Assembly: GCA_019358975.1 (NCBI GenBank)
Contig: JAHHIL010000001.1
Coordinates: 310,001 to 374,000 of the forward strand
Direction: 5' to 3'
Length of the DNA: 64,000 bases
Source of the DNA: Trichocoleus desertorum ATA4-8-CV12
GTDB taxonomy: Bacteria > Cyanobacteriota > Cyanobacteriia > FACHB-46
Below the pieces are notes generated by a model. The model made no database searches and was not told where the DNA came from. It worked only from the letters and a program-made list of their open reading frames with translations. The translations under genes and the position numbers were made by a program. This document shows, in pieces, positions 1 to 64,000 of this stretch; positions within the stretch are counted from its first letter, which is position 1; each line of letters begins with the position of its first letter.

Positions 1-3000
1 CGCACTCCAACCTTGGCTTGTTGTTTATCGAGTCCTAGCAAGTAGCACTGTTGACCCAATAATGCCTGCGTACCCCGCAACTCGATGCAACCTAGAACCT
101 TTTGCCACAATTGCTCTAAGTTCAATGCTGGTGCTGCCTCAACCGCTGGTATTTCGTTGTCTGGCGGCTCAAGCAATTCTGGCTCCTGGGCAGCCGCTTC
201 TTGCCAGGGACTGGGTTCGCCAATTGATGTAATGAGATCAGGCTCTGTAAATTCGATTGCTGCGGTTTCTACAACCGCGATCGCTTCATCAACTTCTACA
301 TGGCTTGTTTCCACTACTTCGGCTCTGCCATTTTGAGCGGTTGCAGGGACTACAGTTTCAGTGACGACTGCCACTTGAGTATGACTGTTGGTTGCTACCG
401 TTTCTGAAATCGATGCAACAGTGGGCTGAGGGGCAGAAATTAACGCACTCAAGGCACTGCGGAACTCCTGATCATGCAAAAGAGCTTGGGCGATCGCACC
501 TGCTAGTACTTCTAAGTCTGCCGCTGGCGTAGATAGCTGATGTTTACTGGCAACTTGACTCAACAATTGCTGCAACTGACTAGCCACACTGGGCATTTTG
601 CCATTAGAAGAGCTGGCTGTTGTTGTAGCGGGTAAGGGAGCTGAGGATGTTGGGACGGGTAGAATGGTTAGTGGAGTTGGAACCCACTGGGGCGCAATGG
701 GAGCAGGCGCAATGGGAGCAGCAGTCACAACGGGCGGTTCTACTCCCAACTCAGAAGGCAACAAACCCAGCAATGTGACTTCTAGCCACAGACGGGGTTG
801 AGTCGAGTTTTTAATCTGCACCTCTGCCGCTCGGAGATACTTTTGCCCTTCTAAAATTAGGGCGATCGGGAGTTGCTGAGCAAACTGACACAATTGTGCC
901 CAAGTCGGCGGCGTAATCGCGACTAAATCTCCTCGACTTGGCGCAGTTTTAGCAATGAGTAGGTCACGGTAAAAGCTGGCTAAGTTTTGCAGGACAATCA
1001 GGGGTTCTCGGCCCCGATTCATTAAGTGACGTGCCCCATCTAGAACCTGGGCAGGGTCATTGGTGGCGATCGCTTGCAATAAAGCTAGCAAGTCTCGCTC
1101 TGGCACCGCTCCGACTAAATCCCAGACCCGCTCAACTGTTACTTGCCCTTCCAGCAAACTCAGTTGATCCAATAAGCTCTCGGCATCGCGCAACCCACCC
1201 TGAGCAATTTGCCCCACCAACTGCACTGCATCGGGAGCAATATTGATTGATTCGTTGTGGGCGATCGCGCTCAAGTGATGCACCATTGCCTCTAGCGGAA
1301 TCCGCCGAAAGTCGAACCGCTGACACCGCGAAATAATGGTAGGCAATACTCGTTGTGGATCAGTCGTCGCCAGCACGAACACCACGCGATCGGGCGGTTC
1401 CTCCAACGTCTTTAGCAGCGCGTTGAATGCGGCGGTACTGAGCATATGGCAATTATGTGCCAGCAGCCCATTTGCCACAAAGTTATGGTTGTCTTCAACC
1501 TCAATGTCGTAAACTGCCTCAGCCCCATCGAGGCGGACAGATTCGACCTGCTCCAAATTTGTAGTCCATTGATGGGAGGGCGTACTGCCGCAAGTCTGAG
1601 AGCCATTTTCGGCTAGTATCTGCTCCCATTGCCAAGTAGGAGTAGATTTTGCCTCTACTGGCTCTTGTGTAACTTCTAACGTTGGCTGGGTAGCCGCTTT
1701 CCGTAAGCCACTCTGCAATAAGTTGATTTTCGTTGGTTGAGTAGCCTTCTGTATGGAGCTGAATTTGCGGGCTACCTTGGGGCGTGAGAGTGAGTGAGCC
1801 GTCGTCCATATACCACCAGGCCAATCCTTCAGGAGTGAGGCGCTGGAGCCAGTTTCGAGAAACTTGTTTCTGATTGCCGGATGGTCTGACGACCTGAAAA
1901 ACTTCTGCGAGTTGGGGGTGACAGGCAGTACTGCCACAGGCTGACTCTTGCCCGTATCCCTGATTGGTTGCGGTTCTAAGTTTGGGGCGTAATCCTGCCA
2001 AACGCTCAGCTTTGTATTCCAACCAAGCTTGCTGCTGGATACCATGAGTCCAGGACAAGCGGGGGAATCGGCTGTGGCGGTTGGGGTAGGTGATGGAGCA
2101 GTCGCCCAGTAAGGTGCCGTAGATGAGGCCCAAGGTTTTTGGAGACAGGGGGTCGAGGTTGTTAACGAAGTTGTGGGTACGAGTTGCCCAGATGCCGTGG
2201 CCTTGCTTGTAGGGGTGCCGTCGCCAATGGCTTTGGATACCTGCAACGGTTGCTGGTTGCGATCGCGTGAGCATATGCTGAGGAATGCTGAGTTGTTCTC
2301 CGCACCCACAAGCACAACAGGGTTCGTATTTTTCCAGTTCTGCCAGCTTCTCTGTGAGACTAAGGACTTTGTAGTGGTTTTGTTTTGTAGGGTGTTTCTG
2401 CCAGTAGCGTTGGATGTATTCGACACTAGTTTTGCCAGCGATCGTGGGGATTTGTAGTCTCTCGCCACAGCCACAGGCACATTCAGGTCTGAGTGGCTCC
2501 AACTCGGCCCACTTGGCCTGTAATTTTTCACAGGATGAGGCGACAGAATCTTCATCCCTGGCTTGAGTTCGGCGGCTGGTTTCCATCCTTGATCAGTCCG
2601 AATCAGGTGGTTTCCGGTACAGCGGATTTCTCGATTGGTGGTTTTGATCAGGTAAGTGGAGCGAACGCCTTGATCGAACCAGCGCAAAACTTGTTTGAAT
2701 TCCCAGGTTCCGGTTTGGTCATTGTAGCTGAGAACTTGTTTGCCTTGAATCTCAGGACTGTCAATGCGAATCAGTCCCTGACTAGTTTGTACTAATGAGT
2801 CTCCAGTTAAGCACTCGTCAATCACATACACTTTGTGGCGGCACTGGACGGGTGAAAATTGCGATCGCTCGATCAACTCCCGAATATTATCGACCCCGGT
2901 GTTACTAGCCGCGTCGATCTCGATTACGTCAAGGGCTGAACCGTTGGCGATCGCTCGGCAGACTTCACATTTGCCGCAAGGGGTTTCTGTGGGGGCATCA

Positions 3001-3200
3001 CTTTGCAGGCAGTTGAGAGATTTAGCCAAAATTCGGGCGCTGGAGGTCTTGCCCGTTCCTCTCGCTCCTGTAAACAGATAGGCAGGTGCAATCCGCTGTT
3101 GCCGTAGCGCGTTGGTTAGCGTGGTCGCGATCGCTTCTTGCCCCACCAGTTCTGCAAAAGTTTGGGGACGATATTTGTGGTGTAGCGGTTCGTAGGGCAT
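1..3200 (-). CDS. dnaX: DNA polymerase III gamma/tau subunit, intein-split, 3' end off window
   Basis: Clamp-loader ATPase of the replicative polymerase. The start is the ATG at 3200 (MPYEPLHHKYRPQTF), the usual DnaX N-terminus. Visible motifs are the Walker A GARGTGKT, a zinc-binding CGKCEVC segment, Walker B VYVIDE followed, after the intein, by CHMLSTAAFNALLKTLEEPP, and sensor-1 VLATTDP. The frame is open from 3200 to base 1 with no stop, so the gene runs off the left edge. The N-extein is 129 residues. The C-extein begins at 1451 with at least 483 residues, ending in a Ser/Thr/Val/Pro-rich linker (about 850 down to 130) before the tau-like C-terminal domain starts. The intein lies exactly in the Walker B DE/CH site, so ATPase activity should need splicing. 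No neighbouring gene shares its transcript in the window. Confidence 0.96.
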   Translation of the reverse strand, partial: MPYEPLHHKYRPQTFAELVGQEAIATTLTNALRQQRIAPAYLFTGARGTGKTSSARILAKSLNCLQSDAPTETPCGKCEVCRAIANGSALDVIEIDAASNTGVDNIRELIERSQFSPVQCRHKVYVIDECLTGDSLVQTSQGLIRIDSPEIQGKQVLSYNDQTGTWEFKQVLRWFDQGVRSTYLIKTTNREIRCTGNHLIRTDQGWKPAAELKPGMKILSPHPVKNYRPSGPSWSHSDLNVPVAVARDYKSPRSLAKLVSNTSNATGRNTLQNKTTTKSLVSQRSWQNWKNTNPVVLVGAENNSAFLSICSRDRNQQPLQVSKAIGDGTPTSKATASGQLVPTTSLTTSTPCLQKPWASSTAPYWATAPSPTPTATADSPACPGLMVSSSKLGWNTKLSVWQDYAPNLEPQPIRDTGKSQPVAVLPVTPNSQKFFRSSDHPAIRNKFLETGSSASLLKDWPGGIWTTAHSLSRPKVARKFSSIQKATQPTKINLLQSGLRKAATQPTLEVTQEPVEAKSTPTWQWEQILAENGSQTCGSTPSHQWTTNLEQVESVRLDGAEAVYDIEVEDNHNFVANGLLAHNCHMLSTAAFNALLKTLEEPPDRVVFVLATTDPQRVLPTIISRCQRFDFRRIPLEAMVHHLSAIAHNESINIAPDAVQLVGQIAQGGLRDAESLLDQLSLLEGQVTVERVWDLVGAVPERDLLALLQAIATNDPAQVLDGARHLMNRGREPLIVLQNLASFYRDLLIAKTAPSRGDLVAITPPTWAQLCQFAQQLPIALILEGQKYLRAAEVQIKNSTQPRLWLEVTLLGLLPSELGVEPPVVTAAPIAPAPIAPQWVPTPLTILPVPTSSAPLPATTTASSSNGKMPSVASQLQQLLSQVASKHQLSTPAADLEVLAGAIAQALLHDQEFRSALSALISAPQPTVASISETVATNSHTQVAVVTETVVPATAQNGRAEVVETSHVEVDEAIAVVETAAIEFTEPDLITSIGEPSPWQEAAAQEPELLEPPDNEIPAVEAAPALNLEQLWQKVLGCIELRGTQALLGQQCYLLGLDKQQAKVGV
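1452..2813 (-). other. DnaX intein (454 codons) in the dnaX frame
   Basis: Self-splicing protein insertion. In the dnaX frame it starts with Cys1 (CLTGDSLVQTSQG, block A) at 2813. Block B has the expected T-x-N-H (IRCTGNHLIRT) near 2615. Blocks F and G are AVYDIEVEDNHNFVANG and LLAHN, ending in Asn at 1452, and the +1 residue of the C-extein is Cys. All splicing residues are therefore present. Between about 2540 and 1560 the same frame continues without a stop but reads as a Ser/Thr/Pro-rich chain of roughly 330 residues that I cannot match to any domain. The endonuclease that normally fills this position is encoded in another frame (see the gene at 1519-2586). The splicing domain totals about 130 residues. 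That it splices despite the long linker is inference. Confidence 0.93.
1519..2586 (-). CDS. LAGLIDADG homing endonuclease nested out of frame inside the DnaX intein
   Basis: A 355-residue protein whose frame is shifted relative to dnaX/intein. LAGLIDADG motifs are LGLIYGTLLGDCSI (residues 152-165) and the second helix LAWWYMDDGSLT (255-266), each ending in an acidic residue, as in LAGLIDADG_2-type enzymes. Residues 35-65 and 88-125 form two similar modules, each with a C-x-CGCG-x-x-L/I core followed by IP and a W-x-x-HP end, possibly a metal-binding or DNA-recognition element. The ATG at 2586 lies 9 bases after an in-frame TGA; AAGG directly abuts it, so the ribosome site is weak and expression may rely on coupling or frameshifting. 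It should cleave intein-less dnaX alleles and promote homing; that is known of the family, not shown here. The last residues (to 1519) overlap the start of the C-terminal splicing segment. Confidence 0.88.
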   Translation of the reverse strand: METSRRTQARDEDSVASSCEKLQAKWAELEPLRPECACGCGERLQIPTIAGKTSVEYIQRYWQKHPTKQNHYKVLSLTEKLAELEKYEPCCACGCGEQLSIPQHMLTRSQPATVAGIQSHWRRHPYKQGHGIWATRTHNFVNNLDPLSPKTLGLIYGTLLGDCSITYPNRHSRFPRLSWTHGIQQQAWLEYKAERLAGLRPKLRTATNQGYGQESACGSTACHPQLAEVFQVVRPSGNQKQVSRNWLQRLTPEGLAWWYMDDGSLTLTPQGSPQIQLHTEGYSTNENQLIAEWLTESGYPANVRSYTRASRGKIYSYLAMGADTSRKWLSDLRQYALPSMDYKFGAGRICPPRWG

Positions 3201-3534
3201 CGATTTACGGGCAGTCCCAAAGCTCTGGAGTCAAAATTTGCGGCACGGGCAGAGCAGATATTATATAGAGTTCTATACTCCAACCACTGCAATCCTACAG
3301 TTCGAGCGTAAGGTTTCCGCGTGGACAAACACTAGACCGCAGAAGATGGTTTGAAGGGTTTAATAGTACAAGCGTTTTGGTCTATTTTATCGTAGTGATT
3401 TCGAGATTGTGTATGAGGTGCGATCGCCCTACCTTAGAACCGCTACCAGTTTTGATCTCAGTGGCAAGCAACTAAATTAAATTTCTTTGACAATTGTCAT
3501 GTTGGGGCTTGCGAGCTTAGGGAACACTACCTAG
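3201..3534. promoter_or_regulatory. Divergent spacer between dnaX and the permease-kinase gene
   Basis: A 334-base gap that must hold promoters for both divergent genes. It has one HIP1-like site (gcgatcgccc, about 3420) and AT-rich stretches around 3360-3400 and 3470-3495. AGGGAA about 9 bases before the ATG at 3535 is a plausible ribosome site. I see no RNA gene or clear operator. Confidence 0.35.
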
Positions 3535-6417
3535 ATGTTTCGCCTGTTGATTAAGCAGTGTTTCATGAACAGTTTTGGTCGTACCGATCCCAGCTTAAAT
3601 ACCTCTTTTCGCCTCACCCGTAGCCTGAGTTCTCTAGAAACAGGGGGATTTGGTCTCAGTGGGCTGCTGTTGTGGTTAGGCACGGCTCCTGCCATGCATC
3701 TAGACATGGGGCCACAAGCGCTTTGGGTGTGGATACCCACTGCCATTGTGGGCGTGATGCTAAATCTCCAGGTGAAGCATTTGGGAACTCGCTGGCCCGA
3801 CGTTTCGGGTGGTACACCCAACTATACAACTCGGCTCCTGAAGCATTATCCGGGCTTAGCTCAATATGTAGCGATCGGGTATTGGCTGGGTTGGGTGTCG
3901 GTGCCCGCCATGAATGCCATCATTCTGACCGATTTAATCAAAACCAACTTAGAACCGTTGGGCCTGACTTGTCCAGAGATGGCTCTGAAAATTGTATTTA
4001 CAGCTATTCCTTTTGTTGTGGCCTTCAGTGGCACGCGGGCTTTAGGCATTCTGCATTTATTTTTCGTGCTACCAGCGATTGGTTTCTTGTTGGCGTTTTG
4101 TGTCCAAGGCTGCGGCTGGCTAACCCTAGCTCCCAATAGTCCTGGGCTGTTTCCGACAGAGTGGTCTAGCTTGGATCTGCGAGATTGGACTAAGTGGGTT
4201 TTTGTGGCGATCTATGCGGCGTATGGCTGCGAAACGGCCTCTTCGTTTGTGGCCGATAGCCGTCGTCCTGCTTCTACGCTGCAATGTTTGTCGTTTGCTG
4301 CTTGGCTTTTACCCATTGTTTATATCGGTGGCTCTTGGGTGCTGATGCGATTGACCCCTGCTACAGGCGTAGGAGACAGCGCCTTTTTGAATTTAATCGC
4401 AGCGGCTCAACCTTTTTGGGGTCAACAAGCCCAAGTTTTGGTTACTTTTTTAATTGCCTCTGGATGTCTATTGAGTTCTGCGACAGCCGTTTCTAATGCG
4501 CCGCGAGTCTTATACCAACTTGCCTTAGATGGCTACTTGGCTCCTGTGTTTGGGGTGGTTTCTCGGCGGGGTGTATTGGGGCCGAGTTTGGCTTTTACAG
4601 GGCTTTTGAGCGTGGCCTGCCTGATCTGGGGGGATGTGACCAGAGTCGTCATGGTGACGGGGACAGGCTACTTGAGCAGCATGATTGGTATTCATTTGGG
4701 CATGTGGCTACGGCGAGGACATCCAGAAGCCTTGTGGCCGCGCTGGTCCCTGGTCTTTTGTATCGTAGAAAGTTTGGTGTTAGTGATAGGGGGGCTGGCC
4801 TGGAATGGGCAAGACCTGTTTATGGGGCTGCTGTTGCCCATCAGTATTTTGCTGCTGGATCAAGGGCTACGTCGTACGGCAATTCCTGGGTTACGAGCGG
4901 AATGGTGGATACGACGCTATCAGAGGCGGCCCCATCGGCAAGTCTCGGACTTGATGCTGACGCAGATTTGCATTCTGATCTTGCTCATTTGTAGTGCGCT
5001 CACGATTGGCTGGGGAGTGCGGACTTTATTAGATGGTATTGCTTTCGACAGTAATGCCAATTTGTTTGTGGTGCTGCTGCTGGCGATCGCCTTTGTCGGA
5101 GTGGCGATCGCTTGCTGGACCAGTTTGCCCCAAGTAGCAGAGGTGATGGAGGCCCAGGAAGCGGCAGAACATTTCTTTAATATTGCTCAAGATGCCATCG
5201 TAGTCGTAGATGAAGCTGGGCTGATTCAGCGCTTGAACCCAGCCGCTACAGGTTTGTTCGGAATGAAGCCACGAGATGTATTAGGACATCCTTTAAGCCA
5301 ATATTTAGCGGGTCTAGCTGAGTATCCGCAGCATTGGGCGATTCGCAGTGAGCAAAGGCTGATACAGGCTGCCCAAACCAAGCTGTTAGATGTTTCGGTT
5401 AGCGATCGCGTCAATTCTCAGCTAAGAGAGTATGTAGTGATTTTGCGAGACATCACGGAGCGTCAGCAAGCTGAAGTAGTCCTGCGCCAATCGGAAGCGC
5501 AATCTAGACAGCAGAACCAAGCCCTAGAACAAACGCTGCGGGAATTGCAAAGAACCCAAGCGCAACTCATCCAAACCGAGAAACTGTCTTCTTTAGGGCA
5601 ACTGGTGGCGGGGGTAGCGCATGAGATTAATAACCCCGTGAATTTTATTCATGGCAACCTCAGCCACGCCGACAAGTACACGCAAAACCTGCTCGATTTA
5701 ATCCAGCTTTACCAAAAGCACTATCCTGATCCGGTACCAGAAATTGAGACCGAGATTGACACGATTGACTTAGGGTTTTTGGCTGAAGATTTACCCAAAT
5801 TGCTGAGTTCGATGCAGGTGGGCACCGAGCGGATTCAGAAAATTGTCTTAGCTTTGCGGAATTTCTCGCGCATGGATGAGGCGGATATGAAAGCGATCGA
5901 TATTCACGCTGGATTAGAAAGTACGCTGATGATTTTGCAAAATCGCTTGAAACCGAAGTCTGACCAATTTGTGATCCAAATTGAGCAAGATTACGGCGAT
6001 TTGCCTTTGGTGGAATGCTACGCGGGGCAGCTCAACCAAGTGTTTATGAATATTCTGACCAACGCGATCGATGCTTTAGAGGAGTACGACAAGCAACGCC
6101 CTTCAGCGGCACGAGAACAAAAGCCTAGCACCATTCGCATTCGCACTCTGATGACAGAAAATCAACAGGTGCAAATTTGCATTGCTGATAATGGGCCAGG
6201 AATTCCACTGCATTTCCAGCCTCGGCTCTTCGATCCGTTCTTTACAACTAAAGCGATCGGCAAAGGGACTGGCTTAGGTTTATCGATTAGCTATGGCATC
6301 ATCACTGAGAAACATGGTGGCAATCTGAAGTGCATTTCAGCTCCCGGTGAAGGCACCGAATTTGTAATCGAAATTCCCCTAAGCCAAACGGCACACCTGT
6401 CGCGAGAAGCAACCTAA
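3535..6417 (+). CDS. APC-family permease fused to a PAS-histidine kinase
   Basis: A 960-residue fusion. Residues about 30-450 form an amino-acid/polyamine permease-like domain with about 12 hydrophobic segments, including the early glycine-rich stretch [15 protein letters not shown] and a conserved-looking [12 protein letters not shown] segment. Two further helices (about 475-500 and 510-530) lead into a PAS domain (542-642), a coiled coil (643-680), the H-box [17 protein letters not shown] with phospho-accepting His696, and a HATPase domain with N-box [19 protein letters not shown], and [16 protein letters not shown]. The kinase subtype with EDLPKLL...GTERI between the H- and N-boxes is common in cyanobacteria. 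It may sense a transported solute or transport flux, as proposed for transporter-kinases such as CbrA, but its permease belongs to another superfamily. No response regulator is adjacent. An alternative start is ATG 3568. Confidence 0.88.
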
Positions 6418-6465
6418 CCCTCAGCCCCTTTCCTAGCAGAGAAGGGGAGCAAGATAGAAAGTTTC

Positions 6466-9400
6466 TTAACTGGCTTGTTGTAGTTCGGCGTAGTGCCAAC
6501 GGACGACATTCGCTTCGGTGTGGCTGACTAAAATGCCGAGGGATTCTAGGCTTTCCAGATGGTCAGCGATCGCTTGTTTTTTCCGGGCAGCTCCTTTGAA
6601 TTGCGCCACGACTTGCTCCACTGTCCATTCACCGCCGTTGGTTCGCAACAAGTCTCGAATGGCAGCGAGTTGGTCTTTGGGTTTCTTGGGCCACGCGACT
6701 TGCCCCCCTAGCCCCCCAATGCTGGGGGGAACCGGATCTTCCAAGTCCCCCAGTATTGGGGGATTTAGGGGGCTTTCTGCGCTGCTGTTCTCAACTTCAA
6801 CTCCAGCAATTTCACCTTGAACTGTAGTTTCAGTCGCGGCTCCGATGGTTTGCGGTGCTTGATATTCAGGCCGTAGCCAGCGGATTAACCCGTTGCGTTC
6901 TTCTTCGGCGCGTTCGGCGTTAAGGGTGACTAATTTTTCTAAGATTTCGTCGTCGGAGAGGTTTGCTGCCCAACCATACGCCTCGAATACTGCTGCATCT
7001 AAATCATCATGAATTTGTTTGAGGGTGGAAACGAGGGCTTTGTCGTTGTAGGCGCGATCGCTATCGGTAAATGCTTGCCCCGATCGCAGCTTTTCCAGCA
7101 GGTTATACATCCCGGTAATGGTCACGTCTGGATGCACTGCCTGAACTCGCTTCCGATGACTATCTAATTTCTCACCCAATTCTCGAATTTTTTGTTTTTG
7201 CTCTGGCGTTGGGTCAGGAAATGGAAACGGATCGAAGCAACGAGTTTTGTTGTAGCGTGGTCTATCTTCTAGTGTTCCACCTGCTGCTAACGACCAAATA
7301 ACATGAACTCGGCTCGAAAGTACACCTAAGAAGTAAGCATCCTCTAGAGCGATCGCTACCAACATATTGTCTGCAAGTATGCTTGCATCAAGAAAGACAA
7401 ATATTCGATGTTTACTAGTCTCCACAGTTGCAATGTATCGCCTCAAACCCTTTAAGGCTGTTCTGATTTCAGTTCTAGGGCGACCAAATATCCACCAGTT
7501 TTCACGTAGGCTTTTGTCTCGATTAGCGTCTCTTTCTGGTTTAACCTTCTCTAATATCCACTGGTACGCTTTGGGATAACCCTTTTGAGCTTTGTCAAGA
7601 GTTAGTCCAAATAAATCAATAACCTTAGCATTACGGGATTTCTGCAATAGGTCTCGACCATTGATATACGAAAAAAGCACTTCGGATTCAACTTTTAAGA
7701 AATCATTTTCATCAAGAATAAATCCTGACCCAAATAGCATTACCCCACGGCTGGAAATATTGCTGTTAGCTTTTAATAGATGAGTATTAGAAATATCTGC
7801 CCCAGCTTGTAGTCCACTAAAAATCTTTCCGACATTTTGCCATTGAATGCTGATTTTGTCAGCTGAATCTTCTGGAACCCTTGCCTCAGCCTCAGCTACA
7901 ACAATTCCTAATTGAGAAATTCTTATAAGCTTTTGAGTGCCTTCCGCTTCTCCAGTAGTCATCGCAATTCTGACAGCAGCCCCTTGATCTGTCCAAGGAT
8001 GATCAGGAATTGCAAAAAACAACTTAAGCGGATTCTTCTCATTTTGGTGAAAATCAATAACGCTTCTTTGTCTGACTTGCCGAATACTATTGGTGGTAAT
8101 AAATCCAAACCGTTGAATTTCACTCGATCGCACTAATTCAGCCGCTTTGTGCCACCAATACATCACATAATCAACCGTTTCAGGCACATCTTTGTAGAGC
8201 GATCGCAGCGTTTCAGCATAGCCATCCCCCAGCATTTCCCGCATTCGGGCATTGCCAATAAACGGCGGATTTGAGATCACATAATCCGCTTGGGGCCAGG
8301 TTGCAGAGCGAGGATTGAGGTAGCGATAAATTGGGATTTGATCTGATGGATCAGGCACCGCTTCACTTGTCACCGAATGCTTCATCGTGCGACCACCCCA
8401 GCGAGTTCGAGGTAGTTGCGTCACCGGATCGATCGCGGGTTCCTTACCGTCATAAGCCAGTACTGCATCCCGACACTCAATATTGTGGTACTCCCGCAGA
8501 ATCGGTTCCGGTGGAGCCACCTCACCAAAACGCTTAAAGTGCCATTGCAAATAACCAATCCAGATTACGAGGTCAGCGATCGCCGCTGCTCTGGGGTTTA
8601 GCTCAATCCCCAAAAACTGCGACGGGTTTACCTGCTCAAAATCCAACACCAACTGCGCCTGACCCGTAATATCAGCCAAACGCCGCAACACCTCAGACTC
8701 CAAACTTTTCAGCAAATCCAGCGTCACATACAAGAAATTCCCCGAACCACAAGCAGGGTCAAGAATCTTCACCTCTCGCAGCTCCCGCAAAAAATCTTGA
8801 ATTAGCGCGATCGCTTTGTTTTTCTGAGCTTTCGTCGGTTCTTGGTCGCCATTATCCAGCGCTTGCTTTACCTCCGCTTGCACCAAATCCCAGCGATCGC
8901 GCAACGGCTCCATCACCACCGGACGCACCAACCGCTCCACATAAGATCTCGGCGTGTAGTGTGCCCCCAACTTGCTCCGCTCCTTCGGGTCTAGCGCTCG
9001 CTCTAGCAACGTGCCAAAAATCGCAGGCTCCACATGCCGCCAATCCTTCTTCGCTGCTCTCAGCAGTACCTGTAGCTGCTCTGCCGTCAAATCCAACGCT
9101 GAGCCATCGGCAAACAACCCGCCATTAAACCGGGGAATCGTATTAAACCCGAAGTTACCCCCAGCATTCATCGTCTGCCAGAAAGCCTCGACTTCTGCCT
9201 TAAAAGTGCGTGGTTTTGGGAGCCAACGCTCCTCCAACGCTTGCGTAAAAATGTGTTCCTTCAGCAACTCCACATCTTCCGCAAACATCGTAAACAGACA
9301 CCGCATCAAGAAATGCGCCACCAACTGCGGTTCATGCTGCTTTTCTAGCAGCTTTGCCAACTCCGCCAGATCACTCGCCACCTCTCGCGTCACCCGTGCG

Positions 9401-9963
9401 GCAATCTTTTCGGGGTTGCGTTTTTGCGGATCAGTAAAAACATCTACAAAGAAATCAAACGTCTCTGGCTCTAACAGTTGGTCAAGGAAAATCTCGCGCC
9501 GCGCCCCATATCCGCCATAGTCACCACTAAACCCCAACCAGACCTCAAAGTGTGAACCAATATCGCAAGTCAGCAAAAACGGCGGCTTCGAGTCTAAATT
9601 GCGCGTGTAAGCCAACCCCTGCACAAACGCCTTTTCCATTTCCTTGCGGTAGGTGGCAGTGCCCCGCTTTGCCATCCCTTTCCCCGCGATCGTGCCCCCT
9701 TGCTTCGCCTCCAGCAAAAAATGCTCAGTTTTGTAAAAGTCAATAAACCCCGTCGTCACCTTGCCACTAGGATGCGGGATTTTTACATCTTTCTCAAAGC
9801 AATAGCGATCGCCTGCCACACTTCCTTTGGGGGGCGGCGGCACAACTCCCAGCGCTACACACAAATCTCGCAAAAATGAGTCTTTATTCGCTCTCTCGTC
9901 GCCACTAGAGCCTTTCCAATTGCTCAAAAATGCCTGAACTCGCGCTAAATCAGACTCATTCAT
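6466..9963 (-). CDS. MmeI-like (Type IIL) restriction-modification protein
   Basis: A single-chain nuclease-methyltransferase of 1165 residues from ATG 9963; an ATG at 10038 would add 25 residues but reads into a repeat. The N-terminal nuclease motif is FIDFYKTEHFLLEAK (D75, E85-x-K87), matching the D-x9-E-x-K of MmeI. A helical spacer follows, then KLGAHYTP, motif I DPACGSGNFLY (402-412), motif IV NPPF (565-568) of a gamma-class N6-adenine methyltransferase, then a variable target-recognition region and a C-terminal helical segment. Residues about 1064-1088 are encoded by a palindromic repeat, and the final 75 residues look like a winged helix (QLAAIRDLLRTNGGEWTVEQ). MmeI-type enzymes are usually 900-1000 residues, so this one is extended. 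No separate specificity or helicase gene lies beside it. It likely methylates and cuts host and foreign DNA at its own recognition sequence. Confidence 0.85.
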   Translation of the reverse strand: MNESDLARVQAFLSNWKGSSGDERANKDSFLRDLCVALGVVPPPPKGSVAGDRYCFEKDVKIPHPSGKVTTGFIDFYKTEHFLLEAKQGGTIAGKGMAKRGTATYRKEMEKAFVQGLAYTRNLDSKPPFLLTCDIGSHFEVWLGFSGDYGGYGARREIFLDQLLEPETFDFFVDVFTDPQKRNPEKIAARVTREVASDLAELAKLLEKQHEPQLVAHFLMRCLFTMFAEDVELLKEHIFTQALEERWLPKPRTFKAEVEAFWQTMNAGGNFGFNTIPRFNGGLFADGSALDLTAEQLQVLLRAAKKDWRHVEPAIFGTLLERALDPKERSKLGAHYTPRSYVERLVRPVVMEPLRDRWDLVQAEVKQALDNGDQEPTKAQKNKAIALIQDFLRELREVKILDPACGSGNFLYVTLDLLKSLESEVLRRLADITGQAQLVLDFEQVNPSQFLGIELNPRAAAIADLVIWIGYLQWHFKRFGEVAPPEPILREYHNIECRDAVLAYDGKEPAIDPVTQLPRTRWGGRTMKHSVTSEAVPDPSDQIPIYRYLNPRSATWPQADYVISNPPFIGNARMREMLGDGYAETLRSLYKDVPETVDYVMYWWHKAAELVRSSEIQRFGFITTNSIRQVRQRSVIDFHQNEKNPLKLFFAIPDHPWTDQGAAVRIAMTTGEAEGTQKLIRISQLGIVVAEAEARVPEDSADKISIQWQNVGKIFSGLQAGADISNTHLLKANSNISSRGVMLFGSGFILDENDFLKVESEVLFSYINGRDLLQKSRNAKVIDLFGLTLDKAQKGYPKAYQWILEKVKPERDANRDKSLRENWWIFGRPRTEIRTALKGLRRYIATVETSKHRIFVFLDASILADNMLVAIALEDAYFLGVLSSRVHVIWSLAAGGTLEDRPRYNKTRCFDPFPFPDPTPEQKQKIRELGEKLDSHRKRVQAVHPDVTITGMYNLLEKLRSGQAFTDSDRAYNDKALVSTLKQIHDDLDAAVFEAYGWAANLSDDEILEKLVTLNAERAEEERNGLIRWLRPEYQAPQTIGAATETTVQGEIAGVEVENSSAESPLNPPILGDLEDPVPPSIGGLGGQVAWPKKPKDQLAAIRDLLRTNGGEWTVEQVVAQFKGAARKKQAIADHLESLESLGILVSHTEANVVRWHYAELQQAS
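6702..6773. repeat. Palindromic C/G-run repeat inside the MmeI-like gene
   Basis: About 72 bases with terminal gccccccta/ttagggggc and two inner inverted segments (ccccccaatgctgggggg and cccccagtattggggg). It is in frame and encodes PLNPPILGD and PPSIGGLGG in the protein. Close relatives are at 10041-10111 and, partly, 10164-10192. Known as a type: short palindromic dispersed repeats of cyanobacteria, sometimes found within genes. Confidence 0.85.
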
Positions 9964-10040
9964 GCCGCAATTCTCAAATCTGGCCGTCAATCCTGTTTTA
10001 GCTTGCCCAAGCTCGATAGGCAGCGATCGCCTCAGCACCA

Positions 10041-10111
10041 GCCCCCCTAACCCCCCAATTCTGGGGGGAACTGGATTCTTACTTCCCCCAGAATTGGGGG
10101 ACTGAGGGGGC
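10041..10111. repeat. Second copy of the palindromic repeat, just upstream of the MmeI-like gene
   Basis: Same architecture as 6702-6773: gcccccctaa, ccccccaattctgggggg, cccccagaattggggg, gagggggc. It lies about 80 bases before the preferred start at 9963. Confidence 0.85.
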
Positions 10112-10163
10112 AGTGCAGGGAGTCAAAACGCATTTCAACTTCTCTCTCCACCTTGAAACCACC

Positions 10164-10192
10164 CTGCCCCAGAATTGGGGAACTGATGGGGC
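10164..10192. repeat. Half copy of the palindromic repeat
   Basis: ctgccccagaattggggaac followed by tgatggggc repeats the right half of the element at 10041-10111, with one fewer C/G in each run. It ends a few bases before the stop of the Uma2 gene. Confidence 0.7.
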
Positions 10193-10196
10193 TAAT

Positions 10197-10811
10197 CTAT
10201 AAATTTGCGCGAAGGCTTTGCCGAAATTCCTTAACTGCTTCAAGAGATTGGGGATGGTTGATGTAGGTGGTCAAAGTTTCTAAACTCAACTGAGGAAGTA
10301 ACTGGCTGCGATCGCTGTGTTCATATTGCTCTCCTCGCAAGCAATAAACCACAAGCTGGTCGTCTTGCCAAAACCAAACTTCAGGAATCTCCAAGCGCTG
10401 GTAAACTGCCAGCTTATCGACTCCTCCACTTGTCAACACCACCTCTATCGCCAAGTCCGGGATGGGCTTTTCAGCCCCGATGCAATAACTCTCATCTGGT
10501 TCACTACCACCCCGCTGCTCCTCACTACGAAACGTGGTTGAACCAAGGGGAAAATAATCCGTATCAGTTTCCTCAAAATAGGCTTCTAATAAAGTGGCAA
10601 TCCGCTTTTTAATGCCTTCGTGACGGCGACTCGGTGACGCAATCTCCAGCACTCCATCCAAATAAACCAGGCGTAGCGAAGCATTATCTTCTAGTTTTTG
10701 GAGCAATCGCTCGTAGTGCTGCCAACTCACTCCGCTCATTAGGAGGTAAACATCCTGCTCCAGCCATCCCTGATACTCTTGCTCTAATTCCTGGATCAGT
10801 TGCGCTAGCAT
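10197..10811 (-). CDS. Uma2-family (DUF820) putative endonuclease
   Basis: A 204-residue protein of the Uma2 family, which has a PD-(D/E)xK nuclease fold and is highly expanded in cyanobacteria; the biological role is unknown. Visible family features are SGVSWQHYERLL near the N-terminus, LVYLDGVLEIASPSRRHE, a Gly-Ser-Thr-Thr-Phe strand, the acidic PIPDLAIEVVLTSGG segment carrying the catalytic D...E, DKLAVYQRLEIPEVWFW, and a C-terminal strand with D-Q-L-V-V-Y. I chose the ATG at 10811; a TTG at 10859 would add 16 residues without similarity to the family. It is convergent with nothing and stands alone, next to repeats. A decayed relative lies at 22893-23293. Confidence 0.82.
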   Translation of the reverse strand: MLAQLIQELEQEYQGWLEQDVYLLMSGVSWQHYERLLQKLEDNASLRLVYLDGVLEIASPSRRHEGIKKRIATLLEAYFEETDTDYFPLGSTTFRSEEQRGGSEPDESYCIGAEKPIPDLAIEVVLTSGGVDKLAVYQRLEIPEVWFWQDDQLVVYCLRGEQYEHSDRSQLLPQLSLETLTTYINHPQSLEAVKEFRQSLRANL

Positions 10812-10978
10812 CTTGTCACTGTCTCCGATTAGACTGCTGGCAATGAGGTGATAGATCAATGCTAGTCTGCACTGAGTTAGTTACAGAGGTGCTGGTGAAG
10901 CTTACGGGGTAGCATCCGATCGCCCCTCTCTTTGTTCAGATCTTCGATTAAGATCATCCTTTGCGTTGTGCGTTGCTC

Positions 10979-11920
10979 ATGTCTGACTCTGCCAAAATTC
11001 AAAGCATTTACACCGATGGAGCTTGCTCTGGCAATCCTGGCCCCGGTGGTTGGGGTGTTGTCGCTTATTTCAGCGACGGCTCAATGCAGGAACTGGGGGG
11101 CAGAGCCGCAGCAACCACCAACAACCGCATGGAAATGCAAGCCGCGATCGCCGCTTTAGAATTTCTGGCTACTACACAACAAACTGAACCAATTAGCCTT
11201 TACACCGATAGCGAATATGTCAAAAACGGTGTCACCAAATGGGTCGTAGGTTGGAAGAAAAAAGGGTGGAAAACCGCGCAAGGCAAAGCCGTTTTGAACC
11301 AAGATTTGTGGCAAACCCTGGATGAACTGAACTCGAAGCAGGTAGAGTGGCGATATGTTCGCGGTCATGCCGGAGATGTAGGGAATGAACGCTGCGATGT
11401 GATCGCTCGTAGCTTTTCCTTAGGCAAGCCCGTTGCCCTCAAGCAGCGATCGCCGCAAACATCCAACGCTCATGATGCTTCTCATAATGCGAAAGATCGA
11501 CAATTAGCCTTAGTTACGACTACAGCCCCAGGGTTGCCCACAACTACCACATCTGAATCAGACACAACTGACATTGCTAGCCCTAACACCGTACAATCCA
11601 GTGTCAATCTTGCTGAGCTTTCTACGATGGATGTGACCATGACAGATTCCATTGCCCCCGCTCCTGTAGAAAACCTCGATAACTTGCCCCGCGAGGTTCG
11701 CGTTGCCCAACTTCGCAACTTAATTGAAACGCTCCGCATCTCAGACGAGATTGCCAAGCAAGGCTATCTAATTAGTAGTTCCGAGTTGGCAGACTTGATG
11801 GATGTCAATGCCAGCGCCGTTACCAGCCGAGGTGATAACTGGGTTTGGCGCAACTGGGTGGTCTCACGGGTGCGTCGAGAAGGCAACCAGATTCTCTGGC
11901 AGCTAGAACGGGTAGACTAG
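10979..11920 (+). CDS. rnhA: Ribonuclease HI with C-terminal extension
   Basis: 313 residues. Residues 5-145 are RNase HI, which cuts RNA in RNA-DNA hybrids. The metal-binding acidic residues are in YTDGACSGNPGPGGWG, MEMQAAIAALE, LYTDSEYV and GNERCDVIAR, with RGHAGDVGN carrying the catalytic-loop His. A Ser/Thr-rich linker of about 80 residues leads to a conserved-looking C-terminal segment of about 75 residues (LPREVRVAQLRNLIETLRIS to the end) that resembles a helix-turn-helix unit (SSSELADLMDVNASAVTSRG). The start ATG 10979 gives the usual beginning (MSDSAKIQSIYTDGA); an ATG 18 bases upstream adds only six residues. The bestrophin-like gene follows 31 bases downstream, so the two may share a transcript. 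Confidence 0.93.
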   Translation: MSDSAKIQSIYTDGACSGNPGPGGWGVVAYFSDGSMQELGGRAAATTNNRMEMQAAIAALEFLATTQQTEPISLYTDSEYVKNGVTKWVVGWKKKGWKTAQGKAVLNQDLWQTLDELNSKQVEWRYVRGHAGDVGNERCDVIARSFSLGKPVALKQRSPQTSNAHDASHNAKDRQLALVTTTAPGLPTTTTSESDTTDIASPNTVQSSVNLAELSTMDVTMTDSIAPAPVENLDNLPREVRVAQLRNLIETLRISDEIAKQGYLISSSELADLMDVNASAVTSRGDNWVWRNWVVSRVRREGNQILWQLERVD

Positions 11921-11951
11921 CTGAATGTAACTATTACAACGTTAAAGCTGC

Positions 11952-12869
11952 ATGGCACTGGAAAAACGACGTTGGCTGCGAATGGCTTTGCAGCTAAAAG
12001 GTTCAGTCATTCCGTCTGTCTTTCCTCGCACCCTATTATGTGGTTTTTTCGGCGTTTTCATTTCTGTTTTGTTTCGCTTCGGTTTACCTGTCGCCCAGCC
12101 AATTTTCGCCAATGTAATTCCTAGCATTGTCTTAGGTTTGTTGCTGGTGTTTCGGACGAACACTGCCTACGAGCGCTTCTGGGAAGGGCGTAAGTGCTGG
12201 GGTAGTTTGGTCAATACAGTGCGAAATCTGGCCCGTCAAATTTGGATTGGTGTGGTGGAGGAAAGCCCGCAAGACCGTACCAACAAAATTGCGGCCCTAC
12301 GCTTACTCGTTGCTTTCGCCGTGACCACCAAACTGCATCTGCGCCAAGAACCGATTAACGGCGAACTAGAGCCTTTGATGCAGCGATCGCAATATCTCCA
12401 GCTTCAGAAAATGAACCATCCCCCGCTAGAAGTTGCCTTCTGGATTGGGGATTATCTACAAGACCAATTCAGTTGCGATCGCCTGAACCCCTACCAACTG
12501 GCTAATATGCATCGGTTACTAGATGAAATGGTCATCGCTTTAGGAGGGTGCGAACGTATTCTTAAAACTCCGATTCCAATGGCTTATGCCATCCACTTAA
12601 AACAGTTGCTATTAATTTATTGCCTGTTGTTGCCCTTCCCCCTCGTGAGCGAGATTGGCTGGTTTACAGGCCCCATCGTGGCGCTGATTAGCTTTACTTT
12701 GTTTGGTATTGAGGAAATTGGCATTGAGATTGAGAATCCCTTTGGTCGCGATGCCAATGACCTACCGCTAGACGCTATTTGTAGCACCATGCTCCTCAAT
12801 ATTGAAGACTTAATTACACTGGCTCCCAGCACTCGCGCTTACCCAGAAGACACTGCGATCGCTAATTAG
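11952..12869 (+). CDS. Bestrophin-family (UPF0187) membrane channel protein
   Basis: A 305-residue inner-membrane protein of the bestrophin/UPF0187 family, whose members form pentameric ion channels; in phototrophs relatives act as thylakoid anion channels. The family marker is the segment around FRTNTAYERFWEGRKCWGSLV (residues 67-87), and two hydrophobic hairpins are visible at about 20-65 and 215-250. The FGIEEIGIEIENPFG segment near residue 255 matches the family's conserved cytoplasmic motif. Ion and membrane (plasma or thylakoid) cannot be told from sequence. It follows rnhA closely and may be cotranscribed. A 170-base spacer to the next gene contains no clear terminator. Confidence 0.88.
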   Translation: MALEKRRWLRMALQLKGSVIPSVFPRTLLCGFFGVFISVLFRFGLPVAQPIFANVIPSIVLGLLLVFRTNTAYERFWEGRKCWGSLVNTVRNLARQIWIGVVEESPQDRTNKIAALRLLVAFAVTTKLHLRQEPINGELEPLMQRSQYLQLQKMNHPPLEVAFWIGDYLQDQFSCDRLNPYQLANMHRLLDEMVIALGGCERILKTPIPMAYAIHLKQLLLIYCLLLPFPLVSEIGWFTGPIVALISFTLFGIEEIGIEIENPFGRDANDLPLDAICSTMLLNIEDLITLAPSTRAYPEDTAIAN

Positions 12870-13041
12870 GTTAGAAATTAAGTTAGATTACTCAAAAATC
12901 TTTGGCTAAGGGCTGGCACTTTCTAACACTTGTGCTATATTAAGAAATTGGAATAAGACTTTCCCTCGGCACGGAGATCTACGCGTAGGTGCTGATTTTA
13001 TCTGGGAAGTTGCTGATTAGAAGTATTTGCAAAATTTATCG

Positions 13042-13275
13042 ATGACGAAAAGTGTTATGAACCAACAGGTTATTCAGCCGATGGTGAAGTTGCAGCGTCA
13101 GGTGCGCTCACTGGTGGAGTCGAATCTGATTAAGCCAACGGACAGCATCTGGAAAATTGCCTTTCTTTATGGCGACGAGTGGCCCTACTGGAAGCAAGAA
13201 CTCCAAGCTTACGACTTCACTATGCAAGACCCAGTCAACGACCTATTAGAGGTTGAAGCTTGGGACGAAGACTGA
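13042..13275 (+). CDS. Small DUF4327-like protein
   Basis: A 77-residue soluble protein, basic at the N-terminus and acidic at the end (VEAWDED). The segments PMVKLQRQVRSLVES and IWKIAFLYGDEWPYWKQEL look like a cyanobacterial small-protein family that I recognise as DUF4327; function unknown. The start is uncertain: TTG 13027, ATG 13042 and ATG 13057 are all in frame and none has a strong ribosome site. I chose 13042. It stands alone between the bestrophin-like gene and the convergent kinase gene. Confidence 0.72.
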   Translation: MTKSVMNQQVIQPMVKLQRQVRSLVESNLIKPTDSIWKIAFLYGDEWPYWKQELQAYDFTMQDPVNDLLEVEAWDED

Positions 13276-13294
13276 TAGACGAAGCGTAATCGAC

Positions 13295-14527
13295 TTAAAG
13301 ACACCTAGCCAACGCTTGTGCCAGCTCTAGGGCTGTTTGGTAGCGATCGCTTACTTTCGGGTGAGTGGCTTGTTCCAGCACCGCTTGTAAGCGTGGTGTA
13401 ATCGTGGGAATTCCTTCTGGGCGAAAGCGGTACTCAGAGCCTCGCTTTCGGTAGAACCCATAGGGAGGTTCTCCGGTGATTAGGAATACTAGAGTTGGAG
13501 CGATCGCATACAAATCCGATTGGGTAACAGGGTGCCCTCGCTCTTGCTCTGGAGCACTATAGCCCTCTGCTCCAATCCGGGTGCCCAACGGGGTGCCAAA
13601 TTCTTTAACCGCTCCAAAGTCCAGCACCACAATTTGTTGATTGTGATGGCGCACCATCAAATTCGCGGGTTTAATGTCTCGGTGAATGATGGGAGGGTGC
13701 TGGCTATGCATATAGTCCAGAACTTGACAGGTTTGAATCATCCATTCCAGGGCTTGGCTGAGTTTCACCGGGCCTTGCTGATAAATTTGTTTTTCTAAGT
13801 CTTGCCCCTGGATCATTTCCATGACCAGGTATTTGCTGTCATTCTCCACGAAGTAATCAAAGAACTGTGGAATTCCAGGATGACGTAAAGTTTGCAAGAT
13901 TCGGGCTTCGCGCTCAAATAGTTCTTGCGCTTTAGCGATCTTGGCCATATCAGCATTCATTTCCTTGAGCACCCGCAAAGGTGATTTCTTGGCTTGGCCC
14001 TGAGCCGTTTGAGCGATCGCAGCTTGAGCCTCGTCCCAAACTAAATACGTAGTACCCATGCCTCCTTGCCCTAGGGGACGCAGAAGCTGATACTGGCGAA
14101 TCTGTCGCTCCACTTGCAAAGGCTGACCGCAGTGAATGCAAAAAAGGTTCTCCGAGGGATTGCCCAAGTGAGGACACCCCAGCACCGCAGGACGATAGGG
14201 TTGAGCTGTGGTGATCTGAATTTGAAACTTTAGCGTGGGACCACCATGAGCCAACTGCAACACAGACCCATCTAGCAGCAACCCTTGGGTGACTAAAATT
14301 CCGTTGAGGAAGGTCCCATTTCTGCCTTGGTTAATTACTTCCCAGGAACTGTTGAGATTAGCCGTGTCTGTTCGTCGCAGTTCTACATGATAGCGAGAGA
14401 CAAGGGTGCTATTGAGCACCACATGGTTGTCAGGAGAGCGACCAATGCGAATCATTGACTCGTGCTCAAAACACCAGCGTTGCGGGGGAACCAGAGCTTG
14501 GAGGTCTAATAAGGTCAAGGTAACCAC
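13295..14527 (-). CDS. FHA-domain serine/threonine protein kinase
   Basis: 410 residues. An N-terminal FHA phosphothreonine-binding domain (about 20-105) has IRIGRSPDNHVVLN, SRYHVEL and NGTFLNG. A short zinc-ribbon-like link CPHLGNPSENLFCIHCG follows, then a Hanks-type kinase (about 145-410) with the glycine loop LGQGGMGTTYL, Lys in VLKEMN, the catalytic loop HRDIKPANL, DFGAVKEFG, and the APEQ segment. The kinase ends close to the C-terminus, without a membrane anchor. GTG at 14527 is preceded by AAGGA at a good distance. It is the last gene of a minus-strand series with a PP2C phosphatase (77 bases upstream) and a zinc-ribbon FHA protein, which suggests a kinase-phosphatase-reader circuit. 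Confidence 0.92.
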   Translation of the reverse strand: MVTLTLLDLQALVPPQRWCFEHESMIRIGRSPDNHVVLNSTLVSRYHVELRRTDTANLNSSWEVINQGRNGTFLNGILVTQGLLLDGSVLQLAHGGPTLKFQIQITTAQPYRPAVLGCPHLGNPSENLFCIHCGQPLQVERQIRQYQLLRPLGQGGMGTTYLVWDEAQAAIAQTAQGQAKKSPLRVLKEMNADMAKIAKAQELFEREARILQTLRHPGIPQFFDYFVENDSKYLVMEMIQGQDLEKQIYQQGPVKLSQALEWMIQTCQVLDYMHSQHPPIIHRDIKPANLMVRHHNQQIVVLDFGAVKEFGTPLGTRIGAEGYSAPEQERGHPVTQSDLYAIAPTLVFLITGEPPYGFYRKRGSEYRFRPEGIPTITPRLQAVLEQATHPKVSDRYQTALELAQALARCL

Positions 14528-14604
14528 ATCGGGAAATCCTTGCCGCGATAGGTAGCAATCTAGGCTCCTATTGTAAGGTAAGAGCTATGTTTTAGGCTTG
14601 TGAC

Positions 14605-16722
14605 TCAACCAGCAGATTGCCGCAGTTGAGCGAGATTGGGCCGTACTCTGACTCTAATAGCGATCGCCGTAATATTGTCGTGCCCATTGTATTGATTTGC
14701 CAAATCGATCAGCTGAGTCACTCCCCGCTCTAGATTGGCCTGAGAGCTGAGTAGAGGCTCTAAGTGACTACGCCAGTGGGTTTCTATCAAATCATGGTCT
14801 GAGAGACCATCTGAGCAGAGCAGCAGCAAGGTATCTTCAGTTAGGTCGAGGAATTGCACATCGGGATTAATAAAGTTTTCATCTCGTGGCCCCAAAGCTT
14901 GAGTCAGTTGATAAGCGTCGGGGCGAGCATAGGCAATGTCCGGTTCAACGCCTCGTTGAATTTCTCGTTGGCCGACTTCATGGTCAACAGTGACCTGCTC
15001 TAACCCTTGGCGACGGCTCAAGCGATAGATCCGACTGTCACCGACATGGGCGACTACTGCGTTTGTCCCTTGAATCAAAACTAAAACGAGGGTGGTTCCC
15101 ATGCGACCACTGCCAGAGCGGGCGTTTTGTTGATTGATGTCATACAGAGCTAGGTTGGCGAGACGAACGGCCTCCCGAATTTCTGCTTCTGTGGGTAGTG
15201 ATTGCTCTCGTCGCTCCGCTTCTGCTTCTGAACTTTGTGGCTCTAGCCAAAGAGTTTGAAAATAATCTCGTAATGTATTGGCTGCTAGTGCACTGGCAAC
15301 TTCTCCGCCAGCATGACCCCCCATGCCATCACATAGGATGTACAGCCCCTTCGCTTGCACTGTGCATCCCTGAGGGCTCTCAATTTTGTTCAGTTTGGTA
15401 TGAATGCCGAAGTAGTCTTCGTTATGCTCTCGTTGCCGACCAATATCCGTGCGGCCTGCATCTTCGAGGCTCACTAATTGCATGGGTAAGACCACGGTGG
15501 GTGCGTCATCGGCACTACTGTCCTCCAAGTCCGCTAGAGTGGACAACTGTTTGAGGGGGCTGTTGTGGCTACTCTCTGAAGTGCCATCTGGGTCTGCTGC
15601 CAGGGTATGAGGGGAAACACTATCCGCTGGGTTTTCTGGGCTAGCATCATCCATGAAGTCGGGAGCAGACAATTCGGGATTCATCATAGGTGCGGTAAAG
15701 GCGCTTTGGAGTTCTTGAGCGATCGCTTGTAAGCGGACACGGAGCTGGTTGGTTGTTTGAATACTAGCTTCTTGCAAGTCACGCAACAAAAGGGCTAATG
15801 AAGCTACTTGAGTGCGCTGCGATTGGTCAAACAACTCCTGCCAGAACTTGCCTAAATCTTGCAGTGTGGGAGAGGTGCCGTCAAGGTCGCCATATAAGCG
15901 CTGTAGACAGAATACTTGGTCTTCATCAACTCGCAAGTTGCTCAGTTCTAGCAAGCTCTGACAGCAATGCCAAGCTGCTAAGACATCCCAAATCTCGGAA
16001 ATCTCGCGAAGCCAATACAAAATCTGTAATGGCGAAACTTGGCTCTCACACCATAAATCAGCGAGTAGCGGCAAGTGAGAGCGATCTTCTAGCAGTAATA
16101 CAGACTGCTGGTCTTGTTGCCAAGCGTCATGTACGCCAGGCAGGGTGTGATAAAACTCTGCTTGTAAAGCTAAATAAGGTTCGGCGATCGCCGGAATTGC
16201 CATCGCGGCTATGTCTTCTAGATTTGTTGGGGTCGTTGTGACAGCGCTAGTGGCGGGCTGGCTCTCCTCTACCCACACCTCAGAAGCTGCGTCGGCATTA
16301 ATTTCAGTAGCAGTTTCAGTCGCTGCGGCATTGGCCTTAGTGTCACTCTCAGTGTCACTGTAAACCTGATAGAACAGCGTTTCTAAGATCGACATCTGAA
16401 ACGGTTGACAGTCTAGTACCTTCACGGCCATATCCTGTTGCGACCCATTTTGAGGAGGCCAAGGCTCTAGCAGTTGGTAACGCTGTTTTGCATCTAGGTA
16501 GCCCCAAGTCGGGACATCGTCTGTTTTGGCTGCTGTTTGTCCGCAAACGATCGCTTGCCACACAGTCGCAGTCGTCGTGCTACAAGATGGGCATTGCTTG
16601 GCATCAAATGGAACTGAACTACCACATTCAGGGCAAGTTTTTTGGGTTAGAGAAGTACCGCATTTCTGACAGAAGTTATTACTATCGGGGTTTTCAAACT
16701 GACATTGGGGACAAACAAGCAT
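14605..16722 (-). CDS. PP2C-type protein phosphatase with N-terminal zinc ribbons
   Basis: 705 residues from ATG 16722 (a TTG two codons upstream is less likely). The N-terminus has CPQCQFENPDSNNFCQKCG and CPECG...CPSC, two zinc ribbons. A long central region (about 60-430) is acidic and low in conservation, resembling a degenerate kinase-like or interaction domain. The C-terminal PP2C domain (about 435-690) has RQREHNEDYF, the metal-binding CDGMGGHAGGE, GTTLVLVLIQ, HVGDSRIYRL, LCSDGLSDH and GHDNITAIAI, all expected for an active Mn/Mg-dependent Ser/Thr phosphatase. It sits between an FHA reader and an FHA-kinase and probably reverses that kinase's phosphorylation. The gap of about 120 bases to the upstream gene could hold a promoter. 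Confidence 0.9.
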   Translation of the reverse strand: MLVCPQCQFENPDSNNFCQKCGTSLTQKTCPECGSSVPFDAKQCPSCSTTTATVWQAIVCGQTAAKTDDVPTWGYLDAKQRYQLLEPWPPQNGSQQDMAVKVLDCQPFQMSILETLFYQVYSDTESDTKANAAATETATEINADAASEVWVEESQPATSAVTTTPTNLEDIAAMAIPAIAEPYLALQAEFYHTLPGVHDAWQQDQQSVLLLEDRSHLPLLADLWCESQVSPLQILYWLREISEIWDVLAAWHCCQSLLELSNLRVDEDQVFCLQRLYGDLDGTSPTLQDLGKFWQELFDQSQRTQVASLALLLRDLQEASIQTTNQLRVRLQAIAQELQSAFTAPMMNPELSAPDFMDDASPENPADSVSPHTLAADPDGTSESSHNSPLKQLSTLADLEDSSADDAPTVVLPMQLVSLEDAGRTDIGRQREHNEDYFGIHTKLNKIESPQGCTVQAKGLYILCDGMGGHAGGEVASALAANTLRDYFQTLWLEPQSSEAEAERREQSLPTEAEIREAVRLANLALYDINQQNARSGSGRMGTTLVLVLIQGTNAVVAHVGDSRIYRLSRRQGLEQVTVDHEVGQREIQRGVEPDIAYARPDAYQLTQALGPRDENFINPDVQFLDLTEDTLLLLCSDGLSDHDLIETHWRSHLEPLLSSQANLERGVTQLIDLANQYNGHDNITAIAIRVRVRPNLAQLRQSAG

Positions 16723-16843
16723 GATCAAACTGCCTCAAATTCCCGTCATTGCTGCCAAGCTCTAGGATGATGTAAATGGGACTATGGGTACCTAGCTTCC
16801 TAACTTCTCTTATCTAGGTTGCAGCCCCTACCTGTGAGAGAGG

Positions 16844-17524
16844 TTACGTTTGAAACAGAAAGGTGACCCGATCGCCTTTACCTAGCGAGATGCGATCGCC
16901 TGCCCGTAACCGATGGCGATCGCCGGGGCGCAAAGGCAAGTTGTTGACATAAGTACCGTTAGAACTGCCCACGTCCTCTATATAGTAGGCATCTCCTTCA
17001 GCCCGGATATCCGCATGAATACGGGACACAATATCAGAATTTGCAAAACCCGATACATCTAAGTCTGGAGGAATGCGATCGTTGGGCTTCCCAATGTGGA
17101 TGACATCCAAGTGAAGGGGCAATTCTAGCACCGTATCACTTTGAACATGGAGCAACCGCGCCATGAACTGCTGTAACTGAGTCTTAGCAGCCGTCGCAGG
17201 CGGAGTAAAGGGTGGTGGCGCTGAGGTAGCATCGGGCATAACTGCAATCGGCGGTGGTGGAGCCATAGCAGGAGTCACCGGATTGTGCTGTATTTCAGCG
17301 ACTGGAACTGGCGCTGGTGGGTTCACAATGGTTTGAGGCACAGGTTGGTTAGCGGGGTTAGCACTTTGCATGGCATAGCCGCATTGACCACAATACTCAG
17401 CTCCCGCAGAAACAGCAGCCTGACAGTTAGGACAAGCTATGGTTTCAGGCAAGGGTGTATAGCAAGCCTCGCACTGAGTCGCTCCATCTGGATTGGCGTG
17501 AGCACAATTCGGACAGTTAATCAT
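16844..17524 (-). CDS. Zinc-ribbon and FHA-domain protein
   Basis: 226 residues from ATG 17524. The N-terminus carries two zinc ribbons (CPNCAHANPDGATQCEAC and CPNC...CGQCG), followed by a Pro/Ala-rich linker (about 55-125) and an FHA domain (130-226) with IGKPNDRIPPDLDV, SRIHADIRAEG, SSNGTYVNNLPL. It has no catalytic domain, so it probably recognises phosphothreonine on partner proteins. The zinc ribbons match those at the N-terminus of the downstream phosphatase, supporting a shared pathway. First gene of the kinase-phosphatase series. Confidence 0.88.
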   Translation of the reverse strand: MINCPNCAHANPDGATQCEACYTPLPETIACPNCQAAVSAGAEYCGQCGYAMQSANPANQPVPQTIVNPPAPVPVAEIQHNPVTPAMAPPPPIAVMPDATSAPPPFTPPATAAKTQLQQFMARLLHVQSDTVLELPLHLDVIHIGKPNDRIPPDLDVSGFANSDIVSRIHADIRAEGDAYYIEDVGSSNGTYVNNLPLRPGDRHRLRAGDRISLGKGDRVTFLFQT

Positions 17525-18195
17525 AAGTGGCAAGGTCGAATGAGAGGCAATCGTTAATAGAATTTACAGAAATAGGCACCGAAAGCTTGACAGAAACATT
17601 CGTACGTAGAAGAGCTGAAGATTCCGCATTACTTCTACATCATTGCAGTCAGTATGGTATGTAACTTGCACAAACTCAGAATGCCTTAGGATACTTTACG
17701 AATACACCTATACGGAGAGAGATTCGGTTCGCAGAATGCGATGGGAAAAATCCTAAGCTCAGTCTGAACCGCGATCGCTATAGCAATCCTAAATGGATTG
17801 GAAACAGGGGGTGGGGGTGAAGCCCCCACGCAAGGGTTTTACCCCTGCACCCCATTGAAGAATCAAAAAGGATTGCTATATTCTAGATTGGCAGTTGTGC
17901 TAGGCGTAGAAGTAGCTAGAGAAAGTTTTACCCTAACCAAGCTCGGCACCAACATAGTTATAGATACACGTGCGAGATAAGTAACTTCCGGAGAGAGTCG
18001 GCTCAAAATTGTACGGGAAAACACGGAACCAAAACAAACAGCTTGAATTCTAAGCGGCTATATTTATGAGGTCTTGCTACTACCTAAAGATATATTTTTT
18101 GAGCGGTGCAAAGATTAGGATTAGTTGAATTTTGGGCTTAGCTCGCGTTAGAACTTCGTTTCTGTCTAGGCTGTGGGCTAGGAGGCTAACAGAAG
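17525..18195. other. Gene-free spacer with a MITE-like element
   Basis: About 670 bases between divergent-facing gene starts and ends. It holds the promoter region of the FHA series (17525-17700), the 102-base inverted-repeat element at 17779-17880, and AT-richer sequence to 18195 in which I see no gene or RNA. Confidence 0.5.
17779..17880. repeat. MITE-like element, copy 1 (102 bp)
   Basis: Begins tatagcaatcc and ends ggattgctata, perfect 11-base terminal inverted repeats, with an inner palindrome (gggggtgaagccccc). A copy of the same length in the opposite orientation lies at 52607-52708 and differs at about six positions by eye. No coding capacity, so mobilised in trans if at all. Confidence 0.88.
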
Positions 18196-19617
18196 TCACG
18201 AGTAACCTGGTGATGACTTTGAAAGCCCCATGACTGAGCGATAACGAGCTTCTACTTGTTGCAAACTCTGCGATCGCCGCTGGGTAATCCATTCGCTGTG
18301 TTGGAATAACTGTTGTCGCAGATCGTTCACATCAATAGTGGTGACTTGGCCCGCTGCCACAATGCGATCGCCTTTTACCCACACACTATCGACTGCATTC
18401 GTAGGCCGTCCCAAAATTAATAACCCGATGGGATCAGTGCGGGGCAGCAAGGACAAGCTGGTGAGGTCGTACATTACCAAATCTGCTTGCTTACCCACAG
18501 TCAAAGAACCTAGTTGATCGCTAACATTCAACCCTTTTGCGCCTCCTAGAGAAGCCATTTCGATCGCTTGGCGGGGGGTAATCCAGTGCTGGTAGTCGAG
18601 ATCGGTAATGTTGTGGAGAAGAGAGCCAATCTTGATCGCTTCTAGTAAATCTTGGGAGTCATTGCTGGCCGCACCATCGCAACCAAACGTGACATTGATC
18701 CCAGCTTGGCGATATTTCAGGATGGGAGCGATGCCACTGCCCAAGCGTAAGTTGCTTAGAGGGTTGTGAACTACAGTTGAGCGCGTTTCCGCCAGAATTT
18801 TAATATCGGTATCTTCTAACCAAACACAGTGGGCCAAGGAGGTGCGATCGCTGAGGTAGCTAATTTGTTGCAGATGTTCGACCGCGCTACAGCCATATTT
18901 TTCTTGCGCCAATAGCTTTTGGGCTTTGGTTTCGAGTAGGTGAGCATGACGACAGAGATGGTAGCGATCGCTTAACTCAATGCAGCCTTGAAACAACGCA
19001 TCGGAGCAAAGCTGAATCCCAGTCGGTGCCACCAAAATATTGATGCCTGATTCTGGTTGATGAAACTGCCGCACCATCTCCTCAACCAATGCTAGTGTTG
19101 CTGCTGTAGAGCGGAGGTAGGAGTCGTGCTCGATGGCTTTTCCTCCAGAGGGGACTCCAGCGCTGAGAGCTTCATCTTGGATCAGAGGCGCAACAAAGGC
19201 TCGGATGCCAACTTCTCGATAGGCTCGAACTGCCGCAGCCACAGTTTCTAGTTCTTGTCCGGGGATTAAAACTAAGTGGTCAACAACACTGGTACCCCCC
19301 GAAAGTAGGGTCTCAACCGCAGTGCCCAGAGCGCTCAGATAAATTTGTTCGGGGTTGAGCGGCGAAAACTCATAGAGTTCAGCGATCCATAACTCTAAGG
19401 GGACGGGCGGAATGATGCCGCGCTGCCACATTTCCGAAGAGTGGGTATGGGCGTTGAAAAACCCTGGCAACAGCAGTTTATTCCGACCATCCACCGCCGT
19501 CCCGACCACTTCTAGTTGAGAACCGATCGCCGCAATTCGTCCTGCGGTAATTTGGACATCAACTGTCTCATAAGTTTGGTCAACTGGACTTAAAACATTT
19601 TGAATTGTAAAGCTCAC
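18196..19617 (-). CDS. Metal-dependent amidohydrolase/deaminase (AtzB/TrzA-like)
   Basis: 473 residues of the amidohydrolase superfamily that deaminates or dechlorinates purines, pyrimidines and triazines. Metal ligands are visible as HTH in PGFFNAHTHSSEMW (H57, H59), a His in RHAHLLET, a His in LAHCVWLED, and Asp in FGCDGAASNDS. A C-terminal beta-sandwich strand with GKQADLVMYDL closes the fold. The GTG at 19617 gives the standard beginning of about 55 residues before the HTH. It is divergent from an operon of cysteine hydrolase, cupin and CocE-like hydrolase, so it may supply or use the same nitrogen compound. The exact substrate is not deducible. Confidence 0.85.
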   Translation of the reverse strand: MSFTIQNVLSPVDQTYETVDVQITAGRIAAIGSQLEVVGTAVDGRNKLLLPGFFNAHTHSSEMWQRGIIPPVPLELWIAELYEFSPLNPEQIYLSALGTAVETLLSGGTSVVDHLVLIPGQELETVAAAVRAYREVGIRAFVAPLIQDEALSAGVPSGGKAIEHDSYLRSTAATLALVEEMVRQFHQPESGINILVAPTGIQLCSDALFQGCIELSDRYHLCRHAHLLETKAQKLLAQEKYGCSAVEHLQQISYLSDRTSLAHCVWLEDTDIKILAETRSTVVHNPLSNLRLGSGIAPILKYRQAGINVTFGCDGAASNDSQDLLEAIKIGSLLHNITDLDYQHWITPRQAIEMASLGGAKGLNVSDQLGSLTVGKQADLVMYDLTSLSLLPRTDPIGLLILGRPTNAVDSVWVKGDRIVAAGQVTTIDVNDLRQQLFQHSEWITQRRSQSLQQVEARYRSVMGLSKSSPGYS

Positions 19618-19916
19618 AGGCCTGACCCAAATAATGTTTTGCGGGCGCTCAACTCCTTTTCGATCTTAGGGAACAAGAGGCAAGAATGTATCTTGCTCGC
19701 TGCTGATTGAGGCTGTAAGCTTAACGCTTTTTTATGCCTGGAACTGCAATTCGTTGCCTATAGTGCAGAGAGATAGAATTCAGTCTTTGTTAAAAATCAA
19801 CCTGTATTAAAAAGTGCTGTCTCAACCAGGAAAGCCGTTTAAGGTGAGGCTATCATTACTCGATTCATCCCAGTCTGTTTAGGTTATTGGCAAACTATTT
19901 TGATAGCTAACTATTT
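19618..19916. promoter_or_regulatory. Divergent promoter region of the hydrolase cluster
   Basis: A 299-base gap between divergent genes; AT-rich around 19780-19815 and 19895-19915. No operator palindrome stands out. Confidence 0.35.
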
Positions 19917-20696
19917 ATGAATCATCCATTGCTGCGATCGCTCGGAGTACCCCCCAATGCTTGGTATGTAGATGCTGCGATCGCTGACCTCACCCGTCCC
20001 TCGCTTGATCCCCAACCGATTACACTGACTACTGCCACCAAAACTTTACGCTTAGACCTCACTAAAGCAGCGATCCTGGTGATCGACATGCAGAATGATT
20101 TTTGTCATCCCGACGGTTGGCTGGCCTCTATTGGCGTAGACGTTAGCCCAGCGCGACAGCCGATCGCCCCGTTGCAAGGATTGCTGCCCGTCTTACGCAA
20201 CGCTAAAGTTCCAGTGATTTGGCTCAACTGGGGCAATCGCCCTGATTTGGCGAACATCAGTCCTGCGACTCGCCACGTCTACAACCCCACGGGTGACGGT
20301 GTCGGCTTGGGCGATCGCTTGCCCAATGGTGCCCCGGTGCTGATGAAAGACAGTTGGGCCGCAGCCGTTGTCGATGACCTAGAAGCCAAACCAGAAGACA
20401 TTGCCGTTGATAAGTACCGCATGAGCGGCTTTTGGGATACCCCGCTCGATAGTGTCCTGCGAAACCTGAGTCGAACTACCCTGTTTTTTACCGGAGTCAA
20501 TGCCGATCAATGTGTCATGGCAACGCTGCAAGATGCCAACTTTCTAGGTTATGACTGCATCTTGCTGCAAGACTGTACGGCCACTACCTCTCCCGATTTT
20601 TGCTGGCAAGCCACCCTCTACAACGTCAAGCAGTGCTTCGGTTTCGTCAGTGACTCTCACGCCCTGATTGATGGCATTAAAACGATTAGCAGCTAG
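19917..20696 (+). CDS. Isochorismatase-family cysteine hydrolase
   Basis: 259 residues. It has the catalytic triad of the family: Asp in LVIDMQNDF (D57), Lys in VDKYRMSGFW, and Cys in TGVNADQCVMAT. Such enzymes hydrolyse amides of small molecules (biuret, ureidoacrylate, N-carbamoylsarcosine, nicotinamide). A 45-residue N-terminal extension before the Rossmann-like core, and the segment W-L-N-W-G-N, recall biuret hydrolase/RutB-like members more than nicotinamidases, but this is by eye. It is the first of three plus-strand genes with small gaps (41 and about 50 bases). Confidence 0.88.
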   Translation: MNHPLLRSLGVPPNAWYVDAAIADLTRPSLDPQPITLTTATKTLRLDLTKAAILVIDMQNDFCHPDGWLASIGVDVSPARQPIAPLQGLLPVLRNAKVPVIWLNWGNRPDLANISPATRHVYNPTGDGVGLGDRLPNGAPVLMKDSWAAAVVDDLEAKPEDIAVDKYRMSGFWDTPLDSVLRNLSRTTLFFTGVNADQCVMATLQDANFLGYDCILLQDCTATTSPDFCWQATLYNVKQCFGFVSDSHALIDGIKTISS

Positions 20697-20737
20697 TTAA
20701 TAGCTATCTTCCCCACTCAACCTTGGAGTCTAACGTC

Positions 20738-21196
20738 ATGAATGCTTGTGTGATTCCGGTTGCTAAAACCCCCAGCGATTATCAAGCTTTTCGCATCAGT
20801 CCTCAAGATACTAACCGCTTGGCGATCGTGTTTGATCCCAATATTGCCAATACATCTGTGACTATGTGTGTGGAGATTTTTGATATTGGTGGCAAAACCC
20901 CACCCAATCGACATCAATTTGCCGTAGAGATGTTTTTTATCTTGAAAGGGGAAGGACTAGCCCACTGTGATGGCAAAGCTGTCGCGATTCGGACGGGTGA
21001 CAGTATTTTGGTCCCGCCCACAGGTACCCACGCTATTGAAAACATAGGCCCGGGTCGGCTGTACGCCCTCTGTGTCATGGTACCCAACGAAGACTTTGCC
21101 GAACTGATTCGCAGCGGCATTCCCGTTGAGCTAGACGAAGAAGATTGGGCAGTATTGCAGCGATCGGATGTGTTGGTAGGGCGAGAGGAAGGATGA
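20738..21196 (+). CDS. Cupin-domain protein
   Basis: 152 residues with a single conserved cupin barrel. Motif 1 is degenerate (PPNRHQFAVEMFFILKGEG, giving His and Glu ligands) and motif 2 is PPTGTHAIENIG with a His. The start ATG 20738 has GGAG nine bases upstream; a TTG 15 bases earlier overlaps this site and is unlikely. Small cupins of this kind bind metal and small carboxylic or amine ligands and may be enzymes or sensors. It lies between the cysteine hydrolase and the CocE-like hydrolase and probably belongs to the same pathway. Confidence 0.85.
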   Translation: MNACVIPVAKTPSDYQAFRISPQDTNRLAIVFDPNIANTSVTMCVEIFDIGGKTPPNRHQFAVEMFFILKGEGLAHCDGKAVAIRTGDSILVPPTGTHAIENIGPGRLYALCVMVPNEDFAELIRSGIPVELDEEDWAVLQRSDVLVGREEG

Positions 21197-21240
21197 GGGA
21201 GGATAGGAAGGATGAGGGATGAAGGATGAAAAGGTGAGGA
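21191..21240. repeat. Degenerate GGATGAG tandem repeat
   Basis: Runs of ggatgag/ggatgaa heptamers start at the stop of the cupin gene and reach the start of the next gene. The same heptamer forms a longer array at 29444-29520. A downstream ggagttggaagtc is shared with 29526-29538. Confidence 0.75.
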
Positions 21241-21244
21241 GAGA

Positions 21245-22882
21245 GTGAGGAGTTGGAAGTCAAAAGAAACCGCTTCAATGTTGACTCGCGATCGCGTCCG
21301 GTTGGATGCAGATATCTATCGGCCTGAGGCGACGGGTGAGTTTCCGGTTTTATTGATGCGGCAACCTTATGGGCGGGCGATCGCTTCAACGGTGGTTTAT
21401 GCTCATCCCAGTTGGTATGCGGCCCAGGGCTACATTGTGGTGATTCAGGATGTGCGAGGGCGAGGCACGTCTGAAGGTACGTTTGATTTGTTTGCCCACG
21501 AAATTGAGGATGGGTTTGATGCGGTCAATTGGGCGGCAGAATTACCTGGAAGCAATGGCCAAGTGGGAATGTATGGCTTTTCTTATCAGGGGATGACTCA
21601 GTTGTATGCCGCGATCGCCCGTCCCCCTGCCTTGAAAGCGCTTTGCCCTAGCATGATTGGCTACGACCTCTACAGTGATTGGGCCTATGAAAATGGGACA
21701 TTCTGCTTACAGGCAAACATGGGCTGGGCGATTCAACTTGCGGCTGAAACTGCCAGATTGCGAGGCGATGAAGCGGCATTCCAAAAGCTTTACGCTGCTG
21801 CTCGCAACTTACCGTTGCACGATCCAATCCCCGCTCGTCCCAATATTTTGAAAGAGTTAGCGCCGGAATCTTTCTACCACGCTTGGCTAGAGCATGCCGC
21901 ACCGGATGACTACTGGGCCAAGCTTTCGCCCAAAACCTACATGCAGAATCAAAATATTGATTTGCCGATGTTGCATATTGGTGGCTGGTTTGACCCCTAC
22001 TTGCGAGGGACGCTTCACCTCTATCAAGATTTGGCCGATCGCAGCCAATCTCCGCAGCATTTGGTGGTGGGGCCGTGGGCACATTTGCCTTGGGGCCGTA
22101 AGTTGGGCGCGATCGATTATGGCCCGGAAGCCAACAGCCCGATTGATACCCTACAAATCCGCTGGTTTGACCACTTCCTCAAAGGCATCGACACAGGATT
22201 GCAGGACGAACTACCTGTCCGCTTGTTTGAGATGGGTAGTAATGAGTGGAGCTTTTTTGAGCAATGGCCTGAAGGAAAACCAAAAGTTTACTTTCTGACA
22301 AGTAATGGTCTGGCTAATTTGGATGACCAAGCAGGGGCTTTGGTAGAAACTCCTCCCACCGCGATCGCTCCAAATGTACCCGATGTCTTTGTCCATGATC
22401 CTTGGCGACCTGTCCCAGCGTTAGGGGGTCACGCTTCTATCCCAGCGGGATCATGCGATCGCTCTGCTTTGGATTGTCGTACTGATGTCGTCACCTACAC
22501 CTCAGCCCCTTTAACCGCAGACTTGCATATTGTGGGTGAGGCGATCGCAGAAATCTACTGCACCGCTGATCAACCCAGTTTTGACCTTTGTGTCGTGCTA
22601 TCAGAAGTCAAATCGAATGGCAGTGTCTACAATCTGACCCAAGGTTACATCCGGGTGAATCCGGGCCAAACCACCACCCCTTTGAGCATCCCGCTGCAAG
22701 CGACTTGTGTACAAATTGCCCAAGGCCATGCTCTGCGTCTCAGCATCAGTGCAGCTTGCTTCCCTGCCTATCCCGTCAACCCTGGCACAGGTGCTTTCCC
22801 GGCTGAAGCTCGTTTGATTGATTCGCAGATTATTACAGTTGCGATCGCCTCAGGCAAAATAGCCATCATCACCGCAGAATAA
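21245..22882 (+). CDS. CocE/NonD-family alpha/beta hydrolase (X-Pro dipeptidyl-peptidase-like)
   Basis: 545 residues. The N-terminal alpha/beta-hydrolase core has DADIYRPEATGEFPVLLMRQPYG, the oxyanion segment VIQDVRGRGTSEG, the nucleophile elbow GMYGFSYQGMTQ (Ser in G-x-S-x-x-G form), Asp/His in GGWFDPYLRGT and GPWAHLPWG. The C-terminal jelly-roll (about 390-545) matches the PepX_C region. Family members hydrolyse esters or amides such as cocaine, glutaryl-cephalosporin or X-Pro peptides. GTG 21245 is the first start after a stop; ATG 21278 (MLTRDRVRL) is an alternative and would avoid the repeat-derived leader. Last gene of the three-gene set. Confidence 0.86.
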   Translation: MRSWKSKETASMLTRDRVRLDADIYRPEATGEFPVLLMRQPYGRAIASTVVYAHPSWYAAQGYIVVIQDVRGRGTSEGTFDLFAHEIEDGFDAVNWAAELPGSNGQVGMYGFSYQGMTQLYAAIARPPALKALCPSMIGYDLYSDWAYENGTFCLQANMGWAIQLAAETARLRGDEAAFQKLYAAARNLPLHDPIPARPNILKELAPESFYHAWLEHAAPDDYWAKLSPKTYMQNQNIDLPMLHIGGWFDPYLRGTLHLYQDLADRSQSPQHLVVGPWAHLPWGRKLGAIDYGPEANSPIDTLQIRWFDHFLKGIDTGLQDELPVRLFEMGSNEWSFFEQWPEGKPKVYFLTSNGLANLDDQAGALVETPPTAIAPNVPDVFVHDPWRPVPALGGHASIPAGSCDRSALDCRTDVVTYTSAPLTADLHIVGEAIAEIYCTADQPSFDLCVVLSEVKSNGSVYNLTQGYIRVNPGQTTTPLSIPLQATCVQIAQGHALRLSISAACFPAYPVNPGTGAFPAEARLIDSQIITVAIASGKIAIITAE

Positions 22883-22892
22883 AATCTTGCGC

Positions 22893-23293
22893 TTAGGGGC
22901 TATTGCTCGTAAATGTCACGTCTTCATAGAGAGTCGCGATCGCAAGCTGAAAATCAATGCTAGCGAGTTGAATCCCCGCACCCTTGGTGTAGGGAGTTAG
23001 CACCCACTGATCTGCTTGGTTGCGGTGGAAGACATCTACACTCATGCGCTTTTGGTTCACCAGAATATATTCCTGAAGGCTCTCAAGCTGGCGGTAATCT
23101 GCAAACTTATCACCTCGGTCGAAGGCTTCAGTCGTGTCTGATAGGACTTCTACGATCAATCGAGGGTAGCGCACAATGCACCTGCCATTGCATAGATCTG
23201 CCCATCCCTGTACTCGTGTTTCACAGGGCTATTTTCTTCTTCTGCTAAATAAGCTTCTGGAGAAATATAGCTGCTACTGAAATTGGCGACCAC
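22893..23293 (-). pseudogene. Decayed Uma2-family gene with internal deletion and frameshift
   Basis: From GTG 23293 one frame reads the Uma2 N-terminus ([30 protein letters not shown]) and stops at about 23160. The C-terminal part resumes in another frame as [20 protein letters not shown] and continues to 22893. About 50-60 residues of the family's middle, including the first catalytic Asp segment, are missing at the junction. The deletion with frame change implies loss of function. Confidence 0.82.
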
Positions 23294-23464
23294 TGCTGAT
23301 ATTCCGGTTCAATACTTTTAAGTTTAAGCAAGTTTACCAGTAGAAGTTCCACAACTGAGTTTATTCCACCTTGAGGCTAAGGAAATCAGTCTGTTGCTTC
23401 GATACGCTAGGCAGTTGAGGCTGCTGATACTGGCAGTTTAAGGTAATTTCTCTGGCTAACTGCT

Positions 23465-24304
23465 ATGGCAAAAACGGCTCTGATTACGGGTGCTTCTCAA
23501 GGCATTGGCAAGGCGACGGCGTTGGAATTGGCGCGTCATGGGTACGACTTGGTGATGGCGGCTCGTGAACCCGATCGCTTGAATGCCGCAGCCGCAGAGG
23601 TGCAAGGTTTGGGTCAGCAAGCAGTGGCAATTCCCACCGATGTGCGCGACCCGCACCAAGTAGAGAATTTGGTGCAGAAGGCGATCGCTCACTTTGGCCA
23701 GATTGATGTGCTGATCAACGATGCCAGTGTCTACTATATGGGGCCTGTAGAAGCGGCTTCGCTAGATGATTGGCATCAGGTGATTCAAACAAATCTTTGG
23801 GGTTACATCTATACCATTCATGCGATCCTGCCCCACTTTCTAGAGCGGGGAAGTGGCATGATTGTGAACCTCAGCTCAATTGGTGGCATCGACCCAGTTC
23901 CCTACCAAGTGCCTTATACCACCAGCAAGTATGCCGTAACTGGCCTCACCAAGTCGCTGCGCTCGGAGTTAGCGCCAAAAGGTATTCATGTTTGTGGCAT
24001 CTATCCCAGTTTCATTCACACTCAGTTATATGAACGCGCCTTGTTTCGGGGTGAAGATGCTGACAATCGCCATGAGTTTATGTATAAAACATTTCACAGC
24101 CCATTACTGGAAACACCGAAAGATGTGGCGAAAGCGATCCGCAAGGCGATTCAGCATCGCAAAAAGGATGTTTTGGTGGGAACGGCCAACTTCTGGACTG
24201 CTGCCTTTCATGTGGTGCCCGGAGTGATGAAGCCAATTGTGCGGCGGGTGTTTGGCATGAGCGATCGCTACGCTCCCAACATTCCTGCTGCCTCCAAGGA
24301 CTGA
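23465..24304 (+). CDS. Short-chain dehydrogenase/reductase
   Basis: 279 residues. The Rossmann motif TGASQGIGKATA (residues 8-19), R35-like NADP-preferring AAREPDRL, INDASVYY in place of the usual NNAG, Ser in NLSSIGG, and the catalytic YTTSKYAVTG (Y-x-x-x-K) are all present. The class is the classical SDR with a C-terminal extension to about 280 residues typical of membrane-associated lipid-type SDRs (DUF-like tail VVPGVMKPIVRRVFG). Substrate unknown. It follows the decayed Uma2 gene in divergent orientation, and the NTF2-like gene is 100 bases downstream. Confidence 0.88.
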   Translation: MAKTALITGASQGIGKATALELARHGYDLVMAAREPDRLNAAAAEVQGLGQQAVAIPTDVRDPHQVENLVQKAIAHFGQIDVLINDASVYYMGPVEAASLDDWHQVIQTNLWGYIYTIHAILPHFLERGSGMIVNLSSIGGIDPVPYQVPYTTSKYAVTGLTKSLRSELAPKGIHVCGIYPSFIHTQLYERALFRGEDADNRHEFMYKTFHSPLLETPKDVAKAIRKAIQHRKKDVLVGTANFWTAAFHVVPGVMKPIVRRVFGMSDRYAPNIPAASKD

Positions 24305-24403
24305 TAACATAGCTGATTTTGTCTATCCGGTTTGGCTAATGGCAGGCAGAAGAGATAGAACAGAACTATCCAATCTATTGGCTTACGAGTGTGGACTAAA
24401 ACT

Positions 24404-24916
24404 ATGGTGCAGGAACCACAGCCTATCCCAACTTCTGAGTTTGCTGATGTTGATTCAATAGACAGCATCATTCGGGCACTTTACGATTCGATTTCTTTTG
24501 GCGCTGGGGAGCAGCCCAACTCGAACCGTCTGCGCTCTCTGTTTATGCCGGGAGCCCATCTGATTCATGTCAAAACAGATGTCATAGATACGATGGATGT
24601 GGAAACCTTCATAGCCCGTTTGATCCAGCAAATTCAAGCTGGTATCTTGACTGAGTTTATCGAGGCAGAGTTGGCTCGTCGCACCGAAACCTTTGGCAAT
24701 ATTGCTCAAGTCTTCAGCACCTTTGAAACTCGCTTAGTCACTGACTATCGCTCATCCTCGGCTCGTGGCATTCATAGTATTCAGTTGATGCGTTATGGCG
24801 ATCGCTGGTGGATTACTAACCTGCTGTGGGACGATGAGCAGAGCGACAAACCGATTCCCCCAGAGTATCTCCCCCAGAACCACCCTCAAAATGATCCCAA
24901 TAATTCTCCCGCTTAG
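24404..24916 (+). CDS. NTF2/SnoaL-like protein
   Basis: 170 residues. A first helix (IDSIIRALYDSISFGAGEQ), LRSLFMPGAHLIHV, and later strands with Q-V-F-S-T-F-E-T-R and SIQLMRYGDRWWITNLLWD follow the pattern of NTF2-like folds (SnoaL/DUF4440-like). Such proteins bind small hydrophobic molecules or act as subunits. The start is ATG 24404; a GTG at 24389 is an alternative. The C-terminal tail is Pro/Asn-rich. Function not assignable. Confidence 0.7.
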   Translation: MVQEPQPIPTSEFADVDSIDSIIRALYDSISFGAGEQPNSNRLRSLFMPGAHLIHVKTDVIDTMDVETFIARLIQQIQAGILTEFIEAELARRTETFGNIAQVFSTFETRLVTDYRSSSARGIHSIQLMRYGDRWWITNLLWDDEQSDKPIPPEYLPQNHPQNDPNNSPA

Positions 24917-25001
24917 ATGAAGGCATTACTACCAACCCCTTTCTAGGATTAGAGGAGATAGTTCTCTCTCTAGCGTTTTTTGCTGGTATGGAATTGGGGT
25001 T

Positions 25002-25175
25002 ATGGTGTATTTCACATTTTTCATGGAACTGGTGGTCCTGTTCCTGCTGACTTGCTTGCTGTGTTGGTTAGTCAATGCTTTGTGGATCTTCAACCCTTTG
25101 TTCACCCTAGTCTTGTTGCTTGTGGGAATTCTGGGTTTGGGATATGGCGCTTTGGTTGCGGTTGATAATATGTAG
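25002..25175 (+). CDS. Small two-helix membrane protein
   Basis: A 57-residue protein starting MVYFTFFMELVVLFLLT at ATG 25002 and ending at TAG 25173-25175. Two hydrophobic helices (about 5-24 and 29-50) are separated by a short WIFNP turn, with a short acidic tail. Codon use resembles that of neighbours. A GGGG four bases before the ATG is a weak ribosome site. I do not recognise a family. It might be an isolated membrane micro-protein. Confidence 0.5.
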   Translation: MVYFTFFMELVVLFLLTCLLCWLVNALWIFNPLFTLVLLLVGILGLGYGALVAVDNM

Positions 25176-25181
25176 GCCGAT

Positions 25182-25349
25182 AGTTTAGGGAAGCGCTCAG
25201 CCGCGATCAAATACGAAGCGATCGCGGGGGATGAAGCGTACCCTCACATTTACGGCCCCCTTAATTTAGATGCCGTTACCCAAGTGTTACCCTGGCCCCC
25301 ACAACCGGATGGCACCTTTGCGTTACCCAGCGCGATCGCCAACTCATAG
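25182..25349 (+). pseudogene. C-terminal fragment of a DUF952-family gene
   Basis: The frame reads KYEAIAGDEAYPHIYGPLNL, then DAVTQVLPWPPQPDGTFALP, closing with a TAG at 25347-25349. This is the conserved C-terminal half of DUF952 proteins (PHLYGPLNLDAV, DGTF.LP). The N-terminal half, about 55 residues, is absent and no start codon fits, so it is a gene remnant. It abuts the small membrane protein gene. Confidence 0.78.
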
Positions 25350-25417
25350 AACCACATTTTCCGAGGCTGCGTAGGCAGCCTTTGTTGTAGTAGCCGCACC
25401 CTTGAGGGTGTCGGTCC

Positions 25418-28400
25418 TTAGAGCGACAGGTGTAGTTGAGAGCCAGACTCGGTTTTGTGAACTTCAATCCGAGCTTGAAAGGCTTCTTTGAAGTGAGGCA
25501 TATGGGTGACAGTCAAAATACAGGAAAAATCCGAGGCGATCGCATTGATCGCAGCAATCAGGCGATCGCAACCTTCACTGTCTTGAGTGCCGAAGCCTTC
25601 ATCTACAATCAACATCTGCAAAGCGGTGCCAGAGCGTTGCGCTAGGAGTTTGGCCAAAGCAAGGCGAATAGCAAAGTTCACCCGGAAAGCTTCACCCCCC
25701 GAATAGGTTTCGTAGGGACGGGTGCCCCGAATATCCGCAATCAAAATATCCAGGGTGTCGATCAGCTTAGAGCTAGCTTTAGTACCCTTACCGCGTCCTG
25801 CCCGCTGCGTCACAAACTGCACATGCAATTGATTGGCGCTGAGTCGAGCCAGAATTTGGTTGGTTTCTGCTTCCAGTTGTGGCAAAACATTCTCGATCAT
25901 CAACGCTTGAATGCCATTTCTACCAAAAGCTTGGGATAGTTCGTGGTAGACCCGATATTGCCGCCTTGACGCTTGGAGTTGCTGCTGCTGCGATTCCGCC
26001 TGCACTTGCAACGTTTCTAAGTGCTGCTGTTGTTGTTGCAAGCGACCCATCCGAGCTATTTGGCCATTGAGTTGAGCTTGCTGCTGTTGAATCTGTTGCT
26101 CCAGGACGCGAATTTGCTCAGCTGGATCAGCCATTTGCTCTAACTGCTGGACTAGTTGATCCAGTTGCGTAGTGGCCTGCTGGAGCTGTTGCGATCGCCC
26201 CTCTAGCAATTCCTCTAGCTCGGTGATGCGTTGCTGCACTTGCGGCTGCTGCTGCTGCGCTTGGCACAGAGATTGATAGCGAAACTGCCACCCTTGGGCT
26301 TGGCGCACCTGGACTCGCAGGGCATTGTGATGCTCCAAGTCGTAACCAATTTCCGCGATCGCCTGATCAAGGTCATTAATCGACTGTTGCAGTGGTGAAT
26401 CGGTTTGCTGTTGCTCCAATTGCTGTTGTAGGGTCGCGATTTGGGCTTCTAGCTCTGGTTGACGAGCCGCTAAGTTGGCCTGGCGACGTTGGGCTTGCTT
26501 AATTTCCGCTTGCTTGATTTCCGCCCAGCGCCAGCGTTCTGCCTCTCCCTTGGCTAAAGCATGGTTGCGATCGTCGTAGTTGAGCTGCTGCAAGCTCTGC
26601 TCCAAAAGCGCCAATTCTTCCTGAAGCTCGGTAGCATAGTGACCTGCACTCAGGGCTTGTTGCAGCTTTTCCTGCTCCGCTAGCACCTGTTGCAGCTTTT
26701 CCTGCATCTCTAAGCTGACTTGCAGTTGCTCTTGCAGTTGCCCCCGTCGCTCCAGCAAACTCTTGTGCTCAGCCAGTTCTCGGTCTAAGTCGCGATATTC
26801 CTGGCGTAGCACGTGAATTTCACGATCTGAGACAGCGAGCTGCTCTCGCACCACCCAAAGCTGATCAATAATTTCCTGATGCTCCGCTTGATTTTTCTGC
26901 TGCACCAACTCCCAGTGATGCTCATCTAGGGGGCGATCGCAGAGGGGGCAAGCCGCATTGGGTTGCTGCAACAGTTGGACTTTGTTCTCTAGTTCTGCCA
27001 GTTGCACTTCGTAGTCGCGCTGATGTACCTGCAACCGTTCCAAGAAACTGCGCCGTTCTAGTCCCTTCTCCCGCACCCGTTGCTGGTAAACTTGCCGTTT
27101 CTCTAGATAGTCAATCTGCTCCGCCACTTCCAGAACCGCCTGCTGTAACTTTGGTTGGCGAGCCTGCTGGGCTTGAAACTGCCGCGCTGTGGTTCGCAAC
27201 TCTTCCAAACGCGCGGTGAGACGGTCTTGGGCGCGCTCAATCTGGCTTTGGAGTTGGTGTTGGCGCTGGAGCAGTGGCGCTACTTGAGTTTGTAACTGAT
27301 CCATTTCTGTCAGCCGAGCGCGGGCCTGCCGTAAGCGCTCCATCGCAGTTTCTACCTCAGCCGCCTTGCTCAAGACATGCTGCACGTCCTGATCTTGTTG
27401 CCGCAACGCCTCTAGCTGAGCTTCCACTTGGCGCAGTTGATCTTTAATTTCACCAATCTGCTGCACTTGCTGCTGCTGCAAGCGATGCCGCTGAGTCTGC
27501 GCCGACTGGTGCGCCTGAAACTTAGCCGATTGCTCCTCCTCTTGCGCTTGCAAACTTTGAAACTGCGCATAACCTGCCGCGATCGCCTCCTCTTGCCCCA
27601 GAAGTGCCGCCAACTCCTGCTCCTGATGCTGAGCACTGGGTAGATCTTGCTGCAACCGCCGATAATCCTGACCGAGGTTGCGTTGTTGCTGCTGCTGCCA
27701 AGTCAGTTGTTGTTCCCAAGTGCGGCGCTGGTGTTGCATCGCCTGCAATTGCTGCAATTGCTCCTGGTTCACCGTTTGTGTCGCCTGCATCGCCGCTAAA
27801 TCTGCTTCCAGCAACGCTTGTTCTTGAGCGATCGCCTCTCGTTGCTGCACTTGCTCTTGAATCGACTCCAAACTGCGCTCTAGTAAGTCAATTTGCCCCT
27901 TGGCTTGCCGCGATAAATCCTTCGATTGCTCCGCCAACTCATCATACTGATCCAGCTTCAGCAAGTCGGCCAAAATCTGCTTGCGTTCACTGGGCCGCTT
28001 CAGCATGAACTCATCGGCACGACCCTGCCGCAAATAAGCAGAATTAACAAACGTCTCATAGTCCAGCTTCAGGTGATCCAAGATCAACTGTTGCGTCGCC
28101 CGCATCCCCCGCTCCGTCAGAGGCCGAAACATTGGGGTTGCACTGCCACCATTTAGTCCCGCGATCGCCACCTGAAACTCCAGAGAACTCGCCTGCCCTC
28201 GCGATCGCGTCCGAATCACCCGATAGATCTGCTGATGACTCTGAAACGTAAAATCCACCTGAGCTTCCTTCTCACCCAAGTGAATAATGTCATCCTCAGA
28301 GCTAGCGCGACTTTGCCCCCACAACGACCAAGCGATCGCTTCCAATAGTGAAGACTTCCCCGACCCATTGGGGCCACAGACACAAGCCGTATGCAGACCC

Positions 28401-28465
28401 CGAAAATCCAGAGTCGCTTCGCGGTAACTGAGAAAATTTTTGAGGCTAAGTTGCAACGGGATCAT
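25418..28465 (-). CDS. sbcC: SbcC/Rad50-type exonuclease ATPase
   Basis: 1015 residues. Walker A is GPNGSGKSSLLEAIAWSLWG (about 32-51). Two long Gln/Glu-rich coiled coils (170-490 and 530-830) flank the zinc hook CPLCDRPLDEHH (about C505/C508). The ABC signature YSGGEAFRVNFAIRLALAKL and Walker B ALQMLIVDEGFGTQD lie at the C-terminus. It pairs with the SbcD nuclease to process DNA ends and hairpins; sbcD is not in this window. Start ATG 28465 has no better alternative upstream. It is divergent from the MBL-fold gene across a 167-base gap. The long CAG/CTG-rich glutamine tracts are a feature of the coiled coil, not of a separate repeat. Confidence 0.94.
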   Translation of the reverse strand: MIPLQLSLKNFLSYREATLDFRGLHTACVCGPNGSGKSSLLEAIAWSLWGQSRASSEDDIIHLGEKEAQVDFTFQSHQQIYRVIRTRSRGQASSLEFQVAIAGLNGGSATPMFRPLTERGMRATQQLILDHLKLDYETFVNSAYLRQGRADEFMLKRPSERKQILADLLKLDQYDELAEQSKDLSRQAKGQIDLLERSLESIQEQVQQREAIAQEQALLEADLAAMQATQTVNQEQLQQLQAMQHQRRTWEQQLTWQQQQQRNLGQDYRRLQQDLPSAQHQEQELAALLGQEEAIAAGYAQFQSLQAQEEEQSAKFQAHQSAQTQRHRLQQQQVQQIGEIKDQLRQVEAQLEALRQQDQDVQHVLSKAAEVETAMERLRQARARLTEMDQLQTQVAPLLQRQHQLQSQIERAQDRLTARLEELRTTARQFQAQQARQPKLQQAVLEVAEQIDYLEKRQVYQQRVREKGLERRSFLERLQVHQRDYEVQLAELENKVQLLQQPNAACPLCDRPLDEHHWELVQQKNQAEHQEIIDQLWVVREQLAVSDREIHVLRQEYRDLDRELAEHKSLLERRGQLQEQLQVSLEMQEKLQQVLAEQEKLQQALSAGHYATELQEELALLEQSLQQLNYDDRNHALAKGEAERWRWAEIKQAEIKQAQRRQANLAARQPELEAQIATLQQQLEQQQTDSPLQQSINDLDQAIAEIGYDLEHHNALRVQVRQAQGWQFRYQSLCQAQQQQPQVQQRITELEELLEGRSQQLQQATTQLDQLVQQLEQMADPAEQIRVLEQQIQQQQAQLNGQIARMGRLQQQQQHLETLQVQAESQQQQLQASRRQYRVYHELSQAFGRNGIQALMIENVLPQLEAETNQILARLSANQLHVQFVTQRAGRGKGTKASSKLIDTLDILIADIRGTRPYETYSGGEAFRVNFAIRLALAKLLAQRSGTALQMLIVDEGFGTQDSEGCDRLIAAINAIASDFSCILTVTHMPHFKEAFQARIEVHKTESGSQLHLSL

Positions 28466-28632
28466 TCAAACGGCAATGCAACACTCATTTACTGGAGAGT
28501 CAGAGTACATTTGCACTGTCTCATAGTCTAGCGGTTGTCCAAGCAATTCTGTCTACTCAATGCCAGAATCGTGACTACCAGCCATCCCCTTAAAACTGAT
28601 CCGATCTATCAACGAAACGCTAGGTTGAAGGC

Positions 28633-29463
28633 ATGAAAATCCATCACCTCAACTGTGCCACGCAATGTATCTTGGGTGGTCGATTAATCGGTGGTAAAGG
28701 CGGTTTATTCCACCGTGTCCCCATCGTAAGCCACTGCCTGTTAATCGAAACCGAGGCTGGTTTAGTTTTAGTCGATACTGGCTTAGGCTTACGAGACATT
28801 GCTGAACCTCAACAGAGACTAAGCAATACTTTCCTGTTTTTAGCGGGGCCACAACTCATCCCAGAAGAAACAGCAGTTCATCAGGTAGAGCAATTAGGTT
28901 TCTCCCGCGATGACGTGCGGCATATCATCCTCACCCATTTAGACCTCGATCACGCAGGCGGCATCGCTGACTTTCCCCAAGCCAAAGTGCATCTACTCGA
29001 TACCGAATACCTCGCCGCCACCCAACCCAAAACCAGACGCGATCGCTATCGTTATCGCCCCTTGCAATGGCAACATAATCCCGATTGGGTACGGTATCAA
29101 ATCCAAGGCGATCGCTGGTTTGGCTTCGAGTGCATTCAGGAACTGACTGGATTACCCTCAGAAATCTTACTCATCCCCCTCCTCGGTCATACTCACGGAC
29201 ATACAGGCGTCGCCGTCCAAACTCCAACAGGCTGGTTATTACATGTAGGTGACGCCTACTACTTCCACCAAGAAATGCACCCCACCGATCACCATTGCCC
29301 ATTCGGTCTAGCCTTAGTTCAGCGAATTGGCGCAGTCGATAACCCAGCCCGCCTCCACAACCAAGACCGCTTGCGCCAACTGAAACAACACCAGATAGGT
29401 ACGGTAGAAATCGTTTCCGCTCATGACCCGACAGAGTTGAAAAGGATGAGGGATGAGGGATGA
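28633..29463 (+). CDS. Metallo-beta-lactamase-fold hydrolase
   Basis: 276 residues, single MBL domain. The zinc motif is ILTHLDLDHAGG (H-x-D-x-D-H, the form of AHL-lactonase-like enzymes), with further ligands in GHTHGHTG and LLHVGDAYY, and a last His in VSAHDP. N-terminal strands hold VDTGLGL. Substrate is unknown; lactonase or glyoxalase-like activity is possible. The final codons (K-R-M-R-D-E-G-stop) are supplied by the GGATGAG tandem array that begins at 29444, so the array determines the present C-terminus and stop. Confidence 0.88.
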   Translation: MKIHHLNCATQCILGGRLIGGKGGLFHRVPIVSHCLLIETEAGLVLVDTGLGLRDIAEPQQRLSNTFLFLAGPQLIPEETAVHQVEQLGFSRDDVRHIILTHLDLDHAGGIADFPQAKVHLLDTEYLAATQPKTRRDRYRYRPLQWQHNPDWVRYQIQGDRWFGFECIQELTGLPSEILLIPLLGHTHGHTGVAVQTPTGWLLHVGDAYYFHQEMHPTDHHCPFGLALVQRIGAVDNPARLHNQDRLRQLKQHQIGTVEIVSAHDPTELKRMRDEG

Positions 29464-29520
29464 GGGATGAGGGATGAGAGATGAAAGATGAGGGATGAGA
29501 GATGAAAGATGAGGGATGAA
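29444..29520. repeat. GGATGAG heptamer array (11 units)
   Basis: Seventy-seven bases made of 7-base units ggatgag with variants agatgag and agatgaa. It overlaps the end of the MBL-fold gene and supplies its stop. Short tandemly repeated heptamers are known from cyanobacteria. Followed by aaggagttggaagtcagg, related to sequence at 61027-61058. Confidence 0.85.
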
Positions 29521-29600
29521 AGTAAGGAGTTGGAAGTCAGGAGCCAGAAGTTAGAGTTAGAAACAAGAAAGACTCGAAACACCCACACTTACGTTCGTTT

Positions 29601-29674
29601 GCAGGGGGTCTGGGGGACGCAACCGTCCCTCAGCGGGGGTTTGGGGGCGAGTGCCCCCAAGGCTCGGATTTCTG
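29601..29674. repeat. G-rich dispersed repeat, family 2, copy 1
   Basis: gggggtctgggggacgcaac, cgtccctcagcgggggtttg, ggggcgagtgcccccaaggc. The same arrangement with small changes is at 58306-58376. It contains a short inverted repeat (gggacg/cgtccc). It lies in a 300-base spacer before tatC. Confidence 0.8.
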
Positions 29675-29767
29675 ATAAATCATTACTTACAACCCCAGAG
29701 TGTCACAGACGAATCACCCAGAGACACCAGATACAATAGTCAACAAACCCTGAACTGACGCAAACCC

Positions 29768-30607
29768 ATGACGGCTCCCTCAGAACTAGAGACTGCATCC
29801 GAGCAGCGTTTGGACCTGAATTCAGACCCCGCAGCCTCACAAGACCTGAGCGTTGCACCCAACCCCCCCGCTAGTGAAGACGAACCCGATTATTTCGACG
29901 AATTACCCGACGAAGTCGAAATGTCTTTGTTCGATCACTTAGAAGAGTTGCGGCAACGGATCTTCTACTCCCTAATTGCCGCAGTCATAGGGATTATCGG
30001 TTGCTTCGCCGCAGTCAAGCCCATCGTCCAGTTACTTGAAGTTCCTGCTCAAGGGGTCAAATTTCTGCAACTCGCTCCAGGCGAATACTTTTTTGTCTCC
30101 ATCAAAGTTGCGGGTTACAGCGGTTTGCTAGTGGCCAGTCCCTTCATCCTCTACCAAATTATTCAGTTTGTTTTGCCCGGTTTAACTCGGCGTGAACGAC
30201 GATTCATTGGGCCGATTGTGCTGGGTTCCAGTGTCCTGTTTGCGGCAGGTCTTGCTTTTGCCTACATCGCCCTGATTCCCGCTGCCCTTAACTTCTTCAT
30301 TAACTACGGCGCAGATGTCGTGGAGCAGCTTTGGTCTATCGATCGCTACTTCGAATTTGTCCTGCTGCTGCTGTTTAGCACAGGTCTAGCCTTTCAGATT
30401 CCCGTGATCCAATTACTGCTGGGTCTAATCGGTATCGTCTCCTCAGCTCAAATGCTCTCAGGTTGGCGATATGTCATTCTAGGCGCTGCCATTCTCGGTG
30501 CCGTTCTGACCCCCTCCACCGATCCGCTGACACAAAGCCTCTTAGGGGGTGCGGTTGTGGGACTTTACTTTAGTGGCATCGGTTGCGTAAAACTGCTCGG
30601 TCGCTAG
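29768..30607 (+). CDS. tatC: Sec-independent translocase subunit TatC
   Basis: 279 residues; an extended acidic, Pro-rich N-terminus (about 50 residues) precedes the conserved [20 protein letters not shown]. Six membrane helices follow. Conserved features include the Glu-rich first cytoplasmic segment, [18 protein letters not shown] and [10 protein letters not shown] near the end. It is the receptor core of the twin-arginine pathway in thylakoid and plasma membranes. petC, 1.8 kb downstream, encodes a Rieske protein with a twin-arginine motif, a classic Tat client. The long N-terminal extension is usual for some cyanobacterial TatC. Confidence 0.95.
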
Positions 30608-30703
30608 AAGTTTGATTTTGAGGGTTAAGTAAGTGCGTCGCCCCTAAAGCAGCATCACCCTTGACTAAACAGGAATTGATGAGTTAGCACTGTGCCGTCG
30701 ATT

Positions 30704-30919
30704 CTATTGGTGCGATCGTTTTGAACTTAAAATTGTCTTAGCTCCATAAATTAGAGCAGCTAGCTCAGCGACTACACCGACAATTGACATTTCTGCGACC
30801 TTTCCACAGACCTGCCGCCCTCGCTGCTTTTTCGTGAAGTCAGGCAACCTGTAATCGGCATCTGGGGGAACTGCAACGAACTCTTGGAAGCCAAGGGGCT
30901 TAGTTGGGGTTTTTACCAT
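30704..30919 (-). CDS. Possible small protein with one hydrophobic segment
   Basis: 71 residues from ATG 30919 (MVKTPTKPLGFQEF). Residues 44-66 (MSIVGVVAELAALIYGAKTIL) could form a membrane helix. AAAGAG lies about nine bases upstream. I recognise no family and it lies in gene-poor DNA, so it may be spurious. Confidence 0.35.
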   Translation of the reverse strand: MVKTPTKPLGFQEFVAVPPDADYRLPDFTKKQRGRQVCGKVAEMSIVGVVAELAALIYGAKTILSSKRSHQ

Positions 30920-31768
30920 GGAGGCTCTTTGAGTGACGAGAGGGCAGGACTGGGTGAGTCAACAACTATCAAGGAACCCTGAGTGTGAGGAGTCAGGTGG
31001 TTCTCAAGTAGCTTAAAAAACAAATCAACAGAGGCTTTGGTGGGTTCTGAAATCAGGCAGACACATCATTAAACGGCAGAAACATGCAGCTAAACCTGAA
31101 GGCGATCGCTTGAGATTTAATCAAGCCTCAATTCAGGAACATTACTAGTTACTAGCCTGAATTATTTGACGTTTGAAATCTGGATTGCAGGTTAGTTTCC
31201 AAGAAGGTTTACTATTTACAGACTCTAATAGGGATGCCTGTGAATTTTCGTATAGAACCCGTAAAGTGTGGAGAATAATCCTTAAAGGAAGTGTGAATTT
31301 ATGAATACGAAATCAAGCTTGATTTGATTAAAGCGTAAATACAATTATTTCCCAAAACGCCTGCCAGAAAAGCGTTTCAGGTTATGTTTATATTTTTATA
31401 CCTGAATAGTAAATATAGTCGCGTAAAAATTAATACCTTATGAGCGCTGAGGTTCTTATTAATAAAGAATGTGCTTTAAAAAACTAATGAAATACTTAAA
31501 TAAGCCACCGTAATTTAGTGAAGCCCACTGAGACGTTTTGGTGTCTAATAACACTTAGAATTTAAGCTTAAAAATTGACTTAATAACTACGAAATAGGTT
31601 CCAGAAAAATTCTAGAAACCTGCAATGTTTGGCATCCTAGTAATAAAGAACACAAATTACTGTGCTGTAACTACTAGATGTTCTTAGTGTTTCGCGATCG
31701 CTTAGATCATCCATCTGTCTAGAGAGCGATCGAATATCACTCAAAAGGGTGAGATTAAGTTTTTGGCC
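30920..31768. other. AT-rich gene-free stretch between tatC and DUF3067
   Basis: About 850 bases, clearly more AT-rich than its surroundings from 31190 to 31690. Several short inverted repeats are visible: caggtt(a)...tacctg at about 31378-31406, aggttccagaa...ttctagaaacct at about 31597-31622. An eight-codon frame (MNTKSSLI) at 31301-31327 has AAAGGAAG 11 bases upstream. No longer gene is supported. It could hold a structured RNA or the decayed remains of a gene. Confidence 0.45.
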
Positions 31769-32086
31769 TTAAAATTCTTCTAGCAACCACTCAGAAGCGC
31801 GATCGCCTAAGTCGAGGGGAATACTCACAGCCTTACCTAAGCGAGGCCGCTCTTTAGTCTGCTCAATAAACTGCTGCACTTGGCTGGAACCACCCCAAGC
31901 CTCTAAGTAACTGCTGATGGTTTCCAAATGGGCAAAATACTCAGCTTCTGTGAGGGGGAAAGAAGCCTGCTCTAAATACTTCCACATGACTTGAACAAAG
32001 ATTTTGCCCTGCGTCCGTCGCACTTGGACATCGTAGGAGCGGCCCCATTTACGGAGAATGAGTTGATGTAAATCTTGTCCTGTCAT
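31769..32086 (-). CDS. DUF3067-family protein
   Basis: 105 residues, soluble. MTGQDLHQLILRKWGRSYDV and FVQVMWKYLEQASFPLTEAE fit the cyanobacterial/plastid DUF3067 family, which recurs next to petC-petA and tatC in cyanobacteria. Role unknown; its position suggests a link to cytochrome b6f assembly or to the Tat pathway, by association only. It is divergent from petC, with a 294-base gap that should carry both promoters. Confidence 0.85.
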   Translation of the reverse strand: MTGQDLHQLILRKWGRSYDVQVRRTQGKIFVQVMWKYLEQASFPLTEAEYFAHLETISSYLEAWGGSSQVQQFIEQTKERPRLGKAVSIPLDLGDRASEWLLEEF

Positions 32087-32380
32087 GATTTACTCTGGAT
32101 CAACCGATCTAGAATCAAGCCTTCTGTTTACATTTCGTATAGCAATGACGCTCCCCGACTCAGATATGATGCTAGCGTCAAGAAATGTAATAATACCCAT
32201 GAAGCGGTAAAACCGCTGCTTCGAAGGGACTGTAACGCCGTGCCTGTTGCATTAGACTCACTTATCGATATGGTTGCTGTCTAGGCGTACAGACTTAAAA
32301 ATGCGGGGTTAACAGGGTTCTAGGATTAGCCCAAACTGTTGGCTAAGACACATAACTTAACACATACGTAAGCATAGGTC

Positions 32381-32920
32381 ATGGCTCAAGTCTCTGGATC
32401 TGCAGACGTACCTAGCATGGGTCGTCGCCAATTTATGAATTTCCTCACGTTTGGTGCAGTCACAGGCACAGCCTTGGGCGCACTTTATCCTGTGGTCAAA
32501 TACTTCATCCCACCATCTAGTGGCAGCGGTAGTGGTGGTGTTACTGCGAAGGATGCGCTCGGCAATGACATCCTCGTGAGTGATTTCCTGTCCAGCCACA
32601 AGACTGGTGAACGCGCCTTAGCTCAAGGTCTCAAAGGCGACCCCACTTATATCGTGGTGGAAGGCGATCAAGCGCTCGCTAGCTACGGCATCAATGCGGT
32701 CTGCACTCACTTGGGCTGTGTCGTGCCCTGGAATAGCGGAGAAAACAAGTTTATCTGCCCCTGTCATGGTTCACAGTACGACAACACTGGTAAGGTAGTC
32801 CGGGGTCCAGCACCACTGTCTCTCGCTTTAGTTCACGCGACTGTCCAGGATGACAAAGTTGCCTTTACACCTTGGACCGAAACTGACTTCCGTACAGGTG
32901 ATGACCCCTGGTGGTCCTAG
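32381..32920 (+). CDS. petC: Cytochrome b6f Rieske iron-sulfur protein
   Basis: 179 residues. The N-terminus has a twin-arginine-type signal-anchor [16 protein letters not shown] (RRQF at about residues 12-15), followed by a Gly/Ser-rich hinge (SSGSGSGG). The 2Fe-2S ligands are in CTHLGC and CPCHGSQYD. It transfers electrons from plastoquinol to cytochrome f at the lumen side of the thylakoid. petA begins 88 bases downstream, so the pair forms an operon. No clear ribosome site precedes ATG 32381. Confidence 0.97.
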
Positions 32921-33008
32921 GAATTGATCGTTTTTACCAATCGTGAGACGTTGAATCCTGTCTTGTGTATTGACTGCCTGATCCTTTGCTATTGAAGACT
33001 CACTACAG

Positions 33009-33989
33009 ATGAAGAAAACTTTTTTGTCAGCGATATTCGCTCCGCGATACCTCTGGCGCGTTACGTTTGCCGCTATTAGTGCGATCGCCATTTTCCTGGG
33101 TAGTGATCTGGTACTGCCCCAATCTGCTGCCGCTTATCCGGTTTATGCGCAGCAAGCCTACGAAAATCCTCGTGAGGCCACCGGACGCATTGTTTGTGCC
33201 AACTGTCACCTAGGCGCTAAGCGGACTGAAGTAGAAGTGCCTCAAGCAGTTCTACCCGACACAGTGTTTGAAGCAGTCGTCAAAATTCCTTACGACACCA
33301 ACGTACAACAGGTGCTGGGCAACGGTGAAAAAGGCCCTTTAAATGTGGGTGCTGTGTTGATCTTGCCCGAAGGCTTCAAGATCGCCCCTGAGGACAGAAT
33401 CCCAGAGGAGATGAAGGAAAAAATTGGTGGGCTTTACTTCCAACCCTACAGTGCTGAAAAAGACAACATTGTGGTGGTAGGGCCGCTGCCAGGTGAGCAA
33501 TACCAAGAGCTGACCTTCCCCGTCCTCTCCCCCAACCCCAATACTGATAAGTCTGTGCATTTTGGTAAGTACCAAATCAATGTGGGTGGCAACCGGGGTC
33601 GTGGACAGGTTTATCCCACAGGCGACAAGAGCAACAACACAATTTACAACGCTTCTGTGACAGGCAAAATCACCCAAATTGCCAAGGCGGAAAGCGGCGG
33701 CTATGCGGTCACGATTCAAACCGCAGACGGCAACACAACTGTAGACAATATTCCGGCGGGTCCGGAGCTAGTGGCGGCTGAAGGTCAGGAAGTCAAAGCG
33801 GGTGAAGCGCTCACGACTGATCCTAACGTGGGTGGTTTCGGTCAGGTTGACGCAGAAATCGTGCTGCAAAGCCCTGCTCGCATTCAAGGATTGATTGCCT
33901 TCTTTGCTGCTGTAACCCTCTCTCAAATCATGCTTGTCCTGAAGAAGAAGCAAGTTGAGAAAGTGCAAGCTGCTGAAATGAACTTCTAA
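33009..33989 (+). CDS. petA: Apocytochrome f
   Basis: 326 residues. A signal peptide ends [15 protein letters not shown]; the Tyr after AAA is the expected mature N-terminus and axial haem ligand. The haem site is CANCHLG. A C-terminal membrane anchor (about 295-315, [16 protein letters not shown]) ends with [15 protein letters not shown]. It accepts electrons from the Rieske protein and passes them to plastocyanin or cytochrome c6. A strong terminator follows. Confidence 0.97.
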
Positions 33990-34017
33990 AGCAGCGATTC
34001 ACAAATCATGGCTGTGA

Positions 34018-34057
34018 GACACCTCTGTTTGAGCATTTCAACAGAGGTGTCTTTTTT
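34018..34057 (+). terminator. Rho-independent terminator of petCA
   Basis: gacacctctgtt pairs with aacagaggtgtc (12 bp perfect stem, 10-base loop), followed by tttttt. Confidence 0.92.
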
Positions 34058-34079
34058 GTGTCAGCTATTTCTGTGTCAG

Positions 34080-36290
34080 CTATTTCAATGAGAACTTGAA
34101 TGCAGGTTGGTGATTTTTGGAAGCTTGAGCGACCTGCTGAGAAACTTCTGGATTATAGAGGCGTAGATAGTTCCAGTAGTTTTCAAATACTGACTTCACG
34201 TAGCCCTTGGTTTCGCCGTAGGGAATTGCTTCTACAAACTGATCGAGATCGCTAAAGGTGTTTTTATCTACCCAACCAGCCACAGCACCGGGACCCGCAT
34301 TGTAACTGGCAACCGCAAAGAGCGAGTTGTTGTCGTACTCGCGGTGAGTATAGGCCAAATACCAGGTGCCCAGCTTGATGTTGTCTTCAGGTTTGTCCAG
34401 TTTGTACTGCTTCAGCTTAATTTGGGAGGCGATCCAAGCAGCCGTTTCGGGCATGACTTGCATCAACCCAGCGGCCCCAACGGCAGAACGAATCTTTGGC
34501 TCAAAGCGGGATTCTTGACGAATTAAGGCCGTAACTAGTAGAGGATTGAGCTGCCGTTCTTGTGACCAAGCTTCGATGGGTTGTAAGAAAGGAAAAGGAT
34601 AGAGCGCTTGCCAGAAGGCGGGTTGTTGCTTCAAGTTTTGATACTGCGATCGCTCCTCCGGTTTTTCGCGCCAAGCCAAGCTCGACACCATAAAAATGCC
34701 ATCTAGATGGTCGCCTACCCCCAAGCGCAACACCCCATCAGTGAATTGCTCGGCTACAGTTGGCTTCGTTGGGGTTTTAAGCTCCACTTGCCACAGCGCC
34801 CAAGCATCCTGACTTTGTCCCAGTTGATACAACTCTTGCAAGGTAGCCGAACCTACGGGTAAGGGGGTGGGTTGGCTAGAGCGTACCACTTGAGGCTGGA
34901 ATTGACGGACGCTGTCAAAATCACCTACATTCCAGCCGAGTTGCACCGCAGAACGCCAAGCGTAGTAGGACTCCGGATACCTGGCTAATACATACTCAAA
35001 GGCAGTTTTGGCATCCTGTTCTTGTCCAATTTGACTCGCCCATTTACCTACCCAATAAGCGGCTTCTGGAGCGAATTCACTCTCGGAATTGTATTTGGTG
35101 ATCGGTTCTGCCCACTGCCAAGCAGCTAAAAAGTTTCTGGTAGCGGCTTGACGTTGGGCTTGTTTCCAGCGGATTTCGGCGGCAGCGTTTGATTTAGGAT
35201 ACTGAGTTAAAACGGATTGGCGAGCTTGAGCGGCTGATTTACCGCTATTGAGACTTTCTAGAATATCGGCTTTGACCATGAGTGCTTCTGCCGCATGATC
35301 GGGAAATTGGCTAATGATTCGATCTAGATAAGGAATGCCATCAATGGGCTTGGGTGTCAGCTTAGCCATGCGAATCAATGCTGTTGCTGTTTCCTCTGAC
35401 TTCGGGAAAGCAATGACTAGCAGTTGGTAAGCTCGATAAGCCTGAGATTCTAGCCCACTGAGTTGTAAACCACGCCCAACCCGGTAAGCATTAAGGGAAG
35501 TTCGGGGGGCACGGGCATAAGCTTCTGCGGCTTTGCCATATTCTTGCTGTTCCCAATAGTTAAAGGCGATCGCTTCCCAGTCTTCGGGTTGCAGTTGAGC
35601 GCTAAAGCTGGCGTTTTCGGTGAGCCGATTGAGCACGGGGACGATGCCTGGCGCATTAACCCCATATTTAGCCAAAATCAACAGGAGTTCTGGCTGACTG
35701 GGATTTTGGCGTAGGCGTTGCCGAATAATGTCTTGAGTCTGGGGATAAGTCGGAAACTTGGCGATCGCTTGGTCCCAATACTGCCGATTCTGACGCCCCA
35801 AAGCGGATAATGCTTCGGCTGAAACCGGGTGATCTGAATACTTCTGCAACAAGGCTTTCCAAGTTGCTTCTGCTTGGGCAAGATTGCCGCTGAGGGTATA
35901 AGCTTGGGCGCGTTTAAAGACAATGTAGGGCGCGAGCGTTGGATAATCGGATTCCAAGTCTTGCAGCCACTTTAGGGCTTGCTCTCCTTGGCGCTGCTGA
36001 ATCAAGTCGCTAGCAAGCAAATAGCGAGCCCGAGCGCGATCGACCTCATTCTTGCCTTGAGCGATCGCCTCCAGCTTGGTGGCTCGTTGGGCTGGAGATA
36101 GCCCCGTCAAGGCAGGGATGGCAGAATCTACTGCTTGGTTTCCCACGGGCACAGACGCGGGCTGCGGTTGAATCCAATGCCACTTGCGCGTAAACCCACG
36201 GGTCGTCACCGACAACGTCGCCCCTAGTAGCAAAGCACACAGCCCTGCGCCAATGGCCAAAGAAACTTGCGTGCTTCGTTGCTTTAGCAT
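34080..36290 (-). CDS. Lytic transglycosylase with helical-repeat domain (Slt70-like)
   Basis: 736 residues. An N-terminal membrane segment (about 10-30) anchors it in the plasma membrane. A long solenoid of TPR-like helices (60-560) precedes the SLT catalytic domain (about 575-700), with the catalytic Glu in ALIRQESRFEPKIRS, then GAAGLMQVMPETA and ASYNAGPGAVAGW. It cleaves peptidoglycan to anhydromuropeptides during growth. The overall plan is that of Slt70. It is convergent with petA across the shared terminator region. Confidence 0.92.
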   Translation of the reverse strand: MLKQRSTQVSLAIGAGLCALLLGATLSVTTRGFTRKWHWIQPQPASVPVGNQAVDSAIPALTGLSPAQRATKLEAIAQGKNEVDRARARYLLASDLIQQRQGEQALKWLQDLESDYPTLAPYIVFKRAQAYTLSGNLAQAEATWKALLQKYSDHPVSAEALSALGRQNRQYWDQAIAKFPTYPQTQDIIRQRLRQNPSQPELLLILAKYGVNAPGIVPVLNRLTENASFSAQLQPEDWEAIAFNYWEQQEYGKAAEAYARAPRTSLNAYRVGRGLQLSGLESQAYRAYQLLVIAFPKSEETATALIRMAKLTPKPIDGIPYLDRIISQFPDHAAEALMVKADILESLNSGKSAAQARQSVLTQYPKSNAAAEIRWKQAQRQAATRNFLAAWQWAEPITKYNSESEFAPEAAYWVGKWASQIGQEQDAKTAFEYVLARYPESYYAWRSAVQLGWNVGDFDSVRQFQPQVVRSSQPTPLPVGSATLQELYQLGQSQDAWALWQVELKTPTKPTVAEQFTDGVLRLGVGDHLDGIFMVSSLAWREKPEERSQYQNLKQQPAFWQALYPFPFLQPIEAWSQERQLNPLLVTALIRQESRFEPKIRSAVGAAGLMQVMPETAAWIASQIKLKQYKLDKPEDNIKLGTWYLAYTHREYDNNSLFAVASYNAGPGAVAGWVDKNTFSDLDQFVEAIPYGETKGYVKSVFENYWNYLRLYNPEVSQQVAQASKNHQPAFKFSLK

Positions 36291-36539
36291 GCGTCCTCGC
36301 TTGAAGATTTGGACCGAATCCCATGAGACTCTAGCATTTTTAGTTAAGTTTCCGCCCTAGGTCTTGTTCTTTTAAACACAGAAATCTTTTCAGATCCGAC
36401 AATTGTGCCAAAGCCCTCTGCCAATTAGCCAAAAGTCAGCCAAAAATCAGCACTTTTTTGAGCCTAACTCCAAAAATTTTCCCTCCTAACTAGTAGCCTG
36501 AAGAGAAGAGAAGTCTTTGATTGATAAGGACAAGAAGGG

Positions 36540-38012
36540 ATGGATGTTCGTGCGACAGATACCTCATGCTTAAACTGGGCGGGAGACATTTTAGCTCTAG
36601 GGTTGTTTGAAGATGAGGTGGAACTGACGGGTGATCTGGCGACCTTAGATGAGAAACTCGCAGGCACCCTCAAAGAATTAATTGCTGAAGCTGAATTTAA
36701 AGGGAAAGAAGGGAGCAGCGCCCTGACTCGTGTAGGGGGTGGCAGTGCCATTCGTAAAGTGCTTTTAGTAGGCTTAGGGAAACCGGACTCCTTAAAGCTA
36801 GAGAGCTTGCGACGGGCGGCAGCGGTGAGTGTGCGGCAAGCCAGAAAAGAAAAGGGTAAAACTTTAGCCATACACTTTCCGGTGTGGCATGGCCAACCTG
36901 AAGCCAGTGCCCAAGCGATCGCCGAAGGGGCGGAACTAGCGGCTTATCAAGACAATCGCTTTAAGTCAGAGTCGGAAGACAAAAACTCCCAATTAGCACA
37001 CATTGAAATTTTGGGTGTGAGCGACCAAAGCACAGCCATTCAGCGGGCACAACAAATCTGTTCTGGGGTTATCCTGGCGCGAGAACTGGTCGCTGCTCCT
37101 CCCAATGTGGTGACTTCGATTACGATGGCGGAAACGGCTCAATCGATCGCCCAAGAATACGGCCTAGAAATTGAGATTCTAGAGCAGGAAGACTGCGAAA
37201 AACTGGGTATGGGAGCCTTCCTCGGCGTGGCTAGAGCTTCTGATATTCCGCCCAAGTTCATTCACCTCACCTACAAGCCTAACGGCACTCCTCGGCGCAA
37301 AGTCGCGATCGTGGGTAAAGGACTCACCTTTGACTCTGGCGGCCTCAATATTAAAGGGGCAGGAAGTGGCATTGAAATGATGAAAACCGATATGGGGGGA
37401 GCAGGGGCTACTCTGGGAGCTGCTAAGGCGATCGCTCAAATTCAACCCGATGTAGAAGTGCATTTCATCAGCGCCGCAACTGAGAATATGATCAGCGGTC
37501 GAGCCTTACGTCCTGGGGATGTGCTGACTGCCTCCAATGGCAAAACCATTGAAGTGAACAACACCGACGCGGAAGGTCGTCTCACCCTAGCCGATGCTCT
37601 GGTGTTTACCGAAAAACTCGATGTAGATGCGATCGTCGATTTGGCTACCCTCACCGGAGCCTGTGTCGTTGCCCTGGGTGATGATATTGCGGGTCTCTGG
37701 AGTAGTGACGATACCTTGGCTTCGGAGCTACTAAACGCGGCTGAATCCGCTGGCGAAAAGCTCTGGCAAATGCCAATGGAAGAAAAATATTTTGATGGTC
37801 TGAAATCGATGATCGCAGACATGAAAAATACGGGTCCTCGTCCTGGTGGCTCCATTACCGCTGCCCTCTTCCTAAAACAGTTTGTGAAAGAAACGCCGTG
37901 GGCTCACCTAGATGTTGCTGGCCCTGTCTGGGCAGACAAAGAAAACGGCTACAACAGCGCTGGAGCTACTGGCTACGGGGTTCGCACTTTAGTCAACTGG
38001 GTCATTGCTTAA
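36540..38012 (+). CDS. pepA: Leucyl aminopeptidase (M17)
   Basis: 490 residues. The di-metal catalytic domain has [14 protein letters not shown] (Lys and Asp ligands), KTDMGGAG, and the family signature [14 protein letters not shown]. The N-terminal domain is of usual length. It forms hexamers that release N-terminal residues from peptides in the cytosol; in cyanobacteria it also acts on cysteinylglycine-type dipeptides. ATG 36540 follows AAGAAGGG directly upstream. Confidence 0.95.
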
Positions 38013-38085
38013 CCCGACTATCGCGATCGCAGCACTGAACGACTTGGGCTGTCAAAACCCTCGGTAAACCTGGGCAACCTACGAT

Positions 38086-38118
38086 GGGAGTTTTTTAGGC
38101 CGTATCTAAAAAACTCTC
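38086..38118 (+). terminator. Terminator-like hairpin after pepA
   Basis: gggagttttttag pairs with ctaaaaaactctc (13 bp, one G-U). The T-run lies inside the stem, so it may act in either direction, but termination is not certain. Confidence 0.55.
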
Positions 38119-38627
38119 ACCCAATCGGGGGTAGTCTTTGTTCAGGTAGCAGCTGCAATCCCAGCACCATATTTATCAAGCGAAATTTGCTAGGGGTGGG
38201 ATATCACAAGAACTAACAGCGCGATCGCCTAAGCTAGGAATTCTTACTTAAGCTTTATATTGATCCCGGAACTAAGCTGCTAGTTTAAATTTGGCATGAA
38301 GATGCCACCCTATGAATAGCAGTGCCTGAAACATCTGGAATATAGTTGCATTTGTGCTCCGCAGATTTACGTAAGCCCGAATATACTTTTAGAGGGATAT
38401 TAAGTACCTTAAACAGATCTAGAATTTGCTAATGGAGTTAACTATCTCATCGCAAAACCCTGGCTTACGTGGTTTCCACAGATAAGTATTGAATTACACA
38501 TACTTAATTCACTTTTAATTCGGCCCAATATTTTGGGGAGCAACGGATGAACTAGGGGCTAGCCAGCATCAGGCTGAAAGGTTCCACCTAAGTTGAGACA
38601 GGAATACCTAGAGCGATCGCAAACCAT
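38119..38627. other. Gene-free spacer upstream of the polysaccharide cluster
   Basis: About 510 bases. It has AT-rich stretches (38260-38300, 38490-38530) and the words tttacgtaagccc and ggcttacgtgg, related to a word before the cytidylyltransferase gene. No gene or RNA is seen. It probably carries the promoter of the glycosyltransferase at 38628. Confidence 0.4.
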
Positions 38628-39617
38628 ATGATTGACTTTACTGTCGCCATACGCACTTATAACGGGGAAAAGCGTCTGCCTGCTCTTTTGGATCGATTGC
38701 GATCGCAGGTGGGAACCGAGGACTTCTCCTGGGAAGTGGTGATTGTTGATAATAACAGCAGCGATAACACTAAAAAGGTTGTTCAAGCTTACCAAGCCAA
38801 CTGGCCCCAAGCTTATCCGATCAGATATGCCTTTGAAGCGGAGCAAGGTGCAGCATTTGCTAGACAGCGGGCGATTCGCGAAGCTCAAGGCACCTTCATT
38901 GGGTTTTTAGACGACGACAATCTACCCACTCCAGATTGGGTAGCGAAAGCCTGTGCTTTTGGCCAACAGCACCCCCAAGCCGGAGCTTATGGTGGTCAGA
39001 TTCGAGGCAACTTTGAAGTCGCGCCTCCCCAAAACTTTGAACGAATTGCGGCGTTCTTAGCCATTATTGACCGGGGTCAGCAGGTATTTCGGTACAACAC
39101 CAAGGTTCTGCCTCCTGGCGCAGGACTAGTAGTGCGTAAGCAAGCTTGGTTAGAGAATGTGCCTTCACGCCTGCTATTACGGGGTCCTGTCGGTACATCC
39201 CTATCTGCTAAAAGTGAAGATATTGAAGCCCTGGCTTATCTCAGGCGGGGAGGTTGGGAAATTTGGCATAACCCAGCCATGTGTATTTATCACGAGATTC
39301 CTAAGTCTCGTTTAGAAAAAGCTTATTTGCTCAACTTGTGTCGAGGGGCGGGGTTAGGTCGCCACCACATTCGGATGATTGGCTTCAAGCCTTGGCAAAG
39401 ACCCTTTGCCTTCCCGATTTACCTAGCCAATGATGTGCGTAAGCTGTTGCTGCACTTCATCAAGTACTACCCAGTGATTAAAACCGATGTAGTTGCCGCT
39501 TGTGAAATGGAGCTACTGCTAGGAATTTTGATTAGTCCTTTCTTCCTTTGGCGGGAAAAGTACTTAGAGGTGAAAGCAGCAAGTAAATGCCCTGACTCTC
39601 TTTCTACCTCGGTCTAA
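38628..39617 (+). CDS. hpsE: GT2 glycosyltransferase, HpsE-like
   Basis: 329 residues. A GT-A fold with MIDFTVAIRTYNGEKRLPAL, VVIVDNNSSDNTKK, and the DxD-like FLDDDNLPTPDW. The sequence layout, length and opening resemble the hormogonium polysaccharide glycosyltransferase HpsE; the assignment rests on memory of that family. The C-terminus (about 260-310) has amphipathic or hydrophobic helices for membrane association. It would add a sugar to an exported polysaccharide at the cytosolic face. First of a plus-strand series of sugar genes. Confidence 0.78.
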   Translation: MIDFTVAIRTYNGEKRLPALLDRLRSQVGTEDFSWEVVIVDNNSSDNTKKVVQAYQANWPQAYPIRYAFEAEQGAAFARQRAIREAQGTFIGFLDDDNLPTPDWVAKACAFGQQHPQAGAYGGQIRGNFEVAPPQNFERIAAFLAIIDRGQQVFRYNTKVLPPGAGLVVRKQAWLENVPSRLLLRGPVGTSLSAKSEDIEALAYLRRGGWEIWHNPAMCIYHEIPKSRLEKAYLLNLCRGAGLGRHHIRMIGFKPWQRPFAFPIYLANDVRKLLLHFIKYYPVIKTDVVAACEMELLLGILISPFFLWREKYLEVKAASKCPDSLSTSV

Positions 39618-39878
39618 CTGAAACCACATTTCAAAGTCGATGGGTTGGTCTGCTTAAGTTGAGTGCCACTAAGCCGTAAGGGAGTGCTACTTAAGCTGAC
39701 AGTTTGGCGATCGCTCCAGGCAACTTCATGGTGCCGATCGCTACATCGCTTCACATAAACCTGACAGAGAGGGGCAGTTTTGTTAAAAATTGCCAGGTTG
39801 ATGGGTCGAGTCATAGCCAGTTGCGCAAGATTACCGATTTAATTGCAGAGTAGGGGTCTGCGACTTGGAGTCCACGTA

Positions 39879-41063
39879 ATGCAGAGAAGAGTAATCATCT
39901 ATCGGGATCTGCTACTTCCCTACTCGGAAACCTTTATTCCTGCTCAGGTGGAAAGTTTGACTGCCTACACGGGTTTTTACGTAGGCACCTCACGCACTAC
40001 TAATGCGGCAGCTTTAATCCCACCTGACAGAAGCCTTACCTTAAGCGATCGCGTTTCCTCCCCTGCATTCTGGAAGATGGCGCTCAAATTGGGTGGGATA
40101 GTCGAGTCGCAATGGTTGCGATCGCTGCAAAAATTATCGGCTCACTTAATTCATGCCCACTTTGGCATTGATGGTATTTGGGGCCTATTCCTCGCCAGAA
40201 AACTAGGCTTGCCTCTAGTTGTGACATTTCACGGCAATGACGCTACAGGTATGGATCGCCACCCCTCAGGTCAGGTGCGGGTTAATCCACTGGACTTTCT
40301 ATTTAAGCGTGGGCAATTTTTTCGAGACCTCTATGTCAGCAGGCGGGGCCAGTTATTTGCCGAAGCTGCTTGTGTGATTGCGGTCTCGGAGTTTATCCGC
40401 GAGCAATTGATTAAAAAAGGCTGCCCAGCCGAGAAAGTCACAGTTCACTACATCGGCGTGGATGTAGACAAATTTACTCCGAACCCAGCGATCGCCCGTG
40501 AACCTGTGGTTTTGTTTGTGGGCCGCTTGGTAGAGAAAAAAGGCTGTGGGCATCTCATTCGAGCGATCGCCCAAGTCCAAACTACCCTGCCCACTGTGGA
40601 ACTCGTGGTGATTGGTGATGGCCCTTTGCGTTCTACTTTGGAGCAACAAGCTGACAACTTACTCAAACACTATCGCTTTTTAGGAGCTCAGTCTCCAGAA
40701 GCAGTACAAGGCTGGATGAACCGGGCAGCCGTTTTTAGCGTGCCTAGTATTACTGCTCGCACCGGAGATGCAGAAGGGTTTGGCATGGTATTTGCCGAAG
40801 CTCAAGCAATGGAATTGCCTGTGGTGAGCTTTGCTACGGGAGGTGTGCCTGAAGCAGTCGCCCACGGCGAAACAGGGTTTCTTGCTCCAGAAGGAGACTG
40901 GGAGACATTAGCTAAGTATCTGTTGACTTTGTTGCAAGAAACCCAATTGCGGCAGCGCTTTGCGGCTGCGGGTAGACAGCGCATCATCCAACATTTCAAC
41001 TTAAAGCACAATACAGCCAAGCTGGAGGCTATTTACGATAGCGTCCTAGCTAAAAGTGGGTAG
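39879..41063 (+). CDS. GT4 glycosyltransferase
   Basis: 394 residues from ATG 39879, with GGAG about ten bases upstream (a TTG at 39843 would add 12 residues). GT-B fold: the N-terminal domain has HLIHAHFGIDG and LVVTFHGNDATG, the C-terminal domain has VVLFVGRLVEKKGCGHLI, ELVVIGDGPLR, and the E-x7-E-like EGFGMVFAEAQAMELPVV. Members transfer sugars from nucleotide donors with retention of configuration. Likely part of exopolysaccharide assembly, given its neighbours. Confidence 0.9.
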   Translation: MQRRVIIYRDLLLPYSETFIPAQVESLTAYTGFYVGTSRTTNAAALIPPDRSLTLSDRVSSPAFWKMALKLGGIVESQWLRSLQKLSAHLIHAHFGIDGIWGLFLARKLGLPLVVTFHGNDATGMDRHPSGQVRVNPLDFLFKRGQFFRDLYVSRRGQLFAEAACVIAVSEFIREQLIKKGCPAEKVTVHYIGVDVDKFTPNPAIAREPVVLFVGRLVEKKGCGHLIRAIAQVQTTLPTVELVVIGDGPLRSTLEQQADNLLKHYRFLGAQSPEAVQGWMNRAAVFSVPSITARTGDAEGFGMVFAEAQAMELPVVSFATGGVPEAVAHGETGFLAPEGDWETLAKYLLTLLQETQLRQRFAAAGRQRIIQHFNLKHNTAKLEAIYDSVLAKSG

Positions 41064-41187
41064 GGAAGGCTTAGATTTTATGAAGTTGATTCTCCTGAGA
41101 AGGGTATCTAAACCTCAGCGATGTTTCTTCAGTATTAATTGGTTACGTAAACTCAGTTGACCTGAATCATGATTGGTGGAACCTGTA

Positions 41188-42189
41188 ATGGCTGATTGGT
41201 CTTTGAAAACACCCATTGCTCTCTTAATTTACAAGCGGCCTAGTACGACAGAGAAAGTGTTTGAGGCAATTCGCAAAGCGAAGCCACCTCAACTATTAGT
41301 GATCGCTAACGCCCCTCGTCCCGATCAACCGGGTGAAGCGGAGAAATGTGCGGAAACTCGCGCTATTATTGACCGAGTTGACTGGGATTGTCAGGTGTTC
41401 AAAAACTATGCGGATAGTTTTTTGAGCTGTAAAGATCGGATAGCCAGCGGCTTAGATTGGGTGTTTGAGACGGTCGATCGCGCCATTGTTTTAGAAGATG
41501 ATTGTGTGCCAGATCCGACTTTTTTTCGATTCTGTGATGAGTTATTAGATCGCTATCAAGACGATGAAAGAGTGGCGAGTATTGCGGGTACCAGTTATCA
41601 GGTGCAGCGATCGCGATCGCAGTATAGTTACTCTTTCTCTCACTACAACCTCCTGTGGGGTTGGGCTACCTGGCGGCGCGCTTGGCAGCACTACGATGTG
41701 AACATGAAACTCTGGCCAGAAATCCGCGATTCTGGTTGGTTGGTGGATTGCCTAGGAGATGAGCAGACGGCAAACCATTGGAGCCGAGCCTTCGAGCGGA
41801 CCTACAACGGGTTTGACACTTGGGATGATCAATGGGTTTTGAACTGCTGGATTCAAAGCGGTCTTAGCATCGTTCCCCATGTAAATCTGGTCTCTAACAT
41901 TGGTTTTGGTAACGAATCGACGCATACCAAAGACAGCTTTGATTGGCGAGCGGCGATGCCTGTGCAATCCATACCATTTCCTTTAAAGCATCCGGAATTT
42001 GTGATTCGGGATGTCCAGGCGGATAAAGCCATTCAAGAAAAATATTACAACTGGCTGGCGAAGCAACGGACTCTGGGGGAGAGAGCTAAACGCAAAGTCC
42101 GACGCGCTCAAAAGTTGATGCAAGATTTCCGTCGAGGCGATCATCAGGGGGATCTGCGATCGCTGATTACTCAATTAATTCGAGAATAG
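41188..42189 (+). CDS. GT2-like glycosyltransferase, paralogue 1
   Basis: 333 residues from ATG 41188 (TTG 41173 is in frame but unneeded). PIALLIYKRPSTTEKVFEAI opens the GT-A fold; the DxD-type motif is VLEDDCVPDPTFFRF, followed by WGWATWRRAW. The family is often called HlpA-like or GNT-I-like glycosyltransferase. A paralogue with the same motif order lies at 51017-51964, about half identical by eye. They may add related sugars within one repeat unit. Confidence 0.84.
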   Translation: MADWSLKTPIALLIYKRPSTTEKVFEAIRKAKPPQLLVIANAPRPDQPGEAEKCAETRAIIDRVDWDCQVFKNYADSFLSCKDRIASGLDWVFETVDRAIVLEDDCVPDPTFFRFCDELLDRYQDDERVASIAGTSYQVQRSRSQYSYSFSHYNLLWGWATWRRAWQHYDVNMKLWPEIRDSGWLVDCLGDEQTANHWSRAFERTYNGFDTWDDQWVLNCWIQSGLSIVPHVNLVSNIGFGNESTHTKDSFDWRAAMPVQSIPFPLKHPEFVIRDVQADKAIQEKYYNWLAKQRTLGERAKRKVRRAQKLMQDFRRGDHQGDLRSLITQLIRE

Positions 42190-42254
42190 CTCAGCCTCTA
42201 ATTTAACTGGGCTTCTTCCTCCTCTGACTTGCTTTAAACTTTAAGGTCAAGATT

Positions 42255-42968
42255 ATGAATGCCGACTCTGCTCCATCTACTGCTCAGCGATCGCACCGGC
42301 AAGAGGCCTTTATCACCGCGCTTGTAGGTTGGGTGCCGTTGTCTCCCGGTTTCTCCCTACGCCAAAAGCTCTATCACTCCATTTTTGCCAAACTGGGCAG
42401 CCTAGTGTTTATTCGACCGGGAGCCGAATTTGTTGGGGCTGACTGCATTGAAGTAGGTAATCGAGTCAGCATTCAGCGGGGTGTCCGAGTGGATAGCAAA
42501 GGCCAAAATAACCGTATTTCTTTGGCAGATTGGGTTCACTTGGATAGGGGCGTAGATATTCGTACGACTGGAGATAATTGCCAGATCGAAATTGGCGAAC
42601 ATACGGTTGTGAATCCTTACACTTGTATTCATGGTCCTGGCTCAATCACGATTGGCAAGGATTGCTTAATTGCCTCTCATGTTGGAATCTATGCCAACAA
42701 TCATATCTTTGCTGATCCAAATTGCAAGATTCGGGAACAAGGTTTGACTTGTCAGGGCATCGCGATCGGAGATGATTGTTGGCTAGGAGCGGGGGTGAAG
42801 GTCATCGATGGAGTTACGATCGGCCAGGGCAGCGTTATTGGAGCAGGTGCGGTGGTGACGAAGGATATCCCTCCCTACTCGATCGCGCTAGGAGTTCCTG
42901 CTAAGGTAATTGGTCAACGACAAAAGTACCCAGTACCAATGGTGGAAATGCTCGTTGGAGACAATTGA
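42255..42968 (+). CDS. Hexapeptide-repeat acyltransferase
   Basis: 237 residues. Left-handed beta-helix repeats run from about 55 to 215 (IGEHTVVNPYTCI, IGKDCLIASHVGIYANNH, IGDDCWLGAGVKVIDGVTIG). The His in YANNH is the usual catalytic base of WbbJ/maltose-acetyltransferase-type enzymes. An N-terminal extension of 50 residues is basic/hydrophobic. It probably O-acetylates the polysaccharide. It ends 10 bases from the convergent SGNH hydrolase. Confidence 0.88.
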   Translation: MNADSAPSTAQRSHRQEAFITALVGWVPLSPGFSLRQKLYHSIFAKLGSLVFIRPGAEFVGADCIEVGNRVSIQRGVRVDSKGQNNRISLADWVHLDRGVDIRTTGDNCQIEIGEHTVVNPYTCIHGPGSITIGKDCLIASHVGIYANNHIFADPNCKIREQGLTCQGIAIGDDCWLGAGVKVIDGVTIGQGSVIGAGAVVTKDIPPYSIALGVPAKVIGQRQKYPVPMVEMLVGDN

Positions 42969-42978
42969 GATCCTTAGG

Positions 42979-43749
42979 CTATACTGGGGTCGAAGGTTTG
43001 GTTGACTCTGTGAGCCACTGCTGAATGACTTGTTTCCAAGCTAGATAACCCAAGCCAGTCAAATGGATGCCATCTAATGTGTACTGCTGGTCTAATTGAT
43101 TCGAATCATTTGCAAGAGCTGGAAATAAGTCTACGTACTGGTAAGAAAACTCTTCAGCTAGTGCCTGTAGCTTTGAATTAAACTCAATGATGGTTTTATT
43201 GTTGGCTTTAACCTTCTTATGATCGAAGTTTTTGTTAACTGGTAGAACGCTTTGGACAAACACTTGGGTCTGAGGTGTTTTCGCTTTGGTCTCTTGAAGA
43301 ATTCTGCGATAGTTATAGATTATTTGCTCTGCAGATAATCCCGCATTAAAGTCATTTACGCCAACCATGACAAATAGTTTAGATGGATGGCATTTCAAAA
43401 CATCTGCTAAGCGAGTCAAAAGCCCTTCTGTGGTCTCACCACCTAAGCCACGATTGATCAGATTAGGATTATTGAAGAGCTCTGCCCACTCACAGTTCTC
43501 TACATTGCTATCTCCTAAGAAAATCACCTTATCTGCGGAAGCAGGTAGAACCTCAAAGAGACTTCTGCGATAAAAATAGCGGATTGGATAAACAATTGGA
43601 TTTTTAAGCTTTGGTTGTGGAATGAAAGGAAGCTTTGTAAATGTGTGAGGCAGACCTCCTTTTCTAGCTAATAGCCAGATTCCTAATAAAAAGCCAAGAA
43701 TATTGACCAGTAGTGAAATTGCAAAGGTGACGGAGAATAGTTGGTTCAC
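42979..43749 (-). CDS. Membrane-anchored SGNH/GDSL hydrolase
   Basis: 256 residues with an N-terminal membrane helix (about 5-28). SGNH blocks are visible: IFLGDSNVENCEW (Ser), GLGGETTEG (Gly), MVGVNDFNAG (Asn) and DGIHLTGLGY (Asp/His). A GTG start at 43749 gives the anchor. It likely removes acetyl groups from cell-surface polysaccharide, opposite to the convergent acyltransferase gene; that pairing is inference. Confidence 0.86.
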   Translation of the reverse strand: MNQLFSVTFAISLLVNILGFLLGIWLLARKGGLPHTFTKLPFIPQPKLKNPIVYPIRYFYRRSLFEVLPASADKVIFLGDSNVENCEWAELFNNPNLINRGLGGETTEGLLTRLADVLKCHPSKLFVMVGVNDFNAGLSAEQIIYNYRRILQETKAKTPQTQVFVQSVLPVNKNFDHKKVKANNKTIIEFNSKLQALAEEFSYQYVDLFPALANDSNQLDQQYTLDGIHLTGLGYLAWKQVIQQWLTESTKPSTPV

Positions 43750-43912
43750 TGTGATATCGGTGGTTGAGGATTACATATAGACATAGACCGATTGCATCCC
43801 CTGATATTGTCGTCATCAATAAACTAACCTGGAAATACTTCCCAAGCTTCCTGACTAGTACTAGATGTTACAAGCTACAAGCTCTTCCAAGTAGCAGGAG
43901 TAGCCTTTTTGG

Positions 43913-45580
43913 TTAGTTAATCGTTGCCATTTGGGCAGCCATCTGTTGCTTCACATGATCAGCCAAGCGCAGCGCTAGAGCGATGATGGTGAGGGTGGGA
44001 TTGACGTAGCCACCCGTCGGAAACACAGAACTTCCTGCTACAAACAGATTTGACATGCCATGCACTTGGCAATTGGCATCTACTACGCCTTGCTTGGGGT
44101 CGTCGTGCATCCGGGTGGTGCCGATGTGGTGGTGGGCGCTGGTATCGGTTAGATCTTTGCCTTCAAACTGCCAATCGCTCTCTAATCTGCCAATACCTGA
44201 CCTTCTCAGCTCTGCATCCAGAATTTCATAAGTGCGTTTGACGCTGTAGACATCTAGCTCATGCCAACTCCAATGCAGTTTGACCTGTCTACGACCTAGG
44301 CGATCGCGCTCATCGCTGAGCAGGACGCGGCTATCGGGATTCGGAGCCTGCTCGATCATCTGGCTAATCTGGAAAGACGCGAACTGCTTTTCTTTGTGGG
44401 GAAGATGCGACCAACCGCCCTCAATATCATTTGGCAGGATCGGCTGAATCTTTCTCAGCCGTCGATAAGTAGAGAGAGCTAGCTCATCCGCTCCGTTGAC
44501 CACATTGCCTAAGTGCTTGAAAGGTTGGGAGGGAACTTGGGCTTTTCGAGCGGAGGAGAGTAGCGTTTTCAGAGAACTCACAGCCTGAGAACGGAAACCT
44601 TTAGGTCTGGGATGAATCAATGCGCCGCTATTTAGCAGTTTCTCCTGACGCTTAACTTCTTCCGTCAGCACCAGTTTTCCCTTGATTGCAGTTCCTTTAA
44701 CTCGGCGCAAGTCGTACAGAGCAGTGGAGTTAAAGATTTGTCGTTGATTAGGGAAAAACATGTAGCTGAGACCAGGATGATCCATAAAGAATCGCCCTAC
44801 TAGGTCGTTCTGGTTGCCCAAGCCCACGTTCTGAGTCTCATTTGCTAGCAGCATTAATCGCGCATTCTCAATCCCGCCTGTAGCTAGAATAAATAGTTTG
44901 GCGCTCACCCAAAAGCAATCGCCTTCTAAACAAGCCACTTGCACACGAGTCACGGTTTTCGCGACTTCATTGGTTTCAATGTCTACTACATTGGCGTGGA
45001 GATAAGTAGTGATATTGTCAGCTCGTCGCAGTTCTTCCTGGTATTCCTGCGTGAACGCACCACGAGGCGTAAATTGATAAACCGTCGTCGCTACCTTGCC
45101 ATCTAGAAACGGTAGGCGAGGGTTTTTATCGTCTTCCCAGGCGTTAGCACTGTAAGCAAACGGCCCCATCTGACAAAGCTGCTGGGCTCTTTGATAGAAG
45201 GGGTCTAAGTAGGCGCGATCGAAAGGCCAGCCCGTATAGGGAATGCCGTCCCGCTTTTCAAAATCGATCGCCTCTAAAGGGCCACAACGCCCACCGATTT
45301 CTTCTGGCGTAATGGTGATATGCCACTCATTGGCTGTCCCACCAAATTGACGATGGCGCGACTTACACAAGTCTTGATACAGGTCACCGCTGTTCTCCCC
45401 TTGGCACAGAGACTGCGTAGCTTGATCAGACTCAGCACCACCACTCTCTAGCAGGCAAACGCGAAAGTCCTGTCCCATAAATTCGCGTGCCAGGGTAATC
45501 CCTGCGGGTCCAGCACCAATAATGCAGATATCAGATTCAATTGTCGTGCCTGCAGGCAGGGTGCGCGCATCAATTAACAT
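43913..45580 (-). CDS. GMC-family FAD-dependent oxidoreductase
   Basis: 555 residues. The FAD-binding motif is DICIIGAGPAGITLAREF (about 17-34), with ATGGIENARLML (GMC signature-like), and the C-terminal HHIGTTRMHDDPKQGVVDANCQ block with the catalytic His pair, ending in NPTLTIIALALRLADHV. ATG 45580 has AAGGTG at suitable spacing. GMC enzymes oxidise alcohols, often of sugars. Divergent from the cytidylyltransferase operon, with a 270-base shared promoter region, so it may act on the same sugar. Confidence 0.87.
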   Translation of the reverse strand: MLIDARTLPAGTTIESDICIIGAGPAGITLAREFMGQDFRVCLLESGGAESDQATQSLCQGENSGDLYQDLCKSRHRQFGGTANEWHITITPEEIGGRCGPLEAIDFEKRDGIPYTGWPFDRAYLDPFYQRAQQLCQMGPFAYSANAWEDDKNPRLPFLDGKVATTVYQFTPRGAFTQEYQEELRRADNITTYLHANVVDIETNEVAKTVTRVQVACLEGDCFWVSAKLFILATGGIENARLMLLANETQNVGLGNQNDLVGRFFMDHPGLSYMFFPNQRQIFNSTALYDLRRVKGTAIKGKLVLTEEVKRQEKLLNSGALIHPRPKGFRSQAVSSLKTLLSSARKAQVPSQPFKHLGNVVNGADELALSTYRRLRKIQPILPNDIEGGWSHLPHKEKQFASFQISQMIEQAPNPDSRVLLSDERDRLGRRQVKLHWSWHELDVYSVKRTYEILDAELRRSGIGRLESDWQFEGKDLTDTSAHHHIGTTRMHDDPKQGVVDANCQVHGMSNLFVAGSSVFPTGGYVNPTLTIIALALRLADHVKQQMAAQMATIN

Positions 45581-45850
45581 TCAACAATCACCTTGTGAGA
45601 GTGTTTCAAGTTGGGGCGACCACTATAGGTTCTACATAAAATTACGAGCTTGTGTAAATGGTTTCTTTGAGTTTTTACATAAATAATGCCCTGGTTTATC
45701 GGATTTTTACAGTTTATGGCTTAACCTTTGACTAGTATTACTACGTAGAGGCATAGGCTTCTGGTACTTGTTCCCGCCTCAACGCTCCTCGGCTTACGTG
45801 AAAGTATAAAAAATACCAACTAGTCTTCTTGAAAACTACGGGGTTACCCT

Positions 45851-46624
45851 ATGAAAGCCGTGATACTGGCTGGCGGACTCGGAACTCGTCTCAGCGAGGA
45901 AACGACCATTAAGCCCAAACCGATGGTGGAAATTGGTGGTCGGCCTATCCTCTGGCACATTATGAAGACTTACTCAGCTCATGGCATCAATGACTTCATC
46001 ATTTGCTGTGGCTATAAAGGCTACGTGATTAAAGAGTATTTCGCCAACTATTTTTTACACATGTCCGATGTCACATTTGACATGCGGTTTAACCAAATGA
46101 ACGTGCATTGTGGCTATGCCGAGCCTTGGCGGGTGACCTTGGTAGATACCGGAGAGGAAACGCTTACGGGCGGGCGACTGAGACGGGTGAGAGAGCACAT
46201 TGGTAACGAGACCTTTTGCTTTACTTATGGCGATGGCGTCAGTAATGTCAATGTGCAAGAGTTAGTGGAGTTTCATAAGTCCCAAAAAACCCTAGCTACC
46301 CTAACTGCTACCCAACCACCCGGACGCTTTGGTGCCATTTGCTTAGGTTCAGAGCAAAACAAAATTGAGAGTTTTCAGGAGAAGCCGGAAGGGGATGGCG
46401 CTTGGATTAATGGTGGCTATTTTGTTTTAGAGCCAGAAGTGATTGACTACATCTACGGGGACTCGGCAGTTTGGGAAAAAGAGCCGCTCCAGAAGCTGGC
46501 TTCCGATGGAGAGCTTTCCGCTTACAGACACAATGGGTTTTGGCAACCGATGGATACGCTGCGCGACAAGCAATATCTAGAAGAGCTGTGGAAGAGTGGT
46601 AAGGCTCCTTGGAAAGTGTGGTAG
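45851..46624 (+). CDS. rfbF: Glucose-1-phosphate cytidylyltransferase
   Basis: 257 residues. [28 protein letters not shown] and RPILWHIM are the nucleotidyltransferase motifs (split here), with YGDGVSNVN and [14 protein letters not shown] downstream. It makes CDP-glucose from glucose-1-phosphate and CTP. It begins the five-gene series; the usual partners for 3,6-dideoxysugars (CDP-glucose 4,6-dehydratase and RfbH) are not recognisable here. Confidence 0.92.
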
Positions 46625-46682
46625 CCACTGCTTACCTTACAGATACAGACGTTAAAGGCTCAGCTCAGGGGCAAGTAGCTTT

Positions 46683-47897
46683 ATGTATGATTTCGCGATA
46701 ATTGGCGGCGGCATTGCTGGCCTTTCTACCGGGATGGCATTAGGCCGAAAATATCCAGATGCCAAGATTTTAGTTTTAGAAAAAGAAAGTAATTGGGCCT
46801 TTCACCAAACAGGCAATAACAGTGGAGTCATCCACTCTGGCATCTATTACAAACCAGGCAGCTTTAAATCAAAATTCTGTCGAGATGGTAGCCGCTCGAT
46901 GGTGGAGTTTTGCCAAGAGCACGGCATCGCTCACGAAGTTTGTGGCAAGGTAATTGTCGCCACGGATGAGAGCGAACTTCCTCGGCTGGAAAATCTCTAC
47001 CAACGCGGTTTAGAGAATGGCTTGAATGTCACTAAGATCACGGCTGAGGAAGTCCGGGAAGTTGAGCCGCATGTGAGCTGCATTGCAGGGATTCGTGTTC
47101 CCACGACGGGCATTGTCAGCTATAAGCAGGTTTGCCTCAAGTATGTCGAGCTGATTCGGCTCCAGGGTGGTGACCTACGGCTGAATACTAAAGTGACCAA
47201 GATTGTCCAGGCAGGCGATCGCCAAGTCCTCGAAACCAATCAAGGAGAATTCGAGACTCGGTTTGTGGTGAATTGTGCGGGGCTGCATAGCGATCGCGTT
47301 GCCAGAATGGGCCAAGCCGACCCGAAAGCTAAGATTGTGCCGTTCCGGGGTGAGTATTACGAACTGGTGCCAGAAAAGCGCTCCTTGGTCAAAACGCTAA
47401 TCTATCCCGTCCCTAATCCAGCGTTTCCGTTCTTGGGGGTTCACTTCACCAAGATGATTGACGGCACCGTCCATGCTGGCCCCAACGCGGTTCTGAGCCT
47501 CAAGCGCGAAGGATACAAGAAAACCGATTTTGACTTGCGGGATTTTGCCGAAGTCATGACCTATCCTGCTTTCTGGAAGCTAGCCGCTAAACATGCGGAT
47601 GAAGGGATTCAGGAGATTATTCGCTCCTTTAGCAAAGCTGCCTTTGTCCGTAGTTTGCAAAAGCTGATTCCGGAAGTGCGCTCCGAGGATTTGATTCCTA
47701 CCCATGCTGGTGTTCGAGCACAAGCCCTGATGGATGACGGGAAACTAGTGGATGATTTTCTGATTATCCCTGGTCCCAATTCCATCCATGTCTGCAATGC
47801 TCCTTCTCCGGCGGCTACCTCTTCTTTAGAAATTGGTAAAGCGATCGCCGCTCAAATTCCCCAACCGCAACATCTTCAGGCAGCGTTAAGCGTATAG
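46683..47897 (+). CDS. lhgO: L-2-hydroxyglutarate oxidase-like flavoprotein
   Basis: 404 residues. FAIIGGGIAGLSTGMALG binds FAD; HQTGNNSGVIHSGIYYKPGS is the conserved LhgO segment (split here), and the C-terminal THAGVRAQALMDDGKLVDDF closes the DAO fold. Classical LhgO oxidises L-2-hydroxyglutarate and feeds electrons to quinones. Here it sits inside a nucleotide-sugar operon, 58 bases after the cytidylyltransferase and 13 before an SDR, so it may oxidise a sugar acid or a hydroxyacid used in the same pathway. Confidence 0.85.
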   Translation: MYDFAIIGGGIAGLSTGMALGRKYPDAKILVLEKESNWAFHQTGNNSGVIHSGIYYKPGSFKSKFCRDGSRSMVEFCQEHGIAHEVCGKVIVATDESELPRLENLYQRGLENGLNVTKITAEEVREVEPHVSCIAGIRVPTTGIVSYKQVCLKYVELIRLQGGDLRLNTKVTKIVQAGDRQVLETNQGEFETRFVVNCAGLHSDRVARMGQADPKAKIVPFRGEYYELVPEKRSLVKTLIYPVPNPAFPFLGVHFTKMIDGTVHAGPNAVLSLKREGYKKTDFDLRDFAEVMTYPAFWKLAAKHADEGIQEIIRSFSKAAFVRSLQKLIPEVRSEDLIPTHAGVRAQALMDDGKLVDDFLIIPGPNSIHVCNAPSPAATSSLEIGKAIAAQIPQPQHLQAALSV

Positions 47898-47910
47898 GAT
47901 TTCGACACCC

Positions 47911-48936
47911 ATGAAAGTATTGGTCACTGGCACAGAAGGATATCTCGGCTCCCTGTTTGCGCCGCTGTTAATGAAGCACGGCCACGAAGTGATTGGCGTA
48001 GACACTGGATATTACAAGGTTGGCTGGCTCTACAACGCTACCGACCTCACTGCCAAAACCCTCAATAAGGATATCCGTCACATCACCGCTGAAGATCTCC
48101 AAGGCGTAGATGCAGTGGTTCATATGGCGGAACTGTCCAACGACCCCACCGGGCAACTCTCGCCCAACATCACCTATGACATCAACCACAAAGGCTCTGT
48201 GCGCTTAGCAGAACTGGCAAAAGCCGCTGGTGTACGTCGCTTTATCTATATGTCTTCTTGCAGCGTCTACGGAGTGGCAACGGGTCAAGATGTTACGGAG
48301 GAGTCGGAAGTGAATCCTCAAACCGCTTACGCCATCTGCAAAACTTTGGTAGAGCGGGACTTGCAGCCGATGGCAGACGACAACTTCTCCCCCACCTTCA
48401 TGCGGAACGCCACGGCCTTCGGAGCTTCTCCCCGGATGCGCTTTGACATTGTGCTGAACAACCTGGCGGGTCTAGCTTGGACGACTAAAGAGATCAAGAT
48501 GATCAGTGATGGCACTCCCTGGCGACCTCTAGTACATGCCCTAGACATTGCCAAAGCCCTTCTCTGTGTCCTAGAAGCTCCGCGCGATATTATCCACAAC
48601 CAGATCTTTAACGTCGGAGATACGGCTCATAATTACCGTGTGAAAGAGATTGCGGAAATTGTGGCGGAGATCTTTACAGGCTGTCAGCTCAGCTTTGGAG
48701 CCAATGTGGCGGATAACCGCAGCTACCGCGTCTCCTTCGAGAAAATTAACTCCATCCTTCCTGGCTTTAAGTGTGAGTGGGATGCCCGACGTGGTGCCCA
48801 ACAACTGTTTGATTTGTTTAACCAAATCGACATGGATGAAGCCACCTTCCTATCTAGAGGCTTCACTCGCCTAAAACAGCTGGAATATCTCCTGCGGACG
48901 CAGCAAATTGATTTAGATTTCTTCTGGAGACAGTAA
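47911..48936 (+). CDS. NAD-dependent sugar epimerase/dehydratase (extended SDR)
   Basis: 341 residues. The cofactor motif is VLVTGTEGYLGSLFA (residues 3-17), with MSSCSVYG and the catalytic YAICK (Y-x-x-x-K), and HALDIAKALL plus FNVGDTAHNYRVKEIAE. Acts on a nucleotide sugar, most likely the CDP-sugar produced by the first gene. Its stop overlaps the next start by one base (taatg), indicating translational coupling. Confidence 0.9.
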   Translation: MKVLVTGTEGYLGSLFAPLLMKHGHEVIGVDTGYYKVGWLYNATDLTAKTLNKDIRHITAEDLQGVDAVVHMAELSNDPTGQLSPNITYDINHKGSVRLAELAKAAGVRRFIYMSSCSVYGVATGQDVTEESEVNPQTAYAICKTLVERDLQPMADDNFSPTFMRNATAFGASPRMRFDIVLNNLAGLAWTTKEIKMISDGTPWRPLVHALDIAKALLCVLEAPRDIIHNQIFNVGDTAHNYRVKEIAEIVAEIFTGCQLSFGANVADNRSYRVSFEKINSILPGFKCEWDARRGAQQLFDLFNQIDMDEATFLSRGFTRLKQLEYLLRTQQIDLDFFWRQ

Positions 48937-49487
48937 TGCTATTTACCGAAACGCCACTCAAGGGTGCCTTTGTTATTGACTTAGAACACCGCAACGACCA
49001 TCGCGGTTTCTTCGCTCGCACCTTCTGCGCCAAAGAGTTTGAAGACCACGGACTCAAGCCCACTGTGGCTCAGTGCAATCTCTCCTACAACCATAAGCAG
49101 GGGACATTGCGAGGGATGCATTACCAAACCCCTCCCGCTGCTGAAACTAAGCTGATTCGCTGTACTCAAGGAGCCATCTACGACGTCATCATCGATATGC
49201 GTCCGGACTCTCCCACCTATTTGGCTCACTTCGGCATTGAATTGAGTGCGGAAAATCGTCGGGCGCTGTATGTGCCAGAAATGTTTGCCCACGGCTATCA
49301 AGCGCTGACCGATGGCGCGGAGGTGATTTACCAGGTAGGTGAGTTTTATACTCCGGGCTATGAGAAAGGTCTGCGGTATAACGACCCTGTCTTTAACATT
49401 GAGTGGCCCTTGCCCGTCACGGAAATTTCGGAAAAAGACCAATCTTGGCCCTTGTTTGAAACGGTAATGGTAGGAGCACAAGCATGA
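48936..49487 (+). CDS. rfbC: dTDP-4-dehydrorhamnose 3,5-epimerase-like protein
   Basis: 183 residues, the RmlC cupin fold. DHRGFFARTFC, QCNLSYNHKQGTLRGMHYQ with the catalytic His, DVIIDMRPDSPTY, and MFAHGYQALTDGAEVIYQ are recognisable. RmlC epimerises C3 and C5 of 4-keto-6-deoxy sugars; given the cytidylyltransferase its substrate may be a CDP-sugar. It is overlapped by both neighbours (1 and 4 bases). The symbol reflects the family only. Confidence 0.87.
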   Translation: MLFTETPLKGAFVIDLEHRNDHRGFFARTFCAKEFEDHGLKPTVAQCNLSYNHKQGTLRGMHYQTPPAAETKLIRCTQGAIYDVIIDMRPDSPTYLAHFGIELSAENRRALYVPEMFAHGYQALTDGAEVIYQVGEFYTPGYEKGLRYNDPVFNIEWPLPVTEISEKDQSWPLFETVMVGAQA

Positions 49488-50806
49488 TTATTGTCGATCG
49501 CGCGTTACAAGCCCGCGCTGAAGCAGGCAACCCCGTCCGAGTCGGCATGATCGGGGCTGGATTCATGGGTCGAGGCATTGCCAACCAAATTGCTAACTCA
49601 GTGCCAGGGATGGAATTGGTTGCCATCTTTAACCGCAACCTGGACGGAGCCAGACGCGCTTACACCGAAGCAGGTATCACCGATGTTCGCGTGGTAAACA
49701 CCGTAGCTGATTTAGAAGCGGCGATCGCCCAAGGTCAGTGTGCTGTCACCGAAGACGCGATGCTGTTGTGCCAAGCCGAAGGCATTGACGCCCTAATCGA
49801 GGTCACAGGCACGATCGAATTTGGCGCGCAAGTGGTGCTAGAAGCGATCGCCCACCGCAAGCATGTGATCTTGATGAACGCCGAACTCGATGGCACCATC
49901 GGCCCCATCCTCAAAGTCCATGCCGACCGGGAAGGTGTGATCCTCTCTGCTTGTGATGGCGACCAACCCGGCGTGCAGATGAACCTCTACCGCTTCGTCA
50001 AAAGCCTTGGCCTGACTCCCTTGCTGTGCGGCAACATCAAAGGTTTGCAAGACCCCTACCGCAACCCTACCACTCAAGAAGGTTTTGCTAAGCGCTGGGG
50101 CCAGAAAGCCCATATGGTGACCAGTTTTGCTGATGGCAGCAAGATCTCCTTTGAGCAGGCGATCGTAGCCAACGCAACGGGGATGAAAGTCGCCAAGCGG
50201 GGCATGTTGGGCTATGACTACACAGGTCATGTAGACGAAATGACCCACATGTACGACGTAGACCAGCTCAAAGAACTGGGCGGCATTGTGGATTATGTCG
50301 TTGGTACTAAGCCAGGTCCGGGTGTCTTCGTCTTCGGGACTCATGATGACCCGAAACAGCAGCACTACCTGAATCTGTACAAGCTAGGCGAAGGCCCCCT
50401 CTACAGCTTCTACACCCCCTATCACCTCTGCCACTTTGAAGTGCCCTTGTCAGTAGCTCGCGCGGTGCTGTTCCAAGATCCAGTCATGGCTCCTTTGGGT
50501 GGTCCTATCGTAGATGTGGTCACCACTGCCAAGATTGACCTGAAAGCGGGAGAAACTCTGGATGGCATTGGCTTCTACATGACCTACGGTCAGTGCGAGA
50601 ACTCTGATGTCACTCAAGCCCAAAACCTCTTACCCATGGGCTTAGCGGAAGGTTGCCGTCTCAAGCGAGATGTGCCCAAAGACCAAGTGCTCACCTACGA
50701 TGACGTAGAGCTACCTAGAGGAAGATTGTGCGATAAACTTCGGACTGAGCAAGGCGCACACTTTGGTATGCCTAAAACACTCATAAATGTTGGAGCTAGG
50801 GCTTAA
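49484..50806 (+). CDS. NAD(P)-dependent dehydrogenase with SAF domain
   Basis: 440 residues. The Rossmann motif is RVGMIGAGFMGRGIANQI (about 19-36), and the middle domain resembles homoserine-dehydrogenase-like proteins (GNIKGLQDPYRNPTTQEG). The C-terminal portion holds a SAF-type segment (VPKDQVLTYDDVELPRGRLC). It overlaps the preceding gene by four bases (ATGA). In other bacteria this family also accompanies nucleotide-sugar genes; reaction unknown. Confidence 0.82.
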   Translation: MIIVDRALQARAEAGNPVRVGMIGAGFMGRGIANQIANSVPGMELVAIFNRNLDGARRAYTEAGITDVRVVNTVADLEAAIAQGQCAVTEDAMLLCQAEGIDALIEVTGTIEFGAQVVLEAIAHRKHVILMNAELDGTIGPILKVHADREGVILSACDGDQPGVQMNLYRFVKSLGLTPLLCGNIKGLQDPYRNPTTQEGFAKRWGQKAHMVTSFADGSKISFEQAIVANATGMKVAKRGMLGYDYTGHVDEMTHMYDVDQLKELGGIVDYVVGTKPGPGVFVFGTHDDPKQQHYLNLYKLGEGPLYSFYTPYHLCHFEVPLSVARAVLFQDPVMAPLGGPIVDVVTTAKIDLKAGETLDGIGFYMTYGQCENSDVTQAQNLLPMGLAEGCRLKRDVPKDQVLTYDDVELPRGRLCDKLRTEQGAHFGMPKTLINVGARA

Positions 50807-51016
50807 TTGCAACAATATTCCGAGTATTGATTACAGTACATGAGATCAAATCTCAATTAAAAAGTGTTAATTGAAAGTTGCGTGAACGTCCTTCAGTAAA
50901 GTAGTTTCTATGGCAAACTATATGGCAGCAATCTAAAGGTTAGAACAGATGGAGTTAAAGCATCATGTCTTGAAAGGCTTATTTCGTATCAATAAAAAGC
51001 TTTGAGGAGTGACTTA

Positions 51017-51964
51017 ATGGATTGGCAGTTAACAACTCCAGTTGTCTTTATTATCTTCAAGCGGTCTAATACTAGTGAAAAAATTTTTGAAGTAATTCGT
51101 CAAGCGAAGCCACCCAAGCTCTTGGTGATTGCGGATGGTCCTCGGGACAATCGTCCTGAGGAAGCGGAGCAATGTGCCTTGACCCGCGCTATTGTCGATC
51201 AAGTTGATTGGGATTGCGAAGTCCTGAAAAATTACTCAGACACTAATCTAGGTTTAAGGGAGAGATTTACAACAGGTTTAGATTGGGCTTTTCAAACAGT
51301 AGATGAAGCGATCATCTTAGAGGATGACACTTTGCCAGATCTAACATTTTTCCGCTTCTGCCAAGAACTTCTCGAACGGTATAGAGACGATGAGCGGGTT
51401 ATGACCATTTCTGGAAATAACCAACAAGTTAAAAGTGAGCGAGGTGGATATAGCTATCGCTTTTCTCGGTACGGTAGTTGTTGGGGATGGGCTTCGTGGC
51501 GTCGCGCTTGGCTCCAATTTTCAGATATTGAAATGAAACAGTGGCCAGAGATTCGAGATTCGGACTGGTTAACAGATTTACTTCAAGATCCTGAAACTGT
51601 GAAGTTCTGGACCAAAGTTTTTCAATCCTGTGTAGATGGTAAATATAGAGCGACATGGGCCTATCCGTGGCGATTCGCCTGCTGGATTCAAAGTGGTCTT
51701 AGTATTCTCCCTAATAGAAACCTGATTAGAAATATTGGATTTGGTCCTGAAGCAACCAATACAAGAAACAGTGATGACTCGCGCGCTAAAGTTCCACTTG
51801 AGGAGATGATTTTTCCGCTTAAGCATCCAGAGTTTTTGATTCGAGATGCACAAGCGGACAAATTAATACAAAGGAAGCTTGCAGAAGTTTCCCAACCCGG
51901 ATTGATTTTGCGAGCGAGAAGAAAAGCTAAAAAGATTTTTCAAGATGTTTTTAGGGCCTCATAA
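51017..51964 (+). CDS. GT2-like glycosyltransferase, paralogue 2
   Basis: 315 residues from ATG 51017, with GGAG nine bases upstream. PVVFIIFKRSNTSEKIFEVI, ILEDDTLPDLTFFRF and WGWASWRRAW match paralogue 1 at 41188-42189 in order and spacing. It is less GC-rich and has fewer HIP1 sites than its neighbours, possibly a later arrival. Ends the polysaccharide region. Confidence 0.84.
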   Translation: MDWQLTTPVVFIIFKRSNTSEKIFEVIRQAKPPKLLVIADGPRDNRPEEAEQCALTRAIVDQVDWDCEVLKNYSDTNLGLRERFTTGLDWAFQTVDEAIILEDDTLPDLTFFRFCQELLERYRDDERVMTISGNNQQVKSERGGYSYRFSRYGSCWGWASWRRAWLQFSDIEMKQWPEIRDSDWLTDLLQDPETVKFWTKVFQSCVDGKYRATWAYPWRFACWIQSGLSILPNRNLIRNIGFGPEATNTRNSDDSRAKVPLEEMIFPLKHPEFLIRDAQADKLIQRKLAEVSQPGLILRARRKAKKIFQDVFRAS

Positions 51965-52010
51965 TATTGAAAATCGAGTCAACCCCTCTCGGTAGAGCCG
52001 CGCAAGCTTC

Positions 52011-52485
52011 AACCCTATGACTATGAATACAAACGAGAAGGGACCTGTAACTTGTTTGCTTTCTTCCAACCCCGACTCGGCTAGCGCTACATTAAAGTGA
52101 CTAAACAGTTTACTGCTCAAGACTTTGTGTTGTGTATGTACTCCTTGGGGGATGTCCTCTCTCGCGATGCAGGACTGATTCATCTAATAGTTGATAATCG
52201 CAACACACATATCCCAGCAGCGCTCTAGCGAACGTTATCACCCTCACAGGCGCTTCGCATCCTCTTTAAGCTTCAGTTTCATTACAGCCCCAACCTGGCA
52301 GTTGGCTGAATATGGTTGAGTTAGAGGTTGCAGTGCTCTCTCCTCAATATCTCAAGCCACGCATTCCAAGCATCATCGAGCTGCAACAAGAGATAGAGGT
52401 ATGAGAGTAGAGACGCAATCAACATCAATTCACTGTCAATTGGCGCTTCGCCATAGTAGATGTTCGTACCAAATTGAAAAGTTTA
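52011..52485 (+). pseudogene. Decayed IS630-family transposase fragment
   Basis: One frame reads YDYEYKREGTCNLFAFFQPR, a TAG, RYIKVTKQFTAQDFVLCM and IVDNRNTHIPAAL (the D-N-x-N-x-H catalytic segment). After a frame change it reads MVELEVAVLSPQYLKPRIPS, then stops, then RRNQHQFTVNWRFAIVDVRT. All are typical of the DDE domain and tail of IS630 transposases. In-frame stops and a frameshift make it inactive. The N-terminal half is missing. Confidence 0.85.
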
Positions 52486-52563
52486 GAAAATTTTCTAGGA
52501 ATTGACGCAACTCAGCTTGTATGAGTAATTAGAGCATTGAGTATTTCGGACTTTCTCCTCTCC

Positions 52564-52595
52564 AAAACCTCGGCAGGGACCGGGGTTTTTCTTTT
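52564..52595 (+). terminator. Rho-independent terminator
   Basis: aaaacctcgg pairs with ccggggtttt (10 bp with one G-U, 6-base loop), followed by tctttt. It would end transcripts coming from the glycosyltransferase at 51017 or the IS remnant. Confidence 0.72.
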
Positions 52596-52606
52596 GATTC
52601 AGTAGC

Positions 52607-52708
52607 TATAGCAGTCCTTTTTGATTCTTGAATGGGGTGCAGGGGTAAAACCCTTGCGTGGGGGCTTTGCCCCCACCCCCTGTTCCCAATCTATTTAGGA
52701 TTGCTATA
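52607..52708. repeat. MITE-like element, copy 2 (102 bp, inverted)
   Basis: Begins tatagcagtcc and ends ggattgctata. It is the reverse complement of the element at 17779-17880 with about six differences, one of them in the left terminal repeat. It sits between a terminator and the rhomboid gene. Confidence 0.88.
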
Positions 52709-52983
52709 GTTCCAGGTTGCCTAAGCAAAAAATAACCTCTAGATGGCGTCTAGAGGCTAACTGGTTTTGTATTGGAGAAATCTGGCTAACTGAGTATCTA
52801 TTATGAGGAGGTCTGGGCTCGCTTCCCGTCCCTTTGTTGAATACACTGTAGCTTGACTCGCTTTCGGTTTTCTTCTACCCAAGGAAATTGGTCTGTAGAT
52901 GGAGTTATTGATCTAAATCCCTGTGATTTTAAGTACAAAAGTTTTGTGTTTAGCTGGGCTGGTTTGGAGGTAAGGAGTTGGTA

Positions 52984-53643
52984 GTGGACAAGATGCCACC
53001 AGCACGGTACTGGGTTGTTACGAATAACCTCTCACCCTGGACGCGGGAGATCTATGACCTCCTACAAGAAGTTGCATCTAAAAGGGTGCCTGGCTTAGAA
53101 CAGAACTTCCAAACCCAGGCCAGCATTTTGGGTGGGTTACTGCTGCTGATTTGGGTCTTGGAAATCATCGATTTTCTTCTCTTCCAAGGAGCCTTAAATC
53201 GCTATGGCATTCGACCGCGCAGCCTTAGAGGTCTAAGTGGCATCTTTCTCGCTCCATTTTTGCACGGCAGCTTCAAGCACTTAGCAGCTAACACTGTGCC
53301 ACTGGTGACTCTAGGTTGGCTGGTCATGCTACAAGACATTCACTACTTCTTTGTCGTGACCGCAGTAACTGTACTAGTCAGCGGCTTTGGTGTTTGGTTA
53401 TTTGGCGCGAGTCGCTCCGTGCATTTGGGAGCAAGTGGCTTAATCTTTGGTTACTTGGGGTTCCTGCTCCTGTACGGCTACTTTGAGCGGAGTCTCTGGA
53501 CTGGCATGATTTCGCTCTTTGTTGGTTTATTTTATGGCGGCATGATTTGGGGAATTTTGCCATCGCGTCAGGGCGTTTCTTGGCAAGGACATTTGTTTGG
53601 GTTTGTAGGCGGAATTCTCGCGGCCCGCTTGTTGTCTCAATAA
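52984..53643 (+). CDS. Rhomboid-family intramembrane serine protease
   Basis: 219 residues with six hydrophobic segments. Catalytic features: HGSFKHLAANTVPL (the H-x3-N oxyanion helix), LGASGLIFGYLG (catalytic Ser in GASG) and SWQGHLFGFVGG (catalytic His). The substrate is unknown. GTG 52984 has AAGGAG six bases upstream; ATG 52993 and TTG 52978 are alternatives. It cleaves membrane proteins within the bilayer. Confidence 0.9.
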   Translation: MDKMPPARYWVVTNNLSPWTREIYDLLQEVASKRVPGLEQNFQTQASILGGLLLLIWVLEIIDFLLFQGALNRYGIRPRSLRGLSGIFLAPFLHGSFKHLAANTVPLVTLGWLVMLQDIHYFFVVTAVTVLVSGFGVWLFGASRSVHLGASGLIFGYLGFLLLYGYFERSLWTGMISLFVGLFYGGMIWGILPSRQGVSWQGHLFGFVGGILAARLLSQ

Positions 53644-53930
53644 GGCTGTTTCAATCAGGCTTGCCCCAATAAAGGGCCTCGCGATCGCAACTGTCTCAGT
53701 AGAGAGCGATCGCCTTTGGTATTTTTCTGGAGTGAAGGCTGCGGAGAATACGGCTCGTGATTCTACGGGAGCTAATTGAGGGGAGTTAAAGATTTCAGTA
53801 AAGGTTCGCATTTAACCTAGAGCTGAAATTTTTACTATGAACTCAGCTTGAAGCAGATAACGATCTTCTCAAGCCTCCTCTCCTCTCCTCTCACCCCCTC
53901 CCCCTCAAGCCCCCAGAAGGTAGGTAGGCC
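53644..53930. other. Spacer after the rhomboid gene
   Basis: 287 bases with two HIP1-type sites and a pyrimidine-rich stretch (tcctctcctctcctctcacc, about 53873-53900). No gene seen. Confidence 0.4.
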
Positions 53931-54083
53931 ATGAAACTGCAACGTAAGCATTGGAAGCGGCTATTTGTGGAGTTAATCCTAGAAGCACTGATGCTAGTTG
54001 CACCTGTCAGCCTAGACTTTTTGGGCGTTGCAGGAGAGTACCTGTTAGAAGCAGGTCGGGAAAAGGTTGAGTTTGCTGCATAA
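53931..54083 (+). CDS. Small 50-residue protein
   Basis: ATG 53931 to TAA 54081-54083, MKLQRKHWKRLFVELILEAL at the start. A basic N-terminus is followed by one hydrophobic helix (about 13-35) and a charged tail, so it may be membrane associated. AAGGTAGGTAGG precedes the start. Family not recognised. Confidence 0.5.
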   Translation: MKLQRKHWKRLFVELILEALMLVAPVSLDFLGVAGEYLLEAGREKVEFAA

Positions 54084-54167
54084 GACTTTGGGTGGGGTGC
54101 TGCAAAATTACTGCAAGTTGCTAGCCCAAACCGTTGATTCTCTTGAACTTGAACTGTGGTAGAAATC

Positions 54168-54287
54168 ATGGACTTCGTATTTAATTCTACAAACTGGCTA
54201 TTGTTGATTACCTTCTTTGCCACCACTTCCTATGCTTATTGGTTGATTGGTGAGGCTGAGAAGCAAAGCCGTAAACATCGTGGCTAA
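54168..54287 (+). CDS. Small 39-residue single-helix membrane protein
   Basis: ATG 54168 to TAA 54285-54287. MDFVFNSTNWLLLITFFATT is followed by SYAYWLIGEAEKQSRKHRG. One membrane helix (about 8-27) and a basic C-terminal tail, the layout of small photosynthetic-complex subunits, but I match none of them. Supported by size, start and composition only. Confidence 0.45.
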   Translation: MDFVFNSTNWLLLITFFATTSYAYWLIGEAEKQSRKHRG

Positions 54288-54466
54288 AGCGATCGCGGAC
54301 TTTTGTAGGCCGTAATGGCTGTGAACGTGATCATCTGCTAAAAGCGATCGCTGAACTCGTCAGTCCAAAGACGTAAAAATTTACAAAATGAGGCGCTTGA
54401 ATACAGAATGACTCAGTGCAGGTGTTGTATCTACAATAGATATCTACCTGTGATTGGGAAGTCAGA

Positions 54467-54952
54467 ATGAACCTGAACTGGGAGCAGTGTTTAACAGTCT
54501 TTGCGGGCCTCGGCTGCACCGTTTCAATCACGACCATGATCGCGATCGCTCTCCAATCTGATATTGCACCTCAGCGCATTTCTATCTCTCTAGGGCTACC
54601 TGTTGTAGAAGCAGGAACTGCAACTGAACTAGAAGTTACGACAGTAGCGCTAGAACCTTTGCAGCCGAGTGACTTGGCTGATGTAGTTTGGTTTCAGTCT
54701 CTAGAGCCGACCGTCGTTAGCCAGCGCTCGGCCAACCTAGAAGAGTTGTCTCTGCCCGATATAACCTGGGAATCGGATCTGAGCACTTGCTCTAATGTGT
54801 ATAACTCCAAGTTGACCTTCTCAGCTGCCTGTGGGCTAGAGTTTTCTACTGCATCAGCCCCGTCAATTTCAGCAGTATCAGCACAATTTTCCATGCCGAT
54901 CCAACTTTTGGGCGCTAAACTCCTAAGCCAAAATCCTCAAGCGTATCAGTAG
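54467..54952 (+). CDS. Hypothetical protein with N-terminal membrane segment
   Basis: 161 residues. Residues 8-29 (CLTVFAGLGCTVSITTMIAIAL) form a signal or anchor helix. The remainder is acidic, Ser/Leu-rich, with two Cys (about 113 and 127) that could form a disulfide. No family recognised. AGTCAG before the ATG gives little ribosome-site support. It is convergent with the ABC transporter, three bases apart. Confidence 0.6.
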   Translation: MNLNWEQCLTVFAGLGCTVSITTMIAIALQSDIAPQRISISLGLPVVEAGTATELEVTTVALEPLQPSDLADVVWFQSLEPTVVSQRSANLEELSLPDITWESDLSTCSNVYNSKLTFSAACGLEFSTASAPSISAVSAQFSMPIQLLGAKLLSQNPQAYQ

Positions 54953-54954
54953 CA

Positions 54955-56766
54955 TTACGACTCCAGCATTTGCAGTCGGTACAAGCTAGCATACAAACCG
55001 CCTAGCTCTAGCAATTCGTCATGACTGCCCGATTCCACCAATTGACCACGTTTGAGCACAAAGATGCGATCGACGTTGCGAATAGTGGACAAGCGGTGAG
55101 CAATGATGATCGCTGTACGCCCTACTAGTAAGCGGTCTAACGCTTCTTGAATCAAAGCTTCGGTATTGACATCTAAGCTAGCTGTCGCCTCATCTAGCAC
55201 CAAGATTTGAGGACTCCGAATGGCAACACGGGCAAAGGCTAAAAGCTGTTTCTGGCCCCCCGATAAGTTGGTGCCCCGCTCCCGCAAAATGGTGTCGTAC
55301 CCTTGGGGCAATTGCTCAATCAGCTTGGCAACGTTGGTGCGCTCGGCGGCATCTTGGATATCTGCAAAAGGATAATCTTCGCCTAGGGAAATATTGCCTT
55401 TGACATCTCCGGCGAAGAGGAAGCCGTCTTGCAGAATCACGCCAATGTGCTGCCGCAGTTCATGTTGGGGCAAATTCCGAACGTCAATACCATCGACTAG
55501 AATACGGCCTTGGGTCGGTTCATATAAGCGGCACAGCAGCCGGATGATCGAGCTTTTACCTGCTCCTGTTGGGCCAACCAGGGCAATTTTCTCTCCAGGA
55601 CGAATCGTAAAGTCGAGGTCTTTTAGCACGTACTCATCGTTTTTGTAGGCAAACCAGACGTGCTCGAAGCGAATTTCTCCCTTGGTAGCTGCATCGGGTA
55701 GCTTAGGCGTGACTCCGACCGGATCACGAATCTCGATCGGTTCATTCAAAATGTCGCTGATTCGTTCTACCGCCGTAAAGCCCGCTTGAATCGCTGTGAA
55801 CTTTTCGGCAAACTGCCGTAGTGGGTCAAAGAGACGCTGACCAAAGATCACGAAAGCCGAAAGCGTGCCTAGGGCTAGGTTACCTTGCAAGATCAAGGTG
55901 CCACCCAACCAAAGGACTGCCGCGATCGCGACCAGTGAAATCCATTCCAAAGTGGCCGAAACCGCTGAGTCATAAAAAATGGTGCGATCGACTTCTTTGA
56001 CGTAGCGCTGATTGGTAGTACGAAATAGTTCTGAGTTGAATTTTTCCCGCCGAAATAGTTGCACCACGCCAATCCCAACAATATTTTCTTGTAGGGTTGA
56101 GTTGAGGGCCGAAAGTTCTTCCCGGGCTTTGTAGTTGGCTTGGCGATATTCTTTCTGAAAATAAATAATTAGTCCCGTCACGGGCAACAGCATCACCACC
56201 AAAATTGAGGCGAGTTGCCATTGCAAGCTGAACATGGCGATCGCGATCGCCACCATATTGAACAGATCGCTGACAATTCCTACCGCTCCGGTGGCAAACA
56301 CATCACCCAACGCTTCCACATCGCTAGTTAGGCGGGTGATCAAGCGGCCTACCGGAGTACGGTCAAAAAAGCGCACTGCCAAGGAGGTGACATGATCGAA
56401 CAAATCGTTGCGGATATCAGCCGTAATCTGCTGGCCCAAGTTTTGCACTAGATAACCTTGGATCGAGTCCAGAACTAGCCGCACCACAATGGTTAGCAGC
56501 AGCAGACCCGCCAAGATATTGATGCCGTCTAGGAGCGGCTTGCCTTGGAGAAAATCAAAAGTAGCTGGCTCTTGCTTAATGAAAGAAATGGCCTGCCCAA
56601 TAATGATCGGTTGAATGGCTCCTGCGATCGCTAGCGGCACCAAAAGCACCATAGAAGTAGCGAGCAACCGACCACTGCGTCGGGCATAAGGCACCAATCT
56701 GAGAAACAGCCGCCAGTCATTTTCGCGCGATCGCCGCTGTTCCGTCTGAGGCAATGAACCAGCCAT
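54955..56766 (-). CDS. ABC exporter half-transporter (MsbA/multidrug type)
   Basis: 603 residues. Six membrane helices in residues 30-320 (ABC_membrane type 1), then a nucleotide-binding domain with Walker A VGPTGAGKSSIIRLL, Q-loop VILQDGFLFAG, signature LSGGQKQLLAFARVA, Walker B ILVLDEATASLD, and H-loop IIAHRLSTI. It would work as a homodimer. Substrates may be lipids, polysaccharide parts or drugs; the sequence does not say. hisG lies 97 bases upstream on the same strand. Confidence 0.93.
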   Translation of the reverse strand: MAGSLPQTEQRRSRENDWRLFLRLVPYARRSGRLLATSMVLLVPLAIAGAIQPIIIGQAISFIKQEPATFDFLQGKPLLDGINILAGLLLLTIVVRLVLDSIQGYLVQNLGQQITADIRNDLFDHVTSLAVRFFDRTPVGRLITRLTSDVEALGDVFATGAVGIVSDLFNMVAIAIAMFSLQWQLASILVVMLLPVTGLIIYFQKEYRQANYKAREELSALNSTLQENIVGIGVVQLFRREKFNSELFRTTNQRYVKEVDRTIFYDSAVSATLEWISLVAIAAVLWLGGTLILQGNLALGTLSAFVIFGQRLFDPLRQFAEKFTAIQAGFTAVERISDILNEPIEIRDPVGVTPKLPDAATKGEIRFEHVWFAYKNDEYVLKDLDFTIRPGEKIALVGPTGAGKSSIIRLLCRLYEPTQGRILVDGIDVRNLPQHELRQHIGVILQDGFLFAGDVKGNISLGEDYPFADIQDAAERTNVAKLIEQLPQGYDTILRERGTNLSGGQKQLLAFARVAIRSPQILVLDEATASLDVNTEALIQEALDRLLVGRTAIIIAHRLSTIRNVDRIFVLKRGQLVESGSHDELLELGGLYASLYRLQMLES

Positions 56767-56863
56767 GCTAAACCCTAAACTTTAGTTCCAGAAAAGGCAT
56801 ATCCTCCAAATTTAGCGCAGTCGGGCTTGCCACGAATTTTAGCCCAGGGATAAATCCTACAGA

Positions 56864-57508
56864 CTAGGCGCTAACTAAGCTTGCAGCCCGTAACTTCTCA
56901 ATCCAATCATGCAGGTTGCCTGTATTGGTACGGTAGCTGAGGGGGTGAGCGATCAGCCGAGCTGTGCTTTCAAACAGAATATCGGTTTCGACTAAGCCGT
57001 TTTCCCGTAGGGTTTTGCCACTCGAAACCAAATCCACGATCGCCTCAGACATGCCTGTAATTGGGCCTAGTTCTACCGAACCGTACAGCGGAATAATTTC
57101 TACAGGCAAATCTAAACCTTGGAAATACTCATGAGCACAGTGGACGAACTTAGAAGCAACTCGGCTGTTGGGTGGCAGTTCCAAAGCTGACCGATAAAGG
57201 CTAGATGCTTTCATTGCCACTGATAAGCGACAATAGCCAAACTTTAAGTCAATCAGTTGAGCTACCTGCGGCTTTTTCTCGCGTAGCACGTCATAACCTA
57301 CGATGCCTAAATGCGCTTGCCCGTACTCCACATACACCGGAACATCCTGCGCTCGTACCAGTAACGCTTTGGCTGTGTTTGTTGGGTCTGAAATTTGCAA
57401 TTGGCGATTGGCCGAGTCGAGAAAGGCACTAAAGTCGAGTCCAACCGATTGCAGCAGACGGATAGCATCCTTGAGCAGGGCACCTTTCGGTAATGCGACG
57501 GTAATCAT
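56864..57508 (-). CDS. hisG: ATP phosphoribosyltransferase, short form
   Basis: 214 residues. [40 protein letters not shown], the PRPP-binding-type [17 protein letters not shown], and a Leu/Ala-rich C-terminus. The first step of histidine synthesis. The length is that of the short HisG, which needs the regulatory subunit HisZ (not in the window). The start at 57508 is the only ATG fitting the family. Confidence 0.95.
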
Positions 57509-57582
57509 AGAAACGTTCAGCTTGCAGCGGTCAGCAGGATAATAATAGCTGAAAGCTGATCGCGAATCGCTGTTGGTTGCTC

Positions 57583-58284
57583 ATGCGAATTCTATTAGTA
57601 GATGATGAAGTCGAACTCACCGATCCGCTGAGCCATGTTTTGCGACGGGAAGGATACGGTGTTGATGTAGCCTATGATGGAGCCGCAGGAGGAAATTTGG
57701 CGACGCAAGGGCACTATGATTTGCTGATTTTGGACTGGATGTTGCCACAGCAAACAGGGCTGGAAATTTGTCAGAAGCTGCGATCGCAAGGTGACACCAC
57801 CCCAGTTTTATTTCTCACTGCCAAAGACACCCTAGATGATCGTGTGCAGGGCTTAGATGCAGGCGCAGATGATTATTTAATCAAACCTTTTGAACTCCGA
57901 GAACTGCTAGCTCGCGTACGCGCCTTACTCCGTCGCCCTGTCACCCTAGAACCCGCCACCGCCCCATCCCGTCTCCGAGTCGAAGACCTAGAACTAGACC
58001 GCGAGAACCAGTTAGCCTACCGCCAAGGCCGCTCGATCGATCTCTCTGAGAAAGAAAGTCAGTTGCTGGAATATTTGATGCGGCATCCAGGTCAATTGCT
58101 GACCCACCAACAAATTCACGAATATCTCTGGGGCAATACCGATCAAAAACCAGGCAGTAACGTCCTAGCTGCTCAGATTCGTTTACTACGACGCAAAATC
58201 GAAGCCGAAAACGAAACCCCTCTAATTCACACCGTCTACGGTCGAGGCTACCGCTTTGGCTCAACTCCAGAAAACTCAGTTTAG
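57583..58284 (+). CDS. OmpR-family response regulator
   Basis: 233 residues from ATG 57583 (MRILLVDDEVELTDPLSHVL). The receiver has the acidic pair D8/D9 region, phospho-acceptor Asp in LLILDWMLP, Thr/Lys in FLTAKDT and LIKPFELREL. A winged-helix domain (about 135-230) has LSEKESQLLEYLMRHPGQLL and VYGRGYRFG. No cognate kinase is adjacent in the same direction, but two kinases follow 0.9 kb downstream. Divergent from hisG. Confidence 0.93.
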   Translation: MRILLVDDEVELTDPLSHVLRREGYGVDVAYDGAAGGNLATQGHYDLLILDWMLPQQTGLEICQKLRSQGDTTPVLFLTAKDTLDDRVQGLDAGADDYLIKPFELRELLARVRALLRRPVTLEPATAPSRLRVEDLELDRENQLAYRQGRSIDLSEKESQLLEYLMRHPGQLLTHQQIHEYLWGNTDQKPGSNVLAAQIRLLRRKIEAENETPLIHTVYGRGYRFGSTPENSV

Positions 58285-58305
58285 CTTGAGACAGCTTTGC
58301 GCTCT

Positions 58306-58376
58306 GGAGGGGGTTTGGGGGACGCAGCCGTCCCTCAATCGGGGGTTTGGGGGAGAATCCCTCAAGGTTCGGTTCC
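58306..58376. repeat. G-rich dispersed repeat, family 2, copy 2
   Basis: ggagggggtttgggggacgc, agccgtccctcaatcggggg, tttgggggagaatccctcaa. It matches 29601-29674 in order and spacing. It falls just after the stop of the response-regulator gene. Confidence 0.8.
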
Positions 58377-58406
58377 AGCAATCCCAACCGTGTCACAAAC
58401 AAATAC

Positions 58407-59021
58407 TTAACCCCTCTCAGGAAACCAATCCCGCCAAGCCGACCACCCCTGCACCAACCCCGCTAACTCCGCATAACCCGTCGCCCTTGGATGCGCTCCA
58501 TCATTGGCGATCGCCTCTGAAATCCAAACCGCAGAAGCTTGCAGCGGACCCGCAATTGCCAAAAATGGTACATCAAACTCCTGACAAAGCTCAGCTAAGC
58601 GTACCGACAAATCACAAATTCTCTGATTTTGCTCCGCATCAGCCACAGGTGCTGGCCCCACCATCAACACAGAAAGCGATCGCTTAGCTTGAGTCAGAAT
58701 CTGGCGAGCATTGGCAAGAGATTCTCCCAGCTCAACTCGCGGCTTACCATTCTCTAGCGTGGTATCGTTCACCCCAAACGAAAAGACCACTCGGCGATCG
58801 CAGTTTCCTGGGAGTCGGCAAGCTACTTCTTGCTGCCAGCGATCGCGGATCTCTCCACTAGTTTCTCGCCGAATGCCTAAGTTGTAATACGTGATGTTGA
58901 AGCCTTGATGAGCAACCGTAGCGCAAACTCTCCCCGTCCAACCCAGGTAGTCTGGATCACCTGTGCCATTGACGAAGGAGTCTCCTACAAAACAAATGCG
59001 AATATCAGACGGTTCAATCAT
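58407..59021 (-). CDS. SGNH/GDSL hydrolase
   Basis: 204 residues, no signal peptide or membrane helix. ICFVGDSFVNGTGD (Ser), YNLGIRRETS (Gly), FSFGVNDTTLEN (Asn) and NDGAHPRATGY (Asp/His) are the four SGNH blocks. A cytosolic esterase of unknown substrate. Convergent with the response regulator, separated by a repeat. Confidence 0.88.
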   Translation of the reverse strand: MIEPSDIRICFVGDSFVNGTGDPDYLGWTGRVCATVAHQGFNITYYNLGIRRETSGEIRDRWQQEVACRLPGNCDRRVVFSFGVNDTTLENGKPRVELGESLANARQILTQAKRSLSVLMVGPAPVADAEQNQRICDLSVRLAELCQEFDVPFLAIAGPLQASAVWISEAIANDGAHPRATGYAELAGLVQGWSAWRDWFPERG

Positions 59022-59180
59022 GAATCTGAAGAGAAATTTGAAATCTGAATGGTGCGGTTAGAGCATAGAGTGGCTCAAACCAAAAAGTAACAAATAATAC
59101 AGAATTCTTTGATCGTGAGGTTTCTTCAAAGTTGTAGGGAACTATAGAGCACACATCTTGACTCCAGCGGTTTCTGAGTT

Positions 59181-62009
59181 ATGTTGTCTAAGTCTATACC
59201 TGGTGCCGTAGTTAAAGCCTCTGGCAAAGTTCCGCTCAGAACAGTCTTGGTAGTCCCATTTATCTTGCAAATTTTTGTGGCAGTGGGACTGACAGGCTAC
59301 TTGTCACTGCGAAACGGACAAAAAGCGGTGAATGAGTTAGCAACCCGATTACAAACAGAGGTAAGTAATCGAGTTAATCAGCACCTTGATAACTATGCAG
59401 CCGCAACTCGGTATCTGACTCAAATCGATGGTGAACAAATTGACTTGGGTTTGCTAAATCCATCTGATGCTGACCGTTTAGCGCAATTTTTCTCCAAACA
59501 GGTAAAAACTTACAACGTTGGCTACATTCTTTACGGGTCTAAAACTGGAGAATTTATCGCCTCCGGGTACTATCGCGAATCCAGCATCCCGAATCACGGC
59601 AACCCCGATATCAGTCTAGTTTTGCCAAAACGCTACGGCAATACAGACCTGTATAACTATGCAACTAATGGCCAAGGCCAGCCGATTCGACCCTTTCCAG
59701 GGACAAAAGATTACCAATTTCAGAAAGAAGGCTGGTACGCCAAAGGTGTAGAAACTGGTAAACCAGGATGGAGCGAAATTTACCAATGGGAAACCAACTC
59801 CTATCCACTTTCGATCGCCACTAGCCGACCTATTTATGACAAAACAGGCCAATTGGTAGGCAGCGTTGGTGTAGAGCAACGGCTTTCTCAGGTTGGAGAT
59901 TTTCTGAGGCAAATCAAAGTGAGCCAATCCAGCAAGATTTTCATCTTAGAGCGGGATGGCTTCTTGGTAGCGAGTTCTAGCGATCGCCCAGTTTTCTCTG
60001 TCGTGAACCAAAAACCGCAAAGACTGCGAGGTGTAGAAAGCCAAGATGCTTTAATTCAAGCCACCTCGAAATATTTAAGCGATCGCTTTGGTGATCTGAA
60101 AACGATTCAAAATCAGCATCAGTTAGATTTCCAACTCAATGGGCAGCGTCAGTTTGTCCAAGTGAACCGCTGGCAGGACGAGTGGGGACTAGACTGGCTC
60201 GTTGTTGTTGCTATGCCCGAATCAGATTTCATGGGTCAGATCAATGCCAATACCATCAACACGATTTGGCTCTGTGTTGGCGCATTGGGGTTAGCAACTC
60301 TCTTAGGCATCTACACGTCTCGCTGGATTACTCGACCGATTTGGCAGCTCAGTCAGGCTTCAGAAGCAATTGCCAAAGGTGAACTTGACCAAAACATTGA
60401 AGTTTCTGGAGTCAAAGAACTTACTGTTCTGGCTCAATCCTTCAATCGCATGGCCCAGCAGCTACGAGACTCTTTTACAGCACTAGAAAGCACCAATCAA
60501 GCTCTGGAATTGCGGGTGGAAGAGCGCACCGCAGAACTCAAAAATGCCAAAGAAGTTGCAGATAGCGCCAACAAAGCCAAGAGCGAGTTCCTCACGAATA
60601 TGAGTCATGAGCTACGCACTCCCCTGAATGGCATTCTCGGTTATACCCAGATCCTTCAGCGCACCGAACCCATGACTGATAAGGGGCGTAAGGGCATCAG
60701 TATCATCCATCAATGTGGCTCTCACTTATTGATGCTGATCAACGACATCCTAGATTTAGCCAAAATTGAAGCCCGAAAAATGGACCTAAGTGCCAACGAG
60801 TTCCATTTTTCGTCGTTTCTCGAAGGTATTGCCGAAGTTGGTCGGATTCGGGCTGCGCAAAAGCAGATTGCCTTTATTTATCAGCCAGATGCAGACTTGC
60901 CATCTGGGGTTCGAGTCGATGAAAAGCGGCTACGCCAAGTGTTGATCAACCTGTTAGGCAATGCCGTCAAGTTTACGGATAGAGGTAGCGTTACGTTTCG
61001 GGTGGCAGTGCAAGCACAAGCAATGCCAGGAGTCAGAAGTCAGGAGTCAGGAGCCAGGATGGCTGCCTCTCCGTGGCGGATTCGTTTTCTGGTAGAAGAT
61101 ACGGGTGTGGGCATGACACCGGAGCAAGTCAATAAAATCTTCCTGCCCTTTGAGCAAGTAGGAGATGTCAAAAAGCAGGCGGAAGGAACCGGATTGGGAT
61201 TGGCAATTAGCCAAAAAATTGTGGGGTTGATGGGTAGCGCCTTAGAAGTGCAAAGTGAGTTTGGCCGAGGTAGCCGCTTTTGGTTGGATGTAGACTTGCC
61301 CGAAGCTGAAAATTGGGCCGCTGCTTCTAGAACCGCTCAGCAAGGCACGATTGTGGGGTATCAGGGGGCGAGACGCAAAATTTTAGTCATTGACGATCGC
61401 TGGGAAAATCGTTCTGTGGTTGTGAGTCTACTGGAACCGATTGGCTTTGAAGTAATTGAAGCGGACAATGGCCAAACAGGATTAGAAACAGCGATCGCCA
61501 TGCATCCTGACTTGATCATTACTGATCTGGTCATGCCCGTGATGGATGGCTTTGAAATGCTCAGACATTTACGACGGCTTTCTGAGTTTAAGGATACGGC
61601 TGTCGTTGCTTCTTCTGCTAGCGCTTTTGAGACAGATGAGTTTAAGAGCGTTGCGGCAGGTGCCAATGAATTTTTACCCAAGCCGATTCAGACAGAAACC
61701 TTGTTGCAGTGGATGCAGCGCTATCTGGAGCTGGAGTGGATTTATGACCACAAGACGGAGCATTTAAGTATAACTATCGAATCTTCTGAGGGGTTAGATG
61801 CGGCTTGCAAGCCACCATCTCTAGAAGACTTACAACACTTGCACCAACTGTTAGTAATGGGAGATTTGGACGGCATTGTGGAGATGGCCCAGCGACTAGA
61901 ACAGGCCGATTCTCAACTGCAACCCTTTGCCCGCAAGATAACGGAGCTAGCCGAAGGCTGTGAACTGAACGCGCTCACGGCTGTGCTCAAGCAGTTAATG
62001 CCAGACTGA
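59181..62009 (+). CDS. Cache-HAMP hybrid histidine kinase with C-terminal receiver
   Basis: 942 residues. A first membrane helix (19-42) and second (357-380) enclose a periplasmic double-Cache-like sensor with [15 protein letters not shown] domain (381-433) and coiled coil follow, then the H-box [20 protein letters not shown] (His476), a HATPase domain with [10 protein letters not shown] and [11 protein letters not shown], and a receiver with phospho-acceptor D782 in [12 protein letters not shown]. Residues about 616-627 (VRSQESGAR) come from a GGAGTCA-type repeat in a loop of the ATPase domain. It probably senses an extracellular small ligand. The next gene, a REC-kinase, starts 86 bases downstream. 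Confidence 0.93.
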
Positions 62010-62095
62010 TGACCCAGACTGAGCATCTCGACTGAGCACTTAGATTCATTTCTCCGCTTTAACAGCTTCACCTTAAAAAGCAGTGCTTATTCGCT

Positions 62096-63400
62096 ATGTA
62101 CGACCAATCGACCGGATTCATTTTGATTGTGGATGACAACTCGACTAATTTGTCGGTGTTGTCTCAAGCGCTTAAACAAGTGGGTCTAAAAGTGCGGGTG
62201 GCAATGGATGGAGCGATCGCCCTAAATATTGCTCAGCAACAATCGCCTGAACTCATTTTGTTAGACATTCAAATGCCAGGGATGGATGGTTTTGAAACTT
62301 GTGCTCACTTGAAAGCGCATCCATCTACCCAATCCGTGCCCGTGATTTTTATGACGGCCTTGGCAGACAGTGATAGCAAGCTCAAAGGGTTGTCATTAGG
62401 GGCAGTCGATTACATCACCAAACCCTTTGAAGAACAGGAAGTCATTGCTAGAGTCAACAATCATTTGCAGTTACGACGACTGACAAAAACTCTGGAACAG
62501 AAAAATCAAGAACTCCAGCAGTGGAATGAGGTTCTAGAGCAGCGCGTCACTGAACGAACAGTGAGACTGACCCAAGCCTTAGAAGATTTGCAACGTTTTC
62601 AACTGCAACTCGTGCAAAGCGAAAAAATGTCTGCTTTGGGTCAATTAGTTGCAGGTATTGCTCATGAACTCAACAATCCCATTGGCTGTATTGCTAGCAA
62701 CCTAGCTCCGGCGTTTGAGTATGTGAGCGATGTGACGAAGGTGATTGAATTTTATCGCCAGTCTTGTCCCGAAGCCGCATCGCAACTAGATCGAGCCTTA
62801 GGGGATATTGATATCGACTTTGCCTTAGAAGATTTGCCGAAGCTGCTTAACTCCATGCGATTAAGCACCGAGCGCATCAAAGACCTCTCGATTTCCTTGA
62901 GAAATTTTTCACGTTCTGATGCCACAACGAAGATGCGAGCCAATTTGCATGATGGGTTAGAAAGCACCTTAACGATTTTGCGTCATCGCTTAAAGGCGGT
63001 AGGGCCTCGTCCAGCGATCGCAATTGTGAAAGATTATGGAGAGTTGCCTGAGTTAGAGTGCTATCCGGGGTTGCTCAACCAAGTCTTCATGAATGTTTTG
63101 GCTAATGCGATTGATGCTTTGGAGGAAGCTTTACCAACCACACCCCAAATCTCGATTCAAACAACTTTTGTGGATCAACAAATTGTCGTCCATATTTCCG
63201 ATAATGGCAGAGGGATACCAGCGGAAATACAGCAGAGAGCTTTTCAACCTTTTTTTACGACTAAAGGAGTGGGGAAGGGTACGGGCCTAGGACTTTCAAT
63301 CGCTCGACAAATTGTGGAAGAGAAACACGAAGGCCGACTCAGCGTGACCTCTGAACTGGGGCAAGGCACAGAGTTTGCGATCGCCTTACCCGTGAGTTGA
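62096..63400 (+). CDS. Receiver-histidine kinase
   Basis: 434 residues. An N-terminal receiver (10-125) has ILIVDDNST, phospho-acceptor in LILLDIQMPGMDG, VIFMTALAD and YITKPFEEQE. A coiled coil leads to the H-box MSALGQLVAGIAHELNNPIG (His190), EDLPKLLNSMRLSTERIK, N-box [19 protein letters not shown] and [16 protein letters not shown]. It resembles the kinase half of the permease fusion at 3535-6417. Cytosolic; it may receive phosphate from the upstream hybrid kinase. No downstream DNA-binding partner. Confidence 0.93.
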   Translation: MYDQSTGFILIVDDNSTNLSVLSQALKQVGLKVRVAMDGAIALNIAQQQSPELILLDIQMPGMDGFETCAHLKAHPSTQSVPVIFMTALADSDSKLKGLSLGAVDYITKPFEEQEVIARVNNHLQLRRLTKTLEQKNQELQQWNEVLEQRVTERTVRLTQALEDLQRFQLQLVQSEKMSALGQLVAGIAHELNNPIGCIASNLAPAFEYVSDVTKVIEFYRQSCPEAASQLDRALGDIDIDFALEDLPKLLNSMRLSTERIKDLSISLRNFSRSDATTKMRANLHDGLESTLTILRHRLKAVGPRPAIAIVKDYGELPELECYPGLLNQVFMNVLANAIDALEEALPTTPQISIQTTFVDQQIVVHISDNGRGIPAEIQQRAFQPFFTTKGVGKGTGLGLSIARQIVEEKHEGRLSVTSELGQGTEFAIALPVS

Positions 63401-63413
63401 ACAGTGAATTCCT

Positions 63414-64000
63414 CTAGGGCCTTAGGGATTGATTGGCAGCACGGTTGGAAGAGGAACTAAAGGTGACTCGCTCTCCGTAATTGAGGAGAGTATCAATACT
63501 TTCTAGGCGGTGTTCCCAGGCCTCCACTTGGTAACCGTGCTCTAGGGCGTATAGATTCATCCAACTGCGGAACTGGGCGCGGTAATTGGTTAATTCTCGT
63601 CTGGCTACTTTTAAGCGATCGCGTCCGGGTCGTTCGGCCAGTGCTTGCAGAGACTGGTTTAGGGCTTTAGATTGGTTTTGCCAGCGGCTCAATGTGGGTT
63701 CACGCATCCAGAGTTGCCTTTGTGCTTGCAGAAAACTCCACTCCCGTTGCATGGTGGCGTAACGGACAGCAGCAGCGGCAAAGGGTTGACGATAGGGAAT
63801 AGGCTCTCTCGGAATGCGCTGAACGGGTCCCTGAGTTTTTTGGAAAATCGTTTGCAGGCGATCGTTGAAATTCTCAGCCGCAAATAGAGAATAACCGCCG
63901 GAGGGCAAGTCCCGCAGCGCTTGAATTTGATCGATCGCGACGGCTTCTGGTAAATTCAGCAACCGAATTCCTGGCAGGATTAAAGTGGAATTGAGTTTGC
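63414..64000 (-). CDS. C-terminal part of an unidentified protein, possibly a GH10-like glycosyl hydrolase
   Basis: At least 195 residues, open to the right edge, so the 5' end is off the window. GIRLLNLPEAVAIDQIQALRD followed by GGYSLFAAENF resembles the last beta/alpha unit of a TIM-barrel glycosidase of the GHL10/family-10-like group in cyanobacteria. The rest (MQREWSFLQAQRQLWMREP to the end) is helical and basic. The family call is tentative. Confidence 0.5.
   Translation of the reverse strand, partial: KLNSTLILPGIRLLNLPEAVAIDQIQALRDLPSGGYSLFAAENFNDRLQTIFQKTQGPVQRIPREPIPYRQPFAAAAVRYATMQREWSFLQAQRQLWMREPTLSRWQNQSKALNQSLQALAERPGRDRLKVARRELTNYRAQFRSWMNLYALEHGYQVEAWEHRLESIDTLLNYGERVTFSSSSNRAANQSLRP

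Follow-up and report, generated by a model that had tools for sequence, protein, structure and literature searches.

The 64,000 nucleotide stretch of Trichocoleus desertorum ATA4-8-CV12 DNA analysed here (the window) carries, at positions 3535-6417 of the forward strand, a single unbroken open reading frame of 960 amino acids with an ATG start, in which a permease precedes a histidine kinase. This locus raises the question of whether the permease still transports a substrate and thereby drives the kinase, as proposed in the initial annotation, or whether it has been retained as a sensor. The following features can be distinguished:

3535-6417, + strand: whole gene (960 amino acids), comprising a permease module, a transmembrane hairpin, a PAS domain and a histidine kinase
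3604-4923, + strand: APC-fold permease domain, residues 24-463 (AlphaFold2 model, structure matches and Pfam AA_permease at 41-369)
4951-5124, + strand: extra TM13-TM14 hairpin, residues 473-530 (model; hydropathy peaks at 473-491 and 510-528)
5107-5133, + strand: IACWTSLPQ motif, residues 525-533, at the end of TM14 and the start of the cytoplasmic helix (alignment of rows)
5173-5463, + strand: PAS domain, residues 547-643 (Pfam PAS at 547-593, PAS_4 to 643)
5593-5670, + strand: HisKA domain, residues 687-712, with the phospho-acceptor His696 (Pfam and motif)
6028-6384, + strand: HATPase_c domain, residues 832-950 (Pfam)

At least one Pfam model exceeded its cut-off for each of the AA_permease, PAS, HisKA and HATPase_c domains, with AA_permease (PF00324) scoring 33.1 bits against a cut-off of 24.6 (3.3e-8; residues 41-369), and no NCBIfam model above its cut-off was among the matches listed for the whole protein. 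The H, N, D and G motifs of the kinase are all present (HEINNP with His696, the N box at 839, DNGPGIP at 885 and GKGTGLG at 909). An AlphaFold2 model of residues 1-545, built from an alignment of 44 rows (pLDDT 88.4; pTM 0.87), was compared against solved structures using Foldseek and VIA-align. Residues 23-463 match solved transporters of the twelve-helix APC fold at Z values of 34-36, including y+LAT1 (8xyj; Z 35.8, rmsd 3.5, 430 aligned), AdiC (3l1l; Z 34.8, rmsd 3.2, 393 aligned) and LAT1 (Z 35.2). The permease module of the window protein is a complete APC fold. Pfam reported AA_permease but no SLC5-type family in the protein, SLC5 entries are absent among the best 50 structure matches listed for the model, and 28/44 members match PF00324 at E ≤ 0.001. 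Further structure matches include KimA (8b71; Z 35.3) and NKCC1 (9c0e; Z 33.1), and the presence of KimA and NKCC/KCC transporters among the best fold matches would suit a sensor of physical state (ions, osmotic strength or membrane tension) rather than of an organic ligand, by analogy with the ion and potassium transporters sharing the fold. However, a common fold does not reveal function, equal scores are reached by y+LAT1, LAT1 and AdiC, and the one significant PDB match by sequence is LysP (9eyd; E 6.3e-6), and sensing of this kind is considered highly improbable.

Beyond the twelve-helix core, residues 473-545 form two more hydrophobic helices leading into a cytoplasmic helix, on the basis of both the model and hydropathy. 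This TM13-TM14 hairpin is barely covered by the permease matches among the structure matches listed, and a profile of the hairpin found nothing stronger than a weak match at E 0.0021 to a GPCR and no supported Pfam family, with no STAC entry among the matches listed against PDB sequences. These weak matches are attributed to a fortuitous resemblance between hydrophobic helices. The hairpin is family-specific.

A single-sequence search with residues 1-523 of the window protein against 386 genomes of the phylum gave a match in 37 genomes, and a profile search yielded some match at E ≤ 1e-5 in 44 of the 386. Reading of the loci distinguished 44 intact copies of the permease module, window included, beside decayed fragments, and no free-standing copy was seen in the 386 genomes. 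In the profile search the intact members scored 727-882 bits and the best free-standing permeases 42 bits, confined to profile positions 278-429, with the matches scoring below the decayed fragments being short or partial. Every intact copy (44/44) is fused to a signalling output, which argues that the fusion did not arise by chance; within the 386-genome sample the module occurs solely in fused form. Together with the single frame, the Pfam domains and the complete fold, this upholds the initial description of a full APC-type permease fused to PAS and kinase modules. The genome of T. desertorum itself contains one copy of the module and one ordinary APC permease.

When contigs of named genomes were scanned with the single protein no relative was found; searched with the permease alignment, the same contigs yielded 231 relatives. 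The eighty that were kept all belong to the Cyanobacteriota, and span at least eight orders and twenty-four named genera. Plasmids provided just three weak, ordinary-permease-like matches (23 % identity). Three permease-kinase genes lie in tandem in one genome (L053, 5488-14745). Furthermore, decayed copies with internal stops (L080-L083 and other fragments) occur in several genomes, so that the gene is dispensable and has been lost repeatedly.

Among the 44 rows the outputs comprise thirty-eight HisKA and HATPase_c kinases and six GGDEF and EAL proteins; a receiver domain occurs in seven rows. The larger set of 122 rows, in which a genome is sometimes entered twice (for example as L042 and L098) and rows outside the domain scans were classed by motif, contains ninety-four HisKA kinases, twenty-three GGDEF-EAL proteins, two SpoIIE-type phosphatases (L109 and L110), one HisKA_2 kinase (L102) and two truncated frames (L101 and L112), which were excluded from output counts on trees. 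Four output types (HisKA kinases, a HisKA_2 kinase, GGDEF-EAL proteins and SpoIIE-type phosphatases) are thus found behind the same module. Permease trees were constructed with FastTree for all 122 rows and with IQ-TREE for the 55 rows under 78 % identity. At least five changes of output class are required in both sets, while the finer architecture changes 15 and 16 times on the two trees. In the IQ-TREE phylogeny the kinase L045 and the GGDEF-EAL protein L156 are joined by a branch with support of 96/84, and the SpoIIE pair groups with two kinases (100/99). The permease module behaves as a portable input module. The kinase half of the window protein shares 67 % identity with a kinase of its own genome that has another sensor and 63 % with the best-scoring other family member, and being at least as close to kinases of its own genome it appears to be a general cassette, with the permease as the specific part.

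A PAS domain (PF00989) was matched in 35/44 rows, and CbrA signalling is reported to work without its SLC5 domain (PMC7096432). Both would accord with a permease module acting mainly as an anchor or dimerisation platform, with the PAS domain or the cytoplasm as the source of the signal. However, seven of the 44 members have no PAS domain between module and kinase, their His motif following 33-44 residues after the module, and a module of about 500 residues that retains 47-62 % identity and a conserved core goes far beyond what an anchor needs. Such a role is considered improbable.

The substrate, gate and proton-coupling residues of LysP were taken from PMC12764776 (the E. coli numbering is one higher, as judged from a motif) and were located in the 122 rows. 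A profile-profile alignment joined the module with seven E. coli APC transporters at a probability of 97.9 %. Both aromatic gates have aromatic counterparts: the Trp gate corresponds to W120 (122/122 rows) and the Phe gate to Y227 (118/122). The substrate-contacting Gln of TM6 is replaced by Y230 (Tyr in 113/122 rows), the acidic residue of TM3 by N127 (94/122; Tyr in 25/122), and the proton-coupling Lys by A181 (117/122), this position being Ala, Ser or Thr in all 122 rows and never Lys. A proton-coupling Lys is absent from many real APC transporters. Residue 127 (nucleotides 3913-3915) corresponds by this mapping to a substrate contact of LysP. The 25 rows with Tyr there equal in number the clade containing the GGDEF-EAL proteins, and a change of ligand with this clade is possible, as judged by the equal row number and not row by row.

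The glycine loop of TM1 was also considered. None of the 122 rows has G-x-G or G-x-S at positions 44-49. Alignment of TM1 is ambiguous here: the local hhalign alignment, which starts just past the loop, agrees with the end points of the structure matches in placing the glycines at 44-48, whereas global hhalign places the TM1 GxG at 41-43 (L41-[TS]42-G43). The window protein has G-F-G at residues 38-40. A G-x-G/S is found within the first 60 residues of all seven E. coli and all sixteen cyanobacterial control permeases. An earlier suggestion that the invariant E35 stands in for a glycine of this motif was dropped, since the loop is placed at 44-48 by local hhalign as well as by the end points of the structure matches. 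W47 is present in 118/122 rows. TM6 forms a single unbroken helix in the model (215-241), while in a control model of the ordinary APC permease from the same genome, built from 16 rows, it is broken at 216-218. As TM1 is unbroken in both models they are uninformative on a break in this helix, and the reading of an unbroken TM1 as a lost substrate loop was discarded.

In place of the LysP substrate and coupling residues there is thus a strongly conserved, family-specific aromatic centre. The site is conserved but rebuilt which, we infer, is more in keeping with a receptor than with a transporter. The retention of substrate-site residues is not borne out, given the replaced Lys and TM6 Gln, the lack of G-x-[GS] at 44-49 (subject to the uncertain alignment) and the unbroken TM6. 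From these residues, transport by the module has probably been lost, with net transport weak or absent, and their replacement fits a role as membrane sensor only, which the initial annotation named as an outcome that would refute its proposal. The initial proposal of a sensor in which transport drives signalling can thus be retained in part: a membrane sensor is favoured by the fold, the conserved fusion and the exchange of outputs, but signalling driven by transport is not supported by the residues that replace those of LysP.

A true transceptor, in which the APC domain still transports and its transport cycle or substrate occupancy sets the kinase, as has been suggested for CbrA, nevertheless merits consideration. 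The fold is complete and the gates W120 and Y227 as well as E233 are conserved; moreover, the fused LeuT-fold domain of CbrA can transport (PMC7096432, PMC13022988). Set against this are the replaced proton-coupling Lys and TM6 substrate residues, the unbroken TM6 in the model, the absence of GxG where it is expected and the lack of a free-standing transporter version in the 386 genomes, and even the SLC5 domain of CbrA is reported to be dispensable for signal transduction (PMC7096432). A transceptor is accordingly regarded as unlikely.

The preferred reading, with a probability of roughly 0.6, is that the window protein is a receptor kinase with a retired APC transporter as its sensor. The retained aromatic gates (W120 and Y227) count against it, as a working transporter would keep them. 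The stretch [IV]ACWT[ST]LPQ at the end of the last helix is the most constant of the module whatever the output, and A526, W528, T529 and Q533 are invariant in all 44 rows, which were found with a query (1-523) that excludes it. Conservation of this motif was counted in the 44 rows only, as the 80 contig loci were located by patterns that include ACWT[ST]LPQ. The form IACWTTLPQ is found in 23/23 GGDEF-EAL members and IACWTSLPQ in 60/94 kinases. In the model ACWTSLPQ is located where TM14 exits the membrane, and the end of this helix would be the natural point of transmission.

As a receptor, the module would bind a small ligand at a central site formed by W47, Y116, W120, Y227, Y230 and E233. 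The ligand would most likely be an amino acid or amine, a guess that follows from the ancestry of the module. Binding would shift the bundle against the scaffold helices, and the conserved cytoplasmic face, with R324, Q328 and D332 where TM8 ends, together with ACWTSLPQ at the close of TM14 would relay this change to the helix entering the PAS domain. The resulting change in the PAS domain would set the autophosphorylation of His696, and the acceptor of the phosphoryl group would be encoded elsewhere in the genome. A broader proposal, that of a cyanobacterial receptor family in which a whole APC transporter with its own aromatic site, a transmembrane hairpin as hinge and transport lost forms a portable input that drives histidine kinases, c-di-GMP enzymes or a SpoIIE-type phosphatase, is put forward tentatively, at slightly less than even odds.

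A conserved partner regulator, which the initial annotation suggested seeking across genomes, is present in two kinase subclasses but not in that of the window protein. In 8/9 loci of the HEIRNP subclass the kinase gene is followed after 0-26 bp by a CheY-like receiver of 120-125 amino acids in the same orientation (the one scanned matched Response_reg at 5.2e-25), and a gene of a receiver-containing cluster lies close downstream on the same strand in 9/12 loci of the HELRTP subclass. For the subclass to which the window protein belongs (HEINNP with PAS) there is no conserved partner across 51 loci, nor a conserved metabolic neighbourhood pointing to a ligand. With dnaX and an MmeI-like restriction-modification gene as its neighbours, the window gene encodes an orphan kinase. 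The dnaX gene (3-3200, - strand) incorporates an intein (PF14890; residues 151-583), and within the intein-coding stretch lies, on the same strand but out of frame, an open reading frame (1519-2586, - strand) for a LAGLIDADG_2 homing endonuclease (1.2e-21), so that intein and endonuclease represent overlapping coding. The MmeI-like gene (6466-10038, - strand), convergent with the permease-kinase gene, encodes a single-chain restriction-modification protein (MmeI_N, hel, Mtase and TRD). An ABC-transporter neighbourhood noted at thirteen loci was dropped, as it comprises an assortment of unrelated ABC ATPases. In 22/23 GGDEF-EAL loci, all of one clade, the module gene is accompanied at a distance of 67-1003 bp by a convergent gene for histidine decarboxylase (for example L148, 5423-6571; PRK02769.1 in the one scanned); this is possibly a hint at an amine or amino acid ligand, or plain synteny within a single clade.

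The nearest design to the window protein is that of the SLC5/STAC kinases (CbrA and CrbS), which likewise combine a LeuT-fold transporter domain with PAS and histidine kinase domains. They differ in the transporter family and in their linker, a cytoplasmic STAC four-helix bundle rather than a transmembrane hairpin, and CbrA transports histidine, whereas the window protein has probably lost transport. The SSS/SLC5 family is placed in the APC superfamily in TCDB. The SLC5 domain of CbrA also has a LeuT-type fold (PMC13022988), and the initial statement that CbrA uses another transporter superfamily is therefore doubtful; another transporter family would be more apt. SLC5-STAC modules have also been reported ahead of diguanylate cyclases (PMC7096432). 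Ks-Amt5, an ammonium sensor whose transport is reported lost (PMC5764959), is a transporter turned kinase-linked sensor, as proposed here, but has the Amt trimer fold, no PAS domain and one known output type. Similarly, the yeast Ssy1 is a receptor derived from an APC-type (YAT) permease, its transport being undetectable (PMC12958826), but is eukaryotic and signals via Ptr3 and Ssy5 with no fused enzyme. LysP, the best PDB sequence match, is an APC permease that serves as signalling input with CadC (PMC12764776), but its regulator is a separate protein and it transports lysine.

No description of a fusion between an APC permease and a kinase or GGDEF-EAL protein was found in the literature searched, subscription papers and annotation databases apart, and automatic annotations elsewhere may well show such a fusion. 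The APC permease module, the transmembrane hairpin in place of STAC, the four output types and the cyanobacterial range among the relatives examined set this protein apart from the known systems. Transporter-derived receptors are few in bacteria. With one module placed before four output chemistries, and some members lacking a PAS domain, whether transport itself or only occupancy by the ligand drives the signalling of such receptors becomes testable by output swapping. If the broader proposal is true, a sense for amino acids or amines would be used across signalling chemistries, and the module would be a candidate organic-nutrient sense in cyanobacteria.
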